Positions 1-64,000 of a stretch of 64,000 bases of DNA are shown piece after piece. Both the position numbers and the translations under genes were made by a program. Position 1 is the first letter of the stretch. Every line of letters starts with the position of its first letter. The notes under the pieces were generated by a model. It worked only from the letters and a program-made list of their open reading frames with translations. It searched no databases and was not told the DNA's origin. The stretch is from Dactylococcopsis salina PCC 8305 (GTDB lineage Bacteria > Cyanobacteriota > Cyanobacteriia > Cyanobacteriales > Rubidibacteraceae): positions 2,005,840 through 2,069,839 of the forward strand of contig NC_019780.1 of the NCBI RefSeq assembly GCF_000317615.1, given 5' to 3'.

Positions 1-415
1 ACCCCAACCCCAAAATTAATCCTGATTGAGTCAGAGAATTCGGTAACGTCATGGTGTCGTAATCAATTAAAGATAACACCAACAGCCAACTTAAAAGTAT
101 CCAATAACCAACAGTCGCAAAACTGAATCCAAATTGAAGATAAACCGCGACAAATAATAATGCGGTAATGGTTTCAATGATGGGATAGCGCGGAGAAATT
201 GGGGTTTGACAGTGACGACATTTTCCTCGTAACCATAACCAGCCGAGGATGGGGACATTTTCCGTTTTTCCTAATCGATGTCCACAAATAGGACATCGCG
301 AAGGAGGATAAAGTAGAGATAGATTGGCGGGAAGACGATAGATCACAACATTGAGGAAACTTCCGATCGCTGCGCCAAAAACAAAAATAAAACTACTGAC
401 AATATAATTTTCCAT
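1..415 (-). CDS. pilD: prepilin peptidase (type IV leader peptidase), C-terminus outside window
   Basis: The minus strand reads as an open frame from an ATG at 415 to the window edge (138 codons), so only the N-terminal part is present. The protein begins with a membrane segment, then a cytoplasmic loop with two zinc-type pairs, CPICGH and CRHCQ (about residues 41-75), followed by further hydrophobic segments and the DYD motif near residue 121 that holds the first catalytic aspartate of this A24-type aspartic protease. The family cleaves and N-methylates type IV pilin precursors at the inner membrane. The second catalytic aspartate lies beyond position 1 and cannot be checked. It is divergent from the regulator gene at 551. 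Confidence 0.93.
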
Positions 416-550
416 AGGTGATTGTTTCGTTGCTGAACCCTCGCCATACTATTGTGATCGGTTGAATCATTAAAAAAGCAGATATTTTCTCCAAAGTGTC
501 CCCTTTTAAGATATATGTTGGCTAGAGTGACTATAACCTGATGGAGTTCT
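416..550. promoter_or_regulatory. divergent intergenic region between pilD and sphR
   Basis: This 135-bp A/T-rich gap separates two divergently oriented genes and must contain both promoters. A GGAG stretch lies a few bases before the ATG at 551. No convincing Pho-box direct repeat or -35/-10 pair could be fixed by eye. Confidence 0.4.
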
Positions 551-1303
551 ATGCTGTCTCTTGATATACCAAAAACTTCCCCCAGTCCAGAATTTACCCA
601 AACTGCTCACATCTTAGTTGTAGAAGACGAAGACTTGATCCGAGAAATGGTGGTTCTTTCCTTACAAGAAGAAGGTTACGAAGTCTCCATTGCGACGGAT
701 GGACGGACGGCTTCCGATTTGTTACAAGCCACCGAACCGAATAGTTCTGATTTTCCCTATGATTTGATTATTCTGGATTTAATGCTTCCTCAAATCAATG
801 GCTTAGATATTTGTCGCTGGCTACGGTATCAAGGAAACATTATTCCTGTCCTCATTTTGAGTGCAAAAGCAAGCGAAACCGATCGAGTTTTAGGATTAGA
901 AGTCGGGGCTGACGATTACATCACTAAGCCGTTTAGTATGCCAGAGTTTATCGCTCGTTGTCGAGCCTTATTAAGACGACAACGGTTTAGCAGCTTTCCT
1001 CAAACGCCTGTGCTTCAATACCAAGACATTACTCTCTTTCCCCAAGAGTGTCGCGTTACGGTTCGCGGTGATGACATTAGCCTTTCCCCTAAAGAATTTA
1101 GACTGCTTGAACTGTTTATTAGTTCCCCCCGTCGCGTTTGGTCACGAGAACAATTGATTGAGCAAATATGGGGTCCCGATTTTCTGGGAGATACTAAAAC
1201 CGTTGATGTTCATATTCGCTGGTTACGGGAAAAATTAGAGCCTGATCCTTCACAACCGACGCATATTGTTACGGTGCGAGGGTTTGGTTATCGCTTTGGA
1301 TGA
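551..1303 (+). CDS. sphR: OmpR/PhoB-type response regulator, phosphate sensing (SphR-like)
   Basis: This 250-residue protein has an N-terminal receiver domain (about 20-140) with the acidic pair in VVEDED, the phospho-acceptor D76 in ILDLMLP and the conserved lysine in ITKPF (K126). A winged-helix DNA-binding domain (about 155-248) ends in the usual VRGFGYRF signature. The order regulator, PAS histidine kinase, PhoU matches the cyanobacterial SphR-SphS-SphU phosphate-starvation system, which controls alkaline phosphatase and Pst transport genes. The assignment to SphR rests mainly on this context. A 300-bp gap holding a MITE separates it from the kinase gene. Confidence 0.87.
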   Translation: MLSLDIPKTSPSPEFTQTAHILVVEDEDLIREMVVLSLQEEGYEVSIATDGRTASDLLQATEPNSSDFPYDLIILDLMLPQINGLDICRWLRYQGNIIPVLILSAKASETDRVLGLEVGADDYITKPFSMPEFIARCRALLRRQRFSSFPQTPVLQYQDITLFPQECRVTVRGDDISLSPKEFRLLELFISSPRRVWSREQLIEQIWGPDFLGDTKTVDVHIRWLREKLEPDPSQPTHIVTVRGFGYRFG

Positions 1304-1606
1304 TCGCCCAGTTAGTTATTTTTTGATTTTACTCACCATAGCACGGTTCATCAGCCCCCTAACCCCCAATCTTGGGGGGATTAAGTGGATCAACTCTTAA
1401 AAACTTAGATCACCTTGCTATATAGCAACCCCAAATCTTATGTAAAAAATTGATTGATGAAAACCCTCATTATTGGGGTTTTGGGGGCAAAACAATTTAC
1501 AAATCACCTAGTATTGCTATATTCCCCTCCATACTTTGAAAGGGGGAATTTTTTGCTTTGAAATCGCATAATGAGGAATGACCAATGACCTAATTGTTAA
1601 GCATCC
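1304..1606. repeat. intergenic gap with C-rich hairpin and TATAGCA-type MITE
   Basis: No gene is seen. A C-rich/G-rich palindromic repeat lies at about 1355-1380. A MITE-like element spans about 1421-1521: it opens with TATAGCAACCCCAAAT and closes with GTATTGCTATA, its ends are imperfect inverted repeats of each other, and its centre is a G/C-rich hairpin. Its left border lies in the palindrome TTGCTATATAGCAA. Related elements occur at 56116-56317, 58948-59089 and 59086-59188. Confidence 0.65.
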
Positions 1607-2941
1607 ATGACATTAAGCATTATTTTGACGTTTTTCGCAGGGTTAGCGATCGGGTTGATGATTGCTTATCGGCAAAAACGCGCTTGGAAAAAAGATTTAA
1701 ATCAGCTTCTTAAAGAACTTTTTGGTAACACTCAAGAGACGATTTCCTCTTCTTTAAGTAATCGTTTACGTCGAGAGATTTTGCTTTTAAAAAGTAATTC
1801 CAGTTATCTACAAAACCAGTTAAATATCTGGCAAAAATTAATGGAAAATGCCCCGATCGGGTATTTAGAAGTAGATGAAGAAAATCAATTAATTTGGTGT
1901 AATAAACAAGCCCGTAATCTCTTACAGATCGATCGTTGGCAACCGCATCAAGTGCGTTTATTATTAGAATTAGTTCGCTCTTATGAATTGGATCAACTCA
2001 TTGAAGAAACTCGCAATACTCAAGAATCAAAAGTCCAAGAATGGGTTTTTCATAGCACTGATTTTCCCACAGATACGGAAACTCATTCTTCAACATCGAT
2101 CGCGCTTAAAGGTTCAAGTTATCCGCTTCCAGAAAGCAAGGTGGGAGTATTCCTAGAAAATCAACAACCATTGATGGAACTTTCCCAACAAAATCAGCGC
2201 CTTTTTTCTGATTTAACCCATGAATTAAGAACGCCTCTCACTTCTATTCGTCTTGTCGCAGAAACCCTACAACCTCGACTACAACCACCCGAAAATCGTT
2301 GGGTTAACCAAATGCTTCAAGAAGCCAATCGTCTTATTCGTTTAATTGAAGATTGGTTAGAAATTTCTCAATTAGAAAAAAAACCGCAGCAAAATTTGAG
2401 AAAAGAACAGTTTGCGATCGCGCCTTTAATTTATTCAGCATGGGAAACCTTAAAACCTTTATCAGAACAAAAACAATTAAAGTTAAACTATGAAAGCGAA
2501 CAATCTTTATTAATTACCGCCGATTATTCTCGTTTGACACAAGTGTTTTTAAACCTCTTTGATAACGCGATTAAATACAGTTCCCAGAATAGTAACATTT
2601 GGGTAAAAGTCGTATTTTTACCGTCTCATCGTATTCATAAAGCAGAAGATTGGGTACAAATTTCTGTGATTGATCAAGGTCAAGGATTATCAAAAACCGA
2701 CATTCTTCGTGTTTTCGATCGACTTTATCGTGGCGATGAAGGAGCAGAAGAAAGAAAGAAAAATAACGTTAATCAAACGGATGCTAACTCATCATTCCAG
2801 TCATCAGGAACCGGTTTAGGTTTATCAATTACCCGACAAATTGTTCTCGCTCACTGTGGGAGAATCCAAGCCAAAAACCATCCTGAGACAGGAGGCGCTT
2901 GGCTACAAATTGAACTTCCTAATGTGGTTTTGGATCAATGA
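1607..2941 (+). CDS. sphS: phosphate-sensing histidine kinase (SphS-like)
   Basis: This 444-residue membrane-anchored sensor kinase has one N-terminal hydrophobic segment (about 3-21), a charged linker, a PAS-like region (about 75-185), a DHp domain with the phospho-accepting histidine H205 in the H-box around LTHELRTPL, and an HATPase domain with the N-box NLFDNAIKY, the G1 motif DQGQGLS and GTGLGLS. A short N-terminal anchor plus PAS is the known architecture of SphS, which lacks a periplasmic sensor and relies on PhoU/SphU. The gene lies between sphR and phoU on the same strand. A low-complexity insertion (about 378-396) sits in the ATP-lid region. Confidence 0.88.
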   Translation: MTLSIILTFFAGLAIGLMIAYRQKRAWKKDLNQLLKELFGNTQETISSSLSNRLRREILLLKSNSSYLQNQLNIWQKLMENAPIGYLEVDEENQLIWCNKQARNLLQIDRWQPHQVRLLLELVRSYELDQLIEETRNTQESKVQEWVFHSTDFPTDTETHSSTSIALKGSSYPLPESKVGVFLENQQPLMELSQQNQRLFSDLTHELRTPLTSIRLVAETLQPRLQPPENRWVNQMLQEANRLIRLIEDWLEISQLEKKPQQNLRKEQFAIAPLIYSAWETLKPLSEQKQLKLNYESEQSLLITADYSRLTQVFLNLFDNAIKYSSQNSNIWVKVVFLPSHRIHKAEDWVQISVIDQGQGLSKTDILRVFDRLYRGDEGAEERKKNNVNQTDANSSFQSSGTGLGLSITRQIVLAHCGRIQAKNHPETGGAWLQIELPNVVLDQ

Positions 2942-3043
2942 ATAAATGACGCATCGATCGTGAAAAGAGTTTCCAGAAAAGACAGAATTGATATCAGTTG
3001 TCAATCTCCACCAAAAAAGATTAAGTTAGTAATACCATTAGTA

Positions 3044-3147
3044 ATACCATTTTGGAAAAGTCAAGTTACAATGAATCCCCCCTAACCCCCCTTTGAAAGG
3101 GGGGGAATAATGAGTTGGTATGTAGCACCAATTATTCAAAATGGTAT
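3044..3147. mobile_element. 104-bp MITE, ATACCATTTT family (empty intron site)
   Basis: The element opens with ATACCATTTTGGAA and closes with TTCAAAATGGTAT, which are inverted repeats. Its centre holds a C-rich/G-rich hairpin. It is exactly as long as the copies at 39422-39525 and 46938-47041. A fourth copy (16432-17464) is interrupted by a group II intron at the point equivalent to 3057/3058 here. It occupies much of the gap between sphS and phoU. Confidence 0.85.
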
Positions 3148-3196
3148 AACATCAGATAAACTTAAATTTCTCAGTGGAAAAACCACTTTTGGTTAG

Positions 3197-3868
3197 TTGA
3201 ATTATTGGTCGTCTCCCCATTACAATTCTCGTAATTCTTACTTCGATCGTTCCCTGAAACGAGTGGAACAAGATGTTTTGCGGATGGGTGCGTTAGTAGA
3301 ACAATCTTTCCGTTTAAGTCATTCGGCGCTGTTTCGTCAAAATCTAGAGGCGGCTAAACAGATTAATGATCTCGATGAACAAATTGACCAATACTATCGT
3401 CAAATTGAGTTAGATTGTGCCAAATTAATGACCCTACAAGCACCAGTCGCCACAGATTTGAGAGTAATTAGTGCGTTTATGCAGTTAGTTCGAGATTTAG
3501 AACGAATTGGCGATTATGCGGAAGATTTAGCGGAGTTTGCTATTAAATTATTTCCTTATCCCCCTCATCCCTGTTTACCAGAAGTCGCAGCCATGTCTCA
3601 CCAAACCCAAATGATGTTAGCCGCCAGTTTAGTCGCTTTAGCTGATTTAGATGCAACGGCGGGAAAAAGAGTGAAAGAAATGGATGATATAGTAGATGAT
3701 GCTTACGATCGAATTTACAATATTTTAGCGAAAAAAAGTGATGTGCAAGGCGTGGTTGAACCGATTTTGTTACTCGGATTAAGTATTCGTCATTTAGAAA
3801 GAATGGCGGATCATGCGACAAATATTGGTCAGCGCGTCGCTTATATTGTCACGGGCGATCGATCTTGA
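3197..3868 (+). CDS. phoU: phosphate signalling PhoU homologue (SphU)
   Basis: This 223-residue all-helical protein has two PhoU repeats. The first contains [26 protein letters not shown] and the second [19 protein letters not shown] (shown here in part), both carrying the E/D-rich metal-cluster helices of the family. PhoU restrains the phosphate sensor kinase when phosphate is plentiful and links it to the Pst transporter; here it would act on the SphS homologue just upstream. The first possible start is a TTG at 3197, directly after an in-frame TAG at 3194, with no clear Shine-Dalgarno. Its 3' end lies 25 bases before the preferred trmB start. Confidence 0.9.
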
Positions 3869-3893
3869 TATCTTAATTGAGGAGGACTTATTA

Positions 3894-4547
3894 TTGCCAA
3901 GAGTACGAGTTCGTCAGCACGTTAATCCGCTTAGTCAGAAATATCAAACCCCGATTACGCCTCCCGTTTGGGAAAAGATTTATTCTGATTTAAATCAGCC
4001 ATTTTTTCTAGATATTGGTGCAGCGAGAGGACGTTTTCTTCTAGAAATGGCGCAATTGCAACCTGACTATAATTTTTTAGGTCTAGAAATCCGTGAACCT
4101 TTAGTCACAGAAGCCAATCGTATTCGAGATGAATTAGGATTAACCAACCTTCATTATTTATTTTGTCATGTGAATCCATCTTTAGAGACGGTGTTAGCTT
4201 CCTTACCGAAAAATGCGCTCAATTTAGTAACGATTCAATTTCCTGATCCTTGGTTCAAACAACGTCATGGGAAACGACGGATTGTTCAACCCCAGTTAGT
4301 GGAGACACTTGCTAATTATTTAAATCCGAATTCTTGGCAGCAAAGAGGAGGAGTCTTTTTACAGTCAGATGTTCGATTTGTGATTGAGGAAATGTCTCGT
4401 CATTTTGCCGCTCATCCTGCTTTTTTCCGAGAAACTTCGACTTGGTTATCAGAAAATCCTTTCCCTGTCGCAACGGAACGAGAAATCACAACTCTTGAGC
4501 AAAATCAGCCCGTTTATCGCACTTGGTTCGATCGCGCTACCCCCTAA
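3894..4547 (+). CDS. trmB: tRNA (guanine-N7-)-methyltransferase
   Basis: TrmB methylates G46 in the variable loop of tRNAs using S-adenosylmethionine. The SAM-binding motif [15 protein letters not shown] and the signature IQFPDPWFK followed by a basic H-x-K-R-R segment are present. I place the start at the TTG at 3894 because GAGGAGG lies about 8 bases upstream and the protein (217 residues) then begins at the usual place, just before [12 protein letters not shown] longer frame opening at 3813 would overlap phoU and adds residues with no family counterpart. Confidence 0.9.
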
Positions 4548-4985
4548 TCGTAGCGCTACCTCCTAATTGTAGGTTGGGTGAAACGAAGTGTAACCCAACA
4601 ATTGTCTCATTAAAACAAAATCGTGTTGGGTTTCGCTTCGCTCCACCCATTGCAGTGACCAATGTAGAGACGTTCCATGGAACGTCTCCCAGTAATCAGT
4701 AAACAAATAACAAATAACGAATAACGAATAACGAATAACGAATATTGGTGTTGGGTTTCGCTTCGCTCCACCCATTGCAGTGACCAATGTAGAGACGTTC
4801 CATGGAACGTCTCCCAGTAATCAGTGAACAAATAACAAATAACGAATAACGAATATTGGTGTTGGGTTTCGCTTCGCTCCACCCAACCTACTGACGAAAA
4901 TTTTGAGGAGAAACCGTCCCTCCCTTTAATCTGCACGTTATAATTTGTTACGAAACCTACAATTGTTAATAATCTGTATTATTTT
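4548..4985. repeat. repeat-filled intergenic region
   Basis: No gene is seen. The gap holds GTTGGGT-type palindromic repeats and an imperfect direct duplication (about 4622-4745 and 4750-4860). Each copy contains a GTGTTGGGTTTCGCTTCG block, a perfect 22-bp palindrome built on GAGACGTTCC/GGAACGTCTC, and a short AACGAAT/AACAAAT tandem array. Similar palindromes occur near 12531 and 30436. Confidence 0.8.
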
Positions 4986-5330
4986 ATGAGTAACCCTGCT
5001 TTGCACGCCTTTTATGTCGGTCGCGCTTTTGCGGAAGTGCTTGGTGAACGTCTCGAAGATACTGTCACCAATAGCCTCAGTGAACTCGGACAACTCGAAG
5101 CAAAACAGCGAGAAGCGATGCAAGAATTTGTCGAGGAAGTAATGGCTCGCGCTGAACAAAGTTCTGGAGACGAGCAACCGTCTGCTAGGGAAACTCAGTC
5201 CAAGAGTGCTTCCTCTCGTCCCCAAACTGCGAAACGCTCTCCTGAAGATGTGCAAGCGATGGTTGATGAATTGCGAGCCTCGATCGCGAGTTTACGCACT
5301 GAACTCAACGCTTATAAAAGTCAATCCTAG
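4986..5330 (+). CDS. small thylakoid-associated protein, DUF6825-type
   Basis: This 114-residue protein is helical, with a conserved-looking N-terminal part (NPALHAFYVGRAFAEVL) followed by charged helices, a low-complexity S/Q/K linker (about 60-85) and a C-terminal coiled-coil-like helix. I recognise it as the cyanobacterial/plastid family annotated as thylakoid-associated in Synechocystis (sll1697-like); the name comes from memory. It lies 47 bp upstream of the AarF kinase gene on the same strand and may share a transcript. Its function is not known to me. Confidence 0.7.
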   Translation: MSNPALHAFYVGRAFAEVLGERLEDTVTNSLSELGQLEAKQREAMQEFVEEVMARAEQSSGDEQPSARETQSKSASSRPQTAKRSPEDVQAMVDELRASIASLRTELNAYKSQS

Positions 5331-5377
5331 AGGAATTATACTACTTATAGGTTTTCCTCTCCCCTTATTCTGCCAAA

Positions 5378-7144
5378 ATGCTATCAAGGAATCGTGCTGT
5401 GTCTGCGCTCTCTGAGAAATCAAATCAGCCTATTAATGCCAAAGTAACTCGCATCTCATCTTCATCTCTAGAAGCTGGGAAAAAAGCCTATCGTTGGAAT
5501 CGAGAAAACTATTCTCGTAACCGCCGACGATTCGATATTTGGTTCTTTGTCTTAACCCTTCTATTTAAACTCTGGCTAGAAGGGAAAAAATGGAGCTATA
5601 TCGGTGGCTATACTGAAGAGAAAAAGAAAGCTCGTCGTCAAGCCAGAGCCGTCTGGATTCGAGAAAGTCTTTTAGAACTCGGTCCCACTTTTATCAAGGT
5701 TGGTCAATTGTTCTCGACTCGTGCTGATATTTTTCCGTCGGAATATGTGGAAGAATTGTCCAAACTCCAAGATCGAGTTCCAGCTTTCGATTATGAACAG
5801 GTGGCGGCAATTGTTAAAGAAGATTTAGGGAAATCAGTAGAGCAACTTTTTGCTAGTTTTGATCCCACTCCTTTAGCGGCGGCGAGTTTAGGACAAGTTC
5901 ATAAAGCACAACTCCACAGTGGCGAAACGGTGGTGGTAAAAGTACAACGTCCTGGTTTGAAAAAATTATTTACCATTGATTTAGCTATTCTCAAATGGAT
6001 CGCTCGTTATTTCCAAAATCATCCCCGTTGGGGAAAAGGACGGGATTGGATTGGCATTTATGACGAGTGTTGTCGGATTCTGTGGGAAGAAGCGGATTAT
6101 CTCAATGAAGGGCGTAATGCTGATACGTTCCGCCGTAATTTTCAAACTTATGAACGAGTGCGTGTGCCTCGTGTCTATTGGCGTTATACTTCTCTACGGG
6201 TGTTAACGTTAGAGTTCGTCCCTGGGATTAAAGTTAGTCATCACGAAGCTCTAGACGCAGCGGGTGTCGATCGATCGATCATTGCTCGTTTAGGAGCGGA
6301 AACCTATTTACAACAGCTTTTATATGATGGCTTTTTCCATGCTGATCCCCATCCAGGGAATTTAGCAGTAAGTCCTGAAGGACAACTCATTTTTTATGAC
6401 TTTGGCATGATGGGACGGATTCAAGGGAATGTTAAAGATAATTTGATGGAAACCTTGTTTGGGATTGCCGAAAAAAGTGGCGATCGAGTCCTCAATTCTC
6501 TAGTAAAATTAGGAGCGCTTGCGCCAGTGGAAGATACCAGTGCGGTGCGTCGTTCTATTCAATATATGCTAGACAACTTCATGGATGAACCCTTTGAGGA
6601 ACAATCCGTTGCTGAAATCAGCGACGATCTCTATGAAATTGCTTATAATAATCCCTTTCGTTTTCCCGCAACGTTTACGTTTGTAATGAGAGCCTTTTCT
6701 ACCTTAGAAGGAGTCGGGAAAACCCTTGATCCTGAATTTAATTTTATGGCAGTGGCTCAACCCTACGCAATGGAGCTTATGAACAGTAACGGTTACGATA
6801 ACAATAAAACTTTATTTGATGAAATCGGACGACAAGCTGCCAGCATGAGTTCTACTGCTTTGGGCTTACCCCGTCGTCTCGAAGAAACCATTGATAAACT
6901 TGAGAAGGGAGACTTGCGTTTGCGGGTACGATCGATCGAAAGCGATCGCATTTTGCGGCGGATGAGTGGCATCCAGTTAGGAACAAACTACTCCCTACTA
7001 ATTGCGGCTTTTACCATCTCAGCAACCATTCTCGTCGTAAACGAACTGATCACCTTAGCGGTTATTATGGCTTTGGCAGCGTCTGCGTCGGCATTTGCTT
7101 GGATTCGGTTACTCAAACGACTCGATCGTTGGGATCGAATGTAA
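5378..7144 (+). CDS. ABC1/AarF/UbiB-family atypical kinase
   Basis: This 588-residue protein has the ABC1 hallmarks: the KxGQ motif (FIKVGQLFSTRADIF, about 106-120), an alanine-rich loop AAASLGQV in place of the glycine loop, VVVKVQRPG with the ATP-site lysine, the catalytic HADPHPGN (about 321-328) and DFGMMG (about 341-346). A C-terminal pair of hydrophobic helices (about 545-580) suggests membrane attachment. Family members regulate or assist prenylquinone synthesis and, in plastids, plastoglobule and thylakoid lipid metabolism. Its actual substrate cannot be told. The PP2C phosphatase gene begins 58 bp downstream. Confidence 0.92.
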   Translation: MLSRNRAVSALSEKSNQPINAKVTRISSSSLEAGKKAYRWNRENYSRNRRRFDIWFFVLTLLFKLWLEGKKWSYIGGYTEEKKKARRQARAVWIRESLLELGPTFIKVGQLFSTRADIFPSEYVEELSKLQDRVPAFDYEQVAAIVKEDLGKSVEQLFASFDPTPLAAASLGQVHKAQLHSGETVVVKVQRPGLKKLFTIDLAILKWIARYFQNHPRWGKGRDWIGIYDECCRILWEEADYLNEGRNADTFRRNFQTYERVRVPRVYWRYTSLRVLTLEFVPGIKVSHHEALDAAGVDRSIIARLGAETYLQQLLYDGFFHADPHPGNLAVSPEGQLIFYDFGMMGRIQGNVKDNLMETLFGIAEKSGDRVLNSLVKLGALAPVEDTSAVRRSIQYMLDNFMDEPFEEQSVAEISDDLYEIAYNNPFRFPATFTFVMRAFSTLEGVGKTLDPEFNFMAVAQPYAMELMNSNGYDNNKTLFDEIGRQAASMSSTALGLPRRLEETIDKLEKGDLRLRVRSIESDRILRRMSGIQLGTNYSLLIAAFTISATILVVNELITLAVIMALAASASAFAWIRLLKRLDRWDRM

Positions 7145-7202
7145 AAAGCGATAAAATAAACCTGTTATTTTTGTTTTGTACACTAATCATCACATCAAGG
7201 CT

Positions 7203-7982
7203 ATGAAACGTCGCTTTAATGGGCGAACCGATACAGGAGTCATGCGTGCAGTCAACCAAGACTGCTTATATTACGACCCGCGAGGGCGTTTCTTTATCGT
7301 TGCTGACGGGATGGGGGGACACGCTGGCGGACAAGAGGCGAGTAAAATTGCGACTCAGGTAATCAGCGACTATCTCGAAGAACATTGGGAGTCTGACCTC
7401 AATTCCGAAAACTTGCTTCATCAAGCAGTGGAAGAAGCTAACGAAAAGATTATCGGCGACCAACAAACCCATCCCGAACGCGCGGAGATGGGAACAACCG
7501 TCGTCGCGGTTGTCTTTCGGGAGGACAAGTCTTGGTGTGTTCATGTGGGAGACTCACGACTTTACCTCTGGCGAGATAATATTCTCACTCCCTTCACAGA
7601 AGATCATACTTGGGTGGCGTGGGCGTTAAAATCAGGAACAATCTCCCCAGAAGAAGCGGGAGTGCATCCCTGGCGCCACGTTTTATCTCAATGTTTGGGA
7701 CGAAAAGAGCTTTATAGCATAGATACCGATATCATCAACGTTCAACCAGGCGATCGGCTTTTATTGTGTAGCGACGGTTTAACGGGAGAAGTCTCGGAAG
7801 AAGAAATCCGAATGTATTTACAGGAAGCAGAAACCTGTGAGGAAGCCGTTACCGAACTGATCGAAACTGCGAAGGAAAACGGAGGTTCTGATAACGTTAC
7901 GGTGATTGTCATTGAAGAAGGAGAAACTGAGGAAAGTTTCCGTAATCTAGATGAAGCGGATACCCTTTCCTCAGAATACTAA
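7203..7982 (+). CDS. PP2C-type serine/threonine protein phosphatase
   Basis: A complete bacterial PP2C catalytic domain fills this 259-residue protein. Metal-binding and catalytic motifs are visible: NQD near the start, VADGMGGHAGG (about 33-43), GDSRLYLW, LCSDGLTGEV and GGSDNVTVIVI. The start is placed at ATG 7203, preceded by AAGG; an earlier TTG at 7176 would add nine residues. The gene follows the AarF kinase on the same strand, so a kinase/phosphatase pairing is possible but unproven. Its stop codon directly touches the MITE at 7983. Confidence 0.9.
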   Translation: MKRRFNGRTDTGVMRAVNQDCLYYDPRGRFFIVADGMGGHAGGQEASKIATQVISDYLEEHWESDLNSENLLHQAVEEANEKIIGDQQTHPERAEMGTTVVAVVFREDKSWCVHVGDSRLYLWRDNILTPFTEDHTWVAWALKSGTISPEEAGVHPWRHVLSQCLGRKELYSIDTDIINVQPGDRLLLCSDGLTGEVSEEEIRMYLQEAETCEEAVTELIETAKENGGSDNVTVIVIEEGETEESFRNLDEADTLSSEY

Positions 7983-8197
7983 TTAGGGTTTACTGAAAAA
8001 GTCCATTGGTTGGTTTAGTAAGGCAAAAGGCAAGTTGCCTTAGGCAAGAGGCAAGTTGCCTTAGGCAAGAGGCAAGTTGCCTTAGGGAAGGTGCGTGACG
8101 ATTGAACAATCAATGAACTTGCATTTTTACTCAGATCTTAATCGCCTCAAATCCTTATTTGGTAAAACTTTCAGTTTCCCAACAGCAAACCCTAATT
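7983..8197. mobile_element. AGGGTTTGCTGAA-family non-autonomous element, copy A
   Basis: The ends AATTAGGGTTTACTG and CAGCAAACCCTAATT are inverted repeats. The interior carries GGCAAGA/GGCAAAA heptamers mixed with GGCAAGTTGCC palindromes (about 8022-8090). No coding sequence is present. It fills the whole gap between the convergent PP2C and prohibitin genes, ending a few bases from both stop codons. Its right half matches copy D (about 61333-61490) in inverse orientation. Confidence 0.8.
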
Positions 8198-8202
8198 AGA
8201 GC

Positions 8203-9177
8203 CTAGTTCAGTCCTCCATAACCAGGAGGGAGATTAAGAGAAGAGGAGGAGTCTTCATTCTCCTGTTGTTCTGATTCAAAAGGAGACGGTTCATCGAGAG
8301 GAGAAGCATCTTGGGGAGAAGGACGATCGCCGTCCACATCCGCTAAATCCCCTAAGTTAAATAAGAAAGGGACACTGCTTTCGTTTTCTCCACCCATGAC
8401 AAGGACATTCGGCATTTGAGAGCCGCCTTGTCGCCAGGCTTCGATCGCTTCTTTTTGTAGTACCAGTGATCCGCCTTGAGCGCGTAACGTATCCGCGAGG
8501 AGGCGTTGTGCTTCTGCTCGTCCTTTCGCACGGTTAATGTCAGCTTGCGCCTTTTGTTCCGCTTCTCTGGCAATATAAACCGCTCGTTGGGCGCTTTGTT
8601 CTGCGATTTGCTTATCTTCTACCGCTTGCGCAAAGGCTTTCGTGAAATTCAGATCAACAACGCTGGTATCAAGGACAATAATCCCATACTTTTCCAAGCG
8701 ATTGTTTAGCGCGATATCAAAATCCTGTTTTAATTCATCCCGTCGGGTGATTGCCTCTTCCGCCGTTTTCCTGGCAGCCGCCACCTTAAAGGATTCCTGA
8801 GTTTGCGGAGAAATCACTTTCGCGACAACATTACTTAACGTGCCTTGTTTCCGACGAATATCCACCACCTGAACAGGATCAAGACGGAAGTTAATGGCAA
8901 AACTGGCATTCAAATCTTGTAAGTCTTTCGTGGCACTTTGCGCCGGGACTTCATATTTTTGAACCGTCACATCATACACATCCACTTTAGAAATAATGGG
9001 GGGTTTAAAGTGAATCCCCTCCAATAATGCGCCTTCTTGTGCTTTTCCTAAAATACTGAGAACCCCAGCTTCTCCAGGGTTAATCACCGTATAAGAGTTA
9101 AAGCCAATGATTAATAACAAAGCGGCAATCACGCCACCAATAATGGCGGTTATGCTTTGGGAATTGGGTTTATTCAA
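8203..9177 (-). CDS. prohibitin/SPFH-family membrane protein, paralogue 1
   Basis: This 324-residue protein has one N-terminal membrane segment (about 10-30), an SPFH/prohibitin domain (about 30-215), a coiled-coil stretch rich in A/E/K/R (about 180-240), and an acidic, Pro/Ser-rich tail. SPFH proteins form ring-like membrane scaffolds and often protect or sequester membrane proteases. It is a tandem paralogue of the next gene upstream, with only about 47 bp between them. The main differences lie in the C-terminal tail. Confidence 0.88.
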   Translation of the reverse strand: MNKPNSQSITAIIGGVIAALLLIIGFNSYTVINPGEAGVLSILGKAQEGALLEGIHFKPPIISKVDVYDVTVQKYEVPAQSATKDLQDLNASFAINFRLDPVQVVDIRRKQGTLSNVVAKVISPQTQESFKVAAARKTAEEAITRRDELKQDFDIALNNRLEKYGIIVLDTSVVDLNFTKAFAQAVEDKQIAEQSAQRAVYIAREAEQKAQADINRAKGRAEAQRLLADTLRAQGGSLVLQKEAIEAWRQGGSQMPNVLVMGGENESSVPFLFNLGDLADVDGDRPSPQDASPLDEPSPFESEQQENEDSSSSLNLPPGYGGLN

Positions 9178-9224
9178 GAAATTTTGCTCCTAGTTTGTGA
9201 TTAGTTTTCTATTCTTCGTTTCGG

Positions 9225-10190
9225 CTATTCCTGCAAGTTTCCATAGCTAGGAGGAAGATCGAGAGAAGAAGATTCGTCTTCTTCGGTTTCAAAAGGAGAC
9301 GGTTCATCGAGAGGAGAGGCTTCTTCGGGGGAAGGGCGCTCTTCATCAATATCTGCTAAATCTCCTAAATTGAATAAGAAAGGAATACTACTTTTGTTTT
9401 CCCCTCCCAAAATTAACACATTGGGCATCTGAGAGCCGCCTTGTCGCCAAGCCTCGATCGCTTCTTTTTGTAACACCAGTGATCCGCCTTGAGCGCGTAA
9501 GGTTTCTGCTAAGAGGCGTTGTGCTTCTGCTTTTCCTTTGGCGCGATTAATATCAGCTTGCGCTTCTTGTTCGGCTTCTCTGGCGATATAAACCGCTCGT
9601 TGGGCGCGTTGTTCTGCGATTTGTTTATCTTCAACGGCTTGAGCAAATTCTTTGGTGAAGTTAAGATCGATGACGCTGGTATCTAAAACGAGAATGCCAT
9701 ATTTATCCAGACGATTATTGAGGGCGATATCAAAATCTTCTTTCAATTCATCCCGTTTGGTAATGGCTTCTTCTGCGGTTTTCCTCGCAGCGGCGACTTT
9801 AAACGATTCTTGAGTTTGCGGTGCGATCACTTTCGAGACGACGTTACTTAATGTGCCTTGTTTCCGACGAATATCCACCACTTGCACGGGATCAAGACGG
9901 AAGTTAATGGCAAAACTGGCTTTTAAATCTTGTAAGTCTTTGGTCGCACTTTGGGCGGGAACTTCAAATTTCTGGACGGTCACATCGTACACATCCACTT
10001 TAGAAATAAAAGGGATTTTGTAATGAATCCCTTCTAACAATGCGTCTTCTTGGGCTTTTCCTAAAATACTGAGAACCCCTGCTTCTCCTGGGTTGATAAC
10101 TACATAAGAGTTGAAACCAACTAGAAGCAATAAGGCGGCAATAATCCCACCGATAATGGCGGTTAAACTTTGGTTGGTCTGTTTGTTCAA
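9225..10190 (-). CDS. prohibitin/SPFH-family membrane protein, paralogue 2
   Basis: This 321-residue protein is highly similar to its neighbour over the whole SPFH domain, including the N-terminal membrane segment with INPGEAGVLSILGKAQE and the segment SATKDLQDL. The coiled coil and acidic tail follow. Hetero-oligomers of the two paralogues, as in mitochondrial PHB1/PHB2, are plausible but only inferred. The gene lies downstream of the phasin-like gene on the same strand, so the three may be cotranscribed. An ATG at 10190 is preceded by GGAGAAAAAC. Confidence 0.88.
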   Translation of the reverse strand: MNKQTNQSLTAIIGGIIAALLLLVGFNSYVVINPGEAGVLSILGKAQEDALLEGIHYKIPFISKVDVYDVTVQKFEVPAQSATKDLQDLKASFAINFRLDPVQVVDIRRKQGTLSNVVSKVIAPQTQESFKVAAARKTAEEAITKRDELKEDFDIALNNRLDKYGILVLDTSVIDLNFTKEFAQAVEDKQIAEQRAQRAVYIAREAEQEAQADINRAKGKAEAQRLLAETLRAQGGSLVLQKEAIEAWRQGGSQMPNVLILGGENKSSIPFLFNLGDLADIDEERPSPEEASPLDEPSPFETEEDESSSLDLPPSYGNLQE

Positions 10191-10260
10191 AGGTTTTTCT
10201 CCTTGTCTGCGATCGCGCTATCATTTATCTTATCAGGCTCGATCGCAGCGAGAAGTTAAT

Positions 10261-10659
10261 CTATTTTTTGTGGAGACGTTTCAACTCTTCCCGCAACGCT
10301 TCCACCTGTTCCCGAAGGGTGTCAATGTTTTCATCTCCTTCCTGTTTCGAGGTGGTTTGCTTGTCGCTTTCAGGTTCATCTTCTATAATTTCAATCCGTC
10401 GCGGTTCTCCTTTTTCTGATGACTGATTGCTTGACTCCGTTTGTCCTCGTTGGGCTTCAGAAATCAGTTCCTCTACAAACTGACGGGCTTCTTCTGAGTT
10501 CATTTCTCCGCGTTTCACTAACTCATCTGCGAGTTTTTGGCTTTGGGTACGAAGTTCTTTTAGTTTTTCCCTTGCTTGTTCTTGTGCGTAGTCAGCTAAA
10601 CCGACTCCGAAATAAAAGGCTTTTTGTAAGATGTCGCCGAGTCCAAATTGATTTGACAT
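10261..10659 (-). CDS. phasin-like/coiled-coil small protein
   Basis: This 132-residue protein has a helical N-terminal half (LGDILQKAFYFGVGLADYAQE, quoted in part) resembling the phasin or polyhydroxyalkanoate granule-associated family, then an acidic, Ser/Glu-rich linker, and a C-terminal leucine-heptad helix that looks like a short coiled coil. It precedes the two prohibitin genes by 70 bp on the same strand. An AGGAT stretch lies just before its ATG. The family name is tentative. Confidence 0.7.
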   Translation of the reverse strand: MSNQFGLGDILQKAFYFGVGLADYAQEQAREKLKELRTQSQKLADELVKRGEMNSEEARQFVEELISEAQRGQTESSNQSSEKGEPRRIEIIEDEPESDKQTTSKQEGDENIDTLREQVEALREELKRLHKK

Positions 10660-10995
10660 GGATTAATGATCCTCCGAGGGCATTGATTAAGATAGGATTA
10701 GGATGAAAGCGCGATGCCCGAAGGGCGGTAGCTTCGCTACATCAATGTTTATTGGTGACACTTTCGGTTAATGATCGCACCACCGCACTACTCCCGAGTT
10801 TAAACCCATTCTGCTTTTCGCACGATCTACTTCATTTTTAACATAACCAAGACCGTAGGGTGGGCAGGGCAAACCCTACTACTACTCATTGACCGTATTT
10901 TTACCCAGTCAGAGAAAAATATGCTTAACCTTACTCGACAAGTCTTTGGTGTGTTGAAGAAAAGCTCGATCGCGCCTTTTTCAGCAAACCCTATC
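10660..10995. other. intergenic region, no gene recognised
   Basis: The segment contains a degenerate GTAGGGTGGGCA/CCCTAC palindromic repeat (about 10855-10905). A 25-codon frame at 10921-10998 runs straight into the neighbouring MITE and may be a remnant of a gene start, but it is too short to judge. A perfect inverted repeat with 18-bp arms and a 2-nt centre spans 10976-11013. Confidence 0.5.
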
Positions 10996-11313
10996 TAGGG
11001 TTTGCTGAAAAAGTCCATTGGTTGGTTTAGTAAGGCAAGAGGCAAAAGGCAAGAGGCAAGTTGCCTTAGGCAAAAGGCAAGTTGCCTTAGGCAAGTTGCC
11101 TTAGGCAAAAGGCAAGATGGGGAAGATGGGGAAGATGGGGAAGATGGGGAAGATGGGGAAGATGGGGAAGAAAAATTGTCTCCCTTGTCTCCCATTTCTC
11201 CCATTTCTCCCATTTCTCCCATTTCTCCCTTGTCTCCCTTGCACTTTTTTGAGGGGTTAAGAGCCTTAAAGCCTCATTGGGTAAAGGTTTCAGTTTTATT
11301 CAGGAAACCCTAG
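10996..11313. mobile_element. AGGGTTTGCTGAA-family non-autonomous element, copy B, expanded
   Basis: The left end TAGGGTTTGCTGAAAAAG and right end CAGGAAACCCTA are inverted repeats. The interior has heptamers (GGCAAGA/GGCAAAA), GGCAAGTTGCC palindromes, six tandem copies of a 9-bp unit ATGGGGAAG and, after a short A-rich spacer, a partly complementary 9-bp array based on TCTCCCATT. Copy C at 39145 has the same order with far fewer units. Open frames across it on both strands are translations of the repeats. Confidence 0.8.
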
Positions 11314-11471
11314 ATAGACCATGACTAATGACTGATTGGTGTTGGGTTTCGTCTTCTTCACCCAACCTACGTTTTTCTAATGTACTGGTTTGGTGTTGGG
11401 TTTCGTCTTCTTCACCCAACCTACTTATTGATTGAGCGAAGCTCGATCGCGCTACTCTAGAAGTTGTCATC
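11314..11471. repeat. GTTGGGT-type palindromic repeats
   Basis: Two near-identical copies of a repeat opening with GGTGTTGGGTTTCGTCTTC and closing with CACCCAACCTAC occur at about 11337-11370 and 11391-11424, downstream of folP. No gene is visible. Confidence 0.75.
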
Positions 11472-12320
11472 TTAACGCCAGATCGCATCAGCCACACGGG
11501 AAACGTCCCACATTTCAGGGAGATCATGGACTCTTAAAATATCTGCTCCCTGCGCGATCGAAGCGCAACAAGTGCTTGCTGTTCCCCAGACTCGTTGTTT
11601 AGGATCACTTTGATCGAGAATTTTACCAATAAAACTTTTACGGGATGTTCCCACTAAAATTGGCACTCCTAGAGACTTAAATTGATGGAGTTGACGCAAC
11701 AGTTCGAGATTTTGTTCATAAGTTTTCCCGAAGCCAATACCAGGATCAATTATCAAGCGCGATCGAGCGATCCCTGCTTGTTCCGCAGCTGCAATACGTT
11801 CTTCTAAAACTGTTAGAATCTCTCCTACGAGATCATCATAATCTGTTAACTGTTGCATGGTTTCTGGTGTTCCCCGAATGTGCATTAAAACGATCGGGAT
11901 TTCTAACTCAGCAACAGTGGGTAACATCTCTGGATCAAATGTTCCTCCAGAGATATCATTAACCAAATCAGCGCCCGATCGAATTGCTTGTTCTGCGATC
12001 GTAGCGCGAGTGGTATCTACAGAAATGGGAACATTTAAGTGTTTACGAATCCGTTTAATCACTGGAATCACCCGTTCCAATTCTGCTTCTGGGGAAATGG
12101 ATTTTGCACCTGGACGAGTAGATTGTCCACCAACATCGAGGATGTCAGCGCCCGCATTTACTAGCTTGGCGGCTCGATCGAATGCTTCTTCTAAATTATT
12201 ATAATCACCGCCATCACTAAAACTATCAGGGGTAATATTAAGAACTCCCATGAGATAAGTTCGCTTTCCCCAAACAAAATCTTGATCTCGAATCATTAAA
12301 TGTTTATTGTTCATAGTCAT
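11472..12320 (-). CDS. folP: dihydropteroate synthase
   Basis: FolP condenses p-aminobenzoate with hydroxymethyl-dihydropterin pyrophosphate in folate synthesis. The 282-residue TIM-barrel protein has the two family signatures (MGVLNITPDSFSDGG near the N-terminus and DVGGQSTRPGA), plus DISGG and the pterin-site segment IIDPGIGFGK. The start at the ATG at 12320 gives MTMNNKHL before the barrel; the later methionine at residue 3 is an alternative. folE, another folate gene, lies 31 kb away, so the pathway is not clustered. Confidence 0.95.
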   Translation of the reverse strand: MTMNNKHLMIRDQDFVWGKRTYLMGVLNITPDSFSDGGDYNNLEEAFDRAAKLVNAGADILDVGGQSTRPGAKSISPEAELERVIPVIKRIRKHLNVPISVDTTRATIAEQAIRSGADLVNDISGGTFDPEMLPTVAELEIPIVLMHIRGTPETMQQLTDYDDLVGEILTVLEERIAAAEQAGIARSRLIIDPGIGFGKTYEQNLELLRQLHQFKSLGVPILVGTSRKSFIGKILDQSDPKQRVWGTASTCCASIAQGADILRVHDLPEMWDVSRVADAIWR

Positions 12321-12570
12321 TGGTTATTGGTAAGGTTAGCCCCCTAACCCCCAAGTTTGGGGGAACTGGATAACCTTCTTCTGTAGGTTGGGTGAAATGA
12401 AATGTAACCCAACACCGTAGGTTGGGTGAAATGAAATGTAACCCAACACCGTAGGTTGGGTGAAATGAAATGTAACCCAACAGGTATGAAATCGTAACAT
12501 CAGCTTATAATTGGTGTTGGGTTTCGCGTGGAGACGTTCCATGAAACGTCTCTACCCAACCTACGTTTTC
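12321..12570. repeat. tandem 34-bp GTTGGGT palindromes and C-rich hairpin
   Basis: After a short CCCCCAAGTTTGGGGG hairpin (about 12345-12365), three tandem copies of a 34-bp unit begin at 12383, 12417 and 12451. Each opens GTAGGTTGGGTGAAATG and closes with the complementary AACCCAAC. A further GTTGGGT block carrying a GAGACGTTCC palindrome lies at 12512-12563. No gene is seen. Confidence 0.85.
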
Positions 12571-13302
12571 TTACGCTGATTGATAATTGACGATTCGCGC
12601 AAAACCTTCTGCATCTAAACTCGCACCACCGACCAAAGCTCCATCAATTTCGGGTTGCGCCATAATTTCATCAATGTTAGCAGTTTTGACCGAACCGCCG
12701 TATTGAATCGGAACATCAGCACTGCTTAACTGAGATCGAATTAAACCAATCACACGATTGGCTTCTTTTGAATCACAAGTATCGCCCGTTCCGATCGCCC
12801 AAATCGGTTCATAAGCAATCACTAAACCGGACAAATCAATCCCAACTAAATCCGCCTTTAACTGTTGAGTAATCACCGCCTCAGTTTCCCCAGCATCTCG
12901 CTGTTGTTTACTCTCCCCAACACACAAAATCGGCTTTAACCCGGCTTTTTGAGCCGCACGAGCGCGGAAATTAACCGTTTCGTCAGTTTCGCCAAAATAC
13001 TGACGACGTTCGCTGTGTCCCACCACAGCATAGGTAACGCCCACTTCTGTTAACATACTGGGAGCAATCTCCCCAGTAAATGCGCCCGACTCTTCCCAAT
13101 GAACATTTTGTGATCCTAAACGAACACGAGTCCCATGTAAGTTTTTGGACATCACACTCAAATCAGTGAAGGGGGCGCATAAAATCACTTCTCTGTCTTC
13201 GGCAGTATTTTCCAATAGTGGGAGAAAACTTTGCAGAAACTCTAAAGATTCTGCTTGGGTTTTGTGCATTTTCCAGTTTCCAGCAATAACAACTCTTCTC
13301 AA
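12571..13302 (-). CDS. tpiA: triosephosphate isomerase
   Basis: This enzyme interconverts dihydroxyacetone phosphate and glyceraldehyde 3-phosphate in glycolysis and the Calvin cycle. The 243-residue protein has the substrate lysine in AGNWKMHK, the catalytic histidine in VVGHSERR, the catalytic glutamate in [11 protein letters not shown] with the flexible loop, and the phosphate-binding GGSV and GALVGGASL. The length is normal. It lies 76 bp downstream of the ycf45-type gene on the same strand. Confidence 0.96.
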
Positions 13303-13378
13303 TGTCTTTACCCTTTTTTAATAATCTTGCACAAATTAGTTTATCTCCCAACGGGAAGTGCAACCAAATTTTCGACTT

Positions 13379-15187
13379 CTAAGCAGGGTAAATCCTCAAA
13401 CGTCGGTTCGGTTCTTCTCCAAAACTATTGGACTGTAAGCGATAATGTTCCGCCAGTTCGTGCTGCATTTTCCGCACATTTGCTGGACGCGGCAGTAATT
13501 CTACAGGTTGTCCTTTCGGAATCACAATTTGTTCCACTGCCAACCGCGCTTCTTCTAAAGCCTCCATCTCGTCTTGACTACTGCCTTCTGTAAACATTCG
13601 GAAGTCTATTCCTTCAGCAGTTGTCGGGTCAAGATCAAGTAATCGTTGGAGGGTGCGAGTAATTTGGGGCAAAGTGTTCGATTTAACCACATGAATCGGG
13701 ACTTCTTTGTTTTTCGCCATTTGACGCAACTTAGAATGGTTTTTCACTTGCGATCGAAGCGCAATTACCGCATCGGCGGACTCGATATCTTTTGTTAAAA
13801 CCACAGGTAACTTCAACAACTCTAGCACCTGATCCAACAAATTCCGACTAATGCCATAAGGATACACATACACGGGCCAATCTTCGCCATTGGGTCCTGG
13901 GGTGCGTACCTTTTTGCTTTGATCCGCTTGCTGCCAAGATTGATCTAACAGTTGTTCAAACTCTGGATTATGAGGAGGAGAGGATTCTACTGGGGTCATT
14001 TGTCCAGAGGCACGCCAACCCGTAGGACGAGGCAAAACAGGGTTTTGGAGGTGAGTTTTACCATTGCCATAAGGCGTGGATTTTGATGATCCTGCTTCGG
14101 TGTAAATTTCCACCTCTCCTTGTTCATTGGCTAATCTCACTTCCGTTGCTGGATCATGTCCCCGTAAGAATTGGTCAATGGTTTCCGATACTTCTTGATG
14201 GACGACCCAGCGTCGTCTTTCTAGCATTTCCACCGCAATATCGAAGGTGGGGAGTGCCTTCCGTTCTAAAACGGTTTTTTGTGATCCCCTGCGTCTAGCC
14301 TCCTCGTCTCCGAGAGTTACCGCTTGGATGCCTCCAATTAAATCGGAAAGGGTGGGATTTTTAATTAAATTGTCCAGACGGTTACCGTGGGCTGTTCCCA
14401 CTAGCTGCACCCCCCGTTCCGCGATCGTGCGGGCGGCAAGTGCTTCTAATTCTGTGCCAATTTCATCAATGACGATCACTTCTGGCATATGATTCTCTAC
14501 CGCTTCGATCATCACTTGATGCTGTAATTCGGGACGAGACACCTGCATCCGTCGTGCGCGTCCGATCGAGGGGTGAGGAATATCACCATCGCCAGCAATT
14601 TCATTAGAAGTGTCGATAATGACCACTCGTTTGTTGAGATCATCAGCTAAAACGCGAGCAATTTCTCTCAAGGCAGTGGTTTTGCCGACACCTGGACGAC
14701 CTAGCATTAAGATCGATCGACCCGTTTCCACCAAATCTCGGATCATCCCGATCGTGCCATAAACCGCTCGTCCAATGCGACAAGTTAAACCCACAATTTC
14801 GCCCCCACGATTCCGCATGGCACTAATGCGATGCAACGTGCGTTCAATTCCTGCACGATTATCGCCGCTGAACATCCCCACTCGATCGCTGCAAAACTGG
14901 ATATCCTCTCGCGTCACCGGTTCTTCTCGCAAGTATTCCCAGTTATTAGCAAAACGGGCTTCGGGTTTTCGTCCCAAATCAATCACTACCTCAATCAATT
15001 CTCCTCGTTGAGGATGATTGGTCAAGGTGCTAGAAATTTCTGGAGGAAGGGTCGCTAACAAAGTATCTAAATCATCAGTGACCTGCATCCGTTGAAATAA
15101 AGGCTTTTCGGTTTCTGCTTCCTTAACAGACTGATCTAAAACTTGATCGGGTTGCTGATCCAGTTGGCGTTGATTTTGACTCACCAT
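13379..15187 (-). CDS. AAA ATPase with R3H nucleic-acid-binding domain (Ycf45-like)
   Basis: This 602-residue protein carries an AAA-type ATPase core (Walker A GRPGVGKTT at about residue 164 and Walker B VIVIDEIGTE) resembling SpoIIIAA/secretion ATPases, a variable Pro-rich linker (about 370-430), and a C-terminal single-stranded nucleic-acid-binding R3H domain with the R-x3-H pattern in RKMQHELAEHY. This is the Ycf45 architecture shared by cyanobacteria and some plastids. Its function is not established to my knowledge. It lies between ldpA (upstream) and tpiA. Confidence 0.88.
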   Translation of the reverse strand: MVSQNQRQLDQQPDQVLDQSVKEAETEKPLFQRMQVTDDLDTLLATLPPEISSTLTNHPQRGELIEVVIDLGRKPEARFANNWEYLREEPVTREDIQFCSDRVGMFSGDNRAGIERTLHRISAMRNRGGEIVGLTCRIGRAVYGTIGMIRDLVETGRSILMLGRPGVGKTTALREIARVLADDLNKRVVIIDTSNEIAGDGDIPHPSIGRARRMQVSRPELQHQVMIEAVENHMPEVIVIDEIGTELEALAARTIAERGVQLVGTAHGNRLDNLIKNPTLSDLIGGIQAVTLGDEEARRRGSQKTVLERKALPTFDIAVEMLERRRWVVHQEVSETIDQFLRGHDPATEVRLANEQGEVEIYTEAGSSKSTPYGNGKTHLQNPVLPRPTGWRASGQMTPVESSPPHNPEFEQLLDQSWQQADQSKKVRTPGPNGEDWPVYVYPYGISRNLLDQVLELLKLPVVLTKDIESADAVIALRSQVKNHSKLRQMAKNKEVPIHVVKSNTLPQITRTLQRLLDLDPTTAEGIDFRMFTEGSSQDEMEALEEARLAVEQIVIPKGQPVELLPRPANVRKMQHELAEHYRLQSNSFGEEPNRRLRIYPA

Positions 15188-15235
15188 AAACGTTTTTATC
15201 GGTTAATTAAATTCAGGATTCACAAAGGAGAGGGT

Positions 15236-16336
15236 TTAGACTCTCACTTGTTGCGGATAGCGTTTCAGTTGAGATACTAAAGCATCTGCTTGAGTTACCG
15301 CTTTCCACAATAGAGAGGGATGATTTTCTAGTTGGAGAGAAGATAGATTGTTTTTCGTTTCAGGGGGATCATCATGGGACAACTGTTCTAAAGACTCTAG
15401 GAACGAGCTTAACTGAGAACGAGCAAAGCTGCCATAAGCAATTCCTGCAACGTAAGATTTAGGAAAATGGGGAGGAGAATTAAGCAATTGTTCCGATTGG
15501 AGTTTGGTTACAGTGTGTTCGTTTGTGCCACCCGCAAGTTGTACATAACCGGGGAGGTTAGCCGCGAGGACTTTTTGCGCTAACTTCACTGTAGCGCGAG
15601 TGGTTCCCTTGCCTAGATCACCACTCATTGGTCGTCCGTCTGTTTGCCAAATCAGGGGACAGGGTAAAGGGGAGATTTTTTCGGACAGGGTTTTCAGATA
15701 TGGAATTAAATCGGGGTGATCTGGACAACTGATGGCTAAAATTTTGAGTTGGGGAATAATCGGTTGTAGTGCTTCCCATAAACGCTGAAACGCCTCTTCT
15801 CGTCCCGTTTGGGTGTGAATTTCGATCGCGTCGATGTGATAGTCCTGTAATTGTTCAACAATGGTCGGAGGAGAAACCTGATAAGATTGAGCCGTAATCA
15901 GTTGCGATGGACATACAGGTAAACAGCGCCCACAACCATAGCATCGATCGGTAATCACTCCTGAAAAGTTAATCGCATCAGCAGGACAAACCGCCTCACA
16001 AGGACGAGAACAGTCCGTCGGACATAAATTCGGGCTAAACGTCGCCTTACGGAAATGGGGGTCTTCCCCATCGTTTAAACTTACCATCAACCAGGGACGA
16101 CAGAGAGGGAAAAAGCCTCGTTTTCTCGCACTGTCGTGTAATTGGGAAGCCACCGCCAATCCTTCTTTGGCAGCAGCCACCACCGCCGCATCCGCCGCCA
16201 CATCAATACAGTCAGCACCAGCTAACGCATAAACTAAACTCAGACTCCTCACCGCAGGGAGATGTTGGTAACTTGCGCCACAAATGAGTTTAAACCAGTG
16301 ACCCGTTTCTAAAGATTGTAAGGGGTTTCCGTACAT
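15236..16336 (-). CDS. ldpA: light-dependent period protein LdpA, iron-sulfur circadian input protein
   Basis: LdpA is an Fe-S protein that feeds redox/light state to the Kai clock. The 366-residue product has two Cys-rich clusters, CPTDCSRPCEAVCP and CYGCGRCLPVCP (about 125-165), one of them a ferredoxin-like 4Fe-4S motif, within a protein of the usual length for LdpA. I start at the ATG at 16336, which gives NPLQSLETGHWFKLICGAS close to the N-terminus as in the family. The frame stays open upstream to a GTG at 16393 and beyond, but those residues are not family-like. The MITE carrying the group II intron begins about 100 bp upstream, so it may affect the promoter. Confidence 0.88.
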   Translation of the reverse strand: MYGNPLQSLETGHWFKLICGASYQHLPAVRSLSLVYALAGADCIDVAADAAVVAAAKEGLAVASQLHDSARKRGFFPLCRPWLMVSLNDGEDPHFRKATFSPNLCPTDCSRPCEAVCPADAINFSGVITDRCYGCGRCLPVCPSQLITAQSYQVSPPTIVEQLQDYHIDAIEIHTQTGREEAFQRLWEALQPIIPQLKILAISCPDHPDLIPYLKTLSEKISPLPCPLIWQTDGRPMSGDLGKGTTRATVKLAQKVLAANLPGYVQLAGGTNEHTVTKLQSEQLLNSPPHFPKSYVAGIAYGSFARSQLSSFLESLEQLSHDDPPETKNNLSSLQLENHPSLLWKAVTQADALVSQLKRYPQQVRV

Positions 16337-16431
16337 ATAATTTGTTGAAGAGGATTGATTTCGGATCAAACTTCCTTCTTCTAAGATAATCACCCGTTCC
16401 GCTTGTTGTAAAACCGTTTGGCGACGATATA

Positions 16432-17464
16432 ATACTATTTTGGAAGTGCGACACGATGTTGCATTTAGAGAGTGAGTCCCTCAGAAAGACTCTGCCCAAG
16501 TGTGCATGGGTATTCCCGCTCCCAACTGCGTCGCTGGTAACGGTGGGGTGGAAAGCAGGGAGTTAAGTGTAACTATATCCTAAGTATGACTCGCCAGAAA
16601 GGGAATAAGTGCTAGGGAAAGTTCAATATGGTGAACTAACGTGAAGTGTTCGATGAGCCGTCGTAATGGTAGTCCCTATAAGTTAAGGTGAGCGTGCCGA
16701 GCGAGTAGTAAAATAGGGTTGATTAGCCACGAAAGCGAGAGCAAGTAGTGGGTTGTCAAGGGCAACGGTAAGAAGTCTCCTCTTCCAATGGAGTCTCGGA
16801 GGTCTATCCCTAAAGCATGGATAGACTAGCACACCATAAACCCTCGGCGGATAGAACACCACCTAAGTTGAGCGTATCTCTCAAATGTGAAACGTGGGTT
16901 TGCCCAATGGGGTCTGGTTTACCAGTAGGCTAACCGTAAGGGAGGCACAATTCCCCAGTGGGTATGGGACAGTCCAAAAAGCAAACGCCGTCTGCTGATT
17001 CCGTGCAGTTTCTTCTCCGACGACCTGACTTCGGATAACCGATAATCGGATTGGACAAGCAGGAACTTGAAAGCATGAGGAAAACCCTTCGGGGTATAAC
17101 TTGACGGATAAGGGTTCAAAATTTGCCCTACCTGAAAGGGGAGCTAACTTGGACACGGGTGAGTCAGTAACTCGAACGATTAATTGGAACGTCTTAAAAG
17201 TCGCGCGAAAAGTTAGATTACCATATGGTAAACGTAAGTGCGAGCGGTTTAACTAACCTTGACAAGTACAAAGACAGTCTATTAGGGTCTGCTCTTGCTT
17301 GAGCCGTGTGCGGTGAAAGTCGCACGCACGGTTCTGAGGGGGGAAGGGGAGAGTAATCTCCCTAACCTACCCGACAAGTCAAGTTACATTAAAGCCCCCC
17401 ATACCCCCCAAGTTTGGGGGGCTTAAGTAGTCGATACTGTAGCACCAATTATTCAAGATGGTAT
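16432..17464. mobile_element. 104-bp-type MITE interrupted by a group II intron
   Basis: The outer ends ATACTATTTTGGAA (16432-16445) and AAGTCAAGTTACA onward to ATGGTAT (17376-17464) match the copy at 3044-3147 continuously once the 930-bp intron is removed, leaving 103 bp. The element lies between ldpA (minus) and the first Rpn-type gene (plus). Confidence 0.85.
16446..17375 (+). mobile_element. ORF-less group II intron
   Basis: The 5' end GTGCGAC is the group II consensus. Domain V is clear at 17301-17335, opening GAGCCGTGTGCGGTGAAAG, with the catalytic AGC triad at 17302-17304 and closing strand ACGGTTCT. A domain VI-like stem follows at about 17338-17373. Boundaries are set by comparison with the uninterrupted MITE at 3044-3147. 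No reverse transcriptase/maturase frame is present in the 930 bp, so splicing or mobility would need a maturase supplied elsewhere. TCCAAAA at 16973-16979 could be EBS1, pairing with TTTTGGA in the 5' exon; this is inference. Confidence 0.88.
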
Positions 17465-17518
17465 AACTAATAACAGAGCATTCTCCTAAAATTCGAGTCC
17501 ATTTCCCTTTTTTTCTAG

Positions 17519-18349
17519 ATGTCCTTCGATAATCTCTGTAAACTCTTATCAGAAAAATATCCCACCAATTTTGCCAGTTGGGTACTCAAAACCCCACAAA
17601 CCAATGTAGAAGTGCTCAAAACCGAACTCAGCATTGAACCCATTCGTGCTGATTCCGTCACTTTTTTACAACTACAGGGACGAATTCTCCATTTAGAGTT
17701 TCAAACCCAATGGCGATCGAAGCCACCGCTTCCTCTACGAATGTTAGATTATTGGGTGCGTCTCTATCGTTTGTATCGCTTACCGATTACCCAAGTGGTG
17801 GTTTTATTACTCCCCCCTCCTGAGACTGAGGTGATTGAAACCCGATTTACTTTAGAAAACACTGACCATCAATATCAAGTGATTCGGTTATGGGAAGAAA
17901 ATTCAGAGTTATTTCTCCATGATCCCGCATTATTACCCTTAGCCCCATTAACGGCGACTAATGAGCCACAAACCTTGTTACAACAGGTAATTCAACAAGT
18001 GAATGAACTGGAAGAAGAGAAGAGGGCGGAAATTTCAGCTTACGCGCAAATTGTCGCTGGGCTAAAATATGAGAAAGATTTGGTGAAACGATTATTCAGG
18101 GAGGGGATGATGCGAGAGTCAGTAATTTATCAGGATATTATCAGAGAAGGAAGAGAAGAAGGAGAACAAAGAGAACGATCGCTGATCCTCCGCCAACTAA
18201 CGCGACGAGTGGGCGAGTTACCGCAACCGTGGCGCGATCGGGTTAACAGTCTCTCTCTAGAACAATTAGAAAATCTCGGAGAAGCGTTACTGGATTTTCA
18301 GGGAATGGAAGATTTAGAAACCTGGTGGCGTACCTTAGAGGAAAATTGA
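17519..18349 (+). CDS. Rpn-type PD-(D/E)XK nuclease with DUF4351 tail, copy 1
   Basis: This 276-residue protein belongs to the Rpn/transposase-like PD-(D/E)XK family. The active-site pattern is visible as D45 in IRADSV and E60-x-Q62 in HLEFQTQ. The C-terminal DUF4351-like region (about 210-272) contains RQLTRRVGELP and LSLEQLENLGEALLDF. The gene heads a tandem array with an exact 881-bp period. An internal GGGAGGGG followed by ATG-ATG at 18107-18112 (M197/M198) could start a 79-80 residue C-terminal product. E. coli rpn genes are known to encode such intragenic antitoxins; application here is inference. Confidence 0.82.
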   Translation: MSFDNLCKLLSEKYPTNFASWVLKTPQTNVEVLKTELSIEPIRADSVTFLQLQGRILHLEFQTQWRSKPPLPLRMLDYWVRLYRLYRLPITQVVVLLLPPPETEVIETRFTLENTDHQYQVIRLWEENSELFLHDPALLPLAPLTATNEPQTLLQQVIQQVNELEEEKRAEISAYAQIVAGLKYEKDLVKRLFREGMMRESVIYQDIIREGREEGEQRERSLILRQLTRRVGELPQPWRDRVNSLSLEQLENLGEALLDFQGMEDLETWWRTLEEN

Positions 18350-18399
18350 GATAAAAAAGGGATAATGCTAAAATTCAAGTCCATTTTTCCTTTTTCTAG

Positions 18400-19230
18400 A
18401 TGTCCTTCGATAATCTCTGTAAACTCTTATCAGAAAAATATCCCACCAATTTTGCCAGTTGGGTACTCAAAACCCCACAAACCGATGTAGAAGTTCTCAA
18501 AACCGAACTCAGCATTGAACCCATTCGTGCTGATTCCGTCACTTTTTTACAACTACAGGGACGAATTCTCCATTTAGAGTTTCAAACCCAATGGCGATCG
18601 AAGCCACCGCTTCCTCTACGAATGTTAGATTATTGGGTGCGTCTCTATCGTTTGTATCGCTTACCGATTACCCAAGTGGTGGTTTTATTACTCCCCCCTC
18701 TTGAGACTGAGGTGATTGAAACCCGATTTACTTTAGAAAACACTGACCATCAATATCAAGTGATTCGATTATGGGAAGAAAATCCAGATAGGTTTCTCCA
18801 TGATCCCGCATTATTACCCTTAGCCCCATTAACGGCGACTAATGAGCCACAAACCTTGTTACAACAGGTAATTCAACAAGTGAATGAACTGGAAGAAGAG
18901 AAGAGGGCGGAAATTTCAGCTTACGCGCAAATTGTCGCTGGGCTAAAATATGAGAAAGATTTGGTGAAACGATTATTCAGGGAGGGGATGATGCGAGAGT
19001 CAGTAATTTATCAGGATATTATCAGAGAAGGAAGAGAAGAAGGAGAACAAAGAGAACGATCGCTGATCCTCCGTCAACTAACGCGACGAGTGGGCGAGTT
19101 ACCGCAACCGTGGCGCGATCAGGTCAATAGTCTCTCTCTAGAACAATTAGAAAATCTCGGAGAAGCATTACTCGATTTTCAGGGAATGGAAGATTTAGAA
19201 ACCTGGTGGCGTACCTTAGAGGAAAATTGA
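18400..19230 (+). CDS. Rpn-type PD-(D/E)XK nuclease with DUF4351 tail, copy 2
   Basis: This copy is nearly identical to copy 1 over all 276 residues. Visible changes are few: N29D, P100L, a short SEL to PDR change near residue 130, and R238Q. The active-site D45, E60 and Q62 are kept. The 50-bp leader, with the segment AAATTCAAGTCCATTT before the ATG, is also duplicated. The internal SD plus ATG-ATG is preserved at 18988-18993. No ordinary Shine-Dalgarno precedes the main start, whereas the internal start has a strong one. Confidence 0.82.
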   Translation: MSFDNLCKLLSEKYPTNFASWVLKTPQTDVEVLKTELSIEPIRADSVTFLQLQGRILHLEFQTQWRSKPPLPLRMLDYWVRLYRLYRLPITQVVVLLLPPLETEVIETRFTLENTDHQYQVIRLWEENPDRFLHDPALLPLAPLTATNEPQTLLQQVIQQVNELEEEKRAEISAYAQIVAGLKYEKDLVKRLFREGMMRESVIYQDIIREGREEGEQRERSLILRQLTRRVGELPQPWRDQVNSLSLEQLENLGEALLDFQGMEDLETWWRTLEEN

Positions 19231-19280
19231 GATAAAAAAGGGATAATGCTAAAATTCAAGTCCATTTCCCTTTTTTCTAG

Positions 19281-20126
19281 ATGTCCTTCGATAATCTCTG
19301 TAAACTCTTATCAGAAAAATATCCCACCAACTTTGCCAGTTGGGTACTCAAAACCCCACAAACCAATGTAGAAGTGCTCAAAACCGAACTCAGCATTGAA
19401 CCCATCCGTGCTGATTCCGTCACTTTCCTGCAACTACAGGGACGAATTCTCCATTTAGAGTTTCAAACCCAATGGCGATCGAAGCCACCGCTTCCTCTAC
19501 GAATGTTAGATTATTGGGTGCGTCTCTATCGTTTGTATCGCTTACCGATTACCCAAGTGGTGGTTTTATTACTCCCCCCTCCTGAGACTGAGGTGATTGA
19601 AACCCGATTTACCCTCGAAAACACTGACCATCAATATCAAGTGATTCGATTATGGGAAGAAAATCCAGATAGGTTTCTCCATGATCCCGCATTATTACCC
19701 TTAGCCCCATTAACGGCGACTAATGAACCACAAACCCTATTGCAACAAGTAGTGGAACAAGTGAATGAACTGGAAGAAGAGAAGAGAGTGGAAATTTCAG
19801 CTTACGCGCAAATTGTCGCTGGGTTAAAATATGAGAAAGATTTGGTGAAACGATTATTCAGGGAGGGGATGATGCGAGAGTCAGTCATTTATCAAGATAT
19901 TATCCGAGAAGGAAGACAAGAAGGAAGACAAGAAGAAGGACGATCGCTGATCCTCCGTCAACTAACGCGACGAGTGGGCGAGTTACCGCAATTGTGGCGC
20001 GATCGCGTTAATAGTCTCTCTCTAGAACAATTAGAAAATCTCGGAGAAGCGTTACTGGATTTTCAGGGAATGGGAGATTTAGAAACCTGGTGGGATACAT
20101 CCAACGATTATTCAAGGAGGGGATAA
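19281..20126 (+). CDS. Rpn-type PD-(D/E)XK nuclease with DUF4351 tail, copy 3 (altered end)
   Basis: This 281-residue copy keeps D45, E60 and Q62 and the internal start at 19869-19874. It differs from copies 1 and 2 by scattered synonymous changes, a GRQEGRQEEG stretch in the hinge, and a new C-terminus after DLETWW: the frame crosses into the truncated fourth copy and ends at a TAA (20124-20126) that overlaps that copy's ATG. The altered end reflects recombination between repeat units. Confidence 0.8.
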   Translation: MSFDNLCKLLSEKYPTNFASWVLKTPQTNVEVLKTELSIEPIRADSVTFLQLQGRILHLEFQTQWRSKPPLPLRMLDYWVRLYRLYRLPITQVVVLLLPPPETEVIETRFTLENTDHQYQVIRLWEENPDRFLHDPALLPLAPLTATNEPQTLLQQVVEQVNELEEEKRVEISAYAQIVAGLKYEKDLVKRLFREGMMRESVIYQDIIREGRQEGRQEEGRSLILRQLTRRVGELPQLWRDRVNSLSLEQLENLGEALLDFQGMGDLETWWDTSNDYSRRG

Positions 20127-20368
20127 TGCGAGAGTCAGTAATTTATCAAGATATTATCAGAGAAGGAAGACAAGAAGAAGGGCGATCGCTGATTCTCCGT
20201 CAACTAACGCGACGAGTGGGCGAGTTACCGCAACCGTGGCGCGATCGCGTCAATAGTCTCTCTCTCGAACAATTAGAAAACCTCGGAGAAGCGTTACTGG
20301 ATTTTCAGGGAATGGGAGATTTAGAAACTTGGTGGAGTCAATTGAACGAATTTTATCGTGTAGGTTAG
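20126..20368 (+). CDS. stand-alone C-terminal Rpn fragment (copy 4, possible antitoxin-like product)
   Basis: The ATG at 20126 overlaps the TAA of copy 3 and is preceded by AAGGAGG, a strong Shine-Dalgarno. The 80-residue product, beginning MRESVIYQDII, corresponds exactly to what an internal start at M198 of copies 1-3 would make, including the whole DUF4351-like region. The nuclease half of this copy is deleted at about 20090. It could be a mere remnant, but the intact frame, strong ribosome site and coupled start argue that it may be translated. A GTG at 20090 is a less likely start. Confidence 0.6.
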   Translation: MRESVIYQDIIREGRQEEGRSLILRQLTRRVGELPQPWRDRVNSLSLEQLENLGEALLDFQGMGDLETWWSQLNEFYRVG

Positions 20369-20412
20369 GCGATCGCTATGATATTAAAGTAGAACAGATT
20401 ACGCTCTAAAAC

Positions 20413-20625
20413 ATGGAAAAACAAGAACTTAAAGCTCTAATCAAAGAAACTGTGCGGGAAGTCATCTACGAAGAAAGACACAATTTATGTCAAATTTTGA
20501 TTCCCTATGTCAGCGATGAAGAACAACGGGAACTCGAAGCCGAGTTTGGTAAACCGACAACAGAAGATGATGAAGAATTAACCGATTTAACTGATTGGGT
20601 GAAAAGTGACGCGATCGCGCATTGA
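20413..20625 (+). CDS. small acidic antitoxin-like protein
   Basis: This 70-residue product is helical and acidic, with a Lys/Glu-rich N-terminal helix and a C-terminal TDLTDWV segment. Small proteins of this kind often accompany toxins in cyanobacteria, but no toxin frame follows: an ABC exporter remnant begins 55 bp downstream. I do not recognise a named family, and the antitoxin suggestion is a resemblance only. Confidence 0.5.
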   Translation: MEKQELKALIKETVREVIYEERHNLCQILIPYVSDEEQRELEAEFGKPTTEDDEELTDLTDWVKSDAIAH

Positions 20626-20680
20626 AGAAAGTCTTATCTGACCGTTGTTTAAAATCCGTTTTGCTACTTTTTTCTCAACA

Positions 20681-21820
20681 ATGCTTATTTTCCCGTCCAA
20701 TCATCCCCTTTCCCGTTTATTTCGCCACAGTCGCCGTTATGCAACTCAAATTTGGGGCGCGATCGCCTGTTCTATTCTCAATACCATCTTTGATTTAGCC
20801 CCACCCTATCTCATTGGAGTTGCGATCGATGTGGTGGTACAACAGGAAAACTCCTTGATTTCCCGTTTTGGCTTCACCAGCATCACCACCCAACTGGCGA
20901 TCGTTTCTCTGATTACTTTCTTGATTTGGAGTTTGGAATCTCTCACGGAATATGCTTACAGTCGTCTCTGGCAAAACTTAGCCCAAACCTTACAACATGA
21001 ATTGCGAGTAGATGCTTATGGTCATTTGCAAGAGTTGGAGTTGAGTTATTTTGAAGAACGAAGTACGGGCTTTTTTCTGGCGGTTCTTAATGATGATATT
21101 AACCAATTAGAGCGATTTTTGAATTTTGGGGCGTATGGATTTCTCCGTTTTTTCACGACGATTTTATTTGTGGGAGGAACATTTATTGTCTTGGCCCCTG
21201 GGGTGTCTTGGCTGGCGATGTTGCCGATTCCCTTTGTTTTGTGGGGGTCGATCGCGTTCCAAAAAAAACTTGCTCCCCGTTATGCCGAGGTGCGCGATAA
21301 AGCAAGTTTAATTAACACTCGTTTGAATAATAATCTTTCTGGTATTGCTACGATTAAAAGTTTTACTGCTGAAAGTTATGAACGCGATCGGGTTAAAAAA
21401 GAAAGTGAAGCCTATCGCCACAGTAATGGGAAAGCCATCGCTTTAAGTGCCGCGTTTGTTCCTTCGATTCGGATTTTAATTTTAATCGGCTTCACCGCCA
21501 CTTTATTTTTAGGGGGCTTAGAAGTCGCTAATGGCAATCTCTCGGCGGGAACTTACGGGTTTATTGTGTTTATTGTTCAACGCTTGTTATGGCCCTTTAC
21601 GCAGTTAAGTGAATTGATGGATGAATATCAACGGGCGATGGCTTCGATTTATCGGGTGATGAATTTGTTAGAAACGCCGATTGCGATCGCGAGTGGCGAT
21701 CAACCTTTACCAGTGCAGAAAGTACAAGGAGAAATTAAGCTCGATCGCGTGACTTTTTCCTATCCCGAACAAAAACCAGTTTTTAAGAACCTTTCTCTGG
21801 AAATACCAGCCAATAAATAA
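20681..21820 (+). pseudogene. ABC exporter, 5' part (NBD core lost)
   Basis: The frame gives a type I exporter membrane domain with about six hydrophobic segments (about residues 20-320) and the first strands of an ABC nucleotide-binding domain (IKLDRVTFSYPEQKP, NLSLEIPANK). It then stops at a TAA formed at the left end of the tnpB element. Walker A, the signature motif and Walker B are absent. The matching tail is found at 23254-23370. I use ATG 20681 rather than an upstream TTG at 20645. Without the ATPase core it cannot be a working transporter. Confidence 0.85.
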
Positions 21821-21913
21821 GAGTCCGACAGGACATCCTTAAACTAACAATTAACAAGTTGACAACATACAATAAACATCTTACCATAAAGAAGTTACCA
21901 ATAAATTAGGTCG

Positions 21914-23170
21914 ATGTTAACTTTAAACTATCAGTACCGAATCTATCCCGATCAATCTCAAGAAGAAAGGCTCCTTGAGATCATGGAAGTTTGTCGAAGT
22001 GCTTACAATTACGCGCTTCGAGAAATTAAAGATTGGTGTAATAGTCGAAAATGTAGCATTGACCGATGTAGTTTAGTTTCGGAATATATCATCCCTGTTG
22101 ATGCTAAATTTCCTAGCGAGTTAACTCAGCTTAATCAACTCCCCAAAGCGAAAAAGGAATTTCCGAATCTCAAACAAGTCCCCTCTCAAGTTTTACAACA
22201 AACCATTAAGCAGTTACATCGAGCATGGGACTTTTTTCGAGAAAGAGGGTATGGTTTTCCTCGATTCAAAAAGTTTGGACAATTTAAGTCAATTCTTTTT
22301 CCACAGTTTAAGGAATCCCCCCTTCTTTTCCCCCCTTACGAAGGGGGGTTAGGGGGGATGTGGCAAATTAACTTACCTAAAATTGGGAAAATCAGAATCA
22401 ATGTTCATCGTCCAATTCCAGATGGGTTCAAAGTTAAACAGGTTCGAGTCATTAGGAAAGCAGATCGATGGTATGTTTCAATTTGTATCCAATTAGATGT
22501 TGATGTCCCTGATCCACAACCTCATGGTCATCCATTAGGTGTGGACATCGGGTTAGAGAAATTCTTAGCGACCAGTGATGGGGTTCTCGTCAAACCGCCA
22601 AAGTTTTTTAAGAAAATGCAAAGCGAGTTGAAATTACTGCAACGCCGACTTTCTAGAAAACAGAAACGGTCAAAGAATTACGAGAAACAACGCATCAAGG
22701 TAGCAAGAATGCACCACAAAATTAGCAATACTCGAAAAGATTTCCACTATAAACAAGCTCATGCTTTGTGTGATGCTGGTGACATGATCTTCATGGAAGA
22801 TTTGGATTACCGCATTACATCTCAAGGAATGCTTGGAAAAGAAATGTTGGATGGAGGGTTTGGACAGTTCCGAACCATTACTCAACAAGTCTGTTGGAAA
22901 CGTGGAAAGTATTTTGATGTTGTTGAGGCAAGAGGAAGTAGTCAAACTTGCCCCAATTGTGGTGTTCACGTCAAGAAAGACTTGAGCGTAAGAGTTCATA
23001 AATGTCCTGAATGCAAATATGAAGCAGATCGGGATGTGGCGGCGGCAAGCGTGTTAAGAAATCGAGGATTAAATTTAGTACGGCGGGACTCGTCGGAAAG
23101 GAAACAGCCTGCTACCGATGGGGTTTCCCCTCAAGAGCGATCTGTCGGGGGATTGGGGAACCAGTCCTAG
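21914..23170 (+). CDS. tnpB: RNA-guided endonuclease TnpB, with in-frame repeat-derived insertion
   Basis: This 418-residue protein has an N-terminal helix-turn-helix-like region, a RuvC-like core with D211 in GVDIGLEK, E295 in FMEDLDYR and D374 (or D372) in ADRDVAAA, and a zinc ribbon with CPNC (346-349) and CPEC (364-367). All catalytic positions are intact, so it could be active with an omega-RNA. Residues about 134-149 (ESPLLFPPYEGGLGGM) have no TnpB counterpart that I recall and are encoded by a C-rich/G-rich palindrome of the kind scattered between genes here. Confidence 0.9.
   Translation: MLTLNYQYRIYPDQSQEERLLEIMEVCRSAYNYALREIKDWCNSRKCSIDRCSLVSEYIIPVDAKFPSELTQLNQLPKAKKEFPNLKQVPSQVLQQTIKQLHRAWDFFRERGYGFPRFKKFGQFKSILFPQFKESPLLFPPYEGGLGGMWQINLPKIGKIRINVHRPIPDGFKVKQVRVIRKADRWYVSICIQLDVDVPDPQPHGHPLGVDIGLEKFLATSDGVLVKPPKFFKKMQSELKLLQRRLSRKQKRSKNYEKQRIKVARMHHKISNTRKDFHYKQAHALCDAGDMIFMEDLDYRITSQGMLGKEMLDGGFGQFRTITQQVCWKRGKYFDVVEARGSSQTCPNCGVHVKKDLSVRVHKCPECKYEADRDVAAASVLRNRGLNLVRRDSSERKQPATDGVSPQERSVGGLGNQS
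22318..22361. repeat. C-rich hairpin repeat inside tnpB
   Basis: The segment contains CCCCCCTTACGAAGGGGGG, which can fold on itself, followed by TTAGGGGGG. The same motif occurs in intergenic arrays near 45300-45470 and 56150-56280. Here it lies in the coding frame of tnpB without a stop. Confidence 0.8.
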
Positions 23171-23253
23171 ATCAGTGCGACGCAGGAAGGTTCTTAGCTG
23201 TGAAGTTAGGAAGCCCTCGGTATAAGCTCTGCTTTACCGAGGGAGGATGTCAC
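23060..23253 (+). ncRNA. candidate omega-RNA / right end of tnpB element
   Basis: TnpB guide RNAs are usually made from the 3' end of tnpB through the transposon right end. This segment contains the tnpB 3' end, GC-rich stem-forming stretches and the terminal hairpin with CCTCGGTATAAGC and GCTTTACCGAGGG. The guide would be copied from DNA just after 23253. This follows from family knowledge; the limits are approximate. Confidence 0.4.
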
Positions 23254-23370
23254 GTCATGGATCAGGGAAAAATTGTCGAACAGGGAAAACACGAGGAATT
23301 AGTCGCCAGAAATGGCATTTACAATGGATTGTGGCAAGTGCAATCGGGAACTCTCGCAGCAAATAAATAA
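23254..23370 (+). pseudogene. ABC exporter, 3' tail
   Basis: The codons read VMDQGKIVEQGKHEEL and on to a TAA at 23368. This is the typical end of an ABC exporter nucleotide-binding domain, just after the H-loop. It completes the 5' part at 20681-21820, but roughly 150 residues of the domain are missing between them. Confidence 0.82.
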
Positions 23371-23381
23371 CGTAAAGGGAG

Positions 23382-24017
23382 ATGGGAGAAAAGGAAAAAT
23401 TATCTGGATATGGTTTAGCATTACATACCACTAGCCCCCAACTCGGATTAACTTTGAGTGATTTTCAAGGAGAAGAAAAGACACAAACTTGGGATTTAGG
23501 TCGAGATTTAGCGACGCATCTCCATGTATTATTACAAGAGTTGATTCACCCTCATTCTTGGTGGGAATTAAAATTGATTGCGGTGGCGAAAGGGCCAGGG
23601 AGTTTTACGGGAACACGCATCGGAGTAGCCACAGCCCGTACTTTAGCACAACAGTTAGATATTCCTTTATTTGCAATTTCGACTTTGGCTGCGATCGCTG
23701 ACTATGAAAAAAAACAGCATCAGTTTCCAGATCAAGATTTAATTGCGGTACAATTGCCAGCACGGCGTGAACAGTATTTTGTGGGGATTTATGAAGTCAA
23801 CGCAAACGGATTAATCTCTTATCTTCCAGATCAGGTGATGACAGAAACGGATTGGCAAGCAACTTTAAATCAGATTAGTCAACCCTATCATTTAGTTACC
23901 CCTACAGAAGAAACATTGGGGAAAACAGTAAAGAGTGTTCTCAGTTTAGCTGTGCAACAATGGGAACAAGGGAAACGCCCCAAAATAGAAGACGCTAAAC
24001 CTTTCTACGGAAGCTGA
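23382..24017 (+). CDS. tsaB: tRNA threonylcarbamoyladenosine biosynthesis protein TsaB
   Basis: TsaB partners TsaD and TsaE in making the t6A37 modification of ANN-reading tRNAs. The 211-residue protein has the ASKHA-like fold signatures of the family, notably AKGPGSFTGTRIG (about 68-80) and the start LALHTTSPQLGLTL. AAAGGGAG lies immediately before the ATG. The gene begins 11 bp after the exporter remnant, so its expression may once have depended on that transcript. Length is normal to slightly short. Confidence 0.88.
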   Translation: MGEKEKLSGYGLALHTTSPQLGLTLSDFQGEEKTQTWDLGRDLATHLHVLLQELIHPHSWWELKLIAVAKGPGSFTGTRIGVATARTLAQQLDIPLFAISTLAAIADYEKKQHQFPDQDLIAVQLPARREQYFVGIYEVNANGLISYLPDQVMTETDWQATLNQISQPYHLVTPTEETLGKTVKSVLSLAVQQWEQGKRPKIEDAKPFYGS

Positions 24018-24304
24018 CAATACTGATGTTGGGTTTCGCTTCGCTTCACCCAACCGACATCTAAGCCCCCCTTTCAAAGGGGGGTTGGGGGGATAAATCT
24101 CCCAATCTGCTGGTTGGTGTTGGGTTTTCCTTCGCTTCACCCAACCGACATCTACATCTAAGCCCCCCTTTCAAAGGGGGGTTGGGGGGATAAATCTCCC
24201 AATCTGCTGGTTGGTGTTGGGTTTCGCTTCGCTTCACCCAACCTACATCTAAGGTAACTGGTGTTGGGTTTCGCTATCCTTTACCCCACCGATATCGGTT
24301 CATG
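24018..24304. repeat. duplicated repeat block between tsaB and uvrC
   Basis: Two near-identical blocks of about 90-115 bp (about 24030-24118 and 24119-24230) each hold a GTTGGGTTT palindromic repeat and a CCCCCCTTTCAAAGGGGGG hairpin. A further GTTGGGTTTCGC copy follows. The genes on both sides converge. No gene is seen. Confidence 0.85.
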
Positions 24305-26176
24305 TTAGTGAAAATAATCATAAATTTGTTGTGCTAAGGCTTTGCCGATTCCTGGCACCGCTTGTAATTGTTCTAAACTGGCTTGACGGATGTATTCTAA
24401 CGATCGAAAATGAGCCAGTAAGGTTTGCTGTCGTTGAAACCCTAACCCTGGAATGTCATCCAAGCGCGATCGTTGCATTTTTGCTGTTCGCTGTTGGCGA
24501 TGAAAACTCACAGCGAAACGGTGTGCTTCATCTCTTAAGCGTCGTAATACTTGAACGCTAGGCTGTTCGGAATCGGTTTCTAAAGGGAATGATTCTCCAG
24601 GTAAAAAAATTTCCTCTCGTTGCTTCGCCAAACTGATGACAGCTACATCTTCTAATAAGTTCATCTGCTGTAATTGTTCCACCACCGCCGAAAGTTGTCC
24701 TTTTCCGCCATCAATCATTACTAAATCGGGAAACTCTGAATCTTCCTGTCGCGGTAAGTCTGGGTTTTCTACATATTTACGAAAGCGACGACGGATCACT
24801 TCTGCTAAACTGGCAAAATCATCAGAATGTCCCGATCGAACGCTAGTATCCTTAATTTTATAACGACGGTAACATTGTTTCGCTGGAATGCCATCAATAA
24901 ACACCACCTGCGATCCCACCGCATTTGATCCTTGAATGTGAGAAATATCGTAGCCTTCGATACGGCGAGGCGTTTCTGGTAAGTCTATGATATCTCTTAG
25001 GTCTTGTAAGGCTTGATGATTGCGATTAACTGCCCGTTGTGTTCTTTCTAACTCATAACGGGCATTTTGTTCGACCATTGTCATTAACTCTGCTTTCCCC
25101 TGACGTTGAGGAATAGTGAAGGTTACTTTTCCCCCTTTACGTTCAGTTAACCAGTGGCTAAGTAAGTCTTGATCTGGAATTGCTGAGGGAAGTAAAATCT
25201 CGCTGGGAATTTCCACCGCATCAACTACCGCGTAATGATCTTGAACCACTCGTTGTAAAATATCTTCTGAGGAAACAGAGGGAGATATATCGGCAAAAAA
25301 CCCCAATCGTCCCACTAATTTTCCCGCACGAACTTGGAACAATTGAATAGAAGCGTGTTGAGAGTTGGCGACGATCGCGATCGCATCACGGGAGACTGTA
25401 TCATCAGGAAGAGAAACCTTCTGATTCGCATTCAGTTGTTGAAGAGATTGAATTTGATCCCGAATTTTCCCAGCCTCTTCAAACTCCAAATTAGCCGCCG
25501 CTTCCTTCATTTTTGCTGTCAATTCACGCACTAATTCTTGGGATCGTCCTTGAAAAATCATTGCGACTTTCTGTAAGGTTTGGCGATAGTCTTCAGGGGA
25601 AATCAGTTGTTGACACACACCTGGACATCTTCCTAAATCATAGTTTAAGCAGGGACGATCTTTAAACAAAGGACGCGGACGTTGGCGTAAGGGGAATGTC
25701 CGTTTAATTAAGCCTAATGTTCGCCGTAAAGCGCCCGTATCCACATAAGGACCATAATAGCGATCTTTCTGGTTATTCCGTCTTCTTTTACGGGTGATAA
25801 AGATGCGAGGATAGTCTTCAGACCAAGTAATACAGAGATAAGGATATTTTTTGTCGTCTTTTAGCAGAACATTAAAATAGGGTTGTTCTTGTTTAACGAG
25901 GTTAGCTTCCAATGCTAACGCTTCCGCCTCGGTATCAGTGACGATAAATTCAATTTCCGCCACTTGTTGCACCATGATGTGTTTTTGTTCACTTAATGCT
26001 TGAGAAGGGCGAAAATAAGAACGGACGCGGGAACGGAGTTTGGTTGATTTCCCAATATAAATGATATTACCCGCTCGATCGCGCATGAAATAAACCCCTG
26101 GTTTCATGGGGATTTCTTGCAAACGGGCTTCTAATTGTTCTGGGTGATGAATTAGAGGTTTAACTGCAGTAGTCAT
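24305..26176 (-). CDS. uvrC: excinuclease ABC subunit C
   Basis: UvrC makes both incisions in nucleotide excision repair with UvrAB. The 623-residue protein shows an N-terminal GIY-YIG nuclease domain ([16 protein letters not shown]), a CX(n)C zinc-type region near residues 175-190, a UVR motif (about 200-240, [11 protein letters not shown]), the RNase H-like C-terminal nuclease (MIDGGKGQL), and tandem helix-hairpin-helix motifs at the end ([16 protein letters not shown]). The length is typical. Confidence 0.96.
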
Positions 26177-26232
26177 GTTTTTCCAGTTGGGGAGTGAGAT
26201 TCAAGCCATGTTTCTAATCAAACCTGATCAAA

Positions 26233-26604
26233 CTAATTTTTGAAACTTCCCAAAATTGCCTGAAATAGTCTTTCAATTTCTGCTTTCAATTGGCTAATTG
26301 CTGCTTCTAAAGAATCACAATAATCCGTTGCTAGCAAGTGAGCGTCGCCCACATCTGCACTCGACCAAAGATAAGAATGTTGTCCGATGGTTAGGGTTGC
26401 TCGCCATTGGTTTTCAGGAGCATCGATCGTGATAAAAAAGTATCTGGGCATCGTTTCATCAGGCTCGATCGTCAATTCTCCCCACATGGTAAACCCAAAA
26501 TAGTCTCGATTGGCTTGGTTAATATAATTCCAGTTAGTAAAATTGGGAAAGGCTCTTTGCGCTTGCTCTAAGGCTGGTTGAACTTCCGTTTCTGGCAGTA
26601 ACAT
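26233..26604 (-). CDS. conserved hypothetical protein, 123 aa
   Basis: No family is recognised. The protein is acidic, with aromatic-rich central strands (YFGFTMWGEL, YFFITIDAP, QHSYLWSSADVGDAHLL) and a C-terminal amphipathic helix. Composition and codon usage resemble its neighbours, and GGAG precedes the ATG within about 10 bases. No signal peptide or membrane segment is evident. It lies 56 bp upstream of uvrC on the same strand, so it may be cotranscribed. Confidence 0.65.
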   Translation of the reverse strand: MLLPETEVQPALEQAQRAFPNFTNWNYINQANRDYFGFTMWGELTIEPDETMPRYFFITIDAPENQWRATLTIGQHSYLWSSADVGDAHLLATDYCDSLEAAISQLKAEIERLFQAILGSFKN

Positions 26605-26755
26605 TTTCTTAAATCTCCTCCTGATGACGATCTTGAAGTGTCAGTCTGCTAATTCTGTCATGTCACTGAGATGTTTATAACTGGCGCGATCGAAGTTTTG
26701 TTTATTGAATTGATTTAACTTGCTTTCTATAGCGCGATCGAGCAGTGAATTTTCT

Positions 26756-26986
26756 TCACCAGAAACCACCAATCCTTTGTCTATTTAGTTCAATCAGTTC
26801 TTCAACAGTTGCAGACTCATCAAGATAATTCACTTCAAAATCAGGATCATCATCAGTAAAGATTATTGGTATATCGTCTTTTGGAAATTGAACATACCAC
26901 CTTACTGGTTCTCGATCACTTGAACGAGGATATTGATCACCATATCCCAGTTCACCCGTTGACTTGCGAACTACTTTGATAGGCAT
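26756..26986 (-). CDS. small hypothetical protein, 76 aa
   Basis: No family is recognised. The 76-residue sequence is acidic in its middle (IIFTDDDPDFEVNYLDE) and ends in a short helix (ELIELNRQRIGGFW). It follows no obvious partner gene. Reading it as a real gene rests on an uninterrupted frame, protein-like composition and a plausible ATG at 26986. Confidence 0.5.
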   Translation of the reverse strand: MPIKVVRKSTGELGYGDQYPRSSDREPVRWYVQFPKDDIPIIFTDDDPDFEVNYLDESATVEELIELNRQRIGGFW

Positions 26987-27101
26987 ATGTAATCCAAATT
27001 GTTTTTCTCTAGGATAGCAAAATCGTTAACTACTAAAGCCAATCGCGATCGCGCTACTCAGATGAAACAACGATCGCCTAATTTTATTTCGTTTAAACCT
27101 C

Positions 27102-27241
27102 TTTTGCCTCTTGCCTTTTGCCTCTTGCCTTTTGCCTTTTGCCTTTTGCCTTTTGCCTCTTGCCTCTTGCCTTTTGCCTTTTGCCTTTTGCCTTTTGCCT
27201 CTTGCCTTTTGCCTTTTGCCTTTTGCCTTTTGCCTCTTGCA
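27102..27241. repeat. heptamer tandem array, 20 units
   Basis: Twenty consecutive 7-bp units alternate between TTTTGCC and TCTTGCC (last unit ending TCTTGCA). On the other strand these are GGCAAAA and GGCAAGA, the same heptamers found inside the MITEs near 8.0, 11.0, 39.2 and 53.0 kb. Open frames across it on both strands are translations of the array. Confidence 0.95.
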
Positions 27242-27277
27242 TGCAAACCCTAAATACCTGATTTAGAATAGTTAGAT

Positions 27278-27421
27278 ATGGCACGTCAAAGAAAAAAATC
27301 TGATTTACCAACCAAAACTTGTGTTGTCTGTGGTCGTCCATTTACATGGCGAAAAAAATGGGCGAATTGTTGGGATGAGGTGAAATATTGCTCCGATCGA
27401 TGTCGGCGCCGAAAATCTTAA
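27278..27421 (+). CDS. DUF2256 zinc-ribbon micro-protein
   Basis: This 47-residue, highly basic protein has a CVVCGRPF motif and a CSDRCRRR motif, a likely four-cysteine zinc site (C-x2-C and C-x3-C), with [12 protein letters not shown] between them. This is the DUF2256 pattern. It starts at ATG 27278. Its TAA ends at 27421 and the methyltransferase ATG starts at 27422, so translation of the two is probably coupled. Confidence 0.82.
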
Positions 27422-28048
27422 ATGAAATGTAATTTATGTCAAGGACAAACGCAACTTTTTTTTCAAGGAAGACATGGGGCATATTTTCGCTGTTTGCACT
27501 GTCAGGGAATTTCTTTATCTCCTGAATATTTTCCCACACCAGAAGCAGAACAACAACGATATGAAACCCATAATAATAACGTTGAAGATGTGAGATATCA
27601 AAAGTTTGTTTCTCCGATCGTCAAGCAGATTTTAGCTGACTTTTCCCCATCAAATCAAGGCTTAGATTTTGGTTGTGGAACTGGCCCCGTTATTTCTTAT
27701 CTCCTCAGTCAATCTGGGTATTCGATCGCGCAATATGATCCATTTTTCTGCAACGATCAAGCGGTTTTCAATACAACTTATGATTTTATTATTTGTTGTG
27801 AAGTAATTGAGCATTTTCAGCAGCCCGATCGAGAATTTAGTCAGCTTTATTCTCTTTTAAATTCTGGGGGAAAACTTTATTGTATGACTGATTTATTTAC
27901 AGAAGAAATCGACTTTAAGCGATGGTCTTATAAAGAAGATTGTACTCATGTGTTTTTCTATCATCGTCAAAGTTTAGAATGGATCAAGAAAGCATATCGT
28001 TTCGCCAGTCTTCAAAATCAAGGGAGACTAATTATTTTAGAAAAATGA
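27422..28048 (+). CDS. class I SAM-dependent methyltransferase with N-terminal zinc ribbon
   Basis: This 208-residue protein begins with a CxxC...CxxC zinc ribbon (CNLC, CLHC; about 3-26), then a Rossmann methyltransferase core with the SAM motif LDFGCGTGPVISYL (about 80-93) and a CCEVIEHF motif typical of Methyltransf_23-type enzymes. The substrate is unknown. The zero-base spacing to the DUF2256 gene suggests a functional unit. No membrane segment is seen. Confidence 0.8.
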   Translation: MKCNLCQGQTQLFFQGRHGAYFRCLHCQGISLSPEYFPTPEAEQQRYETHNNNVEDVRYQKFVSPIVKQILADFSPSNQGLDFGCGTGPVISYLLSQSGYSIAQYDPFFCNDQAVFNTTYDFIICCEVIEHFQQPDREFSQLYSLLNSGGKLYCMTDLFTEEIDFKRWSYKEDCTHVFFYHRQSLEWIKKAYRFASLQNQGRLIILEK

Positions 28049-28140
28049 GGAAAAATTAATCTTTTTAATAATCAACTGTTCAGAAAAGGGAATCTATGAG
28101 AGAATTATTAACAGAGTTCTCATAAAATTTCCTGATCACT

Positions 28141-28488
28141 ATGACTGAGCCTGCTGAAGAAAAAACCCTCGCCGAAGCTGCTCCCTCTCGCTATGAGTGT
28201 CGCAGTTGTGGCTACGTTTACGAACCGAACAAAGGGGATAGTGGTCAAAATATCCCCGCTGGAACCGCTTTTGAAGACTTACCCTCTCAGTGGCGTTGTC
28301 CAGTTTGCGGAGCGCGACGCACTGTGTTTGATGATATCGGCGCGATCGATGCTCCGTCAGGCTTTCAGGATAACCTATCCTATGGCTTTGGCGTGAATCG
28401 CTTAACCCCAAGACAGAAAAATCTTCTCATCTTTGGTGCGTTAGGTTTAGGATTTTTAATGTTCCTGAGTTTTTATGGTCTGAGTTAG
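28141..28488 (+). CDS. rubA: membrane-anchored rubredoxin (RubA)
   Basis: This 115-residue protein has an N-terminal rubredoxin domain with the Fe ligands in CRSCGYVY and CPVCGA (about 20-60), then a linker and a C-terminal membrane helix (about 95-112). In cyanobacteria and algae this form is needed for photosystem assembly, and the order rubA-ycf48-psbEFLJ is conserved. All three appear as one plus-strand cluster here. Confidence 0.94.
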   Translation: MTEPAEEKTLAEAAPSRYECRSCGYVYEPNKGDSGQNIPAGTAFEDLPSQWRCPVCGARRTVFDDIGAIDAPSGFQDNLSYGFGVNRLTPRQKNLLIFGALGLGFLMFLSFYGLS

Positions 28489-28562
28489 AAGCGTTCAACC
28501 TCACCCAAAAACTGGTAAGCTGTTGGAGTTTCACGCTCATAACCTAGTTTGAACAAGCAAAT

Positions 28563-29570
28563 ATGAGTATCGTTTTAAGAAATATTAAGCAATTTGTCTT
28601 ATGGAGCGCGATCGCGCTGTTTACAGTCAGTTGTAGTCAAGTTCCCTCAACGGAATCCAATCCCTGGCGAGTATTGGAAAATCTACCAACCGAAGAAACC
28701 ATGTTAGACTTAGCCTTTACAGGTGATCCGAATCATGGTTGGATGGTAGGAAACCAAGCGACGTTACTGGAAACCACCGATGGAGGAGAAACTTGGGAAA
28801 GAAAAGAGTTAGAACTGGAAAACGAAAAATTAGATTTCCTTTCCGTTAGTTTCGTGGGAGAAGAAGGCTGGATTGCTGGCGAGCCTTCTGTGTTACTACA
28901 TACCAAGGATGGTGGCGAACACTGGTCACGAATTCCTTTGAGTAAAAAGTTACCAGGAGAACCCTATAGCATCATTGCCAAAGGGGAAGACACCGCAGAA
29001 ATGACCACCAATGTGGGAGCAATTTATGAAACCACCAATGGGGGCAAAAATTGGCAAGCATTGGTACAAGAAGCGGTGGGAGTCGCCCGAAATATCTCTC
29101 GCTCTCCTGATGGGAAATACATCACCGTTTCCGCTCGTGGTAACTTCTACTCCACATGGACACCTGGGGATCAAGCATGGCAAGCCCATGAACGAAATAC
29201 CTCCCGTCGTGTGCAAAATATGGGGTTTACTCCCGATGGACGAGTCTGGTTACTCGCTCGCGGTGGTCAAGTTCAATTCACAGAATCCGAAGACTTCGAC
29301 AGTTGGCAAGAACCCGAATATCCCGAATTTTCTAGCTCTAAGGGATTATTGGACATCGGTTATCGCACTGAAGATGAGTTTTGGGTGAGCGGTGGTAGCG
29401 GTGACTTATTCCGTTATGCTCAAACCAAAGGCGTTTGGGAAAAAGACCGCGAGATGCAAAATGTTCCTGGGAATTTCTATCGCGTGAAATTTTTTAGTCC
29501 TGAAAAGGGATTTATCCTCGGCGATCGCGGAACCGTCCTCAAATACGAAGCAACAAACCAAGCCGCATAA
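28563..29570 (+). CDS. ycf48: photosystem II assembly factor Ycf48/HCF136
   Basis: Ycf48 is a lumenal seven-bladed beta-propeller that helps insert the D1 protein during PSII assembly and repair. The 335-residue product has a lipoprotein-type signal ending at C24 (ALFTVSCSQ) and repeated propeller motifs such as TTDGGETW, TKDGGEHW and TTNGGKNW. It is 79 bp upstream of psbE. Confidence 0.95.
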   Translation: MSIVLRNIKQFVLWSAIALFTVSCSQVPSTESNPWRVLENLPTEETMLDLAFTGDPNHGWMVGNQATLLETTDGGETWERKELELENEKLDFLSVSFVGEEGWIAGEPSVLLHTKDGGEHWSRIPLSKKLPGEPYSIIAKGEDTAEMTTNVGAIYETTNGGKNWQALVQEAVGVARNISRSPDGKYITVSARGNFYSTWTPGDQAWQAHERNTSRRVQNMGFTPDGRVWLLARGGQVQFTESEDFDSWQEPEYPEFSSSKGLLDIGYRTEDEFWVSGGSGDLFRYAQTKGVWEKDREMQNVPGNFYRVKFFSPEKGFILGDRGTVLKYEATNQAA

Positions 29571-29649
29571 AGAAAACGTGGCAATTGTTAAAACATTTCT
29601 TATCATATATTAGTAAGGAATCAATTTTTGTAAAAGGAGTAAAAACAAA

Positions 29650-29895
29650 ATGTCTGGAGATACAGGAGAGCGTCCTTTTGGTGATATTATTACCAGCGTT
29701 CGTTACTGGGTAATTCATAGCATTACCATCCCCATGTTATTCATTGCTGGCTGGCTATTTGTCCAGACTGGCTTGGCTTATGATGCCTTTGGAACCCCTC
29801 GCCCCGATGAGTATTTTACTCAACAACGGCAGGAATTACCCATCATTAGCGATCGATTTAAAGCCAGAGAAGAAGTGGAAGAATTTAATAAGTAA
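29650..29895 (+). CDS. psbE: cytochrome b559 alpha subunit
   Basis: The 81-residue PSII subunit has the haem-ligand histidine in [11 protein letters not shown] (H23) within its single membrane helix and the usual soluble lumenal tail. AAAGGAG lies upstream of the ATG. It opens the psbEFLJ operon. A promoter may lie around 29585-29612 (TTGTTA and TATATT, about 15 bp apart), but this is a weak reading. Confidence 0.97.
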
Positions 29896-29919
29896 ATATT
29901 CTTAACAAGGAGGAGAAAC

Positions 29920-30054
29920 ATGACAACTAATCGTCCCAATGAACCCGTTACCTATCCGATTTTTACCATCCGTTGGTTAGCCGTCCATACTTTAGCAGTG
30001 CCTAGCGTCTTCTTTTTAGGCGCGATCGCTGCGATGCAGTTTATTCAAAGATAG
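29920..30054 (+). CDS. psbF: cytochrome b559 beta subunit
   Basis: The 44-residue subunit has one membrane helix with the second haem ligand in [21 protein letters not shown] lies about 8 bases before the ATG. It is too short for most ORF callers and was found by reading the operon. Together with PsbE it forms the haem-binding cytochrome b559 at the PSII core. Confidence 0.97.
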
Positions 30055-30063
30055 GAGTCATTA

Positions 30064-30186
30064 ATGGTCGATCGTAATCAAAACCCCAATAAACAGCCAG
30101 TAGAACTGAACCGAACTTCCCTTTATTTAGGGTTGTTGCTTGTTTTCGTCTTAGGAATTCTGTTCTCCAGTTATTTCTTTAACTAA
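30064..30186 (+). CDS. psbL: photosystem II protein PsbL
   Basis: The 40-residue single-helix subunit contains the family core [13 protein letters not shown] and ends with SSYFFN. It lies 9 bp after psbF, with AGGAG before the ATG. PsbL supports the quinone acceptor side and PSII dimer stability. Confidence 0.96.
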
Positions 30187-30239
30187 AACCCATTTACATT
30201 GTTTAAAACTTGTCTAGTTTGATTTAGGAGGAAAAAATT

Positions 30240-30353
30240 ATGTCTGGGAAAATCCCGCTTTGGATTGTTGCAACCATTGCCGGTTTAGGAATTATTGCTG
30301 TCGTCGGCATCTTTTTCTATGGCTCTTATGCAGGAGTTGGCTCTGCCGTATAA
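30240..30353 (+). CDS. psbJ: photosystem II protein PsbJ
   Basis: The 37-residue single-helix subunit begins [15 protein letters not shown] and ends with the glycine-rich [15 protein letters not shown] stands upstream. It is the last gene of the operon; the terminator at 30380 follows. Confidence 0.96.
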
Positions 30354-30379
30354 ACCCTGCTCGTTAACTGAGTAAAGCA

Positions 30380-30409
30380 CCGCTAGGGAATTTCTCTAGC
30401 GGTTTTTTT
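30380..30409 (+). terminator. rho-independent terminator of psbEFLJ
   Basis: CCGCTAG (30380-30386) pairs with CTAGCGG (30396-30402), with further pairing at the loop base, followed at once by seven T residues. It lies 27 bp after the psbJ stop. Confidence 0.92.
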
Positions 30410-30520
30410 AGCAAAATTAATCGCATCGGTTGCGTGTAGAGACGTGCCATGGAACGTCTCCACGGGAAACCCAACAACAATTTACTGATCACTGATCACT
30501 GGTAACTGATCACTGTAAAG

Positions 30521-31495
30521 ATGTTATTCAATCAAATTCAGAGCCTAAGATATGTTGACTTATTTTGTGGAATTGGTGGCTTTAGAATTGCCACGGAAAC
30601 CGTTTGTAAAAATTACAACCTTAAACCCGTTTGTGTTTTTTCCTCTGATTGGGATTTAGATGCACAGAAAACTTATCAAGCTAACTTTAATGATTCTCCC
30701 CAAGGAGACTTAACTAAAATTCCAGTAGAAGCAATTCCAAAACATGATTTACTTTTAGCAGGGTTTCCTTGTCAGCCTTTTAGCATTTGTGGGAAACTCA
30801 ACGGCTTTGAAGATATCAGAGGAACCGCTTTTTTCGACATTGCTAGAATTTTAGACTATCATCAACCAGAAGCTCTCGTTTTAGAAAATGTTAAGCAATT
30901 AGTAGGACATCAAAAGGGAAAAACGTTACAGATTATTTTAGAAGTTTTAAGAAATTTAGGATATTATGTGGAATATAAAGTCTTAAATGCACTGGATTTT
31001 GGCTTACCACAGAAACGGGAAAGAGTTTTTATTGTTGGCTGTCGTCAGTCGGTGCGTTTTCAGTGGACGTTTCCAGACTTTGAAATGAAATCGTTATCAA
31101 CTATTCTGGAAAAAGATGTTCCTCTCAATTACTACGCTTCAGAAAGAATACAACAGAATCGTATCGTTAAATATACGGGAAAAATTAGTAATGAACCGAC
31201 AATTTGGCATGAAAATAAAGCTGGACATATTAGTGCTTATCCCTATTCTTGTGCGATTCGTGCTGGTGCTTCCTATAATTATTTATTAGTGGATGGAAAA
31301 CGGCGTTTAACTGAAAGAGAAATGCTAAGATTACAAGGATTTCCCGATGAGTTTAAGGTAGTGTGTTCTTATACCGCGATGCGAAAACTGGTGGGAAATA
31401 GTGTAGCAATTCCCTGTGTTAGAGCCGTTTTAGAATGTTTATTTAAGACGGTGATTAATCCTTTACTCTCACCGCAACCCAGTACATATTATTAA
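30521..31495 (+). CDS. DNA (cytosine-5)-methyltransferase, orphan
   Basis: This 324-residue enzyme has the C5-MTase motifs in order: I (DLFCGIGGF), IV with the catalytic cysteine (PCQPFS), VI (ENV), VIII (QKRERVFIVG) and IX/X (RLQGFP, VGNSVAIP). No restriction endonuclease lies next to it, so it is probably a solitary modification enzyme. The target is unknown. Synechocystis has an orphan C5 enzyme methylating CGATCG, the HIP1 core that is very frequent in this window, so that specificity is a reasonable guess. Short TGATCAC repeats lie just upstream. Confidence 0.92.
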   Translation: MLFNQIQSLRYVDLFCGIGGFRIATETVCKNYNLKPVCVFSSDWDLDAQKTYQANFNDSPQGDLTKIPVEAIPKHDLLLAGFPCQPFSICGKLNGFEDIRGTAFFDIARILDYHQPEALVLENVKQLVGHQKGKTLQIILEVLRNLGYYVEYKVLNALDFGLPQKRERVFIVGCRQSVRFQWTFPDFEMKSLSTILEKDVPLNYYASERIQQNRIVKYTGKISNEPTIWHENKAGHISAYPYSCAIRAGASYNYLLVDGKRRLTEREMLRLQGFPDEFKVVCSYTAMRKLVGNSVAIPCVRAVLECLFKTVINPLLSPQPSTYY

Positions 31496-31501
31496 TTGTT
31501 T

Positions 31502-33106
31502 ATGCCCTCACCGCGTCTGCTACTATTAATTTTAAGCATTAGCGTTGTTCTCGTGCTGATGATTTGGTTGGTGAGCGCTCTTTACCAACTTTACATCCAA
31601 ATTGCTTTTACTGCGCCAATTTTAGCGAATTTATTACTGTTGTTATTAATGGCGGTGATTACACTTTTGATTGGTGCGGTTATTTATTATTTCCAAGGTG
31701 GATTTAAACCAAAGAAAAAGCGGAAAAAACGTCAATCAAACATCAAAGCACCAGCCGAAAAAAACGAAGCCGCCCAAGCGAATTTACAAGCAGTACGGAA
31801 GCAAGTTGAGCAAATTCAAGATGAAGTGGCGCAACAAGCCTTATTAGAAAAATCGCAAGCATTAGAAGCCAATTTCAATCGTCAAGGTTTCCAGGTTGTT
31901 GTATTTGGAACAGTATCGGCGGGAAAAACATCATTAGTCAATGCGTTAATGGGGCGTGTTGTGGGAGAAGTAAGCGCCCCCATGGGAACAACGCAAGCGG
32001 GAGAAACCTATCGCTTACAACTCTCAGAAATTGATAAAGAGATTTTCGTGATTGATACTCCTGGCATTTTAGAAGCAGGGGTGATGGGAACAGAAAGAGA
32101 AAACTTAGCGCGAGAGTTAGCAACGGAAGCGGATTTATTATTGTTTGTGGTAGATAATGATTTACGTCAATCGGAATATGATCCGTTATCTGTTTTGGCG
32201 GAAATTGGGAAACGATCGTTGCTGATTTTTAATAAGACTGATCTTTATACAGATGAGGATCAACAGCAAATTATAGAAAAACTCCAATCCCGTGTTCAAA
32301 CCTATATTTCTCCCCATGATGTCATTTCTATTGCGGCGAATCCTTCTCCTTTTCACACGGACACAGGAGATACCGTTCAACCCGAACCTGATATTATGCC
32401 CCTAATCAAACGGTTAGCGGCGATTCTACGAGCAGAAGGAGCAGACTTAATCGCTGATAATATCCTACTACAGTCTCAACGTTTAGGAGAAGAGGCACGC
32501 CGTCTCATTGACACGCAACGTCGTCGTCAAGCGGATCAGGTGATTCAACGTTATCAGTGGGTGGGCGCGGGAGTGATTGCGGTAACACCGCTTCCCGTTG
32601 TTGATATGTTGGGAACAGCGGCGGTTAACGCGCAGATGGTGGTGGAAATTGGGAAAATTTATGGCTGTGAAATCAACTATGATCACGGACGAGAGTTAGC
32701 GTTTTCTTTGGGAAGAACTTTGGTGAGTTTAGGAGTGGTGAAAGGGGTGGTGCAAATGGTTTCTACGGCGTTACAGATGACTGTGGCGGCTTATGTGGTG
32801 GGAAAAGCCATTCAAGGGGTTAGCGCCGCTTATCTGACTCGGATTGCTGGGAAAAGTTTTATTGAGTATTTCCGTCAGGATCAGGATTGGGGAGATGGCG
32901 GCATGACGGAAGTTGTAAAGCGTCAATTTCAGTTAAATCGTCGGGATGAGTTTGTAAAATCTTTTCTCGGAGAGGCGATCGAAAAAGTGGTTCAACCGTT
33001 GATGAATGAATCGGAAGCAACGGAAGAAGACCAAGAAAATGATGATTTTAATCATTATAATGATGATTGGTATGAGCCACCAGAACGTAATTTAGAAAAA
33101 TGGTAA
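31502..33106 (+). CDS. membrane-associated GTPase with DUF697 domain
   Basis: This 534-residue protein has two N-terminal hydrophobic segments (about 5-60), a basic linker, a coiled-coil stretch (about 80-125), an Era-like G domain with G1 GTVSAGKTSLVNAL, G3 DTPG and G4 NKTD, and a hydrophobic C-terminal DUF697 region (about 350-480) before an acidic tail. Similar proteins occur widely in cyanobacteria with unknown roles at the membrane. I start at ATG 31502; a TTG six bases earlier is possible. The start lies 6 bp after the methyltransferase stop. Confidence 0.85.
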   Translation: MPSPRLLLLILSISVVLVLMIWLVSALYQLYIQIAFTAPILANLLLLLLMAVITLLIGAVIYYFQGGFKPKKKRKKRQSNIKAPAEKNEAAQANLQAVRKQVEQIQDEVAQQALLEKSQALEANFNRQGFQVVVFGTVSAGKTSLVNALMGRVVGEVSAPMGTTQAGETYRLQLSEIDKEIFVIDTPGILEAGVMGTERENLARELATEADLLLFVVDNDLRQSEYDPLSVLAEIGKRSLLIFNKTDLYTDEDQQQIIEKLQSRVQTYISPHDVISIAANPSPFHTDTGDTVQPEPDIMPLIKRLAAILRAEGADLIADNILLQSQRLGEEARRLIDTQRRRQADQVIQRYQWVGAGVIAVTPLPVVDMLGTAAVNAQMVVEIGKIYGCEINYDHGRELAFSLGRTLVSLGVVKGVVQMVSTALQMTVAAYVVGKAIQGVSAAYLTRIAGKSFIEYFRQDQDWGDGGMTEVVKRQFQLNRRDEFVKSFLGEAIEKVVQPLMNESEATEEDQENDDFNHYNDDWYEPPERNLEKW

Positions 33107-33215
33107 TTGATTAGTGTTGGGTTGCGCTTCTCTACACCCATTACAGTGACCAGTAGGGTGGGTAAGGCAAACCTAATGACTAATTTATGTTGGGTTTCGT
33201 TTCTCTACACCCAAC
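33107..33215. repeat. GTTGGGT-type repeats between convergent genes
   Basis: Two degenerate palindromic repeats (about 33113-33145 and 33187-33222) flank a GTAGGGTGGG fragment. They lie between the convergent GTPase and ftsI genes, and the last copy runs into the ftsI 3' end. Confidence 0.7.
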
Positions 33216-34964
33216 CTACGGTTTGTCTTCCTCTTTCGGATTAAATTCTTCGGGATGAGTCGGGGGTATTCCTTTAATGGTAATCAAGCCTTCAAGAATT
33301 TCCTTGACAATCGGCGCCGCAACGGTTGATCCAAACGCCAAAGGTTTCCGTGGTTCATCGACTACGGCTAACACCACATAACGCGGATTTTTAAAAGGAA
33401 AGATACTCACAAAACTGGTAATTTTACCATTACGATAATAGCCATTACTGGCTTTTTGCGCTGTTCCTGTTTTTCCCCCAAGACGATAACCAGGAATTTT
33501 TGAATTTTCACCGCTTCCCTCACTGACCACACTTTCCATCATTTTTAAAACTTGTTGTGTGGTTTGTGGGGAAAAAACTTGCTTTTTCGGATGCGCTTTT
33601 TGATCAAATATTTCTCCATTTTGATTCACTAATCCTTTGACCACATAAGGGGTAACTAAATATCCCCCATTTGCGATCGCGCTGTGAAGTTGAGCGAGTT
33701 TTATGGGTGTTAAAGAAAACCCTTGACCAAAAGAGGCGGTCGCTGGTTCAATGGGATAATTAACAAATTGAAACTCAGGTTTAATATAGCCTGGGGTTTC
33801 TCCCATTAAATCAATTCCCACTCGTTGTTCTAAACCTAATTGTTGTAATTTATTATAGTAATCTTGCGGAGACATTCTCTCAATGATTTTAATCATCCCC
33901 ACATTACTAGAAACTTGTAAAATTTCATCAATTCCTATCTTCCCATGACCACCATTGCTAAAATAATCGTGGTTGCGAATTGTCCATCCTCCTACTTTCA
34001 TTTTTCCAGGATCATAAATTTTAGTTTGTGGAGTAATTAATCCTGCTTCTAGGGCGATCGCAACGTTAATCGGTTTAAATGTTGATCCAGGTTCATATAA
34101 ATCAGTAACCGCCCAATTTCTCATATCCTCTAAATCATACTTAAAATATTGATTCGGATTAAATGTTGGTTCAGTTACTAAAGATAATAACTCCCCTGTG
34201 TTAACATCCATAACAATGATTGTTCCCCGTTTCGCATTAAACGCTTTCATTTGCTTTTTTAAAGCCTGATGAGCAAGACGTTGTAAACTAACATTAATAG
34301 TTAGTTGGAGTTTTCTTTCATCAAAACTTACTGCTTCTGGAGGAAGGGAAATGGGTAAAACTTCTCCTTGTCCAGTCCGTTTAATTGCTGATAGTTTGCG
34401 AGGAAGACGAGTTAATTTTTCTTGTTGTGTAAACTCAATTCCTGTTTTTCCTTGATGATCATCTTGTTGAACATATCCGATGACATTAGCTGCTAATTTT
34501 TCATAAGGATAATAACGTTCATAATCTGTATTTAAGTCTAAGCCACTGATTCCTAATGCTCTAATTTTATCCGCTAATTCTTCGGTTAAATAATCTCGTA
34601 ATCGGATTCCTGTTGGTTGTTGTTGAAACCTTTGTAACAACTCTGATTCACTGATATCTTCTAAGATTTTTGCTAGTTTCTCCGCGACTTCTTCTGAGGG
34701 TTTACTAAATAAAGCGGGATGAACATAGAGGGTGTAAACGACTCGATCGGCGGCTAAAACATTGCCTTCACTATCAATTACTGAACGACGAGGAATATAA
34801 GATTTAAGAGAAGATTGCTGTTGTCTTTCTGCTTTTTGTTGTAGTTCTTCTCCTTTGACAATTTGCAGATGATAGACTCTCACTCCTAATCCCACTGATC
34901 CTAGAAAAAGAACTAACCAAATCAAGATTAATCTTCGGATTTCCCAACTCATTTTTTGCATCAT
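33216..34964 (-). CDS. ftsI: septal peptidoglycan transpeptidase, class B PBP (FtsI/PBP3)
   Basis: FtsI cross-links septal peptidoglycan at division. The 582-residue protein has a single N-terminal membrane anchor (about 10-30), a class B dimerisation domain beginning RRSVIDSEG, and a transpeptidase domain with the serine motif GSTFKP, SSNVG and KTGTAQK. The FtsL-like gene ends 2 bp upstream on the same strand, the usual dcw-type pairing. Confidence 0.93.
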   Translation of the reverse strand: MMQKMSWEIRRLILIWLVLFLGSVGLGVRVYHLQIVKGEELQQKAERQQQSSLKSYIPRRSVIDSEGNVLAADRVVYTLYVHPALFSKPSEEVAEKLAKILEDISESELLQRFQQQPTGIRLRDYLTEELADKIRALGISGLDLNTDYERYYPYEKLAANVIGYVQQDDHQGKTGIEFTQQEKLTRLPRKLSAIKRTGQGEVLPISLPPEAVSFDERKLQLTINVSLQRLAHQALKKQMKAFNAKRGTIIVMDVNTGELLSLVTEPTFNPNQYFKYDLEDMRNWAVTDLYEPGSTFKPINVAIALEAGLITPQTKIYDPGKMKVGGWTIRNHDYFSNGGHGKIGIDEILQVSSNVGMIKIIERMSPQDYYNKLQQLGLEQRVGIDLMGETPGYIKPEFQFVNYPIEPATASFGQGFSLTPIKLAQLHSAIANGGYLVTPYVVKGLVNQNGEIFDQKAHPKKQVFSPQTTQQVLKMMESVVSEGSGENSKIPGYRLGGKTGTAQKASNGYYRNGKITSFVSIFPFKNPRYVVLAVVDEPRKPLAFGSTVAAPIVKEILEGLITIKGIPPTHPEEFNPKEEDKP

Positions 34965-34966
34965 TA

Positions 34967-35458
34967 TTAATACGCTAAAGGACGATCGGTTTCGGGAGAT
35001 TCAATTTTACGCATTTGAGGCGTTTCACTCTCTGGAGAAAAAGAATGAACAGTCGGTTTAATATATACATTTTTATCAGGGGTTAAAGGAATTAAATCTT
35101 GATTACTACTATTATTTGACTCTGCAATTTGATCTTGCAATGCTCCATTGATATTAGTAACAGTGCGTTCGTGACGTTGTAACGATTCTAATTCTTGATA
35201 TTCCTGATTCCACAATTGTTGAGTGTAAACGGTTAGCCCATACATTCCTAAAGTACCAACGATCGCGCCGAAAGTTAACAAGGAGGAACTCCGTTGTAAA
35301 AATAATAAAATACGAATAAATAGCGGAAAAGTGGTTTTCTTGTTCTTCTGAGAACGATCGCGCCATTGTGGAGGAAGCGGACGAGAGGTTACTCTAGAAC
35401 CAGAAGATTTAAGGGAAGAAACACGATCGCGCTTTTTAGATTCAGGTACAGCAAACAT
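34967..35458 (-). CDS. FtsL-like divisome protein
   Basis: This 163-residue bitopic protein has a basic cytoplasmic N-terminus, one membrane helix (about 55-78) and a short heptad-rich segment (YQELESLQRHERTV), followed by a Ser/Pro-rich tail. Size, topology and position immediately before ftsI fit the poorly conserved FtsL/DivIC-type partner. The assignment rests on context more than sequence. Confidence 0.7.
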   Translation of the reverse strand: MFAVPESKKRDRVSSLKSSGSRVTSRPLPPQWRDRSQKNKKTTFPLFIRILLFLQRSSSLLTFGAIVGTLGMYGLTVYTQQLWNQEYQELESLQRHERTVTNINGALQDQIAESNNSSNQDLIPLTPDKNVYIKPTVHSFSPESETPQMRKIESPETDRPLAY

Positions 35459-35589
35459 AATTTAATTCTCAGTAAAAATAGGATTTTAGCCTTCACCAGC
35501 TAGAAATTGCCATGATTTTAACATCAATGGTTACACTAATTGAAACGTCGAGAGATTTGATCCTTGATCTCTAATTATTAATCAAATTT

Positions 35590-36249
35590 ATGCTTTTATT
35601 ACAGTTTAGTACCTCTCATTATTGTCGAAAGGCAAGACTTGCTTTAGGTTATAAAAAAGTTAAGTATGAAGTGGAAAACTTAACCCCAGGTTTCCATATT
35701 CTTAAACTCAAACCGCTTACGGGTTTAACCACAGTTCCCGCATTACAACCCACTCCCGAACCAACCATTGGTGATTCTACTCGCATTTTGCACTATTTAG
35801 AGAGTCATTATCCCCAACCGAGTTATACGCTTTCTAATCCTGAACAGAATCGCTATGCTTGGCTATTAGAAGATTGGTTGGATGAAAGCATTGGGACAGC
35901 CACTCGTTTTGTATATTATGATTGGCGATCGAAGGAAGGAAAATCGATCAACCCTAGCTTATCGTCTCAATTAGTAATTAATATTGTTCGTCGTCAGTAT
36001 GGAATTACTCCCGCCAGCGTTAAACTAGCAAAAGAACGCTTGCAAAATGCGATCGAGGTTTTATCTACTTGGCAAGAAAAACCGTTTTTAGTCGGGGAAT
36101 CTTTCAGTGTGGCTGATCTGGCGGCGGCTGCTTTATTAAGTCCTTTAGCCCTAATTCCAGAATACCGTCAAGAATACCCCTGGCTATTTCAACGCATCGC
36201 AGAAACTCATCAAACTTGTGGCGAACCGCTTCCCCCAGGATTAGATTAA
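35590..36249 (+). CDS. glutathione S-transferase family protein
   Basis: This 219-residue protein has a thioredoxin-like N-terminal domain with the catalytic-site region FSTSHYCRKARLALGY, the cis-proline segment TTVPAL and the glutathione-contacting E/D-S-T-R (GDSTRILHYLE), then the all-helical C-terminal domain with FSVADLAAAALL. The substrate is unknown. A 70-bp gap with a HIP1 site separates it from the next gene. Confidence 0.88.
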   Translation: MLLLQFSTSHYCRKARLALGYKKVKYEVENLTPGFHILKLKPLTGLTTVPALQPTPEPTIGDSTRILHYLESHYPQPSYTLSNPEQNRYAWLLEDWLDESIGTATRFVYYDWRSKEGKSINPSLSSQLVINIVRRQYGITPASVKLAKERLQNAIEVLSTWQEKPFLVGESFSVADLAAAALLSPLALIPEYRQEYPWLFQRIAETHQTCGEPLPPGLD

Positions 36250-36319
36250 AGCCTACTGAAAAAAGCGATCGCGCCTATGATACTCTAGAAGTTGGAAAAT
36301 TAATCATTATTTACCTCTT

Positions 36320-36589
36320 ATGTCTGAGTTTTCCACGCCTTCCGACGAAACTCGTCAACAAGCCCTCGCCAGTCTTACCCGTCAACTGGTGCAAAATGGA
36401 CATCCTGAACAATACGCCCAACAGATGGCGGTAGCGGCAATTTTTCAAGCGGATTTAGAATTGAGAAACGCTCAACTCTCTCATCTTTTATCTTGGCTTA
36501 AGGAAAACTATCCTGATGTTCATTCTCAGGGGTTGGATTTAGTAGAAAAAACTCGCGAGGAGTTTGAACAACGGGTAAAAGAAGGCTGA
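36320..36589 (+). CDS. small helical protein upstream of PfkB kinase
   Basis: This 89-residue protein is helical, Q/E/L-rich and has no cysteine cluster or membrane segment. Its TGA overlaps the next gene's ATG (ATGA at 36587-36591 region), which indicates translational coupling with the PfkB-type kinase. I do not recognise a family. Confidence 0.7.
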   Translation: MSEFSTPSDETRQQALASLTRQLVQNGHPEQYAQQMAVAAIFQADLELRNAQLSHLLSWLKENYPDVHSQGLDLVEKTREEFEQRVKEG

Positions 36590-37629
36590 TGACGGAGATC
36601 AATTCTTTTTTTGCAGAATTAGAAGCCAATTCCCAAAGGCTGTTTCACCTCTTGGATCGGTTTGAACATCCCAAAATTTTGGTCGTGGGAGATTTAGCGT
36701 TAGATGAATTTGTTACTGGTGAGGTGGAACGTTTATCACGAGAAGCGCCCGTGTTGATTTTGCGCCACGAGAAAACCGCACAAATTCCGGGCGGGGGCGC
36801 AAATGCGGTGTATAATCTGGCTAAGTTGGGGGCAAATGTGCAAGTCGCGGGAATTGTCGGTGATGATCCGCAAGGAGACGCATTAAAAAGGATTTTTGTC
36901 AAGGCTGGGGTAGGAATTGACGGAATTATTACTGATCCCGATCGCGCGACGGTGACAAAAACTCGAATTTCGGGTCACGCTAGGCAATCCGTTACGCAAC
37001 AAATTGTACGGCTCGATCGAAAATCTGACCACCCGCCACACACCGACTGCATAGCACAAATCGCCAATTTTGTCAAGGAATCGGTTTCTGATGTCGATGC
37101 GGTAGTTTGTTCCGACTATGGGGATGGTGTTTGTAGCGCCGCCGTTATTAACGCCACCTTAGCCCATCACCGCAACATTGTTGACACACAAACCAATTTA
37201 TCCCGTTATCTTGGCGCAACCGTCTTTACTCCCAACCTTCCCGAAGCCGAGAAAGCAGTGGGATATAGTATCAACAACGAAACCTTACTCCAACAAGCGG
37301 GAAAAAACTTATTAACCCTCACCGAAGCCGAATATATACTTCTCACCAGAGGAGAAGAAGGAATGAGTTTATTTAGCCAAACGGGAGAAGTCCATCATAT
37401 CCCACCGTTTAACCGCACCGATGTTTTTGACGTAACGGGTGCGGGAGATACCGTTGTCGCCGCCTTAACTATCAGTTTATGCGCGGGTGCGACAGCTTGG
37501 GAAGCCTCAGTGTTAGGAAATTTAGCCGCGAGTATTGTTGTCCGTCAGTTTGGCACTGCGACCACTGATGTAGAAGCAATGAAACTGGGATTACAAACAA
37601 TTTTAGATGATCCCAGTTTGTTACTTTGA
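36589..37629 (+). CDS. PfkB-family kinase, D-glycero-beta-D-manno-heptose-7-phosphate kinase-like (HldE/RfaE N-domain type)
   Basis: This 346-residue protein matches the kinase half of HldE/RfaE: VVGDLALDEFVTGEVERLSREAP (quoted in part), the first PfkB signature in PGGGANAVYNLAKLGA, and the second, DVTGAGDTVVAA, with the catalytic aspartate. The nucleotidyltransferase half found in fused HldE is absent. It could act in heptose or related sugar-phosphate metabolism. Confidence 0.82.
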   Translation: MTEINSFFAELEANSQRLFHLLDRFEHPKILVVGDLALDEFVTGEVERLSREAPVLILRHEKTAQIPGGGANAVYNLAKLGANVQVAGIVGDDPQGDALKRIFVKAGVGIDGIITDPDRATVTKTRISGHARQSVTQQIVRLDRKSDHPPHTDCIAQIANFVKESVSDVDAVVCSDYGDGVCSAAVINATLAHHRNIVDTQTNLSRYLGATVFTPNLPEAEKAVGYSINNETLLQQAGKNLLTLTEAEYILLTRGEEGMSLFSQTGEVHHIPPFNRTDVFDVTGAGDTVVAALTISLCAGATAWEASVLGNLAASIVVRQFGTATTDVEAMKLGLQTILDDPSLLL

Positions 37630-37634
37630 GTTGT

Positions 37635-39062
37635 TCAGGTTATCGATCGAAGCAAGCCAAACAGCTTCCGTAAAGCATTCTGTAACCCTTGATTTTTGGC
37701 ATAATTGCGCTTTTTCAACTGTAGCGCCGCCTTACTATTCACCTCGGAAAGCGTGGGATAAATATGAATAATTCCCGTTAGCGCCGAAACGGGTAACTTA
37801 TTCTTCATCGCGAGAATAATTTCATGGATTAATTCCCCCGCAGATGGCCCCACTAAATGCGCTCCCAAAATCTCTCCTTTGGAAGTAGTGATAATTTTGG
37901 CAAAGCCCTCGGTTGCTCTCTCTGCTTGAGCGCGATCGACATCAGCAAACTCTTGTTTTAGCACTTCAATTTTATCCCCATAGCGATCACGAGCTTGTTT
38001 TTCACTTAACCCCACACGAGCCAATTCGGGTTCGGTAAATGTCGCCCAAGGAATAACCCGATAATCGGCTTTTGCGGACGGGAAAAAGAGTGCATTTTGC
38101 ACCACAACCGCTGCTTCATAACCAGCGACATGGGTAAACTGATAACCGCCAATGACATCCCCACAGCCATAAATGCGCTTATTGGTGGTTTGCAGTTTTT
38201 GATTAACAACAATCCCTTTTTCGGTATATTCCACCCCTGCTGCTTCTAAGTTTAAGGAATGAACATTGGGAACACGCCCTGAAGACACTAAAATTTCATC
38301 AACTACAATTTTCTCTTTCCCTACCCAGAGATGTTTTTTCCCATCAATCACTTCTACTTTTTTCGCCCTTTTTCCTCGCAGAATGTTCACCCCATCAGCT
38401 TCTAACTGTTTTTCTACCACCAACGCCGCTTCTGGGTCTTCTTTCGGGAGAATCTGTTCTCGACTGGAAACAATGGTTACTTGTGAGCCTAAACGGTGCA
38501 TTGCTTGTCCCAATTCACACCCGATCGGCCCCGCGCCAATGACTGCTAATGACTGGGGACGCTCTTTTAAGGAAAATATCTGTTCATTGGTCAAGAAACC
38601 CGCTTCTTCAATCCCTTCAATCGGGGGAACTTGCGGACGAGACCCCGTAGAAACCACGAACGCACGGGCTTTTAAGTCCCGTCCATTCACGGTAAAGGTT
38701 TTCTGATCCTTAAATTGACCTTCCCCAAAAATCACTTCTACCCCTAGACTTTCAAACCGTTCTGGGGAATCATGGGGTTGGATGGTGCTAATAACGTTCT
38801 GGACATGACCCGTAGCTTCCGAGAATTGAATATCAGGCGGTGTGGTATAGATACCAAAACGGGAACTGTGTTTCACTTCATGGGCGACTCTAGACGCATG
38901 GAGTAAAGACTTACTGGGAACACAGCCAAACCAGAGACAGTCTCCCCCTAAACGGCTTTTTTCCACGAGCGCAACTTTCGCGTTTAATTGCGCTGCCGCA
39001 CTGGCGACCACTAAACCACCAGAACCACCGCCGATGATAACGATATCATAATCTACTGCCAT
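37635..39062 (-). CDS. FAD-dependent pyridine nucleotide-disulfide oxidoreductase (MerA/Lpd-like)
   Basis: This 475-residue flavoprotein has an N-terminal FAD-binding motif (IIGGGSGGLVVAS), the redox-active disulfide in GGDCLWFGCVPSKSL, an NAD(P)H-binding motif (VIGAGPIGCELG), GDV in the second FAD site and a C-terminal dimerisation domain with HIYPTLSE. It lacks an N-terminal heavy-metal domain and a C-terminal CC pair, so true mercuric reductase activity is doubtful. Its end is 5 bp from that of the convergent PfkB kinase gene. Confidence 0.85.
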   Translation of the reverse strand: MAVDYDIVIIGGGSGGLVVASAAAQLNAKVALVEKSRLGGDCLWFGCVPSKSLLHASRVAHEVKHSSRFGIYTTPPDIQFSEATGHVQNVISTIQPHDSPERFESLGVEVIFGEGQFKDQKTFTVNGRDLKARAFVVSTGSRPQVPPIEGIEEAGFLTNEQIFSLKERPQSLAVIGAGPIGCELGQAMHRLGSQVTIVSSREQILPKEDPEAALVVEKQLEADGVNILRGKRAKKVEVIDGKKHLWVGKEKIVVDEILVSSGRVPNVHSLNLEAAGVEYTEKGIVVNQKLQTTNKRIYGCGDVIGGYQFTHVAGYEAAVVVQNALFFPSAKADYRVIPWATFTEPELARVGLSEKQARDRYGDKIEVLKQEFADVDRAQAERATEGFAKIITTSKGEILGAHLVGPSAGELIHEIILAMKNKLPVSALTGIIHIYPTLSEVNSKAALQLKKRNYAKNQGLQNALRKLFGLLRSIT

Positions 39063-39523
39063 TGTTATTTCCTCTAGAACGATCGATGCTTTGATTTTAT
39101 TAGACGCGATCGAAATTAGTCTTCGCTGAGAACGGAATTAATAATTAGGGCTTGCTGAAAAAGTTCATGTTTTCGGTGTAGTAAGGCAAGAGGCAAGAGG
39201 CAAGAGGCAAAAGGCAAGAGGCAAGAGGCAAAAGGCAAAAGGCAAAAGGCAAAAGGCAAGATGGGGAAGAAAAATCGCTCCCTTGTCTTCCTTGTCTTCC
39301 TTGTCTCCCATTTCTCCCTTGCACTTTTTCAAAGAATTAAGAGCCTTAAAAGCTGATTGGATAAAGGTTTTAGGTTTATTCAGTAAGCCCTAATTAGTAA
39401 TCAAAATTCAACCCAAAAATGATACCATTGAAAACAATTGGCGCTACATTAGCGATCGACTAAGCCCCCCTTTCAAAGGGGGGTTTGGGGGGATTGGCTG
39501 TAACCTAACTTTTTTAAAATGGT
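39063..39523. other. repeat-filled divergent intergenic region
   Basis: No gene is seen. The region holds copy C of the AGGG element (39145-39394) and one 104-bp MITE (39422-39525), which runs into the start of the DUF815 gene. Both promoters of the divergent neighbours must lie in or between these elements. Confidence 0.8.
39145..39394. mobile_element. AGGGTTTGCTGAA-family non-autonomous element, copy C
   Basis: The ends TTAGGGCTTGCTGAAAAAG and TTTATTCAGTAAGCCCTAA are inverted repeats. The interior carries about ten GGCAAGA/GGCAAAA heptamers (about 39184-39260), one ATGGGGAAG unit and a short TCTCCC-rich segment, the compact counterpart of copy B. Its right third (TTAAGAGCCTTAAAAGC) matches copy B closely. 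Confidence 0.85.
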
Positions 39524-39525
39524 AT
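39422..39525. mobile_element. 104-bp MITE overlapping the DUF815 start codon
   Basis: The ends ATACCATTGAAAA and TTTTAAAATGGTAT are inverted repeats around a C-rich hairpin. This copy is in the opposite orientation to that at 3044. Its last two bases (AT, 39524-39525) are the first two of the ATG of the next gene. Confidence 0.85.
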
Positions 39526-40786
39526 GACATCTGCGAGTTTCTTATTACAACAAGCCTCATCACTGTTACTGTATCAATCGGTTTTAAGCGATGAAATCGG
39601 ACAAGCATTTCTCGACTTATTACACCGCTTACACCGCAATGAAAATCGAAATGATTCCTTAAAATCTTATAGTCATTTATTTAGAAAACTAGCGGAACAA
39701 AATCAAACTTGGCAAGACTATTTAGTCAAAAAAATTCTTAACGATGAAAATCCTTTTTCCCAACAAGTGCAATGGGTTTCTTTAGAGCAATTACCATCAG
39801 CATTAGTCAAAGCCGCCGCATCTGATCTCAATAGCTTACGTCATCTTTATGAATGCGATAGTAAAACTTTGAGTATGTGGGTTAAAACCAGTTGTCAATT
39901 AAACGCTTCTCCGATTACATGGGAAATGGGATTTCGGGATAATTCTTTTCTCCATGAAACCGAGAATTGGAAATCGGTTTTACCTGAGTTAGCTGCCTAT
40001 TATCAAACTTATGGCTGTGGGATTTTTTCCCGATATCAAGCATTTACTTGGCAGCATCAACAGTTAGTCGGAATTAGCCATCCTGATCCGATTAAAATCA
40101 ATGAAATTGTGGGTTATGATTGGCAAAAGGAAACTTTAATTAAAAATACCGAGTTTCTATTAAAAGGTTATTCGGCGCTGAATGTTCTGCTTTACGGAAC
40201 TCGTGGTTCTGGAAAGTCTTCTTTAGTCAAAGGCTTGTTAAATGAATATGCAGCGAACGGATTAAAATTAGTAGAAGTTCCCAAATCAGAATTACGAAAC
40301 TTACCATTAATTTTAGAGGAATTACGACAGCAACCCCAGAAGTTTATTCTCTTTGTGGATGATCTTTCCTTTGAAGAAGATGACGACTCATTTAAGGCTC
40401 TAAAAGTCGTTTTAGAAGGAAGTGTCACCGCCAAAGCACAAAATGTCGTAGTTTACGCCACGTCTAACCGTCGTCACCTGATCCGAGAGTTTTTTGACGA
40501 TCGTCCGCGTCCCAGTGATCAAGATGAGGTTCATGCTTGGGATACAGTACAGGAAAAACTATCTTTTAGCGATCGATTTGGCTTAACGCTCACCTTTGAA
40601 TCACCCAATCAAGACACTTACTTAACCATTGTGCATCATCTGGCAAGGTTAGCGCACATTCCCTTGTCTTCAGAAGAATTAGAATTTAGGGCGAAACAGT
40701 GGGCAACTCGACATAATGGGCGTTCTGGACGCAGTGCGAGACAGTTTATTGATTTTTTACAGGGGGAACTATCCTCTCTGCGGTGA
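39524..40786 (+). CDS. AAA ATPase of the DUF815 family
   Basis: This 420-residue protein has a helical N-terminal half and a P-loop ATPase with Walker A YGTRGSGKSSLVKG (about 223-236) and Walker B FILFVDDLSFEED, plus the sensor-like ATSNRRHL. DUF815 proteins are AAA-type ATPases of unknown role. Its ATG at 39524 is partly provided by the 104-bp MITE, so the leader and probably the promoter lie in MITE sequence. If the start were elsewhere, no earlier ATG in frame is evident. Confidence 0.85.
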   Translation: MTSASFLLQQASSLLLYQSVLSDEIGQAFLDLLHRLHRNENRNDSLKSYSHLFRKLAEQNQTWQDYLVKKILNDENPFSQQVQWVSLEQLPSALVKAAASDLNSLRHLYECDSKTLSMWVKTSCQLNASPITWEMGFRDNSFLHETENWKSVLPELAAYYQTYGCGIFSRYQAFTWQHQQLVGISHPDPIKINEIVGYDWQKETLIKNTEFLLKGYSALNVLLYGTRGSGKSSLVKGLLNEYAANGLKLVEVPKSELRNLPLILEELRQQPQKFILFVDDLSFEEDDDSFKALKVVLEGSVTAKAQNVVVYATSNRRHLIREFFDDRPRPSDQDEVHAWDTVQEKLSFSDRFGLTLTFESPNQDTYLTIVHHLARLAHIPLSSEELEFRAKQWATRHNGRSGRSARQFIDFLQGELSSLR

Positions 40787-40978
40787 CAACCTGATGGCTT
40801 GATTGACTAGTTGTCAATTTTCCCCCTCGACAAATTGCCGATTTTATGTCGGAAGTTTTAGTGTTGGGGGTAGTTTTAGAAGACGGAGAAGTTGCTTTAA
40901 TAAAGCCCGATCGCCGAAGGCAAGTCGCAGAGCGACATCGCGCTGTAAAATCAGGAAAGTCTGTCTCCTAAAACCATG

Positions 40979-41179
40979 TTACTGCTTTGTTTTGATCACC
41001 CCTTTAGAGTGTAACCAATCTTCGATTGAATGCACTGGCTCAAATTGCTGTAACTGTTCATCTGTTAGAGGTGGATTATCAGGATCATCCAGTGCGTTTT
41101 GTTCAACCTCCTCATCTGTCATACTATCCACTCGCTCCCAGTCAGTTAAATTTTCGATCCAGTCAAACTCAAGCATCAC
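40979..41179 (-). CDS. small acidic antitoxin-like protein
   Basis: This 66-residue protein is strongly acidic, with the segment DDPDNPPLTDEQLQQF and WLHSKG near the end, resembling short antitoxins that sit beside toxin genes. No toxin frame adjoins it. Upstream on the same strand, 41188-41240 contains an interrupted helical frame that may be a remnant. The identification is tentative. Confidence 0.55.
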   Translation of the reverse strand: MMLEFDWIENLTDWERVDSMTDEEVEQNALDDPDNPPLTDEQLQQFEPVHSIEDWLHSKGVIKTKQ

Positions 41180-41296
41180 TCCTCACAATTGCTTTAACTC
41201 AGAACGAGATTAACATCCAGTTGTCTGTCGATAATGCTCAATCAATGTAACCATCTCTGGGGATAGGGAAATCAAAAGTTTTTTGTAACTTCTAGG

Positions 41297-42067
41297 TTAG
41301 AGTTCTGTGGGTAGGGTTAAAATTTCTACTCCGTCTCTCGTCACCGCGATCGTGTGTTCAAACTGAGCAGATAATTTCCCATCCTTCGTTACGGCTGTCC
41401 ATTTATCCGCCAAAACTTTCGCCTCGTGAGTTCCCTCATTAATCATCGGTTCAATAGTAAACACCATTCCCGGACGAATGCGCTTTCCTTTTCCTTTTGT
41501 CCCATAATGGGGGATTTGCGGTGCGGTATGAAAAACCCGATTAATGCCATGTCCAACAAAATCACGGACTACAGAAAACCCCTGCGCTTCTGCATATTCC
41601 TGAATCGCTGCCCCAATATCGCCAATTCTCCCACCAGGTTTAACCGCAGCAATGCCACGCATCATACATTCTTTCGTGGTTTCCACTAATTTTTTCGCCA
41701 GAGGAGAGGGTGTTCCGACGATAAACATTCTGGAAGTGTCGCCATGATAACCATCAAGAATGGGAGTAACATCGATGTTGATGATATCTCCATCTTTCAG
41801 GATTTCTTTTTCGTTGGGAATGCCATGACAAATCACTTCATTGACGCTGGTACAGATTGATTTGGGAAAGCCGTGATATCCTAGCGGCGCACTGGTCGCC
41901 CCATGGGCTTGCGTCCAGCGTTCGGCTTCGTCATTGAGTTCTAGAGTGCTAATTCCTGGTTTAATTAAGGTTTCTAAATGATCCAGCAGCGCAGCGGCTA
42001 AACGTCCCGCACTACGCATTTTTTCAATTTCTCGATTCGATAACAGAGTAATGGTGTCGCTTGCCAT
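41297..42067 (-). CDS. map: methionine aminopeptidase, type I
   Basis: The enzyme removes N-terminal methionine from new proteins. The 256-residue pita-bread fold shows the metal ligands: D in INIDVTPILDGYHGDTSR (two aspartates), H in GHGINRVFH, E in FTIEPMI and a terminal E in AQFEHTIAVT. The substrate histidine lies in GYHGFPKSICTSVNEV. Length is normal. Confidence 0.95.
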   Translation of the reverse strand: MASDTITLLSNREIEKMRSAGRLAAALLDHLETLIKPGISTLELNDEAERWTQAHGATSAPLGYHGFPKSICTSVNEVICHGIPNEKEILKDGDIINIDVTPILDGYHGDTSRMFIVGTPSPLAKKLVETTKECMMRGIAAVKPGGRIGDIGAAIQEYAEAQGFSVVRDFVGHGINRVFHTAPQIPHYGTKGKGKRIRPGMVFTIEPMINEGTHEAKVLADKWTAVTKDGKLSAQFEHTIAVTRDGVEILTLPTEL

Positions 42068-42180
42068 GCCTTTATTTATTCCCTAGCAAATTCTATATTA
42101 TCAAATTAGTGTTGGGTTTCATTTCTTTCCACCCAACCTACAGATTGGTTGTTGTTGGGTTTCATTTCTTTCCACCCAAC
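42068..42180. repeat. duplicated GTTGGGT-type repeat
   Basis: Two copies of a repeat opening TGTTGGGTTTCATTTC and closing CCACCCAACCTAC lie in tandem at about 42111-42142 and 42153-42184, just 3' of the ABC ATPase gene. Confidence 0.8.
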
Positions 42181-42810
42181 CTACGGATTGGTTGTGAGTT
42201 TTCCCTGTTGAATCTGCCAACGATGATCAGCGATCGAGCGTAATTCTTTTGCGTCGTGGGTGACGACGAATAATGTCCAATGTTCTTTTAATTTTGCTAA
42301 TAAGCTGACTAATTGGTTTCGCATTGACCAGTCTAAACCGGCGGTGGGTTCGTCTAACATCAGGATATTCGGCTGACGAATCAGTTGGACGGCTAAGGCT
42401 AAACGTCTTTGTTGTCCGCCACTTAACGCATTGGGAGAATTGTTCAGAGACAGATGATCTAAGCCTACTTCTTGTAGTGCTTCTTTGACTTGTGTAGTAT
42501 TTAACTCAGGATGACCAAACCGCAATTCTTCTAAAATACTTCCGCCGCAAAAATGACGTTCTGGAAACTGGAACACTAATCCCACTAATTCTTGTAATTG
42601 ATCGGAAATAATGTTTTGATCTCCCCAGAAAATTTGTCCTTTGGTTGGTTCGGCTAATCCCGATAAAATTTCGAGAAGGGTGCTTTTTCCAGAACCACTG
42701 GGTCCGGTAATTAATCCTAATTTTTGTGGGGGAAGTTTCAGGGTAATTGACCGCAAAATTGGTTCTGGGGTCGCTGGTGGATGATAGGTTAGGTTCTTTA
42801 TTTGTAACAT
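42181..42810 (-). CDS. ECF-type ABC transporter ATP-binding protein
   Basis: This 209-residue ATPase has Walker A GPSGSGKST, the Q-loop region VFQFPERHF typical of energy-coupling-factor (CbiO/EcfA) subunits, signature LSGGQQRR, Walker B LMLDEPTAGLD and the switch histidine VTHD. No T-component or S-component gene is adjacent, so the transported substrate cannot be inferred. Its 5' end is 11 bp from the divergent TPR gene. Confidence 0.87.
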   Translation of the reverse strand: MLQIKNLTYHPPATPEPILRSITLKLPPQKLGLITGPSGSGKSTLLEILSGLAEPTKGQIFWGDQNIISDQLQELVGLVFQFPERHFCGGSILEELRFGHPELNTTQVKEALQEVGLDHLSLNNSPNALSGGQQRRLALAVQLIRQPNILMLDEPTAGLDWSMRNQLVSLLAKLKEHWTLFVVTHDAKELRSIADHRWQIQQGKLTTNP

Positions 42811-42821
42811 TCAGGTGATTA

Positions 42822-43748
42822 ATGATGAATAATACAAGTTTTGGTAATGGTTTCTCTTTTTTACTTAGAAAAAGCACCGTAATTAGCGCGATCGTTGCGC
42901 TTGGCGTTTTCTATGTTAACCCAGTTCTTGCGGGTGATCCTTTCCGAAAAACTGATCCGCGATCGATCAGTGAGACAACGGAAACCGCATTTGAGACGAT
43001 GTTTATTGCTGGTGACTATAAACAAGCAGGGAGAATTTTAAGTCAAAATCAGGAGAACACTGATCCCTTAGCTTATGCGTTGTTGGCTTCTGTTGCTTAT
43101 ACCGAAGAAGAATGGGAAGGGGTGAAAACCGCAGCGGAAAAAACTCTTGACTTAGCCAGCGCGATCGGGGAGACTGATCCCTTACGTCGAGATTTATATT
43201 TAGCGATCGGGCATTTTTTAGAAGGGAGTTATTTATTCCAAGTAGAAGGACCTTTCAGAGTTTTGAAGAAGTTACAAAAGGTGTTCCATTACTTAGAATT
43301 AGCCGAAAAACATAATCCTGAAGACCCAGAATTAAACTTAATTAAAGGCTATATGGACTTAATTTTAGCGGTAAATCTGCCCTTTTTTGACCCTAAACAG
43401 GCGATCGAGCGCTTTGAAACCTATGGTCAGCCTTCTTATCTGGTGAATCGGGGATTAGCCATTGCTTATCGTGATTTAGAAGAGTACGAAAAAGCCCGCA
43501 TTGCCGTCGAAAAAGCGATCGAGGCGACCCCTGACAATCCCGAACTCCATTATCTCAAAGGGCAAATTTTGTACAAATTAGGAGAAGAAAAACAGAGTTT
43601 GACCCTCGCACAACAAGCAGTCAAACACTTTGAGAGCGCGATCGCACGGTCAGAACGGCTTCCCGATTCCATCAGTAAACCTTATGAACGGGAACACCGT
43701 CTGGCGCGAGAACTAATGATCAAAATTACCAATCAAGCCTCAAATTAG
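42822..43748 (+). CDS. exported TPR protein (Sll0314-like)
   Basis: This 308-residue protein has a signal-peptide-like N-terminus (hydrophobic about 17-35, cleavage after VLAG), a helical middle and tetratricopeptide repeats in the C-terminal half (PSYLVNRGLAIAYRDL, NPELHYLKGQILYKLG). I recall a cyanobacterial family of such proteins named after Sll0314. It is probably periplasmic or lumenal. Function unknown. Confidence 0.75.
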   Translation: MMNNTSFGNGFSFLLRKSTVISAIVALGVFYVNPVLAGDPFRKTDPRSISETTETAFETMFIAGDYKQAGRILSQNQENTDPLAYALLASVAYTEEEWEGVKTAAEKTLDLASAIGETDPLRRDLYLAIGHFLEGSYLFQVEGPFRVLKKLQKVFHYLELAEKHNPEDPELNLIKGYMDLILAVNLPFFDPKQAIERFETYGQPSYLVNRGLAIAYRDLEEYEKARIAVEKAIEATPDNPELHYLKGQILYKLGEEKQSLTLAQQAVKHFESAIARSERLPDSISKPYEREHRLARELMIKITNQASN

Positions 43749-43768
43749 AGCGCGATCGCACGACTTTT

Positions 43769-44470
43769 CTAGTGAAAACTGGGCTGATGACGAATCAAGT
43801 TAAGAAACTCCTCACGAGTTTTCTGGTCTTCTTGAAACACCCCTAACATCGCACTGGTAACCGTCCAAGAACCTGGCTTTTGCACACCGCGCATCACCAT
43901 GCACATATGACTTGCTTCCATAACAACAGCCACGCCCTGCGGTTCGAGAATGGTTTGAATTGCCTCAGCAATTTGGCGAGTGAGACGTTCTTGGACTTGT
44001 AAACGCCGAGCATACATTTCCACAATCCGAGCTAACTTGCTTAACCCCACCACCTTCTCGTTCGGGATATAAGCCACATGAGCTTTACCCATGAAAGGTA
44101 ACATATGATGCTCACAAAGACTAAACACATCAATATCTCGCACTAGCACCATTTCGTTGTGTCCCTCATCAAAGATTGCACCGTTAACGAGATCATCAAG
44201 AGACTGCTCATAGCCTTGAGTGAGAAACTGCATCGCTTCTGCTACCCGTTTCGGCGTTTTGAGCAAACCCTCTCGTTCTGGGTCTTCTCCCACGCCTTCG
44301 AGAATCGTTTTCACCGCTTCCATCATCTCTCCGATTTCGGGTCGAGAAAACTCTTCCGAGCCATTTTGACTCACCGCCGCTTCTACAGAAGAAGCACTAT
44401 CGAGAGACACGGTTTTGGTTACTTTCGCTGAACCGTTGGACATTGAACTGTTGGATGAAGCAATTGTCAT
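43769..44470 (-). CDS. folE: GTP cyclohydrolase I
   Basis: FolE makes dihydroneopterin triphosphate, the first step of folate/pterin synthesis. The 233-residue protein has a low-complexity N-terminal extension (about 1-40) and a complete catalytic domain with the zinc ligands in [10 protein letters not shown] and CMVMRGVQ and the typical [15 protein letters not shown] near its start. A later internal start is possible, but the ATG at 44470 is plausible. Confidence 0.94.
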
Positions 44471-44527
44471 AACTTATGAATAATATTCCTTACCTGTCTG
44501 CGTTATTCTTGTCACCTAGAGCGATAC

Positions 44528-45253
44528 TTAAAGCGCACCAGCACTAGGCATCAAGGTCATTTCTTCGATTACTGCCTCTTGAGGAAGTAGAGCCGCTTGG
44601 GCGATTGTTTGCGCCACCACTTTCGGATCAAGCATCGCAGCGCGATTTAACTCCATTTTTACCGTATCCGTATCCCAAAGCGGGGTATTTACAGCACCGG
44701 GGATAATGCTAACGACACGAATGCCATTTTCTTTTTCCTCTCCCGATAGAGCCTTGGACAGAGTAATAATCCCTGCTTTACTCACCGCGTATGCTCCCCA
44801 ACTGGGAAACGGACTTTGAGCGGCAATGGAGGCAACATTTATAATTGTGCCACTTGCTCGATCGCGCATTGTTGGTAATACGCCCTGAATGCACTGAAAA
44901 ACGCTAGTTAAATTAAGATTTAACACCTGTTGCCAATCTTCCAGAGGCGTTTCTTGTAACGGGTTGGTGTATCCCATCCCCGCATTATTAACTAAAATTG
45001 AGATACCTCCGAAATCTTTAACGGCTGCGCTAATTTGGTCTTTCACAGTTTCCACAACTGCCAAATCAATCAGGTACGATTTCGCGTTTACCTTTTTCTC
45101 AACGGCAGCCATAACCGCATCAAGTTTATCTTGAGAACGTCCCACCAAAGCCAAATCAACACCAGCTTCCGCCAAAGCGAGGGCAGTTTCCTTCCCAATA
45201 CCGCTACTTGCGCCAGTAATCAGAGCTTTTGGGCGACTCGGCGAGTCATCCAT
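44528..45253 (-). CDS. short-chain dehydrogenase/reductase
   Basis: This 241-residue SDR has the cofactor motif TGASSGIGKETA, NNAGMG, the catalytic serine in NVASIAAQS and the Y-x3-K pair in YAVSKAG. It resembles FabG-like oxidoreductases, but the substrate is unknown. I use ATG 45253 because GGGAGG lies a few bases before it; a TTG at 45274 would add seven residues. It lies 57 bp upstream of folE on the same strand. Confidence 0.88.
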   Translation of the reverse strand: MDDSPSRPKALITGASSGIGKETALALAEAGVDLALVGRSQDKLDAVMAAVEKKVNAKSYLIDLAVVETVKDQISAAVKDFGGISILVNNAGMGYTNPLQETPLEDWQQVLNLNLTSVFQCIQGVLPTMRDRASGTIINVASIAAQSPFPSWGAYAVSKAGIITLSKALSGEEKENGIRVVSIIPGAVNTPLWDTDTVKMELNRAAMLDPKVVAQTIAQAALLPQEAVIEEMTLMPSAGAL

Positions 45254-45592
45254 AGTTTCCTCCCAGTTGATCAATGATTAAATCTAATTTTCATGTTTTC
45301 CATCCCAGAGAAGGATTCTACTTTCCCCCCTTACCAAGGGAGGCTAGGGGGGATTATAGTTTCCCCCCTTACGAAGGAAATTCTACTTTCCCCCCCTTAT
45401 GAAGGAAATTCTACTTTCCCCCCCTTACGAAGGAAATTCTACTTTCCCCCCCTTACGAAGGGGGGTTAGGGGGGATTCCGCCCAGACTTTGAATTTGATT
45501 AAAAAATGTAAAGTTCCTGAGCCTTGCCTATTGTATCACTCAGTCTGGTATTGATTGATTAAGCTCTATAATCGTTAGTTTGAAAAAAATCC
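45254..45592. repeat. C-rich hairpin tandem array, divergent intergenic region
   Basis: About 45315-45475 holds five blocks in which TTCCCCCC and a CTTACGAAGG-like segment alternate with TTCTACT. The first and last blocks keep the complementary GGGG arm that folds into a hairpin; the inner blocks have lost it. No gene is seen. Confidence 0.85.
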
Positions 45593-46480
45593 ATGATTTT
45601 ACTTCCCGATCAATTTTGGCAAACCGTTGAAATCACCACCAAAAACGCCACCGCATCTCAGGCGCTACAACCAATTCCCACCGCTTCTGAAATTATCGAA
45701 TGTGAAGGAATCCCGTTTTTAGTCCGCATTTTGACCACTTTAATTAAAAAAGAAGAGGCGAAGGAAAAACAAGCACAGCACAAAGAAAAAACTGGAGAAG
45801 AGTTTGATCCGTTTTTACCCTATGAGAAAGACTTATTTGTTAGTGATATTTCTGAGACTCATATCTGCTTGTTGAATAAATATAATGTTGTCGATCATCA
45901 TCTTTTAATTGTCACCCGTGACTTTGAACCACAAGAAAATTTACTGAATCATAATGATTTAACTGCGCTTTGTGCTTGTTTACAAAAAGTCGATGGGTTG
46001 GGATTTTATAATTCTAGAAAAGATGCGGGTGCATCCGTTCGTCATAAACATTTACAACTTGTTCCCAAAATTTTAGCTGAAAATTTACCAGAAATCCCAA
46101 TTACTCCTGCTTTCAAAACGGCTCAATTTAATGGGGGATTGGGAAATATTCCGCTGTTTTCTTTTCAACATGGATTCACTTGGTTAAATCTCGATTGGAC
46201 AGCATCGCCAAGCGCGATCGCCCTAGAAGTTTTAAATATTTATCAGCAATTATTGAACGCAGTTAATGTTAATTCTGAAACCGCTTATAACTTTTTAATG
46301 ACTCAAAATTGGCTGTTAATTGTTCCTCGAAAACAGGAAAGATTCCGCTCGATCGGGATTAACTCTCTCGGTTTTGCCGGTGCATTATTAGTCAGAAATC
46401 AAGCAGAATTGCAAATTATTAAAGATCATAATCCCTTAGAAATTTTAGCTGCTGTTGGTTTTCCCAGTAACATAAATTAA
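45593..46480 (+). CDS. Ap4A phosphorylase / ATP adenylyltransferase-like protein
   Basis: This 295-residue HIT-superfamily protein contains the active-site region GASVRHKHLQLVP with the H-x-H-x-Q pattern characteristic of diadenosine tetraphosphate phosphorylases, and NKYNVVDHHLLIVTRDF upstream. Such enzymes convert Ap4A plus phosphate into ATP and ADP. Its length fits the family. It is preceded by a short A-rich leader; no strong ribosome site is seen. Confidence 0.85.
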   Translation: MILLPDQFWQTVEITTKNATASQALQPIPTASEIIECEGIPFLVRILTTLIKKEEAKEKQAQHKEKTGEEFDPFLPYEKDLFVSDISETHICLLNKYNVVDHHLLIVTRDFEPQENLLNHNDLTALCACLQKVDGLGFYNSRKDAGASVRHKHLQLVPKILAENLPEIPITPAFKTAQFNGGLGNIPLFSFQHGFTWLNLDWTASPSAIALEVLNIYQQLLNAVNVNSETAYNFLMTQNWLLIVPRKQERFRSIGINSLGFAGALLVRNQAELQIIKDHNPLEILAAVGFPSNIN

Positions 46481-46558
46481 AATAATATTTTGTATTTTGT
46501 AGTAGGGTGGGCAATGCCCACCCTACGGTCAATGAGCTGTTTACAGTATGCAATTTCC
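46481..46558. repeat. GTAGGGTGGGCA palindromic repeat
   Basis: The segment at about 46500-46535 pairs GTAGGGTGGGCA with TGCCCACCCTAC and continues GGTCAATGAGC. Close copies occur at 52550-52585 and 52675-52710, and a degenerate one at 10855. It lies between convergent genes. Confidence 0.85.
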
Positions 46559-46927
46559 TTATTGAATTAAAAAATCAGGTAACTCAGTTAGATTAAATTG
46601 GAGGAGAACGATAACAACAACTGTATAAATCGTAGAGCCAGCAAAACCAATAATAACATCTCGTTTAACATTTGATCGACGCTCTTCCCAAAATAGATCA
46701 AAAGCGCCCCATTGCATCATCAAAATTCCCAAAACATTGGAAAGCCAATAACCAATAATTGTTAAAACAAAAAAGGAATCAGTAAACGGCCAATGCAAAA
46801 GATAAGCAAATCCATAAGCGATCGGTAAATTAAAAAATAGATCATTCCACCAAGAGAGAGGAGATAACATATAACCCACTCCCATCAATAATGTTCCCTT
46901 TGACTTTTTTAGTAAACTCATTCCCAA
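46559..46927 (-). CDS. small integral membrane protein, 122 aa
   Basis: No family is recognised. Three hydrophobic segments are visible (about 10-40 with a WWND turn, 50-75 and 92-115). It may be a conserved cyanobacterial inner-membrane protein. Its 5' end lies 11 bp from the 104-bp MITE at 46938-47041. Confidence 0.65.
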   Translation of the reverse strand: MGMSLLKKSKGTLLMGVGYMLSPLSWWNDLFFNLPIAYGFAYLLHWPFTDSFFVLTIIGYWLSNVLGILMMQWGAFDLFWEERRSNVKRDVIIGFAGSTIYTVVVIVLLQFNLTELPDFLIQ

Positions 46928-46937
46928 CTCAATACTA

Positions 46938-47041
46938 ATACCATGCGTGAATAATTGGTGCTACATACCAACTTATTATTCCCCCCTTTCAAAGGGGGGT
47001 TAGGGGGGATAAACTGTAACACCGCTTTTTGAAAATGGTAT
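46938..47041. mobile_element. 104-bp MITE, ATACCATTTT family
   Basis: The ends ATACCATGCGTGAATAATTGG and TTTTTGAAAATGGTAT are imperfect inverted repeats around a CCCCCCTTTCAAAGGGGGG hairpin. Length is the same 104 bp as the copies at 3044 and 39422. It lies just downstream of the K+ channel gene and upstream of the small membrane protein gene. Confidence 0.8.
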
Positions 47042-47044
47042 AAA

Positions 47045-47872
47045 CTAATCATTATTAATTACCTTACCGCAATAGGGACAAACTTGTGTCTGATTACGCC
47101 GTTTTTTCGCCTTACGCGCTTGTAACTCTTCCGAAAAACCAGACGCTAAAATTCCCGCAGGAAGTGCAAATAAACCAATTCCTAAAATTGCCAAACTTCC
47201 CCCCAATATTCTCCCTAATAACGTTACTGGATAAACATCCCCATATCCCACTGTTGTTAACGTAATTGTTCCCCACCACATCGCCTCGGGAATACTGGAA
47301 AATGCTTCTGGTTGCGCTTGATGTTCCGCAAAATAAATTAAACTTGACGCGATCGCGAGGAGAATTGATAATACAAATAATGATAAAATTAACTCTTCCC
47401 GTTTTAATCGCAAAACTCGTCCTAAAATCTTGAGAGAATCGGTATAACGATTTAATTTTAAGACCCGAAATAATCGTAACAGACGCAACGCACGACCCAC
47501 CCGAAACTGAGGAGAAAGCAACGGTAAATAAAAGGGAAGAATTGCTAATAAATCAATTAAAGCCAGAGGGGTAAAGATAAACCGTAAGCGTCCCCAAAAC
47601 GGATGTCGATACGCTTGTTTAATTGTACAACTCCAAACTCTTAATAAATACTCGATCGTAAAAACAACCACCGAAAAAATCTCAAAACCTCGAAACCAAA
47701 TCCAGTATTGTTCAAACAGAGAATCCACCGTTTCTAAAGCAACCGCAATTAAATTTAAGAAAATTAAACCTAATAAAAAGAAATCAAAACATTTACTGGC
47801 TAAATCATAAGGTTCAGCCAAATCTAAAAACCTATAGACTTTATGTTTTAGCGATGCGCGTGGAGTATTCAT
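47045..47872 (-). CDS. voltage-gated K+ channel family protein
   Basis: This 275-residue protein has six membrane segments of the Kv/KvAP type with an arginine-rich S4 (RVGRALRLLRLFRVLKLNRY, quoted in part), the selectivity filter TVGYGD and a pore helix. A short C-terminal tail ends with a single CPYCGK pair, half of a zinc-ribbon. It would conduct potassium across the plasma or thylakoid membrane. Confidence 0.88.
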   Translation of the reverse strand: MNTPRASLKHKVYRFLDLAEPYDLASKCFDFFLLGLIFLNLIAVALETVDSLFEQYWIWFRGFEIFSVVVFTIEYLLRVWSCTIKQAYRHPFWGRLRFIFTPLALIDLLAILPFYLPLLSPQFRVGRALRLLRLFRVLKLNRYTDSLKILGRVLRLKREELILSLFVLSILLAIASSLIYFAEHQAQPEAFSSIPEAMWWGTITLTTVGYGDVYPVTLLGRILGGSLAILGIGLFALPAGILASGFSEELQARKAKKRRNQTQVCPYCGKVINND

Positions 47873-47892
47873 TATCCTTTTATTTCTCCCTT

Positions 47893-48921
47893 TTAATTAT
47901 CGATCGTCCACTGATCTAACACATCTTTAATTAAAACTTCTTGTATCCAAATTTGACCAATAACGGTTAAGGGAAGGGCGAGAAATAAACCTAAAAAACC
48001 GAAAAAAGTTGCAAAAAAGACTTGCGCCAGTAAGGTAAACGCAGGGAATAAAGACACCTGTTGCGCCATGACTAAAGGAGTTAAAAAAGCTCCTTCAATT
48101 TGTTGGAGAACGATGTAAAATATAAGTACCGCTAAACTTTTCCAAGGTGCATCTAAAAGCGCGATCGCCATCGGAGGAATCACACTTAAAACGGGACCAA
48201 AATTCGGAATAAAAGTCAGCAATCCCGTTAACATTGCTTGCGCTAAAGCGAGATCAATATCTAAAATTAAAAGTCCGATAAAACTCAATACTAGCAAGAA
48301 AGTGATACTAAATAAAGTTCCCACCAACCACCCTTGTAAAGCCTTCTCACACAACAATAAAATCTCATCTACTCGCTTGCGATAAAAACAAGGAAATAAA
48401 CGTTTAAATCCTTCTCGATATGGCGTGGGATCAGCGAGTAACATAATCGTTAACACTAACACCAATAAAATGTTCAAAATAATCCCAACGGAAGTGGAGA
48501 AAAACGTAAATCCTCCTCCCAATAAGCGATTATAAAGCGGTTGAATTTGCTGTGATAATTGAGTAAAGTTGGGTAAGAGTTCTAAAAGTTCTGGAGAAAG
48601 CCGTTTTTCTAATAAACTGAGCCAACTATTTAACTGATTAATACCTTTCGGTACTAACTCAATTAATTGCTGTAGCTGATCAAAAAAAGGCGGTACAATG
48701 ACCCAGACAAAAGTAATTGCAAGTGACAATAAAATGAGGACAGATAAAAATACCGCATAACTGCGCCTCATTTTTAATTTTTGTAACTGCTTTACTGAAA
48801 GATTAAGCGCATTTGCAATTACCACCGCCGTAAAAACTAAGAGGAGTAACTGTTTAATTTGCCACAAAATGTATAACGAGAGCGTGAGAGCAACCACTCC
48901 CATCCATTTTCCTAAAGTCAC
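47893..48921 (-). CDS. AI-2E/PerM-family membrane permease
   Basis: This 342-residue protein has about seven to eight hydrophobic segments, with the family features FFDQLQQL, an amphipathic middle (about 85-135) and LTFIPNFGPVLSVIPP near residue 240. This family includes the AI-2 exporter TqsA and Na+/H+ antiporter-like members; the substrate cannot be predicted. It lies 20 bp before the channel gene on the same strand. Confidence 0.85.
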   Translation of the reverse strand: MTLGKWMGVVALTLSLYILWQIKQLLLLVFTAVVIANALNLSVKQLQKLKMRRSYAVFLSVLILLSLAITFVWVIVPPFFDQLQQLIELVPKGINQLNSWLSLLEKRLSPELLELLPNFTQLSQQIQPLYNRLLGGGFTFFSTSVGIILNILLVLVLTIMLLADPTPYREGFKRLFPCFYRKRVDEILLLCEKALQGWLVGTLFSITFLLVLSFIGLLILDIDLALAQAMLTGLLTFIPNFGPVLSVIPPMAIALLDAPWKSLAVLIFYIVLQQIEGAFLTPLVMAQQVSLFPAFTLLAQVFFATFFGFLGLFLALPLTVIGQIWIQEVLIKDVLDQWTIDN

Positions 48922-48933
48922 AGCAATTAATCC

Positions 48934-49116
48934 TCACGATTTAGCTTTTAAAAACCTTCGCCAGAATACAATTCCTAGAACTAACGGTGGTGTCAAAACA
49001 ATACTAATCGCTAGTCCGGAAGAAGCTGAAATTGAAACATAAGGAGCGAGAGACTTGATAACAACGGAAATCAGTGTAGAAAACAAGAAAACTTTGAGGA
49101 TAAAAGCGGCTTTCAT
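48934..49116 (-). CDS. small two-helix membrane protein, 60 aa
   Basis: The 60-residue product has two hydrophobic segments (about 5-25 and 30-52) and a basic C-terminus (WRRFLKAKS). It lies 12 bp upstream of the permease gene and 23 bp downstream of the response regulator gene, all on one strand. No family is recognised by sequence. Confidence 0.6.
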   Translation of the reverse strand: MKAAFILKVFLFSTLISVVIKSLAPYVSISASSGLAISIVLTPPLVLGIVFWRRFLKAKS

Positions 49117-49139
49117 ATTTAAATATCTACCTTAAAGAC

Positions 49140-49694
49140 CTAAGACATTTTCTTTTTCACAGAAGAGACTAACTGATTCACTTGCTTATGAAGTTGATCA
49201 ATTTGACCTTGCATTTTCTCGACTTTCTTATTTAGTTGGTCAACTTCAGCTTTCAGAGTCGCCACATCTTCTCCTCCTTCTTGAGTGGTTTCCGTCGCTG
49301 GAGGAACAGTTGCTGCTTTTCTCTTACTTGCTTTATTTCTCGCATCCTTAATCGCTTTTACCAATTGGTCGCGCTCAAATGGTTTTTCTACGAAAGCAAA
49401 ATATTCAAATGGCTCGGAAATTTTCTCTGTCACCTCCTCTTTTCGTCCCGACATTAAAACTAAAGGGGTCGCGGTTAAATTGGGGTCATTTTGTATTTCT
49501 TGATAAACTTCCCAACCACTTTTTCTGGGTAACAGGAAATCTAAAATAATCAGTTGTGGTTTTTCTGAGTGAATTTTCTCGATACCATCTTGTCCATCTC
49601 TGGCTTCGATAACTTCAAGATTACCACCAGGTAACATATCTTTAACTCGCATTCTGATCATTTTGCTGTCATCAATGACCAGTATTTTCTGCAT
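49140..49694 (-). CDS. single-domain response regulator with C-terminal coiled coil
   Basis: This 184-residue protein has a receiver domain (about 1-122) with DDS near residue 9, the phospho-acceptor D52 in LIILDFLLP and the lysine in VEKPF. A Thr/Pro-rich linker and a heptad-rich helix (about 145-180) follow instead of a DNA-binding domain, so it probably signals by protein contacts. AGGAG stands before the ATG. Confidence 0.88.
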   Translation of the reverse strand: MQKILVIDDSKMIRMRVKDMLPGGNLEVIEARDGQDGIEKIHSEKPQLIILDFLLPRKSGWEVYQEIQNDPNLTATPLVLMSGRKEEVTEKISEPFEYFAFVEKPFERDQLVKAIKDARNKASKRKAATVPPATETTQEGGEDVATLKAEVDQLNKKVEKMQGQIDQLHKQVNQLVSSVKKKMS

Positions 49695-50104
49695 TTTGAT
49701 TGACTCCTTAATTGTGCGAAAGTTATCCTAAAAAATTGATTTTTGATTGAGTGAAACTAAGCTCGATCGTTGCTTAGGGTTACTTTACCAAAAAATCGAT
49801 CGCGCTCAAACCAGAGATGAGGGAAGATTAAGTCGGTTAACAATATTCATTAGTGTAACCTGATCACCGAATCGGTTTCACCAACTTTAAAAACAAAATC
49901 CGATGTCATTCCATCCCCTAAAAAGTAGTAATCCCCACAGAAAATTAAATCCTCCCTCATTAACCCTTTCTTAACCGCCATGCCTTTGTTCGGTATCCAG
50001 CACTTTTTAAGCCTGCTGTTGCCTTTCATCATAGAGAGTAGAGAAAATACAAATCAACTCATCAAAAAAATTATAGTAGCAAGTAAAGGAGAGAGGCATA
50101 AATT
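49695..50104. promoter_or_regulatory. divergent region upstream of dnaK
   Basis: This 410-bp gap contains the promoters of the regulator and dnaK. AAAGGAGAG lies about 14 bases before the dnaK ATG. I see no CIRCE inverted repeat (TTAGCACTC-N9-GAGTGCTAA), so HrcA control is not supported. A palindrome AAGCTCGATCGTTGCTT is at about 49760. A 60-codon minus-strand frame at 49850-50032 has no recognisable features. Confidence 0.5.
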
Positions 50105-52033
50105 ATGGCAAAGGTAGTCGGAATCGACCTTGGCACAACCAATTCCTGTGTCGCCGTTATGGAAGGGGGAAAGCCTACAGTTATTTCTAACGCAGAAGGC
50201 TTTCGTACCACCCCTTCCGTCGTCGGTTATGCCAAAAACGGCGATCGATTGGTCGGTCAAATCGCCAAGCGTCAAGGGGTAATGAACCCTCAAAACACAT
50301 TTTATTCCGTTAAGCGGTTTATTGGACGTAAATTCGACGAAATTAAAGAGGAAGCGAAAGAAGTTTCCTACGATGTCAAGCGTTCCAATGACGGTAACGT
50401 TAAGCTAGAATGCCCCAATCAGGATCAGCAATTCGCCGCCGAAGAAATTTCAGCGCAAGTCTTGCGGAAACTGGTCGATGATGCCAGTAAGTATTTAGGA
50501 GAAACCGTCACCGAAGCGGTGATTACTGTTCCCGCATACTTTAACGACTCGCAACGTCAAGCCACCAAAGACGCGGGAAAAATTGCAGGTTTAGATGTCA
50601 AACGCATCATTAACGAACCGACGGCGGCTTCCCTCGCTTATGGGTTAGATAAGAAAAGCAACGAAACGATTCTTGTCTTTGACTTAGGTGGCGGTACGTT
50701 TGACGTTTCTATCTTAGAAGTTGGTGACGGTGTATTTGAAGTATTAGCCACTTCTGGTGATACTCACTTAGGCGGTGATGACTTTGATAAGAAAATTGTT
50801 GATCACTTAGCTGAAGAATTTAAAAACCAAGAGGGAATTGATCTCCGTCAAGATAAGCAAGCGCTGCAACGTTTAACCGAAGCCGCCGAAAAAGCGAAAA
50901 TCGAGCTTTCCAGTGTTAGTCAAGCGGATGTGAACCTTCCCTTTATCACAGCGACTCAAGAAGGGCCGAAACACCTCGATATGACGCTGACACGGGCGAA
51001 ATTTGAGGAAATTTGCTCAGATTTGATCGATCGATGCAGCGTTCCCGTAGAAAACGCCCTCAAAGATGCCAAACTCGATAAAAGCAAAATTGACGAAATC
51101 GTCATGGTAGGGGGTTCAACCCGTATTCCTGCCATTCAAGAATTAGTCAAGAAAAAACTAGGAAAAGACCCCAACCTCACCGTTAACCCAGATGAAGTGG
51201 TCGCAGTCGGTGCAGCGATTCAAGGTGGCGTTCTCTCTGGGGAAGTTAAAGACATTCTCCTGTTAGACGTAACCCCTCTTTCCCTCGGTGTGGAAACTCT
51301 CGGCGGTGTAATGACAGCCATGATCCAACGCAACACCACCATTCCCACCAAAAAAGCAGAAACCTTCTCCACTGCGGTAGATGGACAAACCAACGTGGAA
51401 ATCCATGTTTTACAAGGGGAACGTGAATTTGCCAAAGACAACAAGAGTTTAGGAACATTCCGCTTAGATGGCATTCCCCCCGCCCCTCGCGGTGTTCCTC
51501 AAATCGAAGTTACCTTCGACATTGACGCGAATGGTATCCTTAACGTAACCGCGAAGGATAAAGGAAGCGGTAAAGAACAGTCCATCAGCATTACAGGTGC
51601 TTCGACGCTTCCCGAAGAAGAAGTGGAACGCATGGTTGATGAAGCTGAGAAAAACGCAGAGGAAGACAAACAGCGTCGGGAGAAAATCGAACGGAAAAAT
51701 CAAGCAGACTCCTTGGTTTATCAAGCGGAAAAACAAATCAACGAACTCGGTGATAAGGTTGCCGCAGAGGAGAAAAGCAAAGCAGAAGACTTGATCAGTC
51801 AACTGAAAGAAGCAACTTCCCAAGACAATGATGAGCAAATTCAGAAACTAATGCCAGAATTGCAACAAGTGCTTTACAGCATTGGTTCGAGTGTTTATCA
51901 GCAAGATGGCGGCGCGGCGACGGATGCAGCCACTGGCGATGATACTAGCACCAATGGCGCTTCTTCTGAGTCTTCCAGTAGTAAGTCTGATGGCGATGAT
52001 GTCATTGATGCTGAGTTCTCGGAAACGAAGTAA
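50105..52033 (+). CDS. dnaK: Hsp70 chaperone DnaK (DnaK2-like)
   Basis: This 642-residue chaperone has the three Hsp70 signatures ([20 protein letters not shown]-like [14 protein letters not shown], and [13 protein letters not shown]), the linker DVTPLSLG, the substrate-binding domain and a C-terminal lid ending in a Ser/Gly-rich, acidic tail with DVIDAEF. Among the three cyanobacterial DnaKs its length and tail resemble DnaK2, the main essential form. No dnaJ or grpE is adjacent. A repeat array begins 14 bp after its stop. Confidence 0.97.
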
Positions 52034-52046
52034 GTTTCTTTTAGAA

Positions 52047-52510
52047 TCTGTCCTATCCCCCCTAACCCCCCTTTGAAAGTCTGTTCTATCCCCCCTAACC
52101 CCCCTTTGAAAGTCTGTTCTATCCCCCCTAACCCCCCTTTGAAAGTCTGTTCTATCCCCCCTAACCCCCCTTTGAAAGTCTGTTCTATCCCCCCTAACCC
52201 CCCTTTGAAAGTCTGTTCTATCCCCCCTAACCCCCCTTTGAAAGTCTGTTCTATCCCCCCTAACCCCCCTTTGAAAGTCTGTTCTATCCCCCCTAACCCC
52301 CCTTTGAAAGTCTGTTCTATCCCCCCTAACCCCCCTTTGAAAGTCTGTTCTATCCCCCCTAACCCCCCTTTGAAAGTCTGTTCTATCCCCCCTAACCCCC
52401 CTTTGAAAGTCTGTTCTATCCCCCCTAACCCCCCTTTGAAAGTCTGTTCTATCCCCCCTAACCCCCCTTTGAAAGTCTGTTCTATCCCCCCTAACCCCCC
52501 TTTGAAAGGG
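52047..52510. repeat. 33-bp tandem repeat, 14 units
   Basis: Fourteen units of 33 bp follow one another almost without change; each reads CTATCCCCCCTAACCCCCC then TTTGAAAGTCTGTT. Only the last unit has the GGGGGG arm of the common hairpin. Because 33 is a multiple of three, long open frames cross the array on both strands. These are translations of the repeat, not genes. Confidence 0.97.
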
Positions 52511-52753
52511 GGGAAGATCACTTAATATCAGATAAAAAGTTACATCTTGTAGGGTGGGCAATGCCCACCCTACGGTCAATGAGCTAGAGTTTACGAAACC
52601 CAACACCAATTATCAGATAAAAAGTAGGTTGGGTGGAGTTTACGAAACCCAACACCAATTATCAGTTACATCTTGTAAGGTGGGCAATGCTCACCCTACG
52701 GTCAATGAGCGAGTTAATTACTATAACTTGAGTTAAGAGTAGCCTTCGCGATT
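52511..52753. repeat. GTAGGGTGGGCA and GTTGGGT palindromic repeats
   Basis: Two GTAGGGTGGGCA/TGCCCACCCTAC copies (about 52550-52585 and 52676-52710) flank two copies of a segment opening GTTTACGAAACCCAACACC. No gene is visible before the antitoxin start at 52754. Confidence 0.85.
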
Positions 52754-52996
52754 ATGAATCTCCATTTTCTAAATGATGCCCAAGCCAACCTCAATCAGTT
52801 GATCGAGGAAACTGCTTCCTCTCATCAACCGATCGAAATAGAGGGAGACAATCACACTGCAATTCTGCTGGCAAAAGAAGATTGGTCTGCTATCCAAGAA
52901 ACCCTCTACTTACTCTCAATTCCAGAAATGCGTGAATCTATTAAAGAAGGGTTAACAACTCCTCTGAATGAATGTGATGAGGAATTGGATTGGTGA
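52754..52996 (+). CDS. YefM/Phd-type antitoxin
   Basis: This 80-residue protein has the YefM/Phd N-terminal DNA-binding fold (FLNDAQANLNQLIEETASS, ILLAKEDWSAIQETLYLL) and a short C-terminal toxin-binding tail. It autorepresses its operon and neutralises a YoeB-like toxin in the family. Its TGA overlaps the GTG start of the toxin remnant (GTGA at 52993-52996). Confidence 0.88.
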   Translation: MNLHFLNDAQANLNQLIEETASSHQPIEIEGDNHTAILLAKEDWSAIQETLYLLSIPEMRESIKEGLTTPLNECDEELDW

Positions 52997-53366
52997 ATTG
53001 GAAACTGATGTACACCAAGCAAGCCCAAAAAGATGCTATAGCGCTACGCGCTAGGCAAAAGGCAAGAGGCAAGAGGCAAGAGGCAAGAGTAAGGTATAGG
53101 TGAGTTTCAACATTTTGGAATGTCCTAACCTAATTTTGTAGCGCTATAAAAAGCTGGCAAGAAGCGGTTTAAAACCAAAAGCTCAGAAACTTCTTGCAAT
53201 CCTTGCCAACAATCCATACACTAATCCTCCCCCCTATGAAAAGTTGGTTGGGGATTTAACTGGGGCTTACTCTCGTCGCATCAATATTCAACATCGTTTG
53301 GTTTACGAAATTTTGGAGGAGGAGAAAGCGGTCAAGGTAATCCGAATGTGGTCTCACTATGAATAG
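52993..53366 (+). pseudogene. YoeB/Txe-type toxin broken by a 110-bp MITE
   Basis: Codons 52993-53037 (VNWKLMYTKQAQKDA) join perfectly to 53148-53366 (KKLARSGLKPKAQKLL and on to RRINIQHRLVY, WSHYE) once 110 bp are removed, giving an 87-residue YoeB-like RNase. With the insert the frame is shifted and stopped, so no full toxin is made. The intact antitoxin gene overlaps its start. Confidence 0.88.
53038..53147. mobile_element. 110-bp MITE with ATAGCGCTAC ends
   Basis: The left end ATAGCGCTAC and right end GTAGCGCTAT are perfect 10-bp inverted repeats. Inside are five heptamers, GGCAAAA then GGCAAGA units (about 53054-53088), and a nondescript AT-rich half. It has no coding capacity and is not clearly flanked by a target duplication. 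Confidence 0.85.
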
Positions 53367-53441
53367 AAACGCTTTGAGGATTTGTTTGTTACAATGTTAG
53401 TCCTGAAAATTGGACGATCGAACCTCTATCAAAATTAGAAT

Positions 53442-53579
53442 ATGGCACAACAAACCTTACGTGGTACTCGCTTAAAACAAAAACGGAAATGTGGTTTCCG
53501 CGCCAGAATGCGGACTCATAACGGTAAAAATGTAATTAATGCTCGTCGCAAAAAAGGACGGGCGCGTTTATCAGTTTAA
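53442..53579 (+). CDS. rpmH: 50S ribosomal protein L34
   Basis: The 45-residue, highly basic protein has the L34 core ([24 protein letters not shown]) and starts at ATG 53442. It opens the rpmH-rnpA-PH-yidC-jag cluster that is conserved in cyanobacteria. Confidence 0.96.
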
Positions 53580-53600
53580 CTTAAACCCGAAAATTGGATT

Positions 53601-53963
53601 GTGGGTTTACCAAAGGCGAACCGACTTAGACATCGTAATCAGTTTAAGGCGGTCTATCAGAAAGGAGAACGTTGTTCGGGGAAATATTTAGTCCTTCTTT
53701 TGCTTCGGGAAGTTTCCCCCAATGATGTTTCTCCTCCCCAAGTTGGGATTTCTATCAGCTTAAAAGTGAGTAAAAAGGCGGTGGTGCGAAATCGCATTAA
53801 ACGCCAGATTCGTGCGATTCTGCAAGGGTTGTTACCTCAGTTCCCCCAAGGTTTGAAACTGGTCGTGATTGTGAAGCCACAAGCTCAAGTGTGCCAATAT
53901 GAAGATTTTTTGCGAGAATTAAGAGAGTTATTAATCAAACTTGAGGTTTTATATGGGTATTAA
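53601..53963 (+). CDS. rnpA: ribonuclease P protein component
   Basis: RnpA assists the RNase P RNA in 5' tRNA maturation. The 120-residue basic protein has the RNR motif in KKAVVRNRIKRQIR and the N-terminal RHRNQFKAVYQKG. It starts with GTG at 53601, 21 bp after rpmH, and overlaps the next gene by 11 bp. Confidence 0.94.
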   Translation: MGLPKANRLRHRNQFKAVYQKGERCSGKYLVLLLLREVSPNDVSPPQVGISISLKVSKKAVVRNRIKRQIRAILQGLLPQFPQGLKLVVIVKPQAQVCQYEDFLRELRELLIKLEVLYGY

Positions 53964-54348
53964 AGAAAACGTTTATTTTGAAGGGGGCCCTCACAAAGGG
54001 GATTTAGTGCTAAATGTTCTATTGGGCTTTACGGTGATTTGTTTGCCGTTTACGGTTGGCGCATTGGTGCGAGCGTTGTGGCTTCGGTATCGGATCACCG
54101 ATCGACGCTTATCGGTTATCGGGGGCTGGCGTGGGCGCGATCGAACCGACGTGGTTTATACAGAAATTACAAAATTAGTTAAAATTCCTCGTGGCATTGG
54201 TTTATGGGGAGATATTATCCTCACCCTCAATGATAAAAGTCGTTTAGAAATGCGCGCCGTTCCGAAATATAGAGAAATTCACGATTATATTGCCGAAAAA
54301 GTAGCAACCAAAACTGGAAAATCCCTAGAAGCGATTACGACTCGTTAA
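53953..54348 (+). CDS. PH-domain membrane protein (YdbS/DUF304-like)
   Basis: This 131-residue protein has a hydrophobic region (about 19-38) followed by a bacterial PH fold with RYRITDRRLSVIGG and RTDVVYTEITKLV. This small gene sits between rnpA and yidC in many cyanobacteria. I start at ATG 53953; the frame opens 12 bp earlier at a TTG. Its function is unknown. Confidence 0.82.
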   Translation: MGIKENVYFEGGPHKGDLVLNVLLGFTVICLPFTVGALVRALWLRYRITDRRLSVIGGWRGRDRTDVVYTEITKLVKIPRGIGLWGDIILTLNDKSRLEMRAVPKYREIHDYIAEKVATKTGKSLEAITTR

Positions 54349-54439
54349 ATTGGTAACTGGATCGCAAACGAATCATTTAAGATTCGATACATTAAAACAA
54401 AGATAAGAGTACACGCAAAAACACGAAGCGAGAAGACGC

Positions 54440-55594
54440 ATGGATTTTGGGATCGGATTTATTTCTAACAACATAATGCTGCCAATCCTGGACTTTTTTC
54501 ACGGGATTGTCCCCAGTTATGGGTTTGCCATTATTGCTTTAACCCTGGTGATTCGTTTCGCCCTCTACCCCTTGAGTGCGAAGTCAATCCGTAGCATGAG
54601 ACGGATGCGAGTTGCCCAGCCAGCAATGCAGAAAAAAGTGAAGGAGGTACAAGAACGATATAAGGATGATCCAGAAAAGCAACGCCAAGAAATGAGCGCG
54701 GTTTATAAAGAATATGGGAATCCTTTGGCGGGATGTTTTCCTGTTATTCTGCAAATGCCGATTTTATTTGCTTTATTTGCTACTTTGCGCGGATCGCCTT
54801 TTGCGGATGTGGATTACACCGTAGATATGCAGATTTTCCCTAGAGAACAAATTGAGTCGGTACAACCAGAAACTGTTACCACTAAGGCGGAAAATGTCTA
54901 TATCAATGAGGATGTTCACTATAAGGTTTTAGCGTTACTACCCAGTGAAAATTTAGGCGTGGGACAAACCACACAACTTGAGTTTCAAACTGAGGAAGGG
55001 AAGTCTTTAAACCAGTTAAACGCGGAAACTGAGTCGAACTTAGCCCCGAACTTGGAAGTAGTGAAAGGTCAAGAACGAGTAAAAATCAATGAAGATGGGA
55101 CAATCAGCGCGATCGCCCCTGGAGAGGTGTCCATTAAAGCCAGTCTCCCCGGTGTCGCTAAAAATGAAGGTTTCATCTTTATTGAAGCCCTCGGTCGCGT
55201 TGGTGCGGTCGGTGAAGATGGCACAATTCACTGGGATATTCTGGGAATGGTGATTTTCTTCGGGATTAGTTTATACGCTAACCAGAAACTCTCTGGTCAA
55301 TCCAATAAAAGTGGTGATAACTCTCAACAACAGTTGATTAGCCAAATCACGCCCATCTTATTTACGGGGATGTTCTTATTCTTCCCGCTTCCAGCTGGGG
55401 TGTTAATGTATATTGTCCTTGCTAACGTCTTCCAAACCTTGCAAACTTTAATTCTGATGCGAGAACCTTTGCCAGATAATCTACAGAAAATTGTAGAGGA
55501 ACAAGAGAAGCAGGAGAAGAAAGAGAAAGGACAAGAAAGCCTTCCGTTTGAAAAACAAAAACGATCGCGCAAAAAAGAAAAAGCATCAGGATAA
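54440..55594 (+). CDS. yidC: membrane protein insertase YidC/Oxa1
   Basis: This 384-residue insertase has an N-terminal membrane helix, the conserved core [21 protein letters not shown] (quoted in part), the cytoplasmic coiled hairpin [18 protein letters not shown], and three further membrane helices. A large lumenal/periplasmic insertion (about 125-270) with a beta-rich, Big-like segment separates the helices. It inserts thylakoid and plasma membrane proteins. Confidence 0.94.
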
Positions 55595-55600
55595 ATCAAT

Positions 55601-56104
55601 ATGGATCAAACCGTCAATCGGGGTCAACAGTGGCTAGAAAACGTTTTAGCCCTGATGGGAACCCCGACTTCTGTTAAACTTTCTAACCCCAATGAAACCG
55701 CAGAAACCACAATTGCTGATCAAAATCCTTGGTTAGTCATTGATGACACGGATTTAAACGAAGAACAGGTGAAAGCATTACTGAAGGATCAGGGAAAAAC
55801 CTTAGATTCCCTACAGTATCTCGCCAATACTTGTTTGAATATCGGTTTGTCCCCAGAAGAACAAATGGCGTTTACCATTGAGTTCAAAGGGTATCGGCAA
55901 CAACGAGAAAAAGAGTTACGAGTCTTAGCGGAAAAAACCGCTTGGCAAGTGTCGGAAACTGGGGAGAAAGTTGAACTCGATTCTCTCTCTAGTGCCGAAC
56001 GGCGACAAATTCATCAGTTTTTGCAACAATATGAGGGGTTAGAATCATTTAGCCGAGGGGAAGACCCCGATCGACGCTTGGTGGTACAACGCAAAAGCGA
56101 TTAA
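55601..56104 (+). CDS. Jag/KhpB-like RNA-binding protein
   Basis: This 167-residue protein lacks the N-terminal Jag extension but has a KH-like region (about 60-95) and an R3H domain with LSSAERRQIHQFLQQYEGLE (quoted in part). It starts 6 bp after yidC, the usual position of jag. Family members bind RNA and influence cell division and elongation. Confidence 0.88.
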   Translation: MDQTVNRGQQWLENVLALMGTPTSVKLSNPNETAETTIADQNPWLVIDDTDLNEEQVKALLKDQGKTLDSLQYLANTCLNIGLSPEEQMAFTIEFKGYRQQREKELRVLAEKTAWQVSETGEKVELDSLSSAERRQIHQFLQQYEGLESFSRGEDPDRRLVVQRKSD

Positions 56105-56324
56105 CGATTAATTGATATAGCAATGCCAAATGAATTGTAAATTAATCCCCCCCTTCGACAGGCTCAGGGTAAAACCTAGCCCCCCCTTCGTAAGGGGGGA
56201 ACGGTTAATCCCCCCTAGCCCCCCTTCCTAAGGAGGGAACGGTTAATCCCCCCTAGCCCCCCTTCGTAAGGGGGGAACGGTTAATCAACTTTTTACGAAC
56301 GATTTAGAACTGCTATACGGTGCG
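56105..56324. mobile_element. TATAGCA-type MITE with expanded C-rich hairpins
   Basis: The element (56116-56317) starts TATAGCAATGCCAAATGAATT and ends GATTTAGAACTGCTATA, which are imperfect inverted repeats. Its interior carries several C-rich/G-rich hairpin units ending GGGGGGAACGGTTAAT. The right end is only 7 bp from the ATG at 56325, so this element supplies the YceD gene leader. Confidence 0.8.
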
Positions 56325-56843
56325 ATGCTAGAAGCAATTTATATCCCAAGACTCTTAAAAGCACCTAGAAAAAGTCAGCAACTTGATGTGAAAGCCTTTA
56401 TTCCAGGTTTAGAGACTTTAACCCCAGTGCGAGGAACAGTGGTAATTACCCACTGTGGGAATTATTTGGAAGTCTCAGCCAATGCAGAAACCATAAAAAC
56501 TTTAGTGTGCGATCGAACGTTGCAACAATATAATCAGCGTTTGGTGGTGGATACAAGCGAACTGATTTGGCTGAAAGACCATCCAGAGGAAGAAGAAGCA
56601 CTCCCGAAAGAGGTGGAAACCCCTCTCGAAGAATTAACAGAAAGCCTACCCGCACAAGGCTATTTTGAACCTGAAACCTGGCTTTATGAACAGTTTTGTT
56701 TACAAATGCCGATCCGTAAATTAAGCAGTGATTCGGTTGCGGGAAGTTACGATTATGTGGATACGCCGCCAGTGGATCAACGGTGGGCGAGTTTGGCAGC
56801 ATTGAAAGAAAAATTGCCCGATCGCAGTCTAGAGGATCAATGA
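56325..56843 (+). CDS. YceD/DUF177-family protein
   Basis: This 172-residue protein matches the DUF177 (YceD) family, with LEVSANAETIKTLVCDRTLQQYN and a conserved acidic tail. In most bacteria it is linked to large-subunit rRNA accumulation and to rpmF. Here the next gene is ycf46, whose ATG overlaps the TGA of this one. Confidence 0.82.
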   Translation: MLEAIYIPRLLKAPRKSQQLDVKAFIPGLETLTPVRGTVVITHCGNYLEVSANAETIKTLVCDRTLQQYNQRLVVDTSELIWLKDHPEEEEALPKEVETPLEELTESLPAQGYFEPETWLYEQFCLQMPIRKLSSDSVAGSYDYVDTPPVDQRWASLAALKEKLPDRSLEDQ

Positions 56844-58336
56844 TGAGTTTCGCCGAAGAGTTTGAATTACTGTTAAGAGCCTGTTATCCCTTAATTTATC
56901 TTCCCACCTTTGAAGAAGAACGTGCCGAAAGCGCGATCGCCCAATGTGCGAAACGAGTGGGAAATCGTAACGTTTATATTTGGGATTTTGTGGAGGGCTA
57001 TCAAGATAACCCCAACAACGCGGGAACGGCTCAACGCAACCCTTTACAAGCTCTAGAATATGTGGAAAAACTCTCCACTAGCAACGGGTCAGTTGTTATT
57101 TTACGAGACTTTCATCGGTTTTTAGAAGACATTTCAGTTGCGAGGAAACTGCGGAATCTCTCTCGGAAACTGAAATCGCTTCCCATCAACATCGTCTTGA
57201 TTTCCCCAGAGATGTCCATTCCCTCTGATTTAACTGAAGTCTTAACCGTAGTGGAGTTTCCGCTTCCTGATAGTCAAGAAATTAAATCGGAAGTGGAACA
57301 ACTGATTAGTGGCATTCCGCAAACGCTACCCGAAAAGCAAATTGATGCTTTTGTCCGTTCTGCGAGAGGATTATCATTAGAGCGGATTCGTCGCGTTTTA
57401 ACCCGCGCGATCGCCGATCATGGGGCATTACAACCCGAAGACGTGGAATTAGTTCTCGCCGAAAAACGACAATCCATTCGTCAAACCCAAATCCTCGACT
57501 TTTATCCTGCTACCGAAGAAATTTCAGATATTGGGGGCTTAGATAACCTGAAAGACTGGTTACTCCGTCGCGGTGGATCATTCAGCGATCGCGCTCGTAC
57601 TTATGGACTCCCTCACCCTCGTGGCTTGCTTCTAGTGGGGATTCAAGGCACAGGAAAATCTCTCACCGCCAAGGCGATCGCCCACCATTGGCATCTTCCC
57701 CTGTTGCGCTTGGATGTGGGACGATTATTCGGGGGATTAGTAGGAGAATCGGAATCTCGCACCCGACAAATGATCACCCTCGCCGAAGCCCTTTCCCCCT
57801 GTATTCTCTGGATTGACGAAATTGATAAAGCCTTTTCTGGCTTAACTGGACAAGGAGACTCTGGAACCAGTAGTCGGGTTTTCGGGACATTTATCACCTG
57901 GTTAGCAGAGAAAACCTCTCCCGTGTTTGTCGTCGCCACCGCCAATAATGTTCGTTCTCTTCCTCCTGAAATGCTGAGAAAAGGACGCTTTGACGAAATC
58001 TTCTTCGTTGATCTCCCCACTGGCAGCGAAAGACAAGAAATTTTTTCCGTTCATCTCTCCCATTTGCGTCCCCACAACATCAAAGATTACGATTTAGAAC
58101 GACTCGCCTACGAAACCCCAGACTTTTCTGGTGCGGAAATTGAACAGACTATAATTGAGGCGATGCACATTGGTTTTAGCGAGAACCGAGACTTTACCAG
58201 TGATGATATCCTGCAAGCAGCGAGTCAAATTGTTCCCTTAGCTCGTACCGCCCAAGAGGAAATTCAATTTCTGAAACAATGGGTTAGCGCAGGAAGAGCG
58301 CGTAAAGCCTCTCGTGATCAGGCTATCACCTTCTAA
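56840..58336 (+). CDS. ycf46: AAA ATPase Ycf46
   Basis: This 498-residue protein has an N-terminal domain (about 1-230) and a C-terminal AAA+ module with Walker A LVGIQGTGKSLTAKAIA, Walker B CILWIDEIDKAF and the second-region SRH-like ATANNVRSLPPEMLRKGRFDE (quoted in part). Ycf46 proteins are conserved from cyanobacteria to red-algal plastids and have been linked to inorganic carbon responses. The ATG at 56840 overlaps the TGA of the YceD gene. Confidence 0.9.
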   Translation: MMSFAEEFELLLRACYPLIYLPTFEEERAESAIAQCAKRVGNRNVYIWDFVEGYQDNPNNAGTAQRNPLQALEYVEKLSTSNGSVVILRDFHRFLEDISVARKLRNLSRKLKSLPINIVLISPEMSIPSDLTEVLTVVEFPLPDSQEIKSEVEQLISGIPQTLPEKQIDAFVRSARGLSLERIRRVLTRAIADHGALQPEDVELVLAEKRQSIRQTQILDFYPATEEISDIGGLDNLKDWLLRRGGSFSDRARTYGLPHPRGLLLVGIQGTGKSLTAKAIAHHWHLPLLRLDVGRLFGGLVGESESRTRQMITLAEALSPCILWIDEIDKAFSGLTGQGDSGTSSRVFGTFITWLAEKTSPVFVVATANNVRSLPPEMLRKGRFDEIFFVDLPTGSERQEIFSVHLSHLRPHNIKDYDLERLAYETPDFSGAEIEQTIIEAMHIGFSENRDFTSDDILQAASQIVPLARTAQEEIQFLKQWVSAGRARKASRDQAITF

Positions 58337-58360
58337 ATCTCATTCCCTAACCGAACGCTT

Positions 58361-58849
58361 ATGAGTCTCTCTGGTTTAGCACAATTTATTGTCGGATTTC
58401 TCCTCGGCGTGTTTGTTCTCACGGGAACGGGCGCAGCAGTCGCTTACTTCTTTTTAAGTCGACTGTCAGACGCACCGCCGAAACCCGTTTATTCAGAAGA
58501 AAATTCTTCAGAAGAAAAGTCTCCTGCACAAAATACAAGCAATACTGAACCTGAACCGAAACCCGAACCTGAACCTGAACCTGAACCTGAACCTGAACCT
58601 GAACCCAAACCAAAAACCATAAAAGACCGTTTTGGGGAACAGGCTTATGAAGCCAGTGTAAATTGGCCGTCTGGGTTAAGTTTACGATCAAATCCGAATC
58701 CCTCAGCATCAAGAGTGGGAGGGGTTTATTATGGTGATAAATTAGTCGTTATCGGTAGCAGTAGTGATGGGAATTGGCAGAAAGTTTATGTTCCCGAAAG
58801 CGGTCAACAAGCCTGGGTAAAAGCAGGGAATGTGGAAAAAATTAATTAA
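58361..58849 (+). CDS. membrane-anchored SH3 domain protein
   Basis: This 162-residue protein has an N-terminal membrane helix (about 8-31), a linker containing a Pro-Glu repeat (EPEPEP, about 62-82), and a C-terminal bacterial SH3 domain (about 90-160) with SLRSNPNPSASRVGGVY and QQAWVKAGNV. It probably projects into the periplasm or lumen and may bind peptidoglycan. The codons of the Pro-Glu tract form a 6-bp microsatellite that can vary in length. Confidence 0.8.
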   Translation: MSLSGLAQFIVGFLLGVFVLTGTGAAVAYFFLSRLSDAPPKPVYSEENSSEEKSPAQNTSNTEPEPKPEPEPEPEPEPEPEPKPKTIKDRFGEQAYEASVNWPSGLSLRSNPNPSASRVGGVYYGDKLVVIGSSSDGNWQKVYVPESGQQAWVKAGNVEKIN

Positions 58850-59277
58850 TCAATAACTAAATTAATGTACATGATTGTGTTCTGCCCCCAAACCCCCAAA
58901 TCTGGGGGCTTCCATGAGTCAAGTTTTTACATAAGATATAGAACTGCTATAACAATCCTACTAGATGATTTGTCAATGTTTTTTGCCCCCAAACCCCCTA
59001 GATGATTTGTCAATGTTTTTTGCCCCCAAACCCCCAAGTCTGGGGGCTTCCATGAGTCAAGTTTTTACATAAGATATAGAATTGCTATAGTAATCCCAAA
59101 TGAATTTTAAATTAATCCCCCCTAACCCCCCTTTGAAAGGGGGGAACGGTTGATAAACTTTTTACAAATGAATTAGAACTGCTATAACCAATAACCAATA
59201 ACCAATAACCAATAACCAATAACCAATAACCAATAACCAATAACCAATAACCAATAACCAATAACCAATAACCAAAT
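58850..59277. repeat. nested TATAGCA MITEs and a 7-bp array
   Basis: Overlapping members of the TATAGCA family (about 58866-58951, 58948-59089 and 59086-59188) share terminal GCTATA boundaries. They are followed by about 13 copies of the heptamer ATAACCA (about 59187-59277). The array runs into the dapL ATG. No gene is present. Confidence 0.85.
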
Positions 59278-60453
59278 ATGCAATTCGCGCAACGTCTGGA
59301 TCGAATCCCTCCTTATCTGTTTGCAGAAATTAATCGGAAACGCCAAAAACTCCTCGCTGCAGGAGTCGATCTGATCAATTTAGGAGTTGGTGATCCCGAT
59401 CAACCTACTCCTGCCCCGATTCTCCAGACCATGCACGAAGCGATCGAGGATGGAAGTAACCACTGCTATCCTCCCTATCAGGGAACGATCGAGTTTCGGA
59501 AGGCAGTAGCGGCGTTTATGGCTCGTCGTTACGGCGTTATGGATATTGACCCCGAAACAGAAATTCTGTCCTCTATTGGCTCAAAAGAGGCGATTCACAA
59601 TACATTTTTAGCATTTGTTGACCCTGGGGATTATACCCTGATTCCCGATCCTGGTTATCCTGTTTATAACACCGCCACCCTGTTTGCAGACGGGAAACCC
59701 TACACTATGCCCTTAAAGCCAGAAAATGCCTTTTTGCCAGACTTAAACCAGATTCCACCCACTATTGCGGAAAAGGCGAAGTTACTTTGGGTGAATTATC
59801 CCAATAACCCAACGGGGGCGTTGGCAAGTTTAGACTTTTTTACGGAATTAGCGGCTTTTTGTCGTCAGTATGACATTTTACTCTGCCATGATCATGCTTA
59901 TGCCGAGATGGCTTATGATGGTTATCAACCGCCCAGTGTGTTACAAGTTCCGAATGCGAAAGACTGCGCGATCGAGTTTCATAGCGCTTCAAAATCTTAT
60001 AATATGACGGGTTGGCGTGTGGGGTTTGTAGTGGGAAATTCTCTAGGGATTCAAGGATTAGCAAGGGTGAAAAGTAATGTGGATTCTGGTGTGTTTCGGG
60101 CAATTCAAAAAGCCGTAATCACCGCATTAGAAACCCCTCGCGCTGAAATTGAGAAAGTAACGGCGGTTTATCAACGGCGACGAGATTTAATTGTAGAAGG
60201 GTTGCGGAGTCTCGGTTGGGAGATTACTCCTCCCAAAGCAACCCTTTATGTTTGGGTGCAAGTGCCGTCGGGTTATACCTCCCAAGAATTTACCAATCTG
60301 TTATTAGATCAATGTGGGATTATTGTTCCCCCTGGTAATGGGTATGGGGCGACAGGAGAAGGATATTTTCGCATTGCCTTAACGATACCAGAAGCAAAAA
60401 TCAAAAGCGCGATCGAGCGGATGAAAGCTGCAGGAATCCGTTATCATCGCTAG
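59278..60453 (+). CDS. dapL: LL-diaminopimelate aminotransferase (DapL-type)
   Basis: This 391-residue class I aminotransferase has the PLP lysine in SASKSYNMTGWRVGF (about K234), the substrate-site region NLGVGDPDQPTP, the NYPNNPTGA motif and the C-terminal FRIAL arginine. Oxygenic phototrophs use DapL to make LL-diaminopimelate for lysine and peptidoglycan directly from tetrahydrodipicolinate. The ATG is immediately preceded by the ATAACCA array, leaving no Shine-Dalgarno. Confidence 0.87.
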   Translation: MQFAQRLDRIPPYLFAEINRKRQKLLAAGVDLINLGVGDPDQPTPAPILQTMHEAIEDGSNHCYPPYQGTIEFRKAVAAFMARRYGVMDIDPETEILSSIGSKEAIHNTFLAFVDPGDYTLIPDPGYPVYNTATLFADGKPYTMPLKPENAFLPDLNQIPPTIAEKAKLLWVNYPNNPTGALASLDFFTELAAFCRQYDILLCHDHAYAEMAYDGYQPPSVLQVPNAKDCAIEFHSASKSYNMTGWRVGFVVGNSLGIQGLARVKSNVDSGVFRAIQKAVITALETPRAEIEKVTAVYQRRRDLIVEGLRSLGWEITPPKATLYVWVQVPSGYTSQEFTNLLLDQCGIIVPPGNGYGATGEGYFRIALTIPEAKIKSAIERMKAAGIRYHR

Positions 60454-60506
60454 AGACTATCCTAGAATTAAGTCCAATCAATCTGCTTCCCATCTGGAGT
60501 GTAACA

Positions 60507-61331
60507 ATGACTAAACATTATTTTGTAGCGACGGAACAAGATACTCTCTCCAGAGTTTACCGAGAAATCACCCTCTGGTTCAAAAATAAAGAATATGAAG
60601 TAGAAAGCACCCAAACGGGAGAGGTTTATTTAGTACAGGCGAAAAAAACGGGCTTTCTAAGAACTTTATCAGGAACAAATTTGGCGTTTCGGGTTAATAT
60701 TTATTGGTCAAATGCGCCCACGACACAAGGAGAATTTATTATTGAAACTCGTGTCGGAAAATGGTTTCGGAATATCACTGGGGCGGGTTTAACGGCAATG
60801 TTTACCAGTGGTTTTACTATTTTTACTGGGTTTGCTGGGGCGGGTTGGGCGTTGGTTTTAGAACGAGATTTAATCAATCATCTTCAAAATACTTTAAACT
60901 TAAAACGAGTGAGTGAAGCTGCCACTCCTTCTTCCTCCACTGTTACCGTGAGTAAGGAAACGATTAATACTGAGTCGGCTTCCTCTGTCGCTCGATCGCG
61001 TGCCATTAGTGAAATTAAAGCAGAAATCGATCAATTACAATCCGCCTTAAATCAAGAGATTATCAGTCAAGAAGAATTTGAGAAAAAGAAACGAAAACTA
61101 GAGGAAAAAATCGACGAAAGAGAAATTGAAATCTTGATTGAAGAAAAAAGCAATCAATTACAAGAAGCGTTTGCCAGTGGGATTTTAGATGCAGATGAAT
61201 ATGAAGCCAAACTCAACTCAGTGGAAGCATCTGCAAGAGAAAAGCTATCGAAAAAGCAGAAATTAAAAGAAGCAAGAGACAACGGTATTTTAACCGAAGC
61301 CGAATATCAAGCGAAGTTATCTCAGCTTTAA
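60507..61331 (+). CDS. membrane-associated protein with three SHOCT-like repeats
   Basis: This 274-residue protein has an N-terminal alpha/beta part (about 1-85), a hydrophobic segment (about 90-125), a Ser/Thr-rich linker, then three short helical repeats of the SHOCT kind, LNQEIISQEEFEKKKRKL (about 180-197), FASGILDADEYEAKL and RDNGILTEAEYQAKL. SHOCT modules often mediate oligomerisation. Function unknown. Its TAA lies at the left boundary of MITE copy D. Confidence 0.72.
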   Translation: MTKHYFVATEQDTLSRVYREITLWFKNKEYEVESTQTGEVYLVQAKKTGFLRTLSGTNLAFRVNIYWSNAPTTQGEFIIETRVGKWFRNITGAGLTAMFTSGFTIFTGFAGAGWALVLERDLINHLQNTLNLKRVSEAATPSSSTVTVSKETINTESASSVARSRAISEIKAEIDQLQSALNQEIISQEEFEKKKRKLEEKIDEREIEILIEEKSNQLQEAFASGILDADEYEAKLNSVEASAREKLSKKQKLKEARDNGILTEAEYQAKLSQL

Positions 61332-61332
61332 A

Positions 61333-61490
61333 TTTTTGCTGAATAAAGCTGAAAGTTTTACCAAATAAGGATTTGAGGAGATTAAGATATGAGTAAAAAT
61401 GCAAGTTCATTGATTGTTCAATCGTCACGCACCTTGCCTAAGGCAACTTGCCTTACTAAACCAACCAATGGACTTTTTCAGCAAGCCCTA
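61333..61490. mobile_element. AGGGTTTGCTGAA-family non-autonomous element, copy D (compact)
   Basis: Reading backwards, it opens TAGGGCTTGCTGAAAAAGTCC, carries only two or three heptamer-type units (GGCAAGTTGCC type) and ends with TTTATTCAGCAAAAA. Its interior matches copy A closely. It fills the gap between two convergent genes, and the hflX stop codon (61488-61490) lies within its terminal CTA. Confidence 0.8.
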
Positions 61491-63194
61491 GATATTCTCA
61501 ATCATTTTACCGATCTTTTCTCGTAAAGTTTCTAACCCTAATCGTTTTTGTGCAGAAATAAAAACGGCACTGGGAAAGCTATCTTTTGCCTCAGTCAGCG
61601 TTTCATTATCTACTTGATCAAGTTTATTAAACACCAATAAACTGTCTGGGGGCGTAATTGGCATTTCCTCTAAAATTTGACTCACTGATTGAATTTGACT
61701 TTTCCAAGCAGGATGGGATAAATCAACGACGTGAAGGATCGCATCAGCTTCGCTAACTTCCTCTAAAGTAGCGCGAAAAGCATCAATCAGCGACGGAGGC
61801 AATTCTCGGATAAATCCAACGGTATCTGTCAGTAACACCGTTTGTAACTCCTCCTGAATCGGAACACTCAACCGCCGCGTGGTAGGATCGAGGGTGGCAA
61901 ACAGTTGATCCTCTGCATAAATATCAGCATTTGTCAAGTGATTGAGTAACGTTGATTTTCCCGCATTGGTGTAACCCACCACAGCCACCGTCGGCACTTC
62001 TTGTTTTTGACGCTGTTGGCGCATTCGGGAACGATGGGATTGTAATTGGTTCACTTCCTGCTGTAACCGTGAGACTCGCTTTTGAATGCGACGGCGTTCG
62101 GTTTCCAGTTTCGTTTCTCCCGGTCCCCTTGTGCCAATTCCGCCACCGAGACGAGACATGGCTTCCCCACGCCCTACCAGACGGGGAAGGAGATATTCCA
62201 GTTGGGCAAGTTCGACTTGCAGTTTTCCCGCGCGCGATCGCGCCCTTTGAGCAAAAATGTCTAAAATTAACTCCGTTCGATCGATCACCCTCACACCAAT
62301 TTGTTGTTCTAAATTTCGTGCTTGTGCGGGACTCAAATCTTGATCAAACGTGACTAAACTCGCTCCTACCGTTTGCACCGCGATCGCGATTTCCTCCACT
62401 TTCCCCGCACCAATCACCGTTTGTGGGTGAGGACGACTGCGACGCTGAGTAATGGTTTGTAACACCTCACCGCCTGCGGTATCCACCAAACGAGTTACTT
62501 CTGCTAAACCTGCCTCAAACTGTTGTAAAGACAAATCGGCGGTCATCAACCCCACAACTACCACACGCTGATGAGAACTATCAACTTGCTGCGCCACATA
62601 CTCCCGTTCAAATTCTTCCTCCAACCCTTCCACAAGGTTGAGAAAATCCTGCTTAGTGAGAATATCCAGACTTAACGGCGGTGAAATCGTCCAATACATT
62701 CCCTCGTCATTTTCTGTGGCAGCCGCGCGATCGAATTCTGGGGCAAGATGGGCTAAATAAGCAGACTCCACGTAACCCGTTGCGCCCCCTCCCCGTCGTT
62801 GAAACCCACTGCCAGTGAGAGTTAAAGTCACTAACGCATCTAATCGCTGTAACACCATTGCAGTGAGTGTGGGTTTATTGGGCGGTTCTGATTTCAGTGC
62901 GGTAGTAACACAACGAATCCCAGACAAGCGTTTTGCACCGTAACGAGGCAATTCTAGAGGGGGAATTTGGGTTTGTCGAGGGTTTCCCACGCCCACTCGA
63001 ATCACCTGCCCCCGTCGGTTAATATAAGCAGACACCGCTTGATTAATTTCTGTACTGATGGCTGCAATCCGTTGGGCAAATTCGGGGGTGGTGGCAAGAT
63101 CGCGCGGTTGATTTTGGTGGTATAGCTTTTTGAGTTGTTTGATTTGGCTGGATTTTAGTCCTTTTAGATTGCCGTGAATTTGCTCGATCGACAC
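61488..63194 (-). CDS. hflX: ribosome-associated GTPase HflX
   Basis: This 568-residue protein has an N-terminal cyanobacterial extension (about 1-200), the HflX domain with RRSRPHPQTVIGAGKVEE (quoted in part) and an arginine-rich coiled helix, then the G domain with G1 GYTNAGKSTLLN, G3 DTVGFI and G4 NKLD. HflX splits stalled ribosomes after stress. It is longer than the E. coli protein because of the N-terminal part. The stop codon overlaps MITE copy D. Confidence 0.93.
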   Translation of the reverse strand: MSIEQIHGNLKGLKSSQIKQLKKLYHQNQPRDLATTPEFAQRIAAISTEINQAVSAYINRRGQVIRVGVGNPRQTQIPPLELPRYGAKRLSGIRCVTTALKSEPPNKPTLTAMVLQRLDALVTLTLTGSGFQRRGGGATGYVESAYLAHLAPEFDRAAATENDEGMYWTISPPLSLDILTKQDFLNLVEGLEEEFEREYVAQQVDSSHQRVVVVGLMTADLSLQQFEAGLAEVTRLVDTAGGEVLQTITQRRSRPHPQTVIGAGKVEEIAIAVQTVGASLVTFDQDLSPAQARNLEQQIGVRVIDRTELILDIFAQRARSRAGKLQVELAQLEYLLPRLVGRGEAMSRLGGGIGTRGPGETKLETERRRIQKRVSRLQQEVNQLQSHRSRMRQQRQKQEVPTVAVVGYTNAGKSTLLNHLTNADIYAEDQLFATLDPTTRRLSVPIQEELQTVLLTDTVGFIRELPPSLIDAFRATLEEVSEADAILHVVDLSHPAWKSQIQSVSQILEEMPITPPDSLLVFNKLDQVDNETLTEAKDSFPSAVFISAQKRLGLETLREKIGKMIENI

Positions 63195-63840
63195 TCATCT
63201 CCTTGTTTTCACTCTCCTTTCAATCTCATTTTAGCAGCAGAATGTTGCCACAAGAGAGTATCGCCCCCTAACCCCCAAGTTTGGGGGAACTACAAGCAGT
63301 AGGTTGGGTGATCACCCAACATAATTCCACGTTTGATTTACAATTAGCAGTATCGCCCCCTAACCCCAAGTTTGGGGAACTACAAGCAGTAGGTTGGGTG
63401 ATCACCCAACATAATTCCACGTTTGATTTACAATTAGCAGTATCGCCCCCCTAACCCCCAAGTTTGGGGGAACTACAAGCAGTAGGTTGGGTGATCACCC
63501 AACATAATTCCACGTTTGATTTACAATTAGCAGTATCGCCCCCTAACCCCCAAGTTTGGGGGAACTACAAGCAGTAGGTTGGGTGATCACTCAACATGAT
63601 CCTCATATCAGTAGCAGCAGTAGGTTGGGTGCTCACCCAACATGATTCCACATTTGATTTACAATTGGTGTTGGGTTTCGCTTCCCTCCACCCAACCTAC
63701 GTTTTAGTGTTGGGTGGAGGGAAGCGAAACCCAACCTACGTTTTAGCAGTAGGTTGGGTGATCACCCAACATGATCCTCATATCAGGTTTTTCGCTGCAC
63801 AATTTCTCGACCTCACTACTAAATTAATTTCTAGGTTATT
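63195..63840. repeat. 91-bp tandem repeats and GTTGGGT palindromes
   Basis: Four tandem units of about 91 bp begin near 63257, 63349, 63440 and 63531. Each holds a C-rich hairpin (CCCCCTAACCCCCAAGTTTG), a GTAGGTTGGGTGATCACCC palindrome and TTGATTTACAATTAGCAG. Degenerate pieces follow to about 63800. No gene is seen. Confidence 0.88.
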
Positions 63841-64000
63841 ATGACAAACTCTAATACTTTAAGAATCGTCTCTCTTTTACCAAGCGCAACCGAAACCGTT
63901 GCCGCTTTAGGTTTAACGGATCACTTAGTCGGGCGTTCCCATGAATGCGATTATCCCCCAAAAGTACAATCTTTGCCCGTTTGTACAGAAGCCCGCTTAA
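63841..64000 (+). CDS. cobalamin-binding/BtuF-like periplasmic-binding protein, 3' end outside window
   Basis: The ATG at 63841 opens a frame that runs to the window edge (53 codons). It begins TLRIVSLLPSATETVAALG followed by GRSHECDYPP, the typical start of the cobalamin-binding/helical-backbone metal-receptor family. No signal peptide is visible, which fits the cytoplasmic cyanobacterial members. The rest is missing. Confidence 0.8.
   Translation, partial: MTNSNTLRIVSLLPSATETVAALGLTDHLVGRSHECDYPPKVQSLPVCTEARL

Follow-up and report, generated by a model that had tools for sequence, protein, structure and literature searches.

What do the genes of a tandem array in the cyanobacterium Dactylococcopsis salina PCC 8305 encode, and why does a row of long genes end in a short gene that retains the C-terminal part alone? 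The array lies in a 64,000-nucleotide stretch of the chromosome that was analyzed as a whole (the window), and its features are collected in Table 1. An earlier note, made from the letters of this stretch, had described three nearly identical genes repeated with an exact 881-bp period. The period is borne out by the coordinates of the open reading frames (ORFs), with start-to-start spacings of 881 and 881 bp, while "nearly identical" is best applied to copies 1 and 2 (98.2% ORF identity), as copy 3 is only 94.1-94.2% identical to either of them. The tail of copy 3 was found to be changed by a duplication junction (DTSNDYSRRG), and the start codon of copy 4 shares bases with the copy 3 stop codon TAA (TAATG), so that the C-terminal part appears alone, behind its own AAGGAGG, just as had been described. 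All four products matched the DUF4351 family (PF14261) at 80-89 bits, where membership was set at the Pfam gathering score of 25 bits; the finished 3.78-Mb chromosome carries 23 such matches. The source genome also has a second tandem DUF4351 array (L071 2783-6939, at 628-637 kb) of another linker type (EEVTMPLPQAF), in which the repeat number varies among the copies and one copy is broken in two. Several other elements were observed in the window: (i) a match to a Group II intron (RF00029, 71.5 bits) at 17299-17375, just upstream of the array and with no intron-encoded ORF nearby; (ii) an ORF of 70 aa at 20413-20625, which follows copy 4 after 45 bp, scores weakly and below threshold against PF25734 (RelB-like antitoxin) and has no adjoining toxin partner; (iii) an ABC transporter ORF at 20645-21820, in which the membrane domain alone was detected, followed by an IS605-type OrfB/TnpB gene at 21914-23170, such that the transporter in the 20645-23170 region may be interrupted; and (iv) two neighboring Band_7/SPFH genes at 8203-10190, an apparent tandem duplication.

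Table 1. Coordinates, within the window, of the array genes and of the elements predicted inside them
Feature	Start	End	Strand	Remarks
Copy 1, full-length	17519	18349	+	Rpn-like nuclease and C-terminal DUF4351 (RpnL-like); 276 aa
Copy 1, internal Shine-Dalgarno	18099	18106	+	GGGAGGGG
Copy 1, predicted intragenic RpnS-like ORF	18110	18349	+	Met198 onward; 79 aa
Copy 1, repeat-bearing part of first helix	18143	18178	+	REGREEGEQRER; 12 aa
Copy 2, full-length	18400	19230	+	Rpn-like nuclease and DUF4351; 276 aa
Copy 2, internal Shine-Dalgarno	18980	18987	+	
Copy 2, predicted intragenic RpnS-like ORF	18991	19230	+	
Copy 2, repeat-bearing part of first helix	19024	19059	+	12 aa
Copy 3, full-length	19281	20126	+	Rpn-like nuclease and DUF4351; 281 aa
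Copy 3, internal Shine-Dalgarno	19861	19868	+	
Copy 3, predicted intragenic RpnS-like ORF	19872	20126	+	
Copy 3, repeat-bearing part of first helix	19905	19943	+	REGRQEGRQEEGR; 13 aa
Duplication junction, copy 3 end to internal region of copy 4	20094	20113	+	GATACATCCAACGATTATTC; also in sister genome G001
Copy 4, Shine-Dalgarno	20114	20120	+	AAGGAGG
Copy 4, stand-alone C-terminal gene	20126	20368	+	RpnS-like, DUF4351 only; 80 aa
Copy 4, repeat-bearing part of first helix	20159	20185	+	REGRQEEGR; 9 aa; shorter than copy 3 by one 4-aa repeat

The N-terminal half of the long proteins is best read as an Rpn-like PD-(D/E)XK nuclease, because invariant residues coincide with matches of the predicted structure to nucleases. 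Residues D45, E60 and Q62, to which the earlier note had pointed in each long copy and whose lack of conservation in related genes it had named as grounds for rejection, are present in all three and do not vary across 35 aligned cyanobacterial relatives. An AlphaFold2 model of the full-length protein (mean pLDDT 82) had EndoMS/NucS as the top PDB match of residues 3-143 upon re-alignment with VIA (Z 9.1, rmsd 3.2 Å, 105 aligned), and the other structural matches of this part of the predicted model were mostly restriction-like or PD-(D/E)XK nucleases. By these residues and the predicted structure, the long proteins belong to the superfamily, which is defined by a catalytic Asp and a Glu-x-Lys/Gln element in the core fold. 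Foldseek with the full model returned no hit below E 0.15, and the fold call was therefore based on the VIA re-alignment together with the conserved residues. The NCBI Rpn model TIGR01784 aligned to residues 3-217 of copies 1-3 at 28.1, 26.7 and 29.7 bits, respectively (E about 1e-6), which for every long copy is below the curated cut-off of 52.1 bits. Furthermore, no protein of the window matched PF04754, the family of the E. coli Rpn nuclease (RpnE itself scores 293 bits), the N-terminal half had no Pfam hit, and PADLOC had no model matching the array proteins. The long proteins are a diverged relative of TIGR01784 and not formal members of TIGR01784 or PF04754.

We also examined the proposal that each long gene hides a second start. 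In the long copies, GGGAGGGG stands directly before an ATG-ATG at codons 197/198 (second ATG at 18110, 18991 and 19872), and the first ATG had been said to have no obvious Shine-Dalgarno. Both observations extend to the relatives: across 45 homologs the mean anti-Shine-Dalgarno energy was -10.0 kcal/mol at Met198 and -0.8 kcal/mol at the first ATG, compared with -0.8 kcal/mol at the remaining Met codons of the frame and -4.7 kcal/mol for synonymous recodings that served as a null. Codon usage was then compared in 97 genes at loci from public genomes, collapsed to 64 clusters and collected with search patterns that excluded the codons under test. The Glu three codons before the conserved Met was encoded by GAG in 59 of the 60 clusters having Glu (versus 23% for other Glu codons) and the Arg at -4 by a codon ending in GG in 52 of 54 (versus 22% elsewhere), counts in which shared ancestry is only partly controlled. 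The columns of a codon alignment share one ancestry, and among those of 52 full-length genes (i) GAG was more frequent in the Glu column before Met than in any other of the 26 Glu columns (fraction 0.98, the next being 0.63); (ii) the corresponding Arg column ranked top of 20 Arg columns; and (iii) the six codons from about -5 to the Met had the lowest synonymous variability in the gene. The amino acids flanking the site vary (REGM, REDM, KEDM, QEGI), while GAGG and its spacing to Met198 are kept. In the source genome, a Shine-Dalgarno-preceded ATG was found before the domain in 21 of the 23 DUF4351 reading frames examined, which comprise several linker types, and 15 of these frames differed from synonymous recoding at P of 0.05 or less. 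For the MRWDM linker type, AGG was present in 10 of 10 cases. The homologs on Synechocystis 6803 plasmids carry TAAGGAG seven bases upstream of the corresponding Met (Met197), written in different codons. It is very improbable that the conserved GGGAGG reflects a coding or DNA-level constraint and marks no start: it does fall within a conserved protein motif (REGMMRESVIYQ), yet the bias is at synonymous positions and outlasts the changes among REG, RED, KED and QEG, the Met is invariant at start-codon spacing from the GGGAGG, and Synechocystis makes the same motif from other codons. Since the column-by-column comparison holds ancestry equal, selection for an internal ribosome-binding site in the cyanobacterial relatives is the best explanation, and on this comparative evidence the long genes appear to have the internal start, with a Shine-Dalgarno and a C-terminal product, by which genes-within-genes are recognized. 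Each long gene would then give an RpnL-like nuclease and, by initiation at Met198 behind the internal Shine-Dalgarno, a DUF4351 (RpnS-like) protein of its own; the short product should exceed the long one, as a strong Shine-Dalgarno is found internally and none at the long start.

Copy 4 corresponds to the short product as a gene of its own. It would have arisen when a partial duplication, starting shortly ahead of the internal Shine-Dalgarno, left a free-standing RpnS-like gene with its own translation. In a sister genome (G001), five long genes are followed by a stand-alone copy of the same kind, a separate downstream gene for the C-terminal part alone. Both species have an identical junction (GATACATCCAACGAyTATTCAA) between the end of the last long gene and the stretch that immediately precedes the internal Shine-Dalgarno. 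The G001 array is at another locus: its neighboring genes are not those of the source array, and the downstream flank has no DNA match there. As the altered tail is common to the last long genes of both arrays, the pair of last long gene and stand-alone copy predates the species split. The numbers of long and stand-alone copies, 3+1 in the source genome, 5+1 in the sister species and one or none in others, agree with the change in copy number that the earlier note had suspected, and the array probably grew by tandem duplication. One of the long copies of G001, the fourth, has a one-base insertion that cuts off the nuclease half and leaves the internal start and C-terminal frame intact (L053 4282-5121); the short protein could now be its sole product.

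This instability raises the alternative that unequal duplication produced copy 4 incidentally and that the copy is now decaying. Beyond the copy number that varies between the sister species and the frameshift in G001, comparisons of copy 4 with most of the other copies in the arrays give a dN/dS of 0.24-0.36, above the 0.15 obtained when the last long copies are compared across arrays. Against this, the start, frame and Shine-Dalgarno of copy 4 are intact in both species at a dS of about 0.3, where decay of the frame in relatives had been offered as grounds for rejection; about a dozen further loci in cyanobacteria have similar long-plus-short arrangements; and a strong Shine-Dalgarno is retained by 27 of 31 cyanobacterial stand-alone ORFs. 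We therefore regard decay as unlikely. Of 51 synonymous sites, about 13.5 differ between copy 4 and its G001 counterpart, as do about 18.5 of 177 non-synonymous sites. These rates are only approximate because of gene conversion within the array, and by them copy 4 is constrained, though less than the last long gene. An exception to the Shine-Dalgarno rule was observed in another genome (G011, L054 1900-3819), where one long gene is followed by three stand-alone C-terminal copies with a 350-bp period, and the motif before their Met (TDDIM) has no Shine-Dalgarno.

The role of copy 4 was next considered in light of the E. coli rpn genes. Zhong et al. (2023, PMC10327210) reported that these genes produce RpnS from an internal start and that RpnS blocks the nuclease, in accord with the intragenic C-terminal antitoxins to which the earlier note had referred. 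Specificity was reported to be set by how many 4-residue repeats the first helix contains; one extra repeat in RpnC broke inhibition (PMC10327210). In the array, the repeats start about 12 residues after the internal Met, inside the span of 8-20 residues after that Met at which RpnS repeats begin, and their length shifts mostly in steps of four. The suggestion that copy 4 acts as antitoxin of the three nucleases encoded upstream, having moved into its own gene, can draw on its strong Shine-Dalgarno and its intact frame, kept in G001, on the stand-alone RpnS genes that E. coli has and expresses, and on the third long copy of G001, itself intact, which equals the stand-alone copy in helix length. 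Counter to this, the repeat helix of copy 4 is not equal in length to that of any upstream long gene (9 versus 12, 12 and 13), and every long gene already contains a matched short ORF. The discrepancy is general, as helix length differed in 10 of 11 adjacent long/short cyanobacterial pairs and in all 12 distinct rpnE-ypaA haplotypes from the 28 E. coli loci examined; in K-12, the helix measures 20 in rpnE and 24 in ypaA. Length matching is therefore not maintained. Because stand-alone helix lengths do not match those of their neighbors, we consider this role for copy 4 doubtful, and, if the published length rule is general, copy 4 should not be inhibitory to copies 1-3.

A different possibility, about as likely, is that copy 4 is a spare C-terminal module of alternative specificity, which would either block other RpnL alleles or recombine into a long gene; recombination of this kind would swap the nuclease tail and the intragenic antitoxin together, so that matching within the long gene persists. 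The systematic length mismatch in both groups of organisms speaks for such a module, but neighbors mismatch no more often than identity-matched unlinked pairs (25 observed, 25.8 expected), which gives no sign of avoidance. As unlinked genes of matched identity differ equally often, plain hypervariability suffices for the mismatch. Exchange between short and long copies does occur, as seen from two observations: E. coli strains without ypaA have a ypaA-type tail on an rpnE whose nuclease half is nearly identical, that is, a fusion; and in G001, the sequence nearest to the stand-alone copy is the C-terminus of copy 2, with no amino-acid change in the aligned codons, suggesting exchange inside the array. 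The fusions, already noted by Zhong et al., may nevertheless be mere deletions without an adaptive role, and the role as a spare module is permitted, rather than proven, by the exchange. Taken across groups, it is a speculative thought, somewhat less secure still, that RpnS-like stand-alone genes might be out of register with their neighbors because they are stores of alternative C-terminal specificities or neutralizers of other RpnL alleles, an arrangement that cyanobacteria (DUF4351) and E. coli (ypaA) would each have acquired independently. A phage-borne, counter-defense RpnS was also considered and is unsupported, as no relatives of the array proteins were detected in the viral contig and phage record collections searched. 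We did not find an earlier description of the length mismatch between stand-alone copies and the adjoining nuclease, nor did we find the question asked that follows from it: if length decides the targets, why is the helix length of separate RpnS copies almost never that of the adjoining nuclease?

Overall, we judge it probable that the array consists of tandem Rpn-like toxin-antitoxin genes-within-genes and a free-standing RpnS-like gene. Homology and comparative evidence indicate that it likely encodes a nuclease with an intragenic inhibitor as well as a stand-alone inhibitor-like gene. By analogy with E. coli, the RpnS-like protein would bind the same C-terminal helix of the long protein and keep the nuclease inactive; synthesis of the short protein, inhibition and a role in defense are what we infer. 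The passage of an antitoxin into a separate gene, which the earlier note had suggested, is already in PMC10327210, where RpnS is also reported as a separate downstream gene (ypaA), annotated as DUF4351 in some species, and where rpn arrays are reported to arise through tandem duplication. The scheme is thus an instance of a described kind, as intragenic and separate RpnS and arrays were all reported there. In that article, the link between DUF4351 and RpnS takes up one sentence and rpn function is given as known for E. coli and one C. difficile gene; in the literature searched on DUF4351 in cyanobacteria, nothing further was found. Through the present analysis, the intragenic-antitoxin design, known from a single E. 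coli study (plus the C. difficile gene), is extended to a whole phylum, with evidence from codon usage for selection on the hidden start.

The comparison with known systems places the array close to E. coli RpnL/RpnS in organization. The two share (i) a nuclease half with a variable C-terminal part; (ii) an internal start with a Shine-Dalgarno; (iii) 4-residue repeats in the first helix after that start; and (iv) tandem arrays and a downstream stand-alone RpnS. They differ in that three long genes are combined here with one short gene, and in that the RpnE nuclease half belongs to PF04754 and its tail is not DUF4351, whereas Pfam has no family matching the cyanobacterial nuclease half. The rpnE-ypaA pair (rpnES) likewise has a long gene followed by a short gene with a Shine-Dalgarno overlapping the long gene end, and 4-residue repeats distinguish the short copy; in contrast, there is a single long gene in that pair, and relatedness of the C-terminal sequences is undetectable beyond the repeat helix. 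A profile comparison with E. coli RpnE aligned 35 linker columns only. The C-terminal domain is predicted to be all-helical, with a long first helix and three shorter ones, and the 80-aa C-terminal model, used in a fold search, had only unrelated helical matches, with none to the RpnAS crystal structure (PDB 7TH0). With respect to the DUF4351 (PF14261) proteins of cyanobacteria, a family to which Pfam assigns no function, the four copies match well above the cut-off. In Synechocystis 6803, three Rpn paralogs on pSYSM and pSYSX (L223, L224) were observed to share a nuclease half and a MKESAVYQE helix and to have a non-DUF4351 C-terminal domain with differing repeat numbers; two of them are in tandem on pSYSM, next to PIN/HicB-type toxin-antitoxin genes. 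Compared with the array, these Synechocystis genes have a nuclease half that is about 35% identical and the same kind of internal start (TAAGGAG-N7-ATG at Met197), while another C-terminal domain replaces DUF4351, and Synechocystis 6803 is a tractable organism in which to study the intragenic-antitoxin design.
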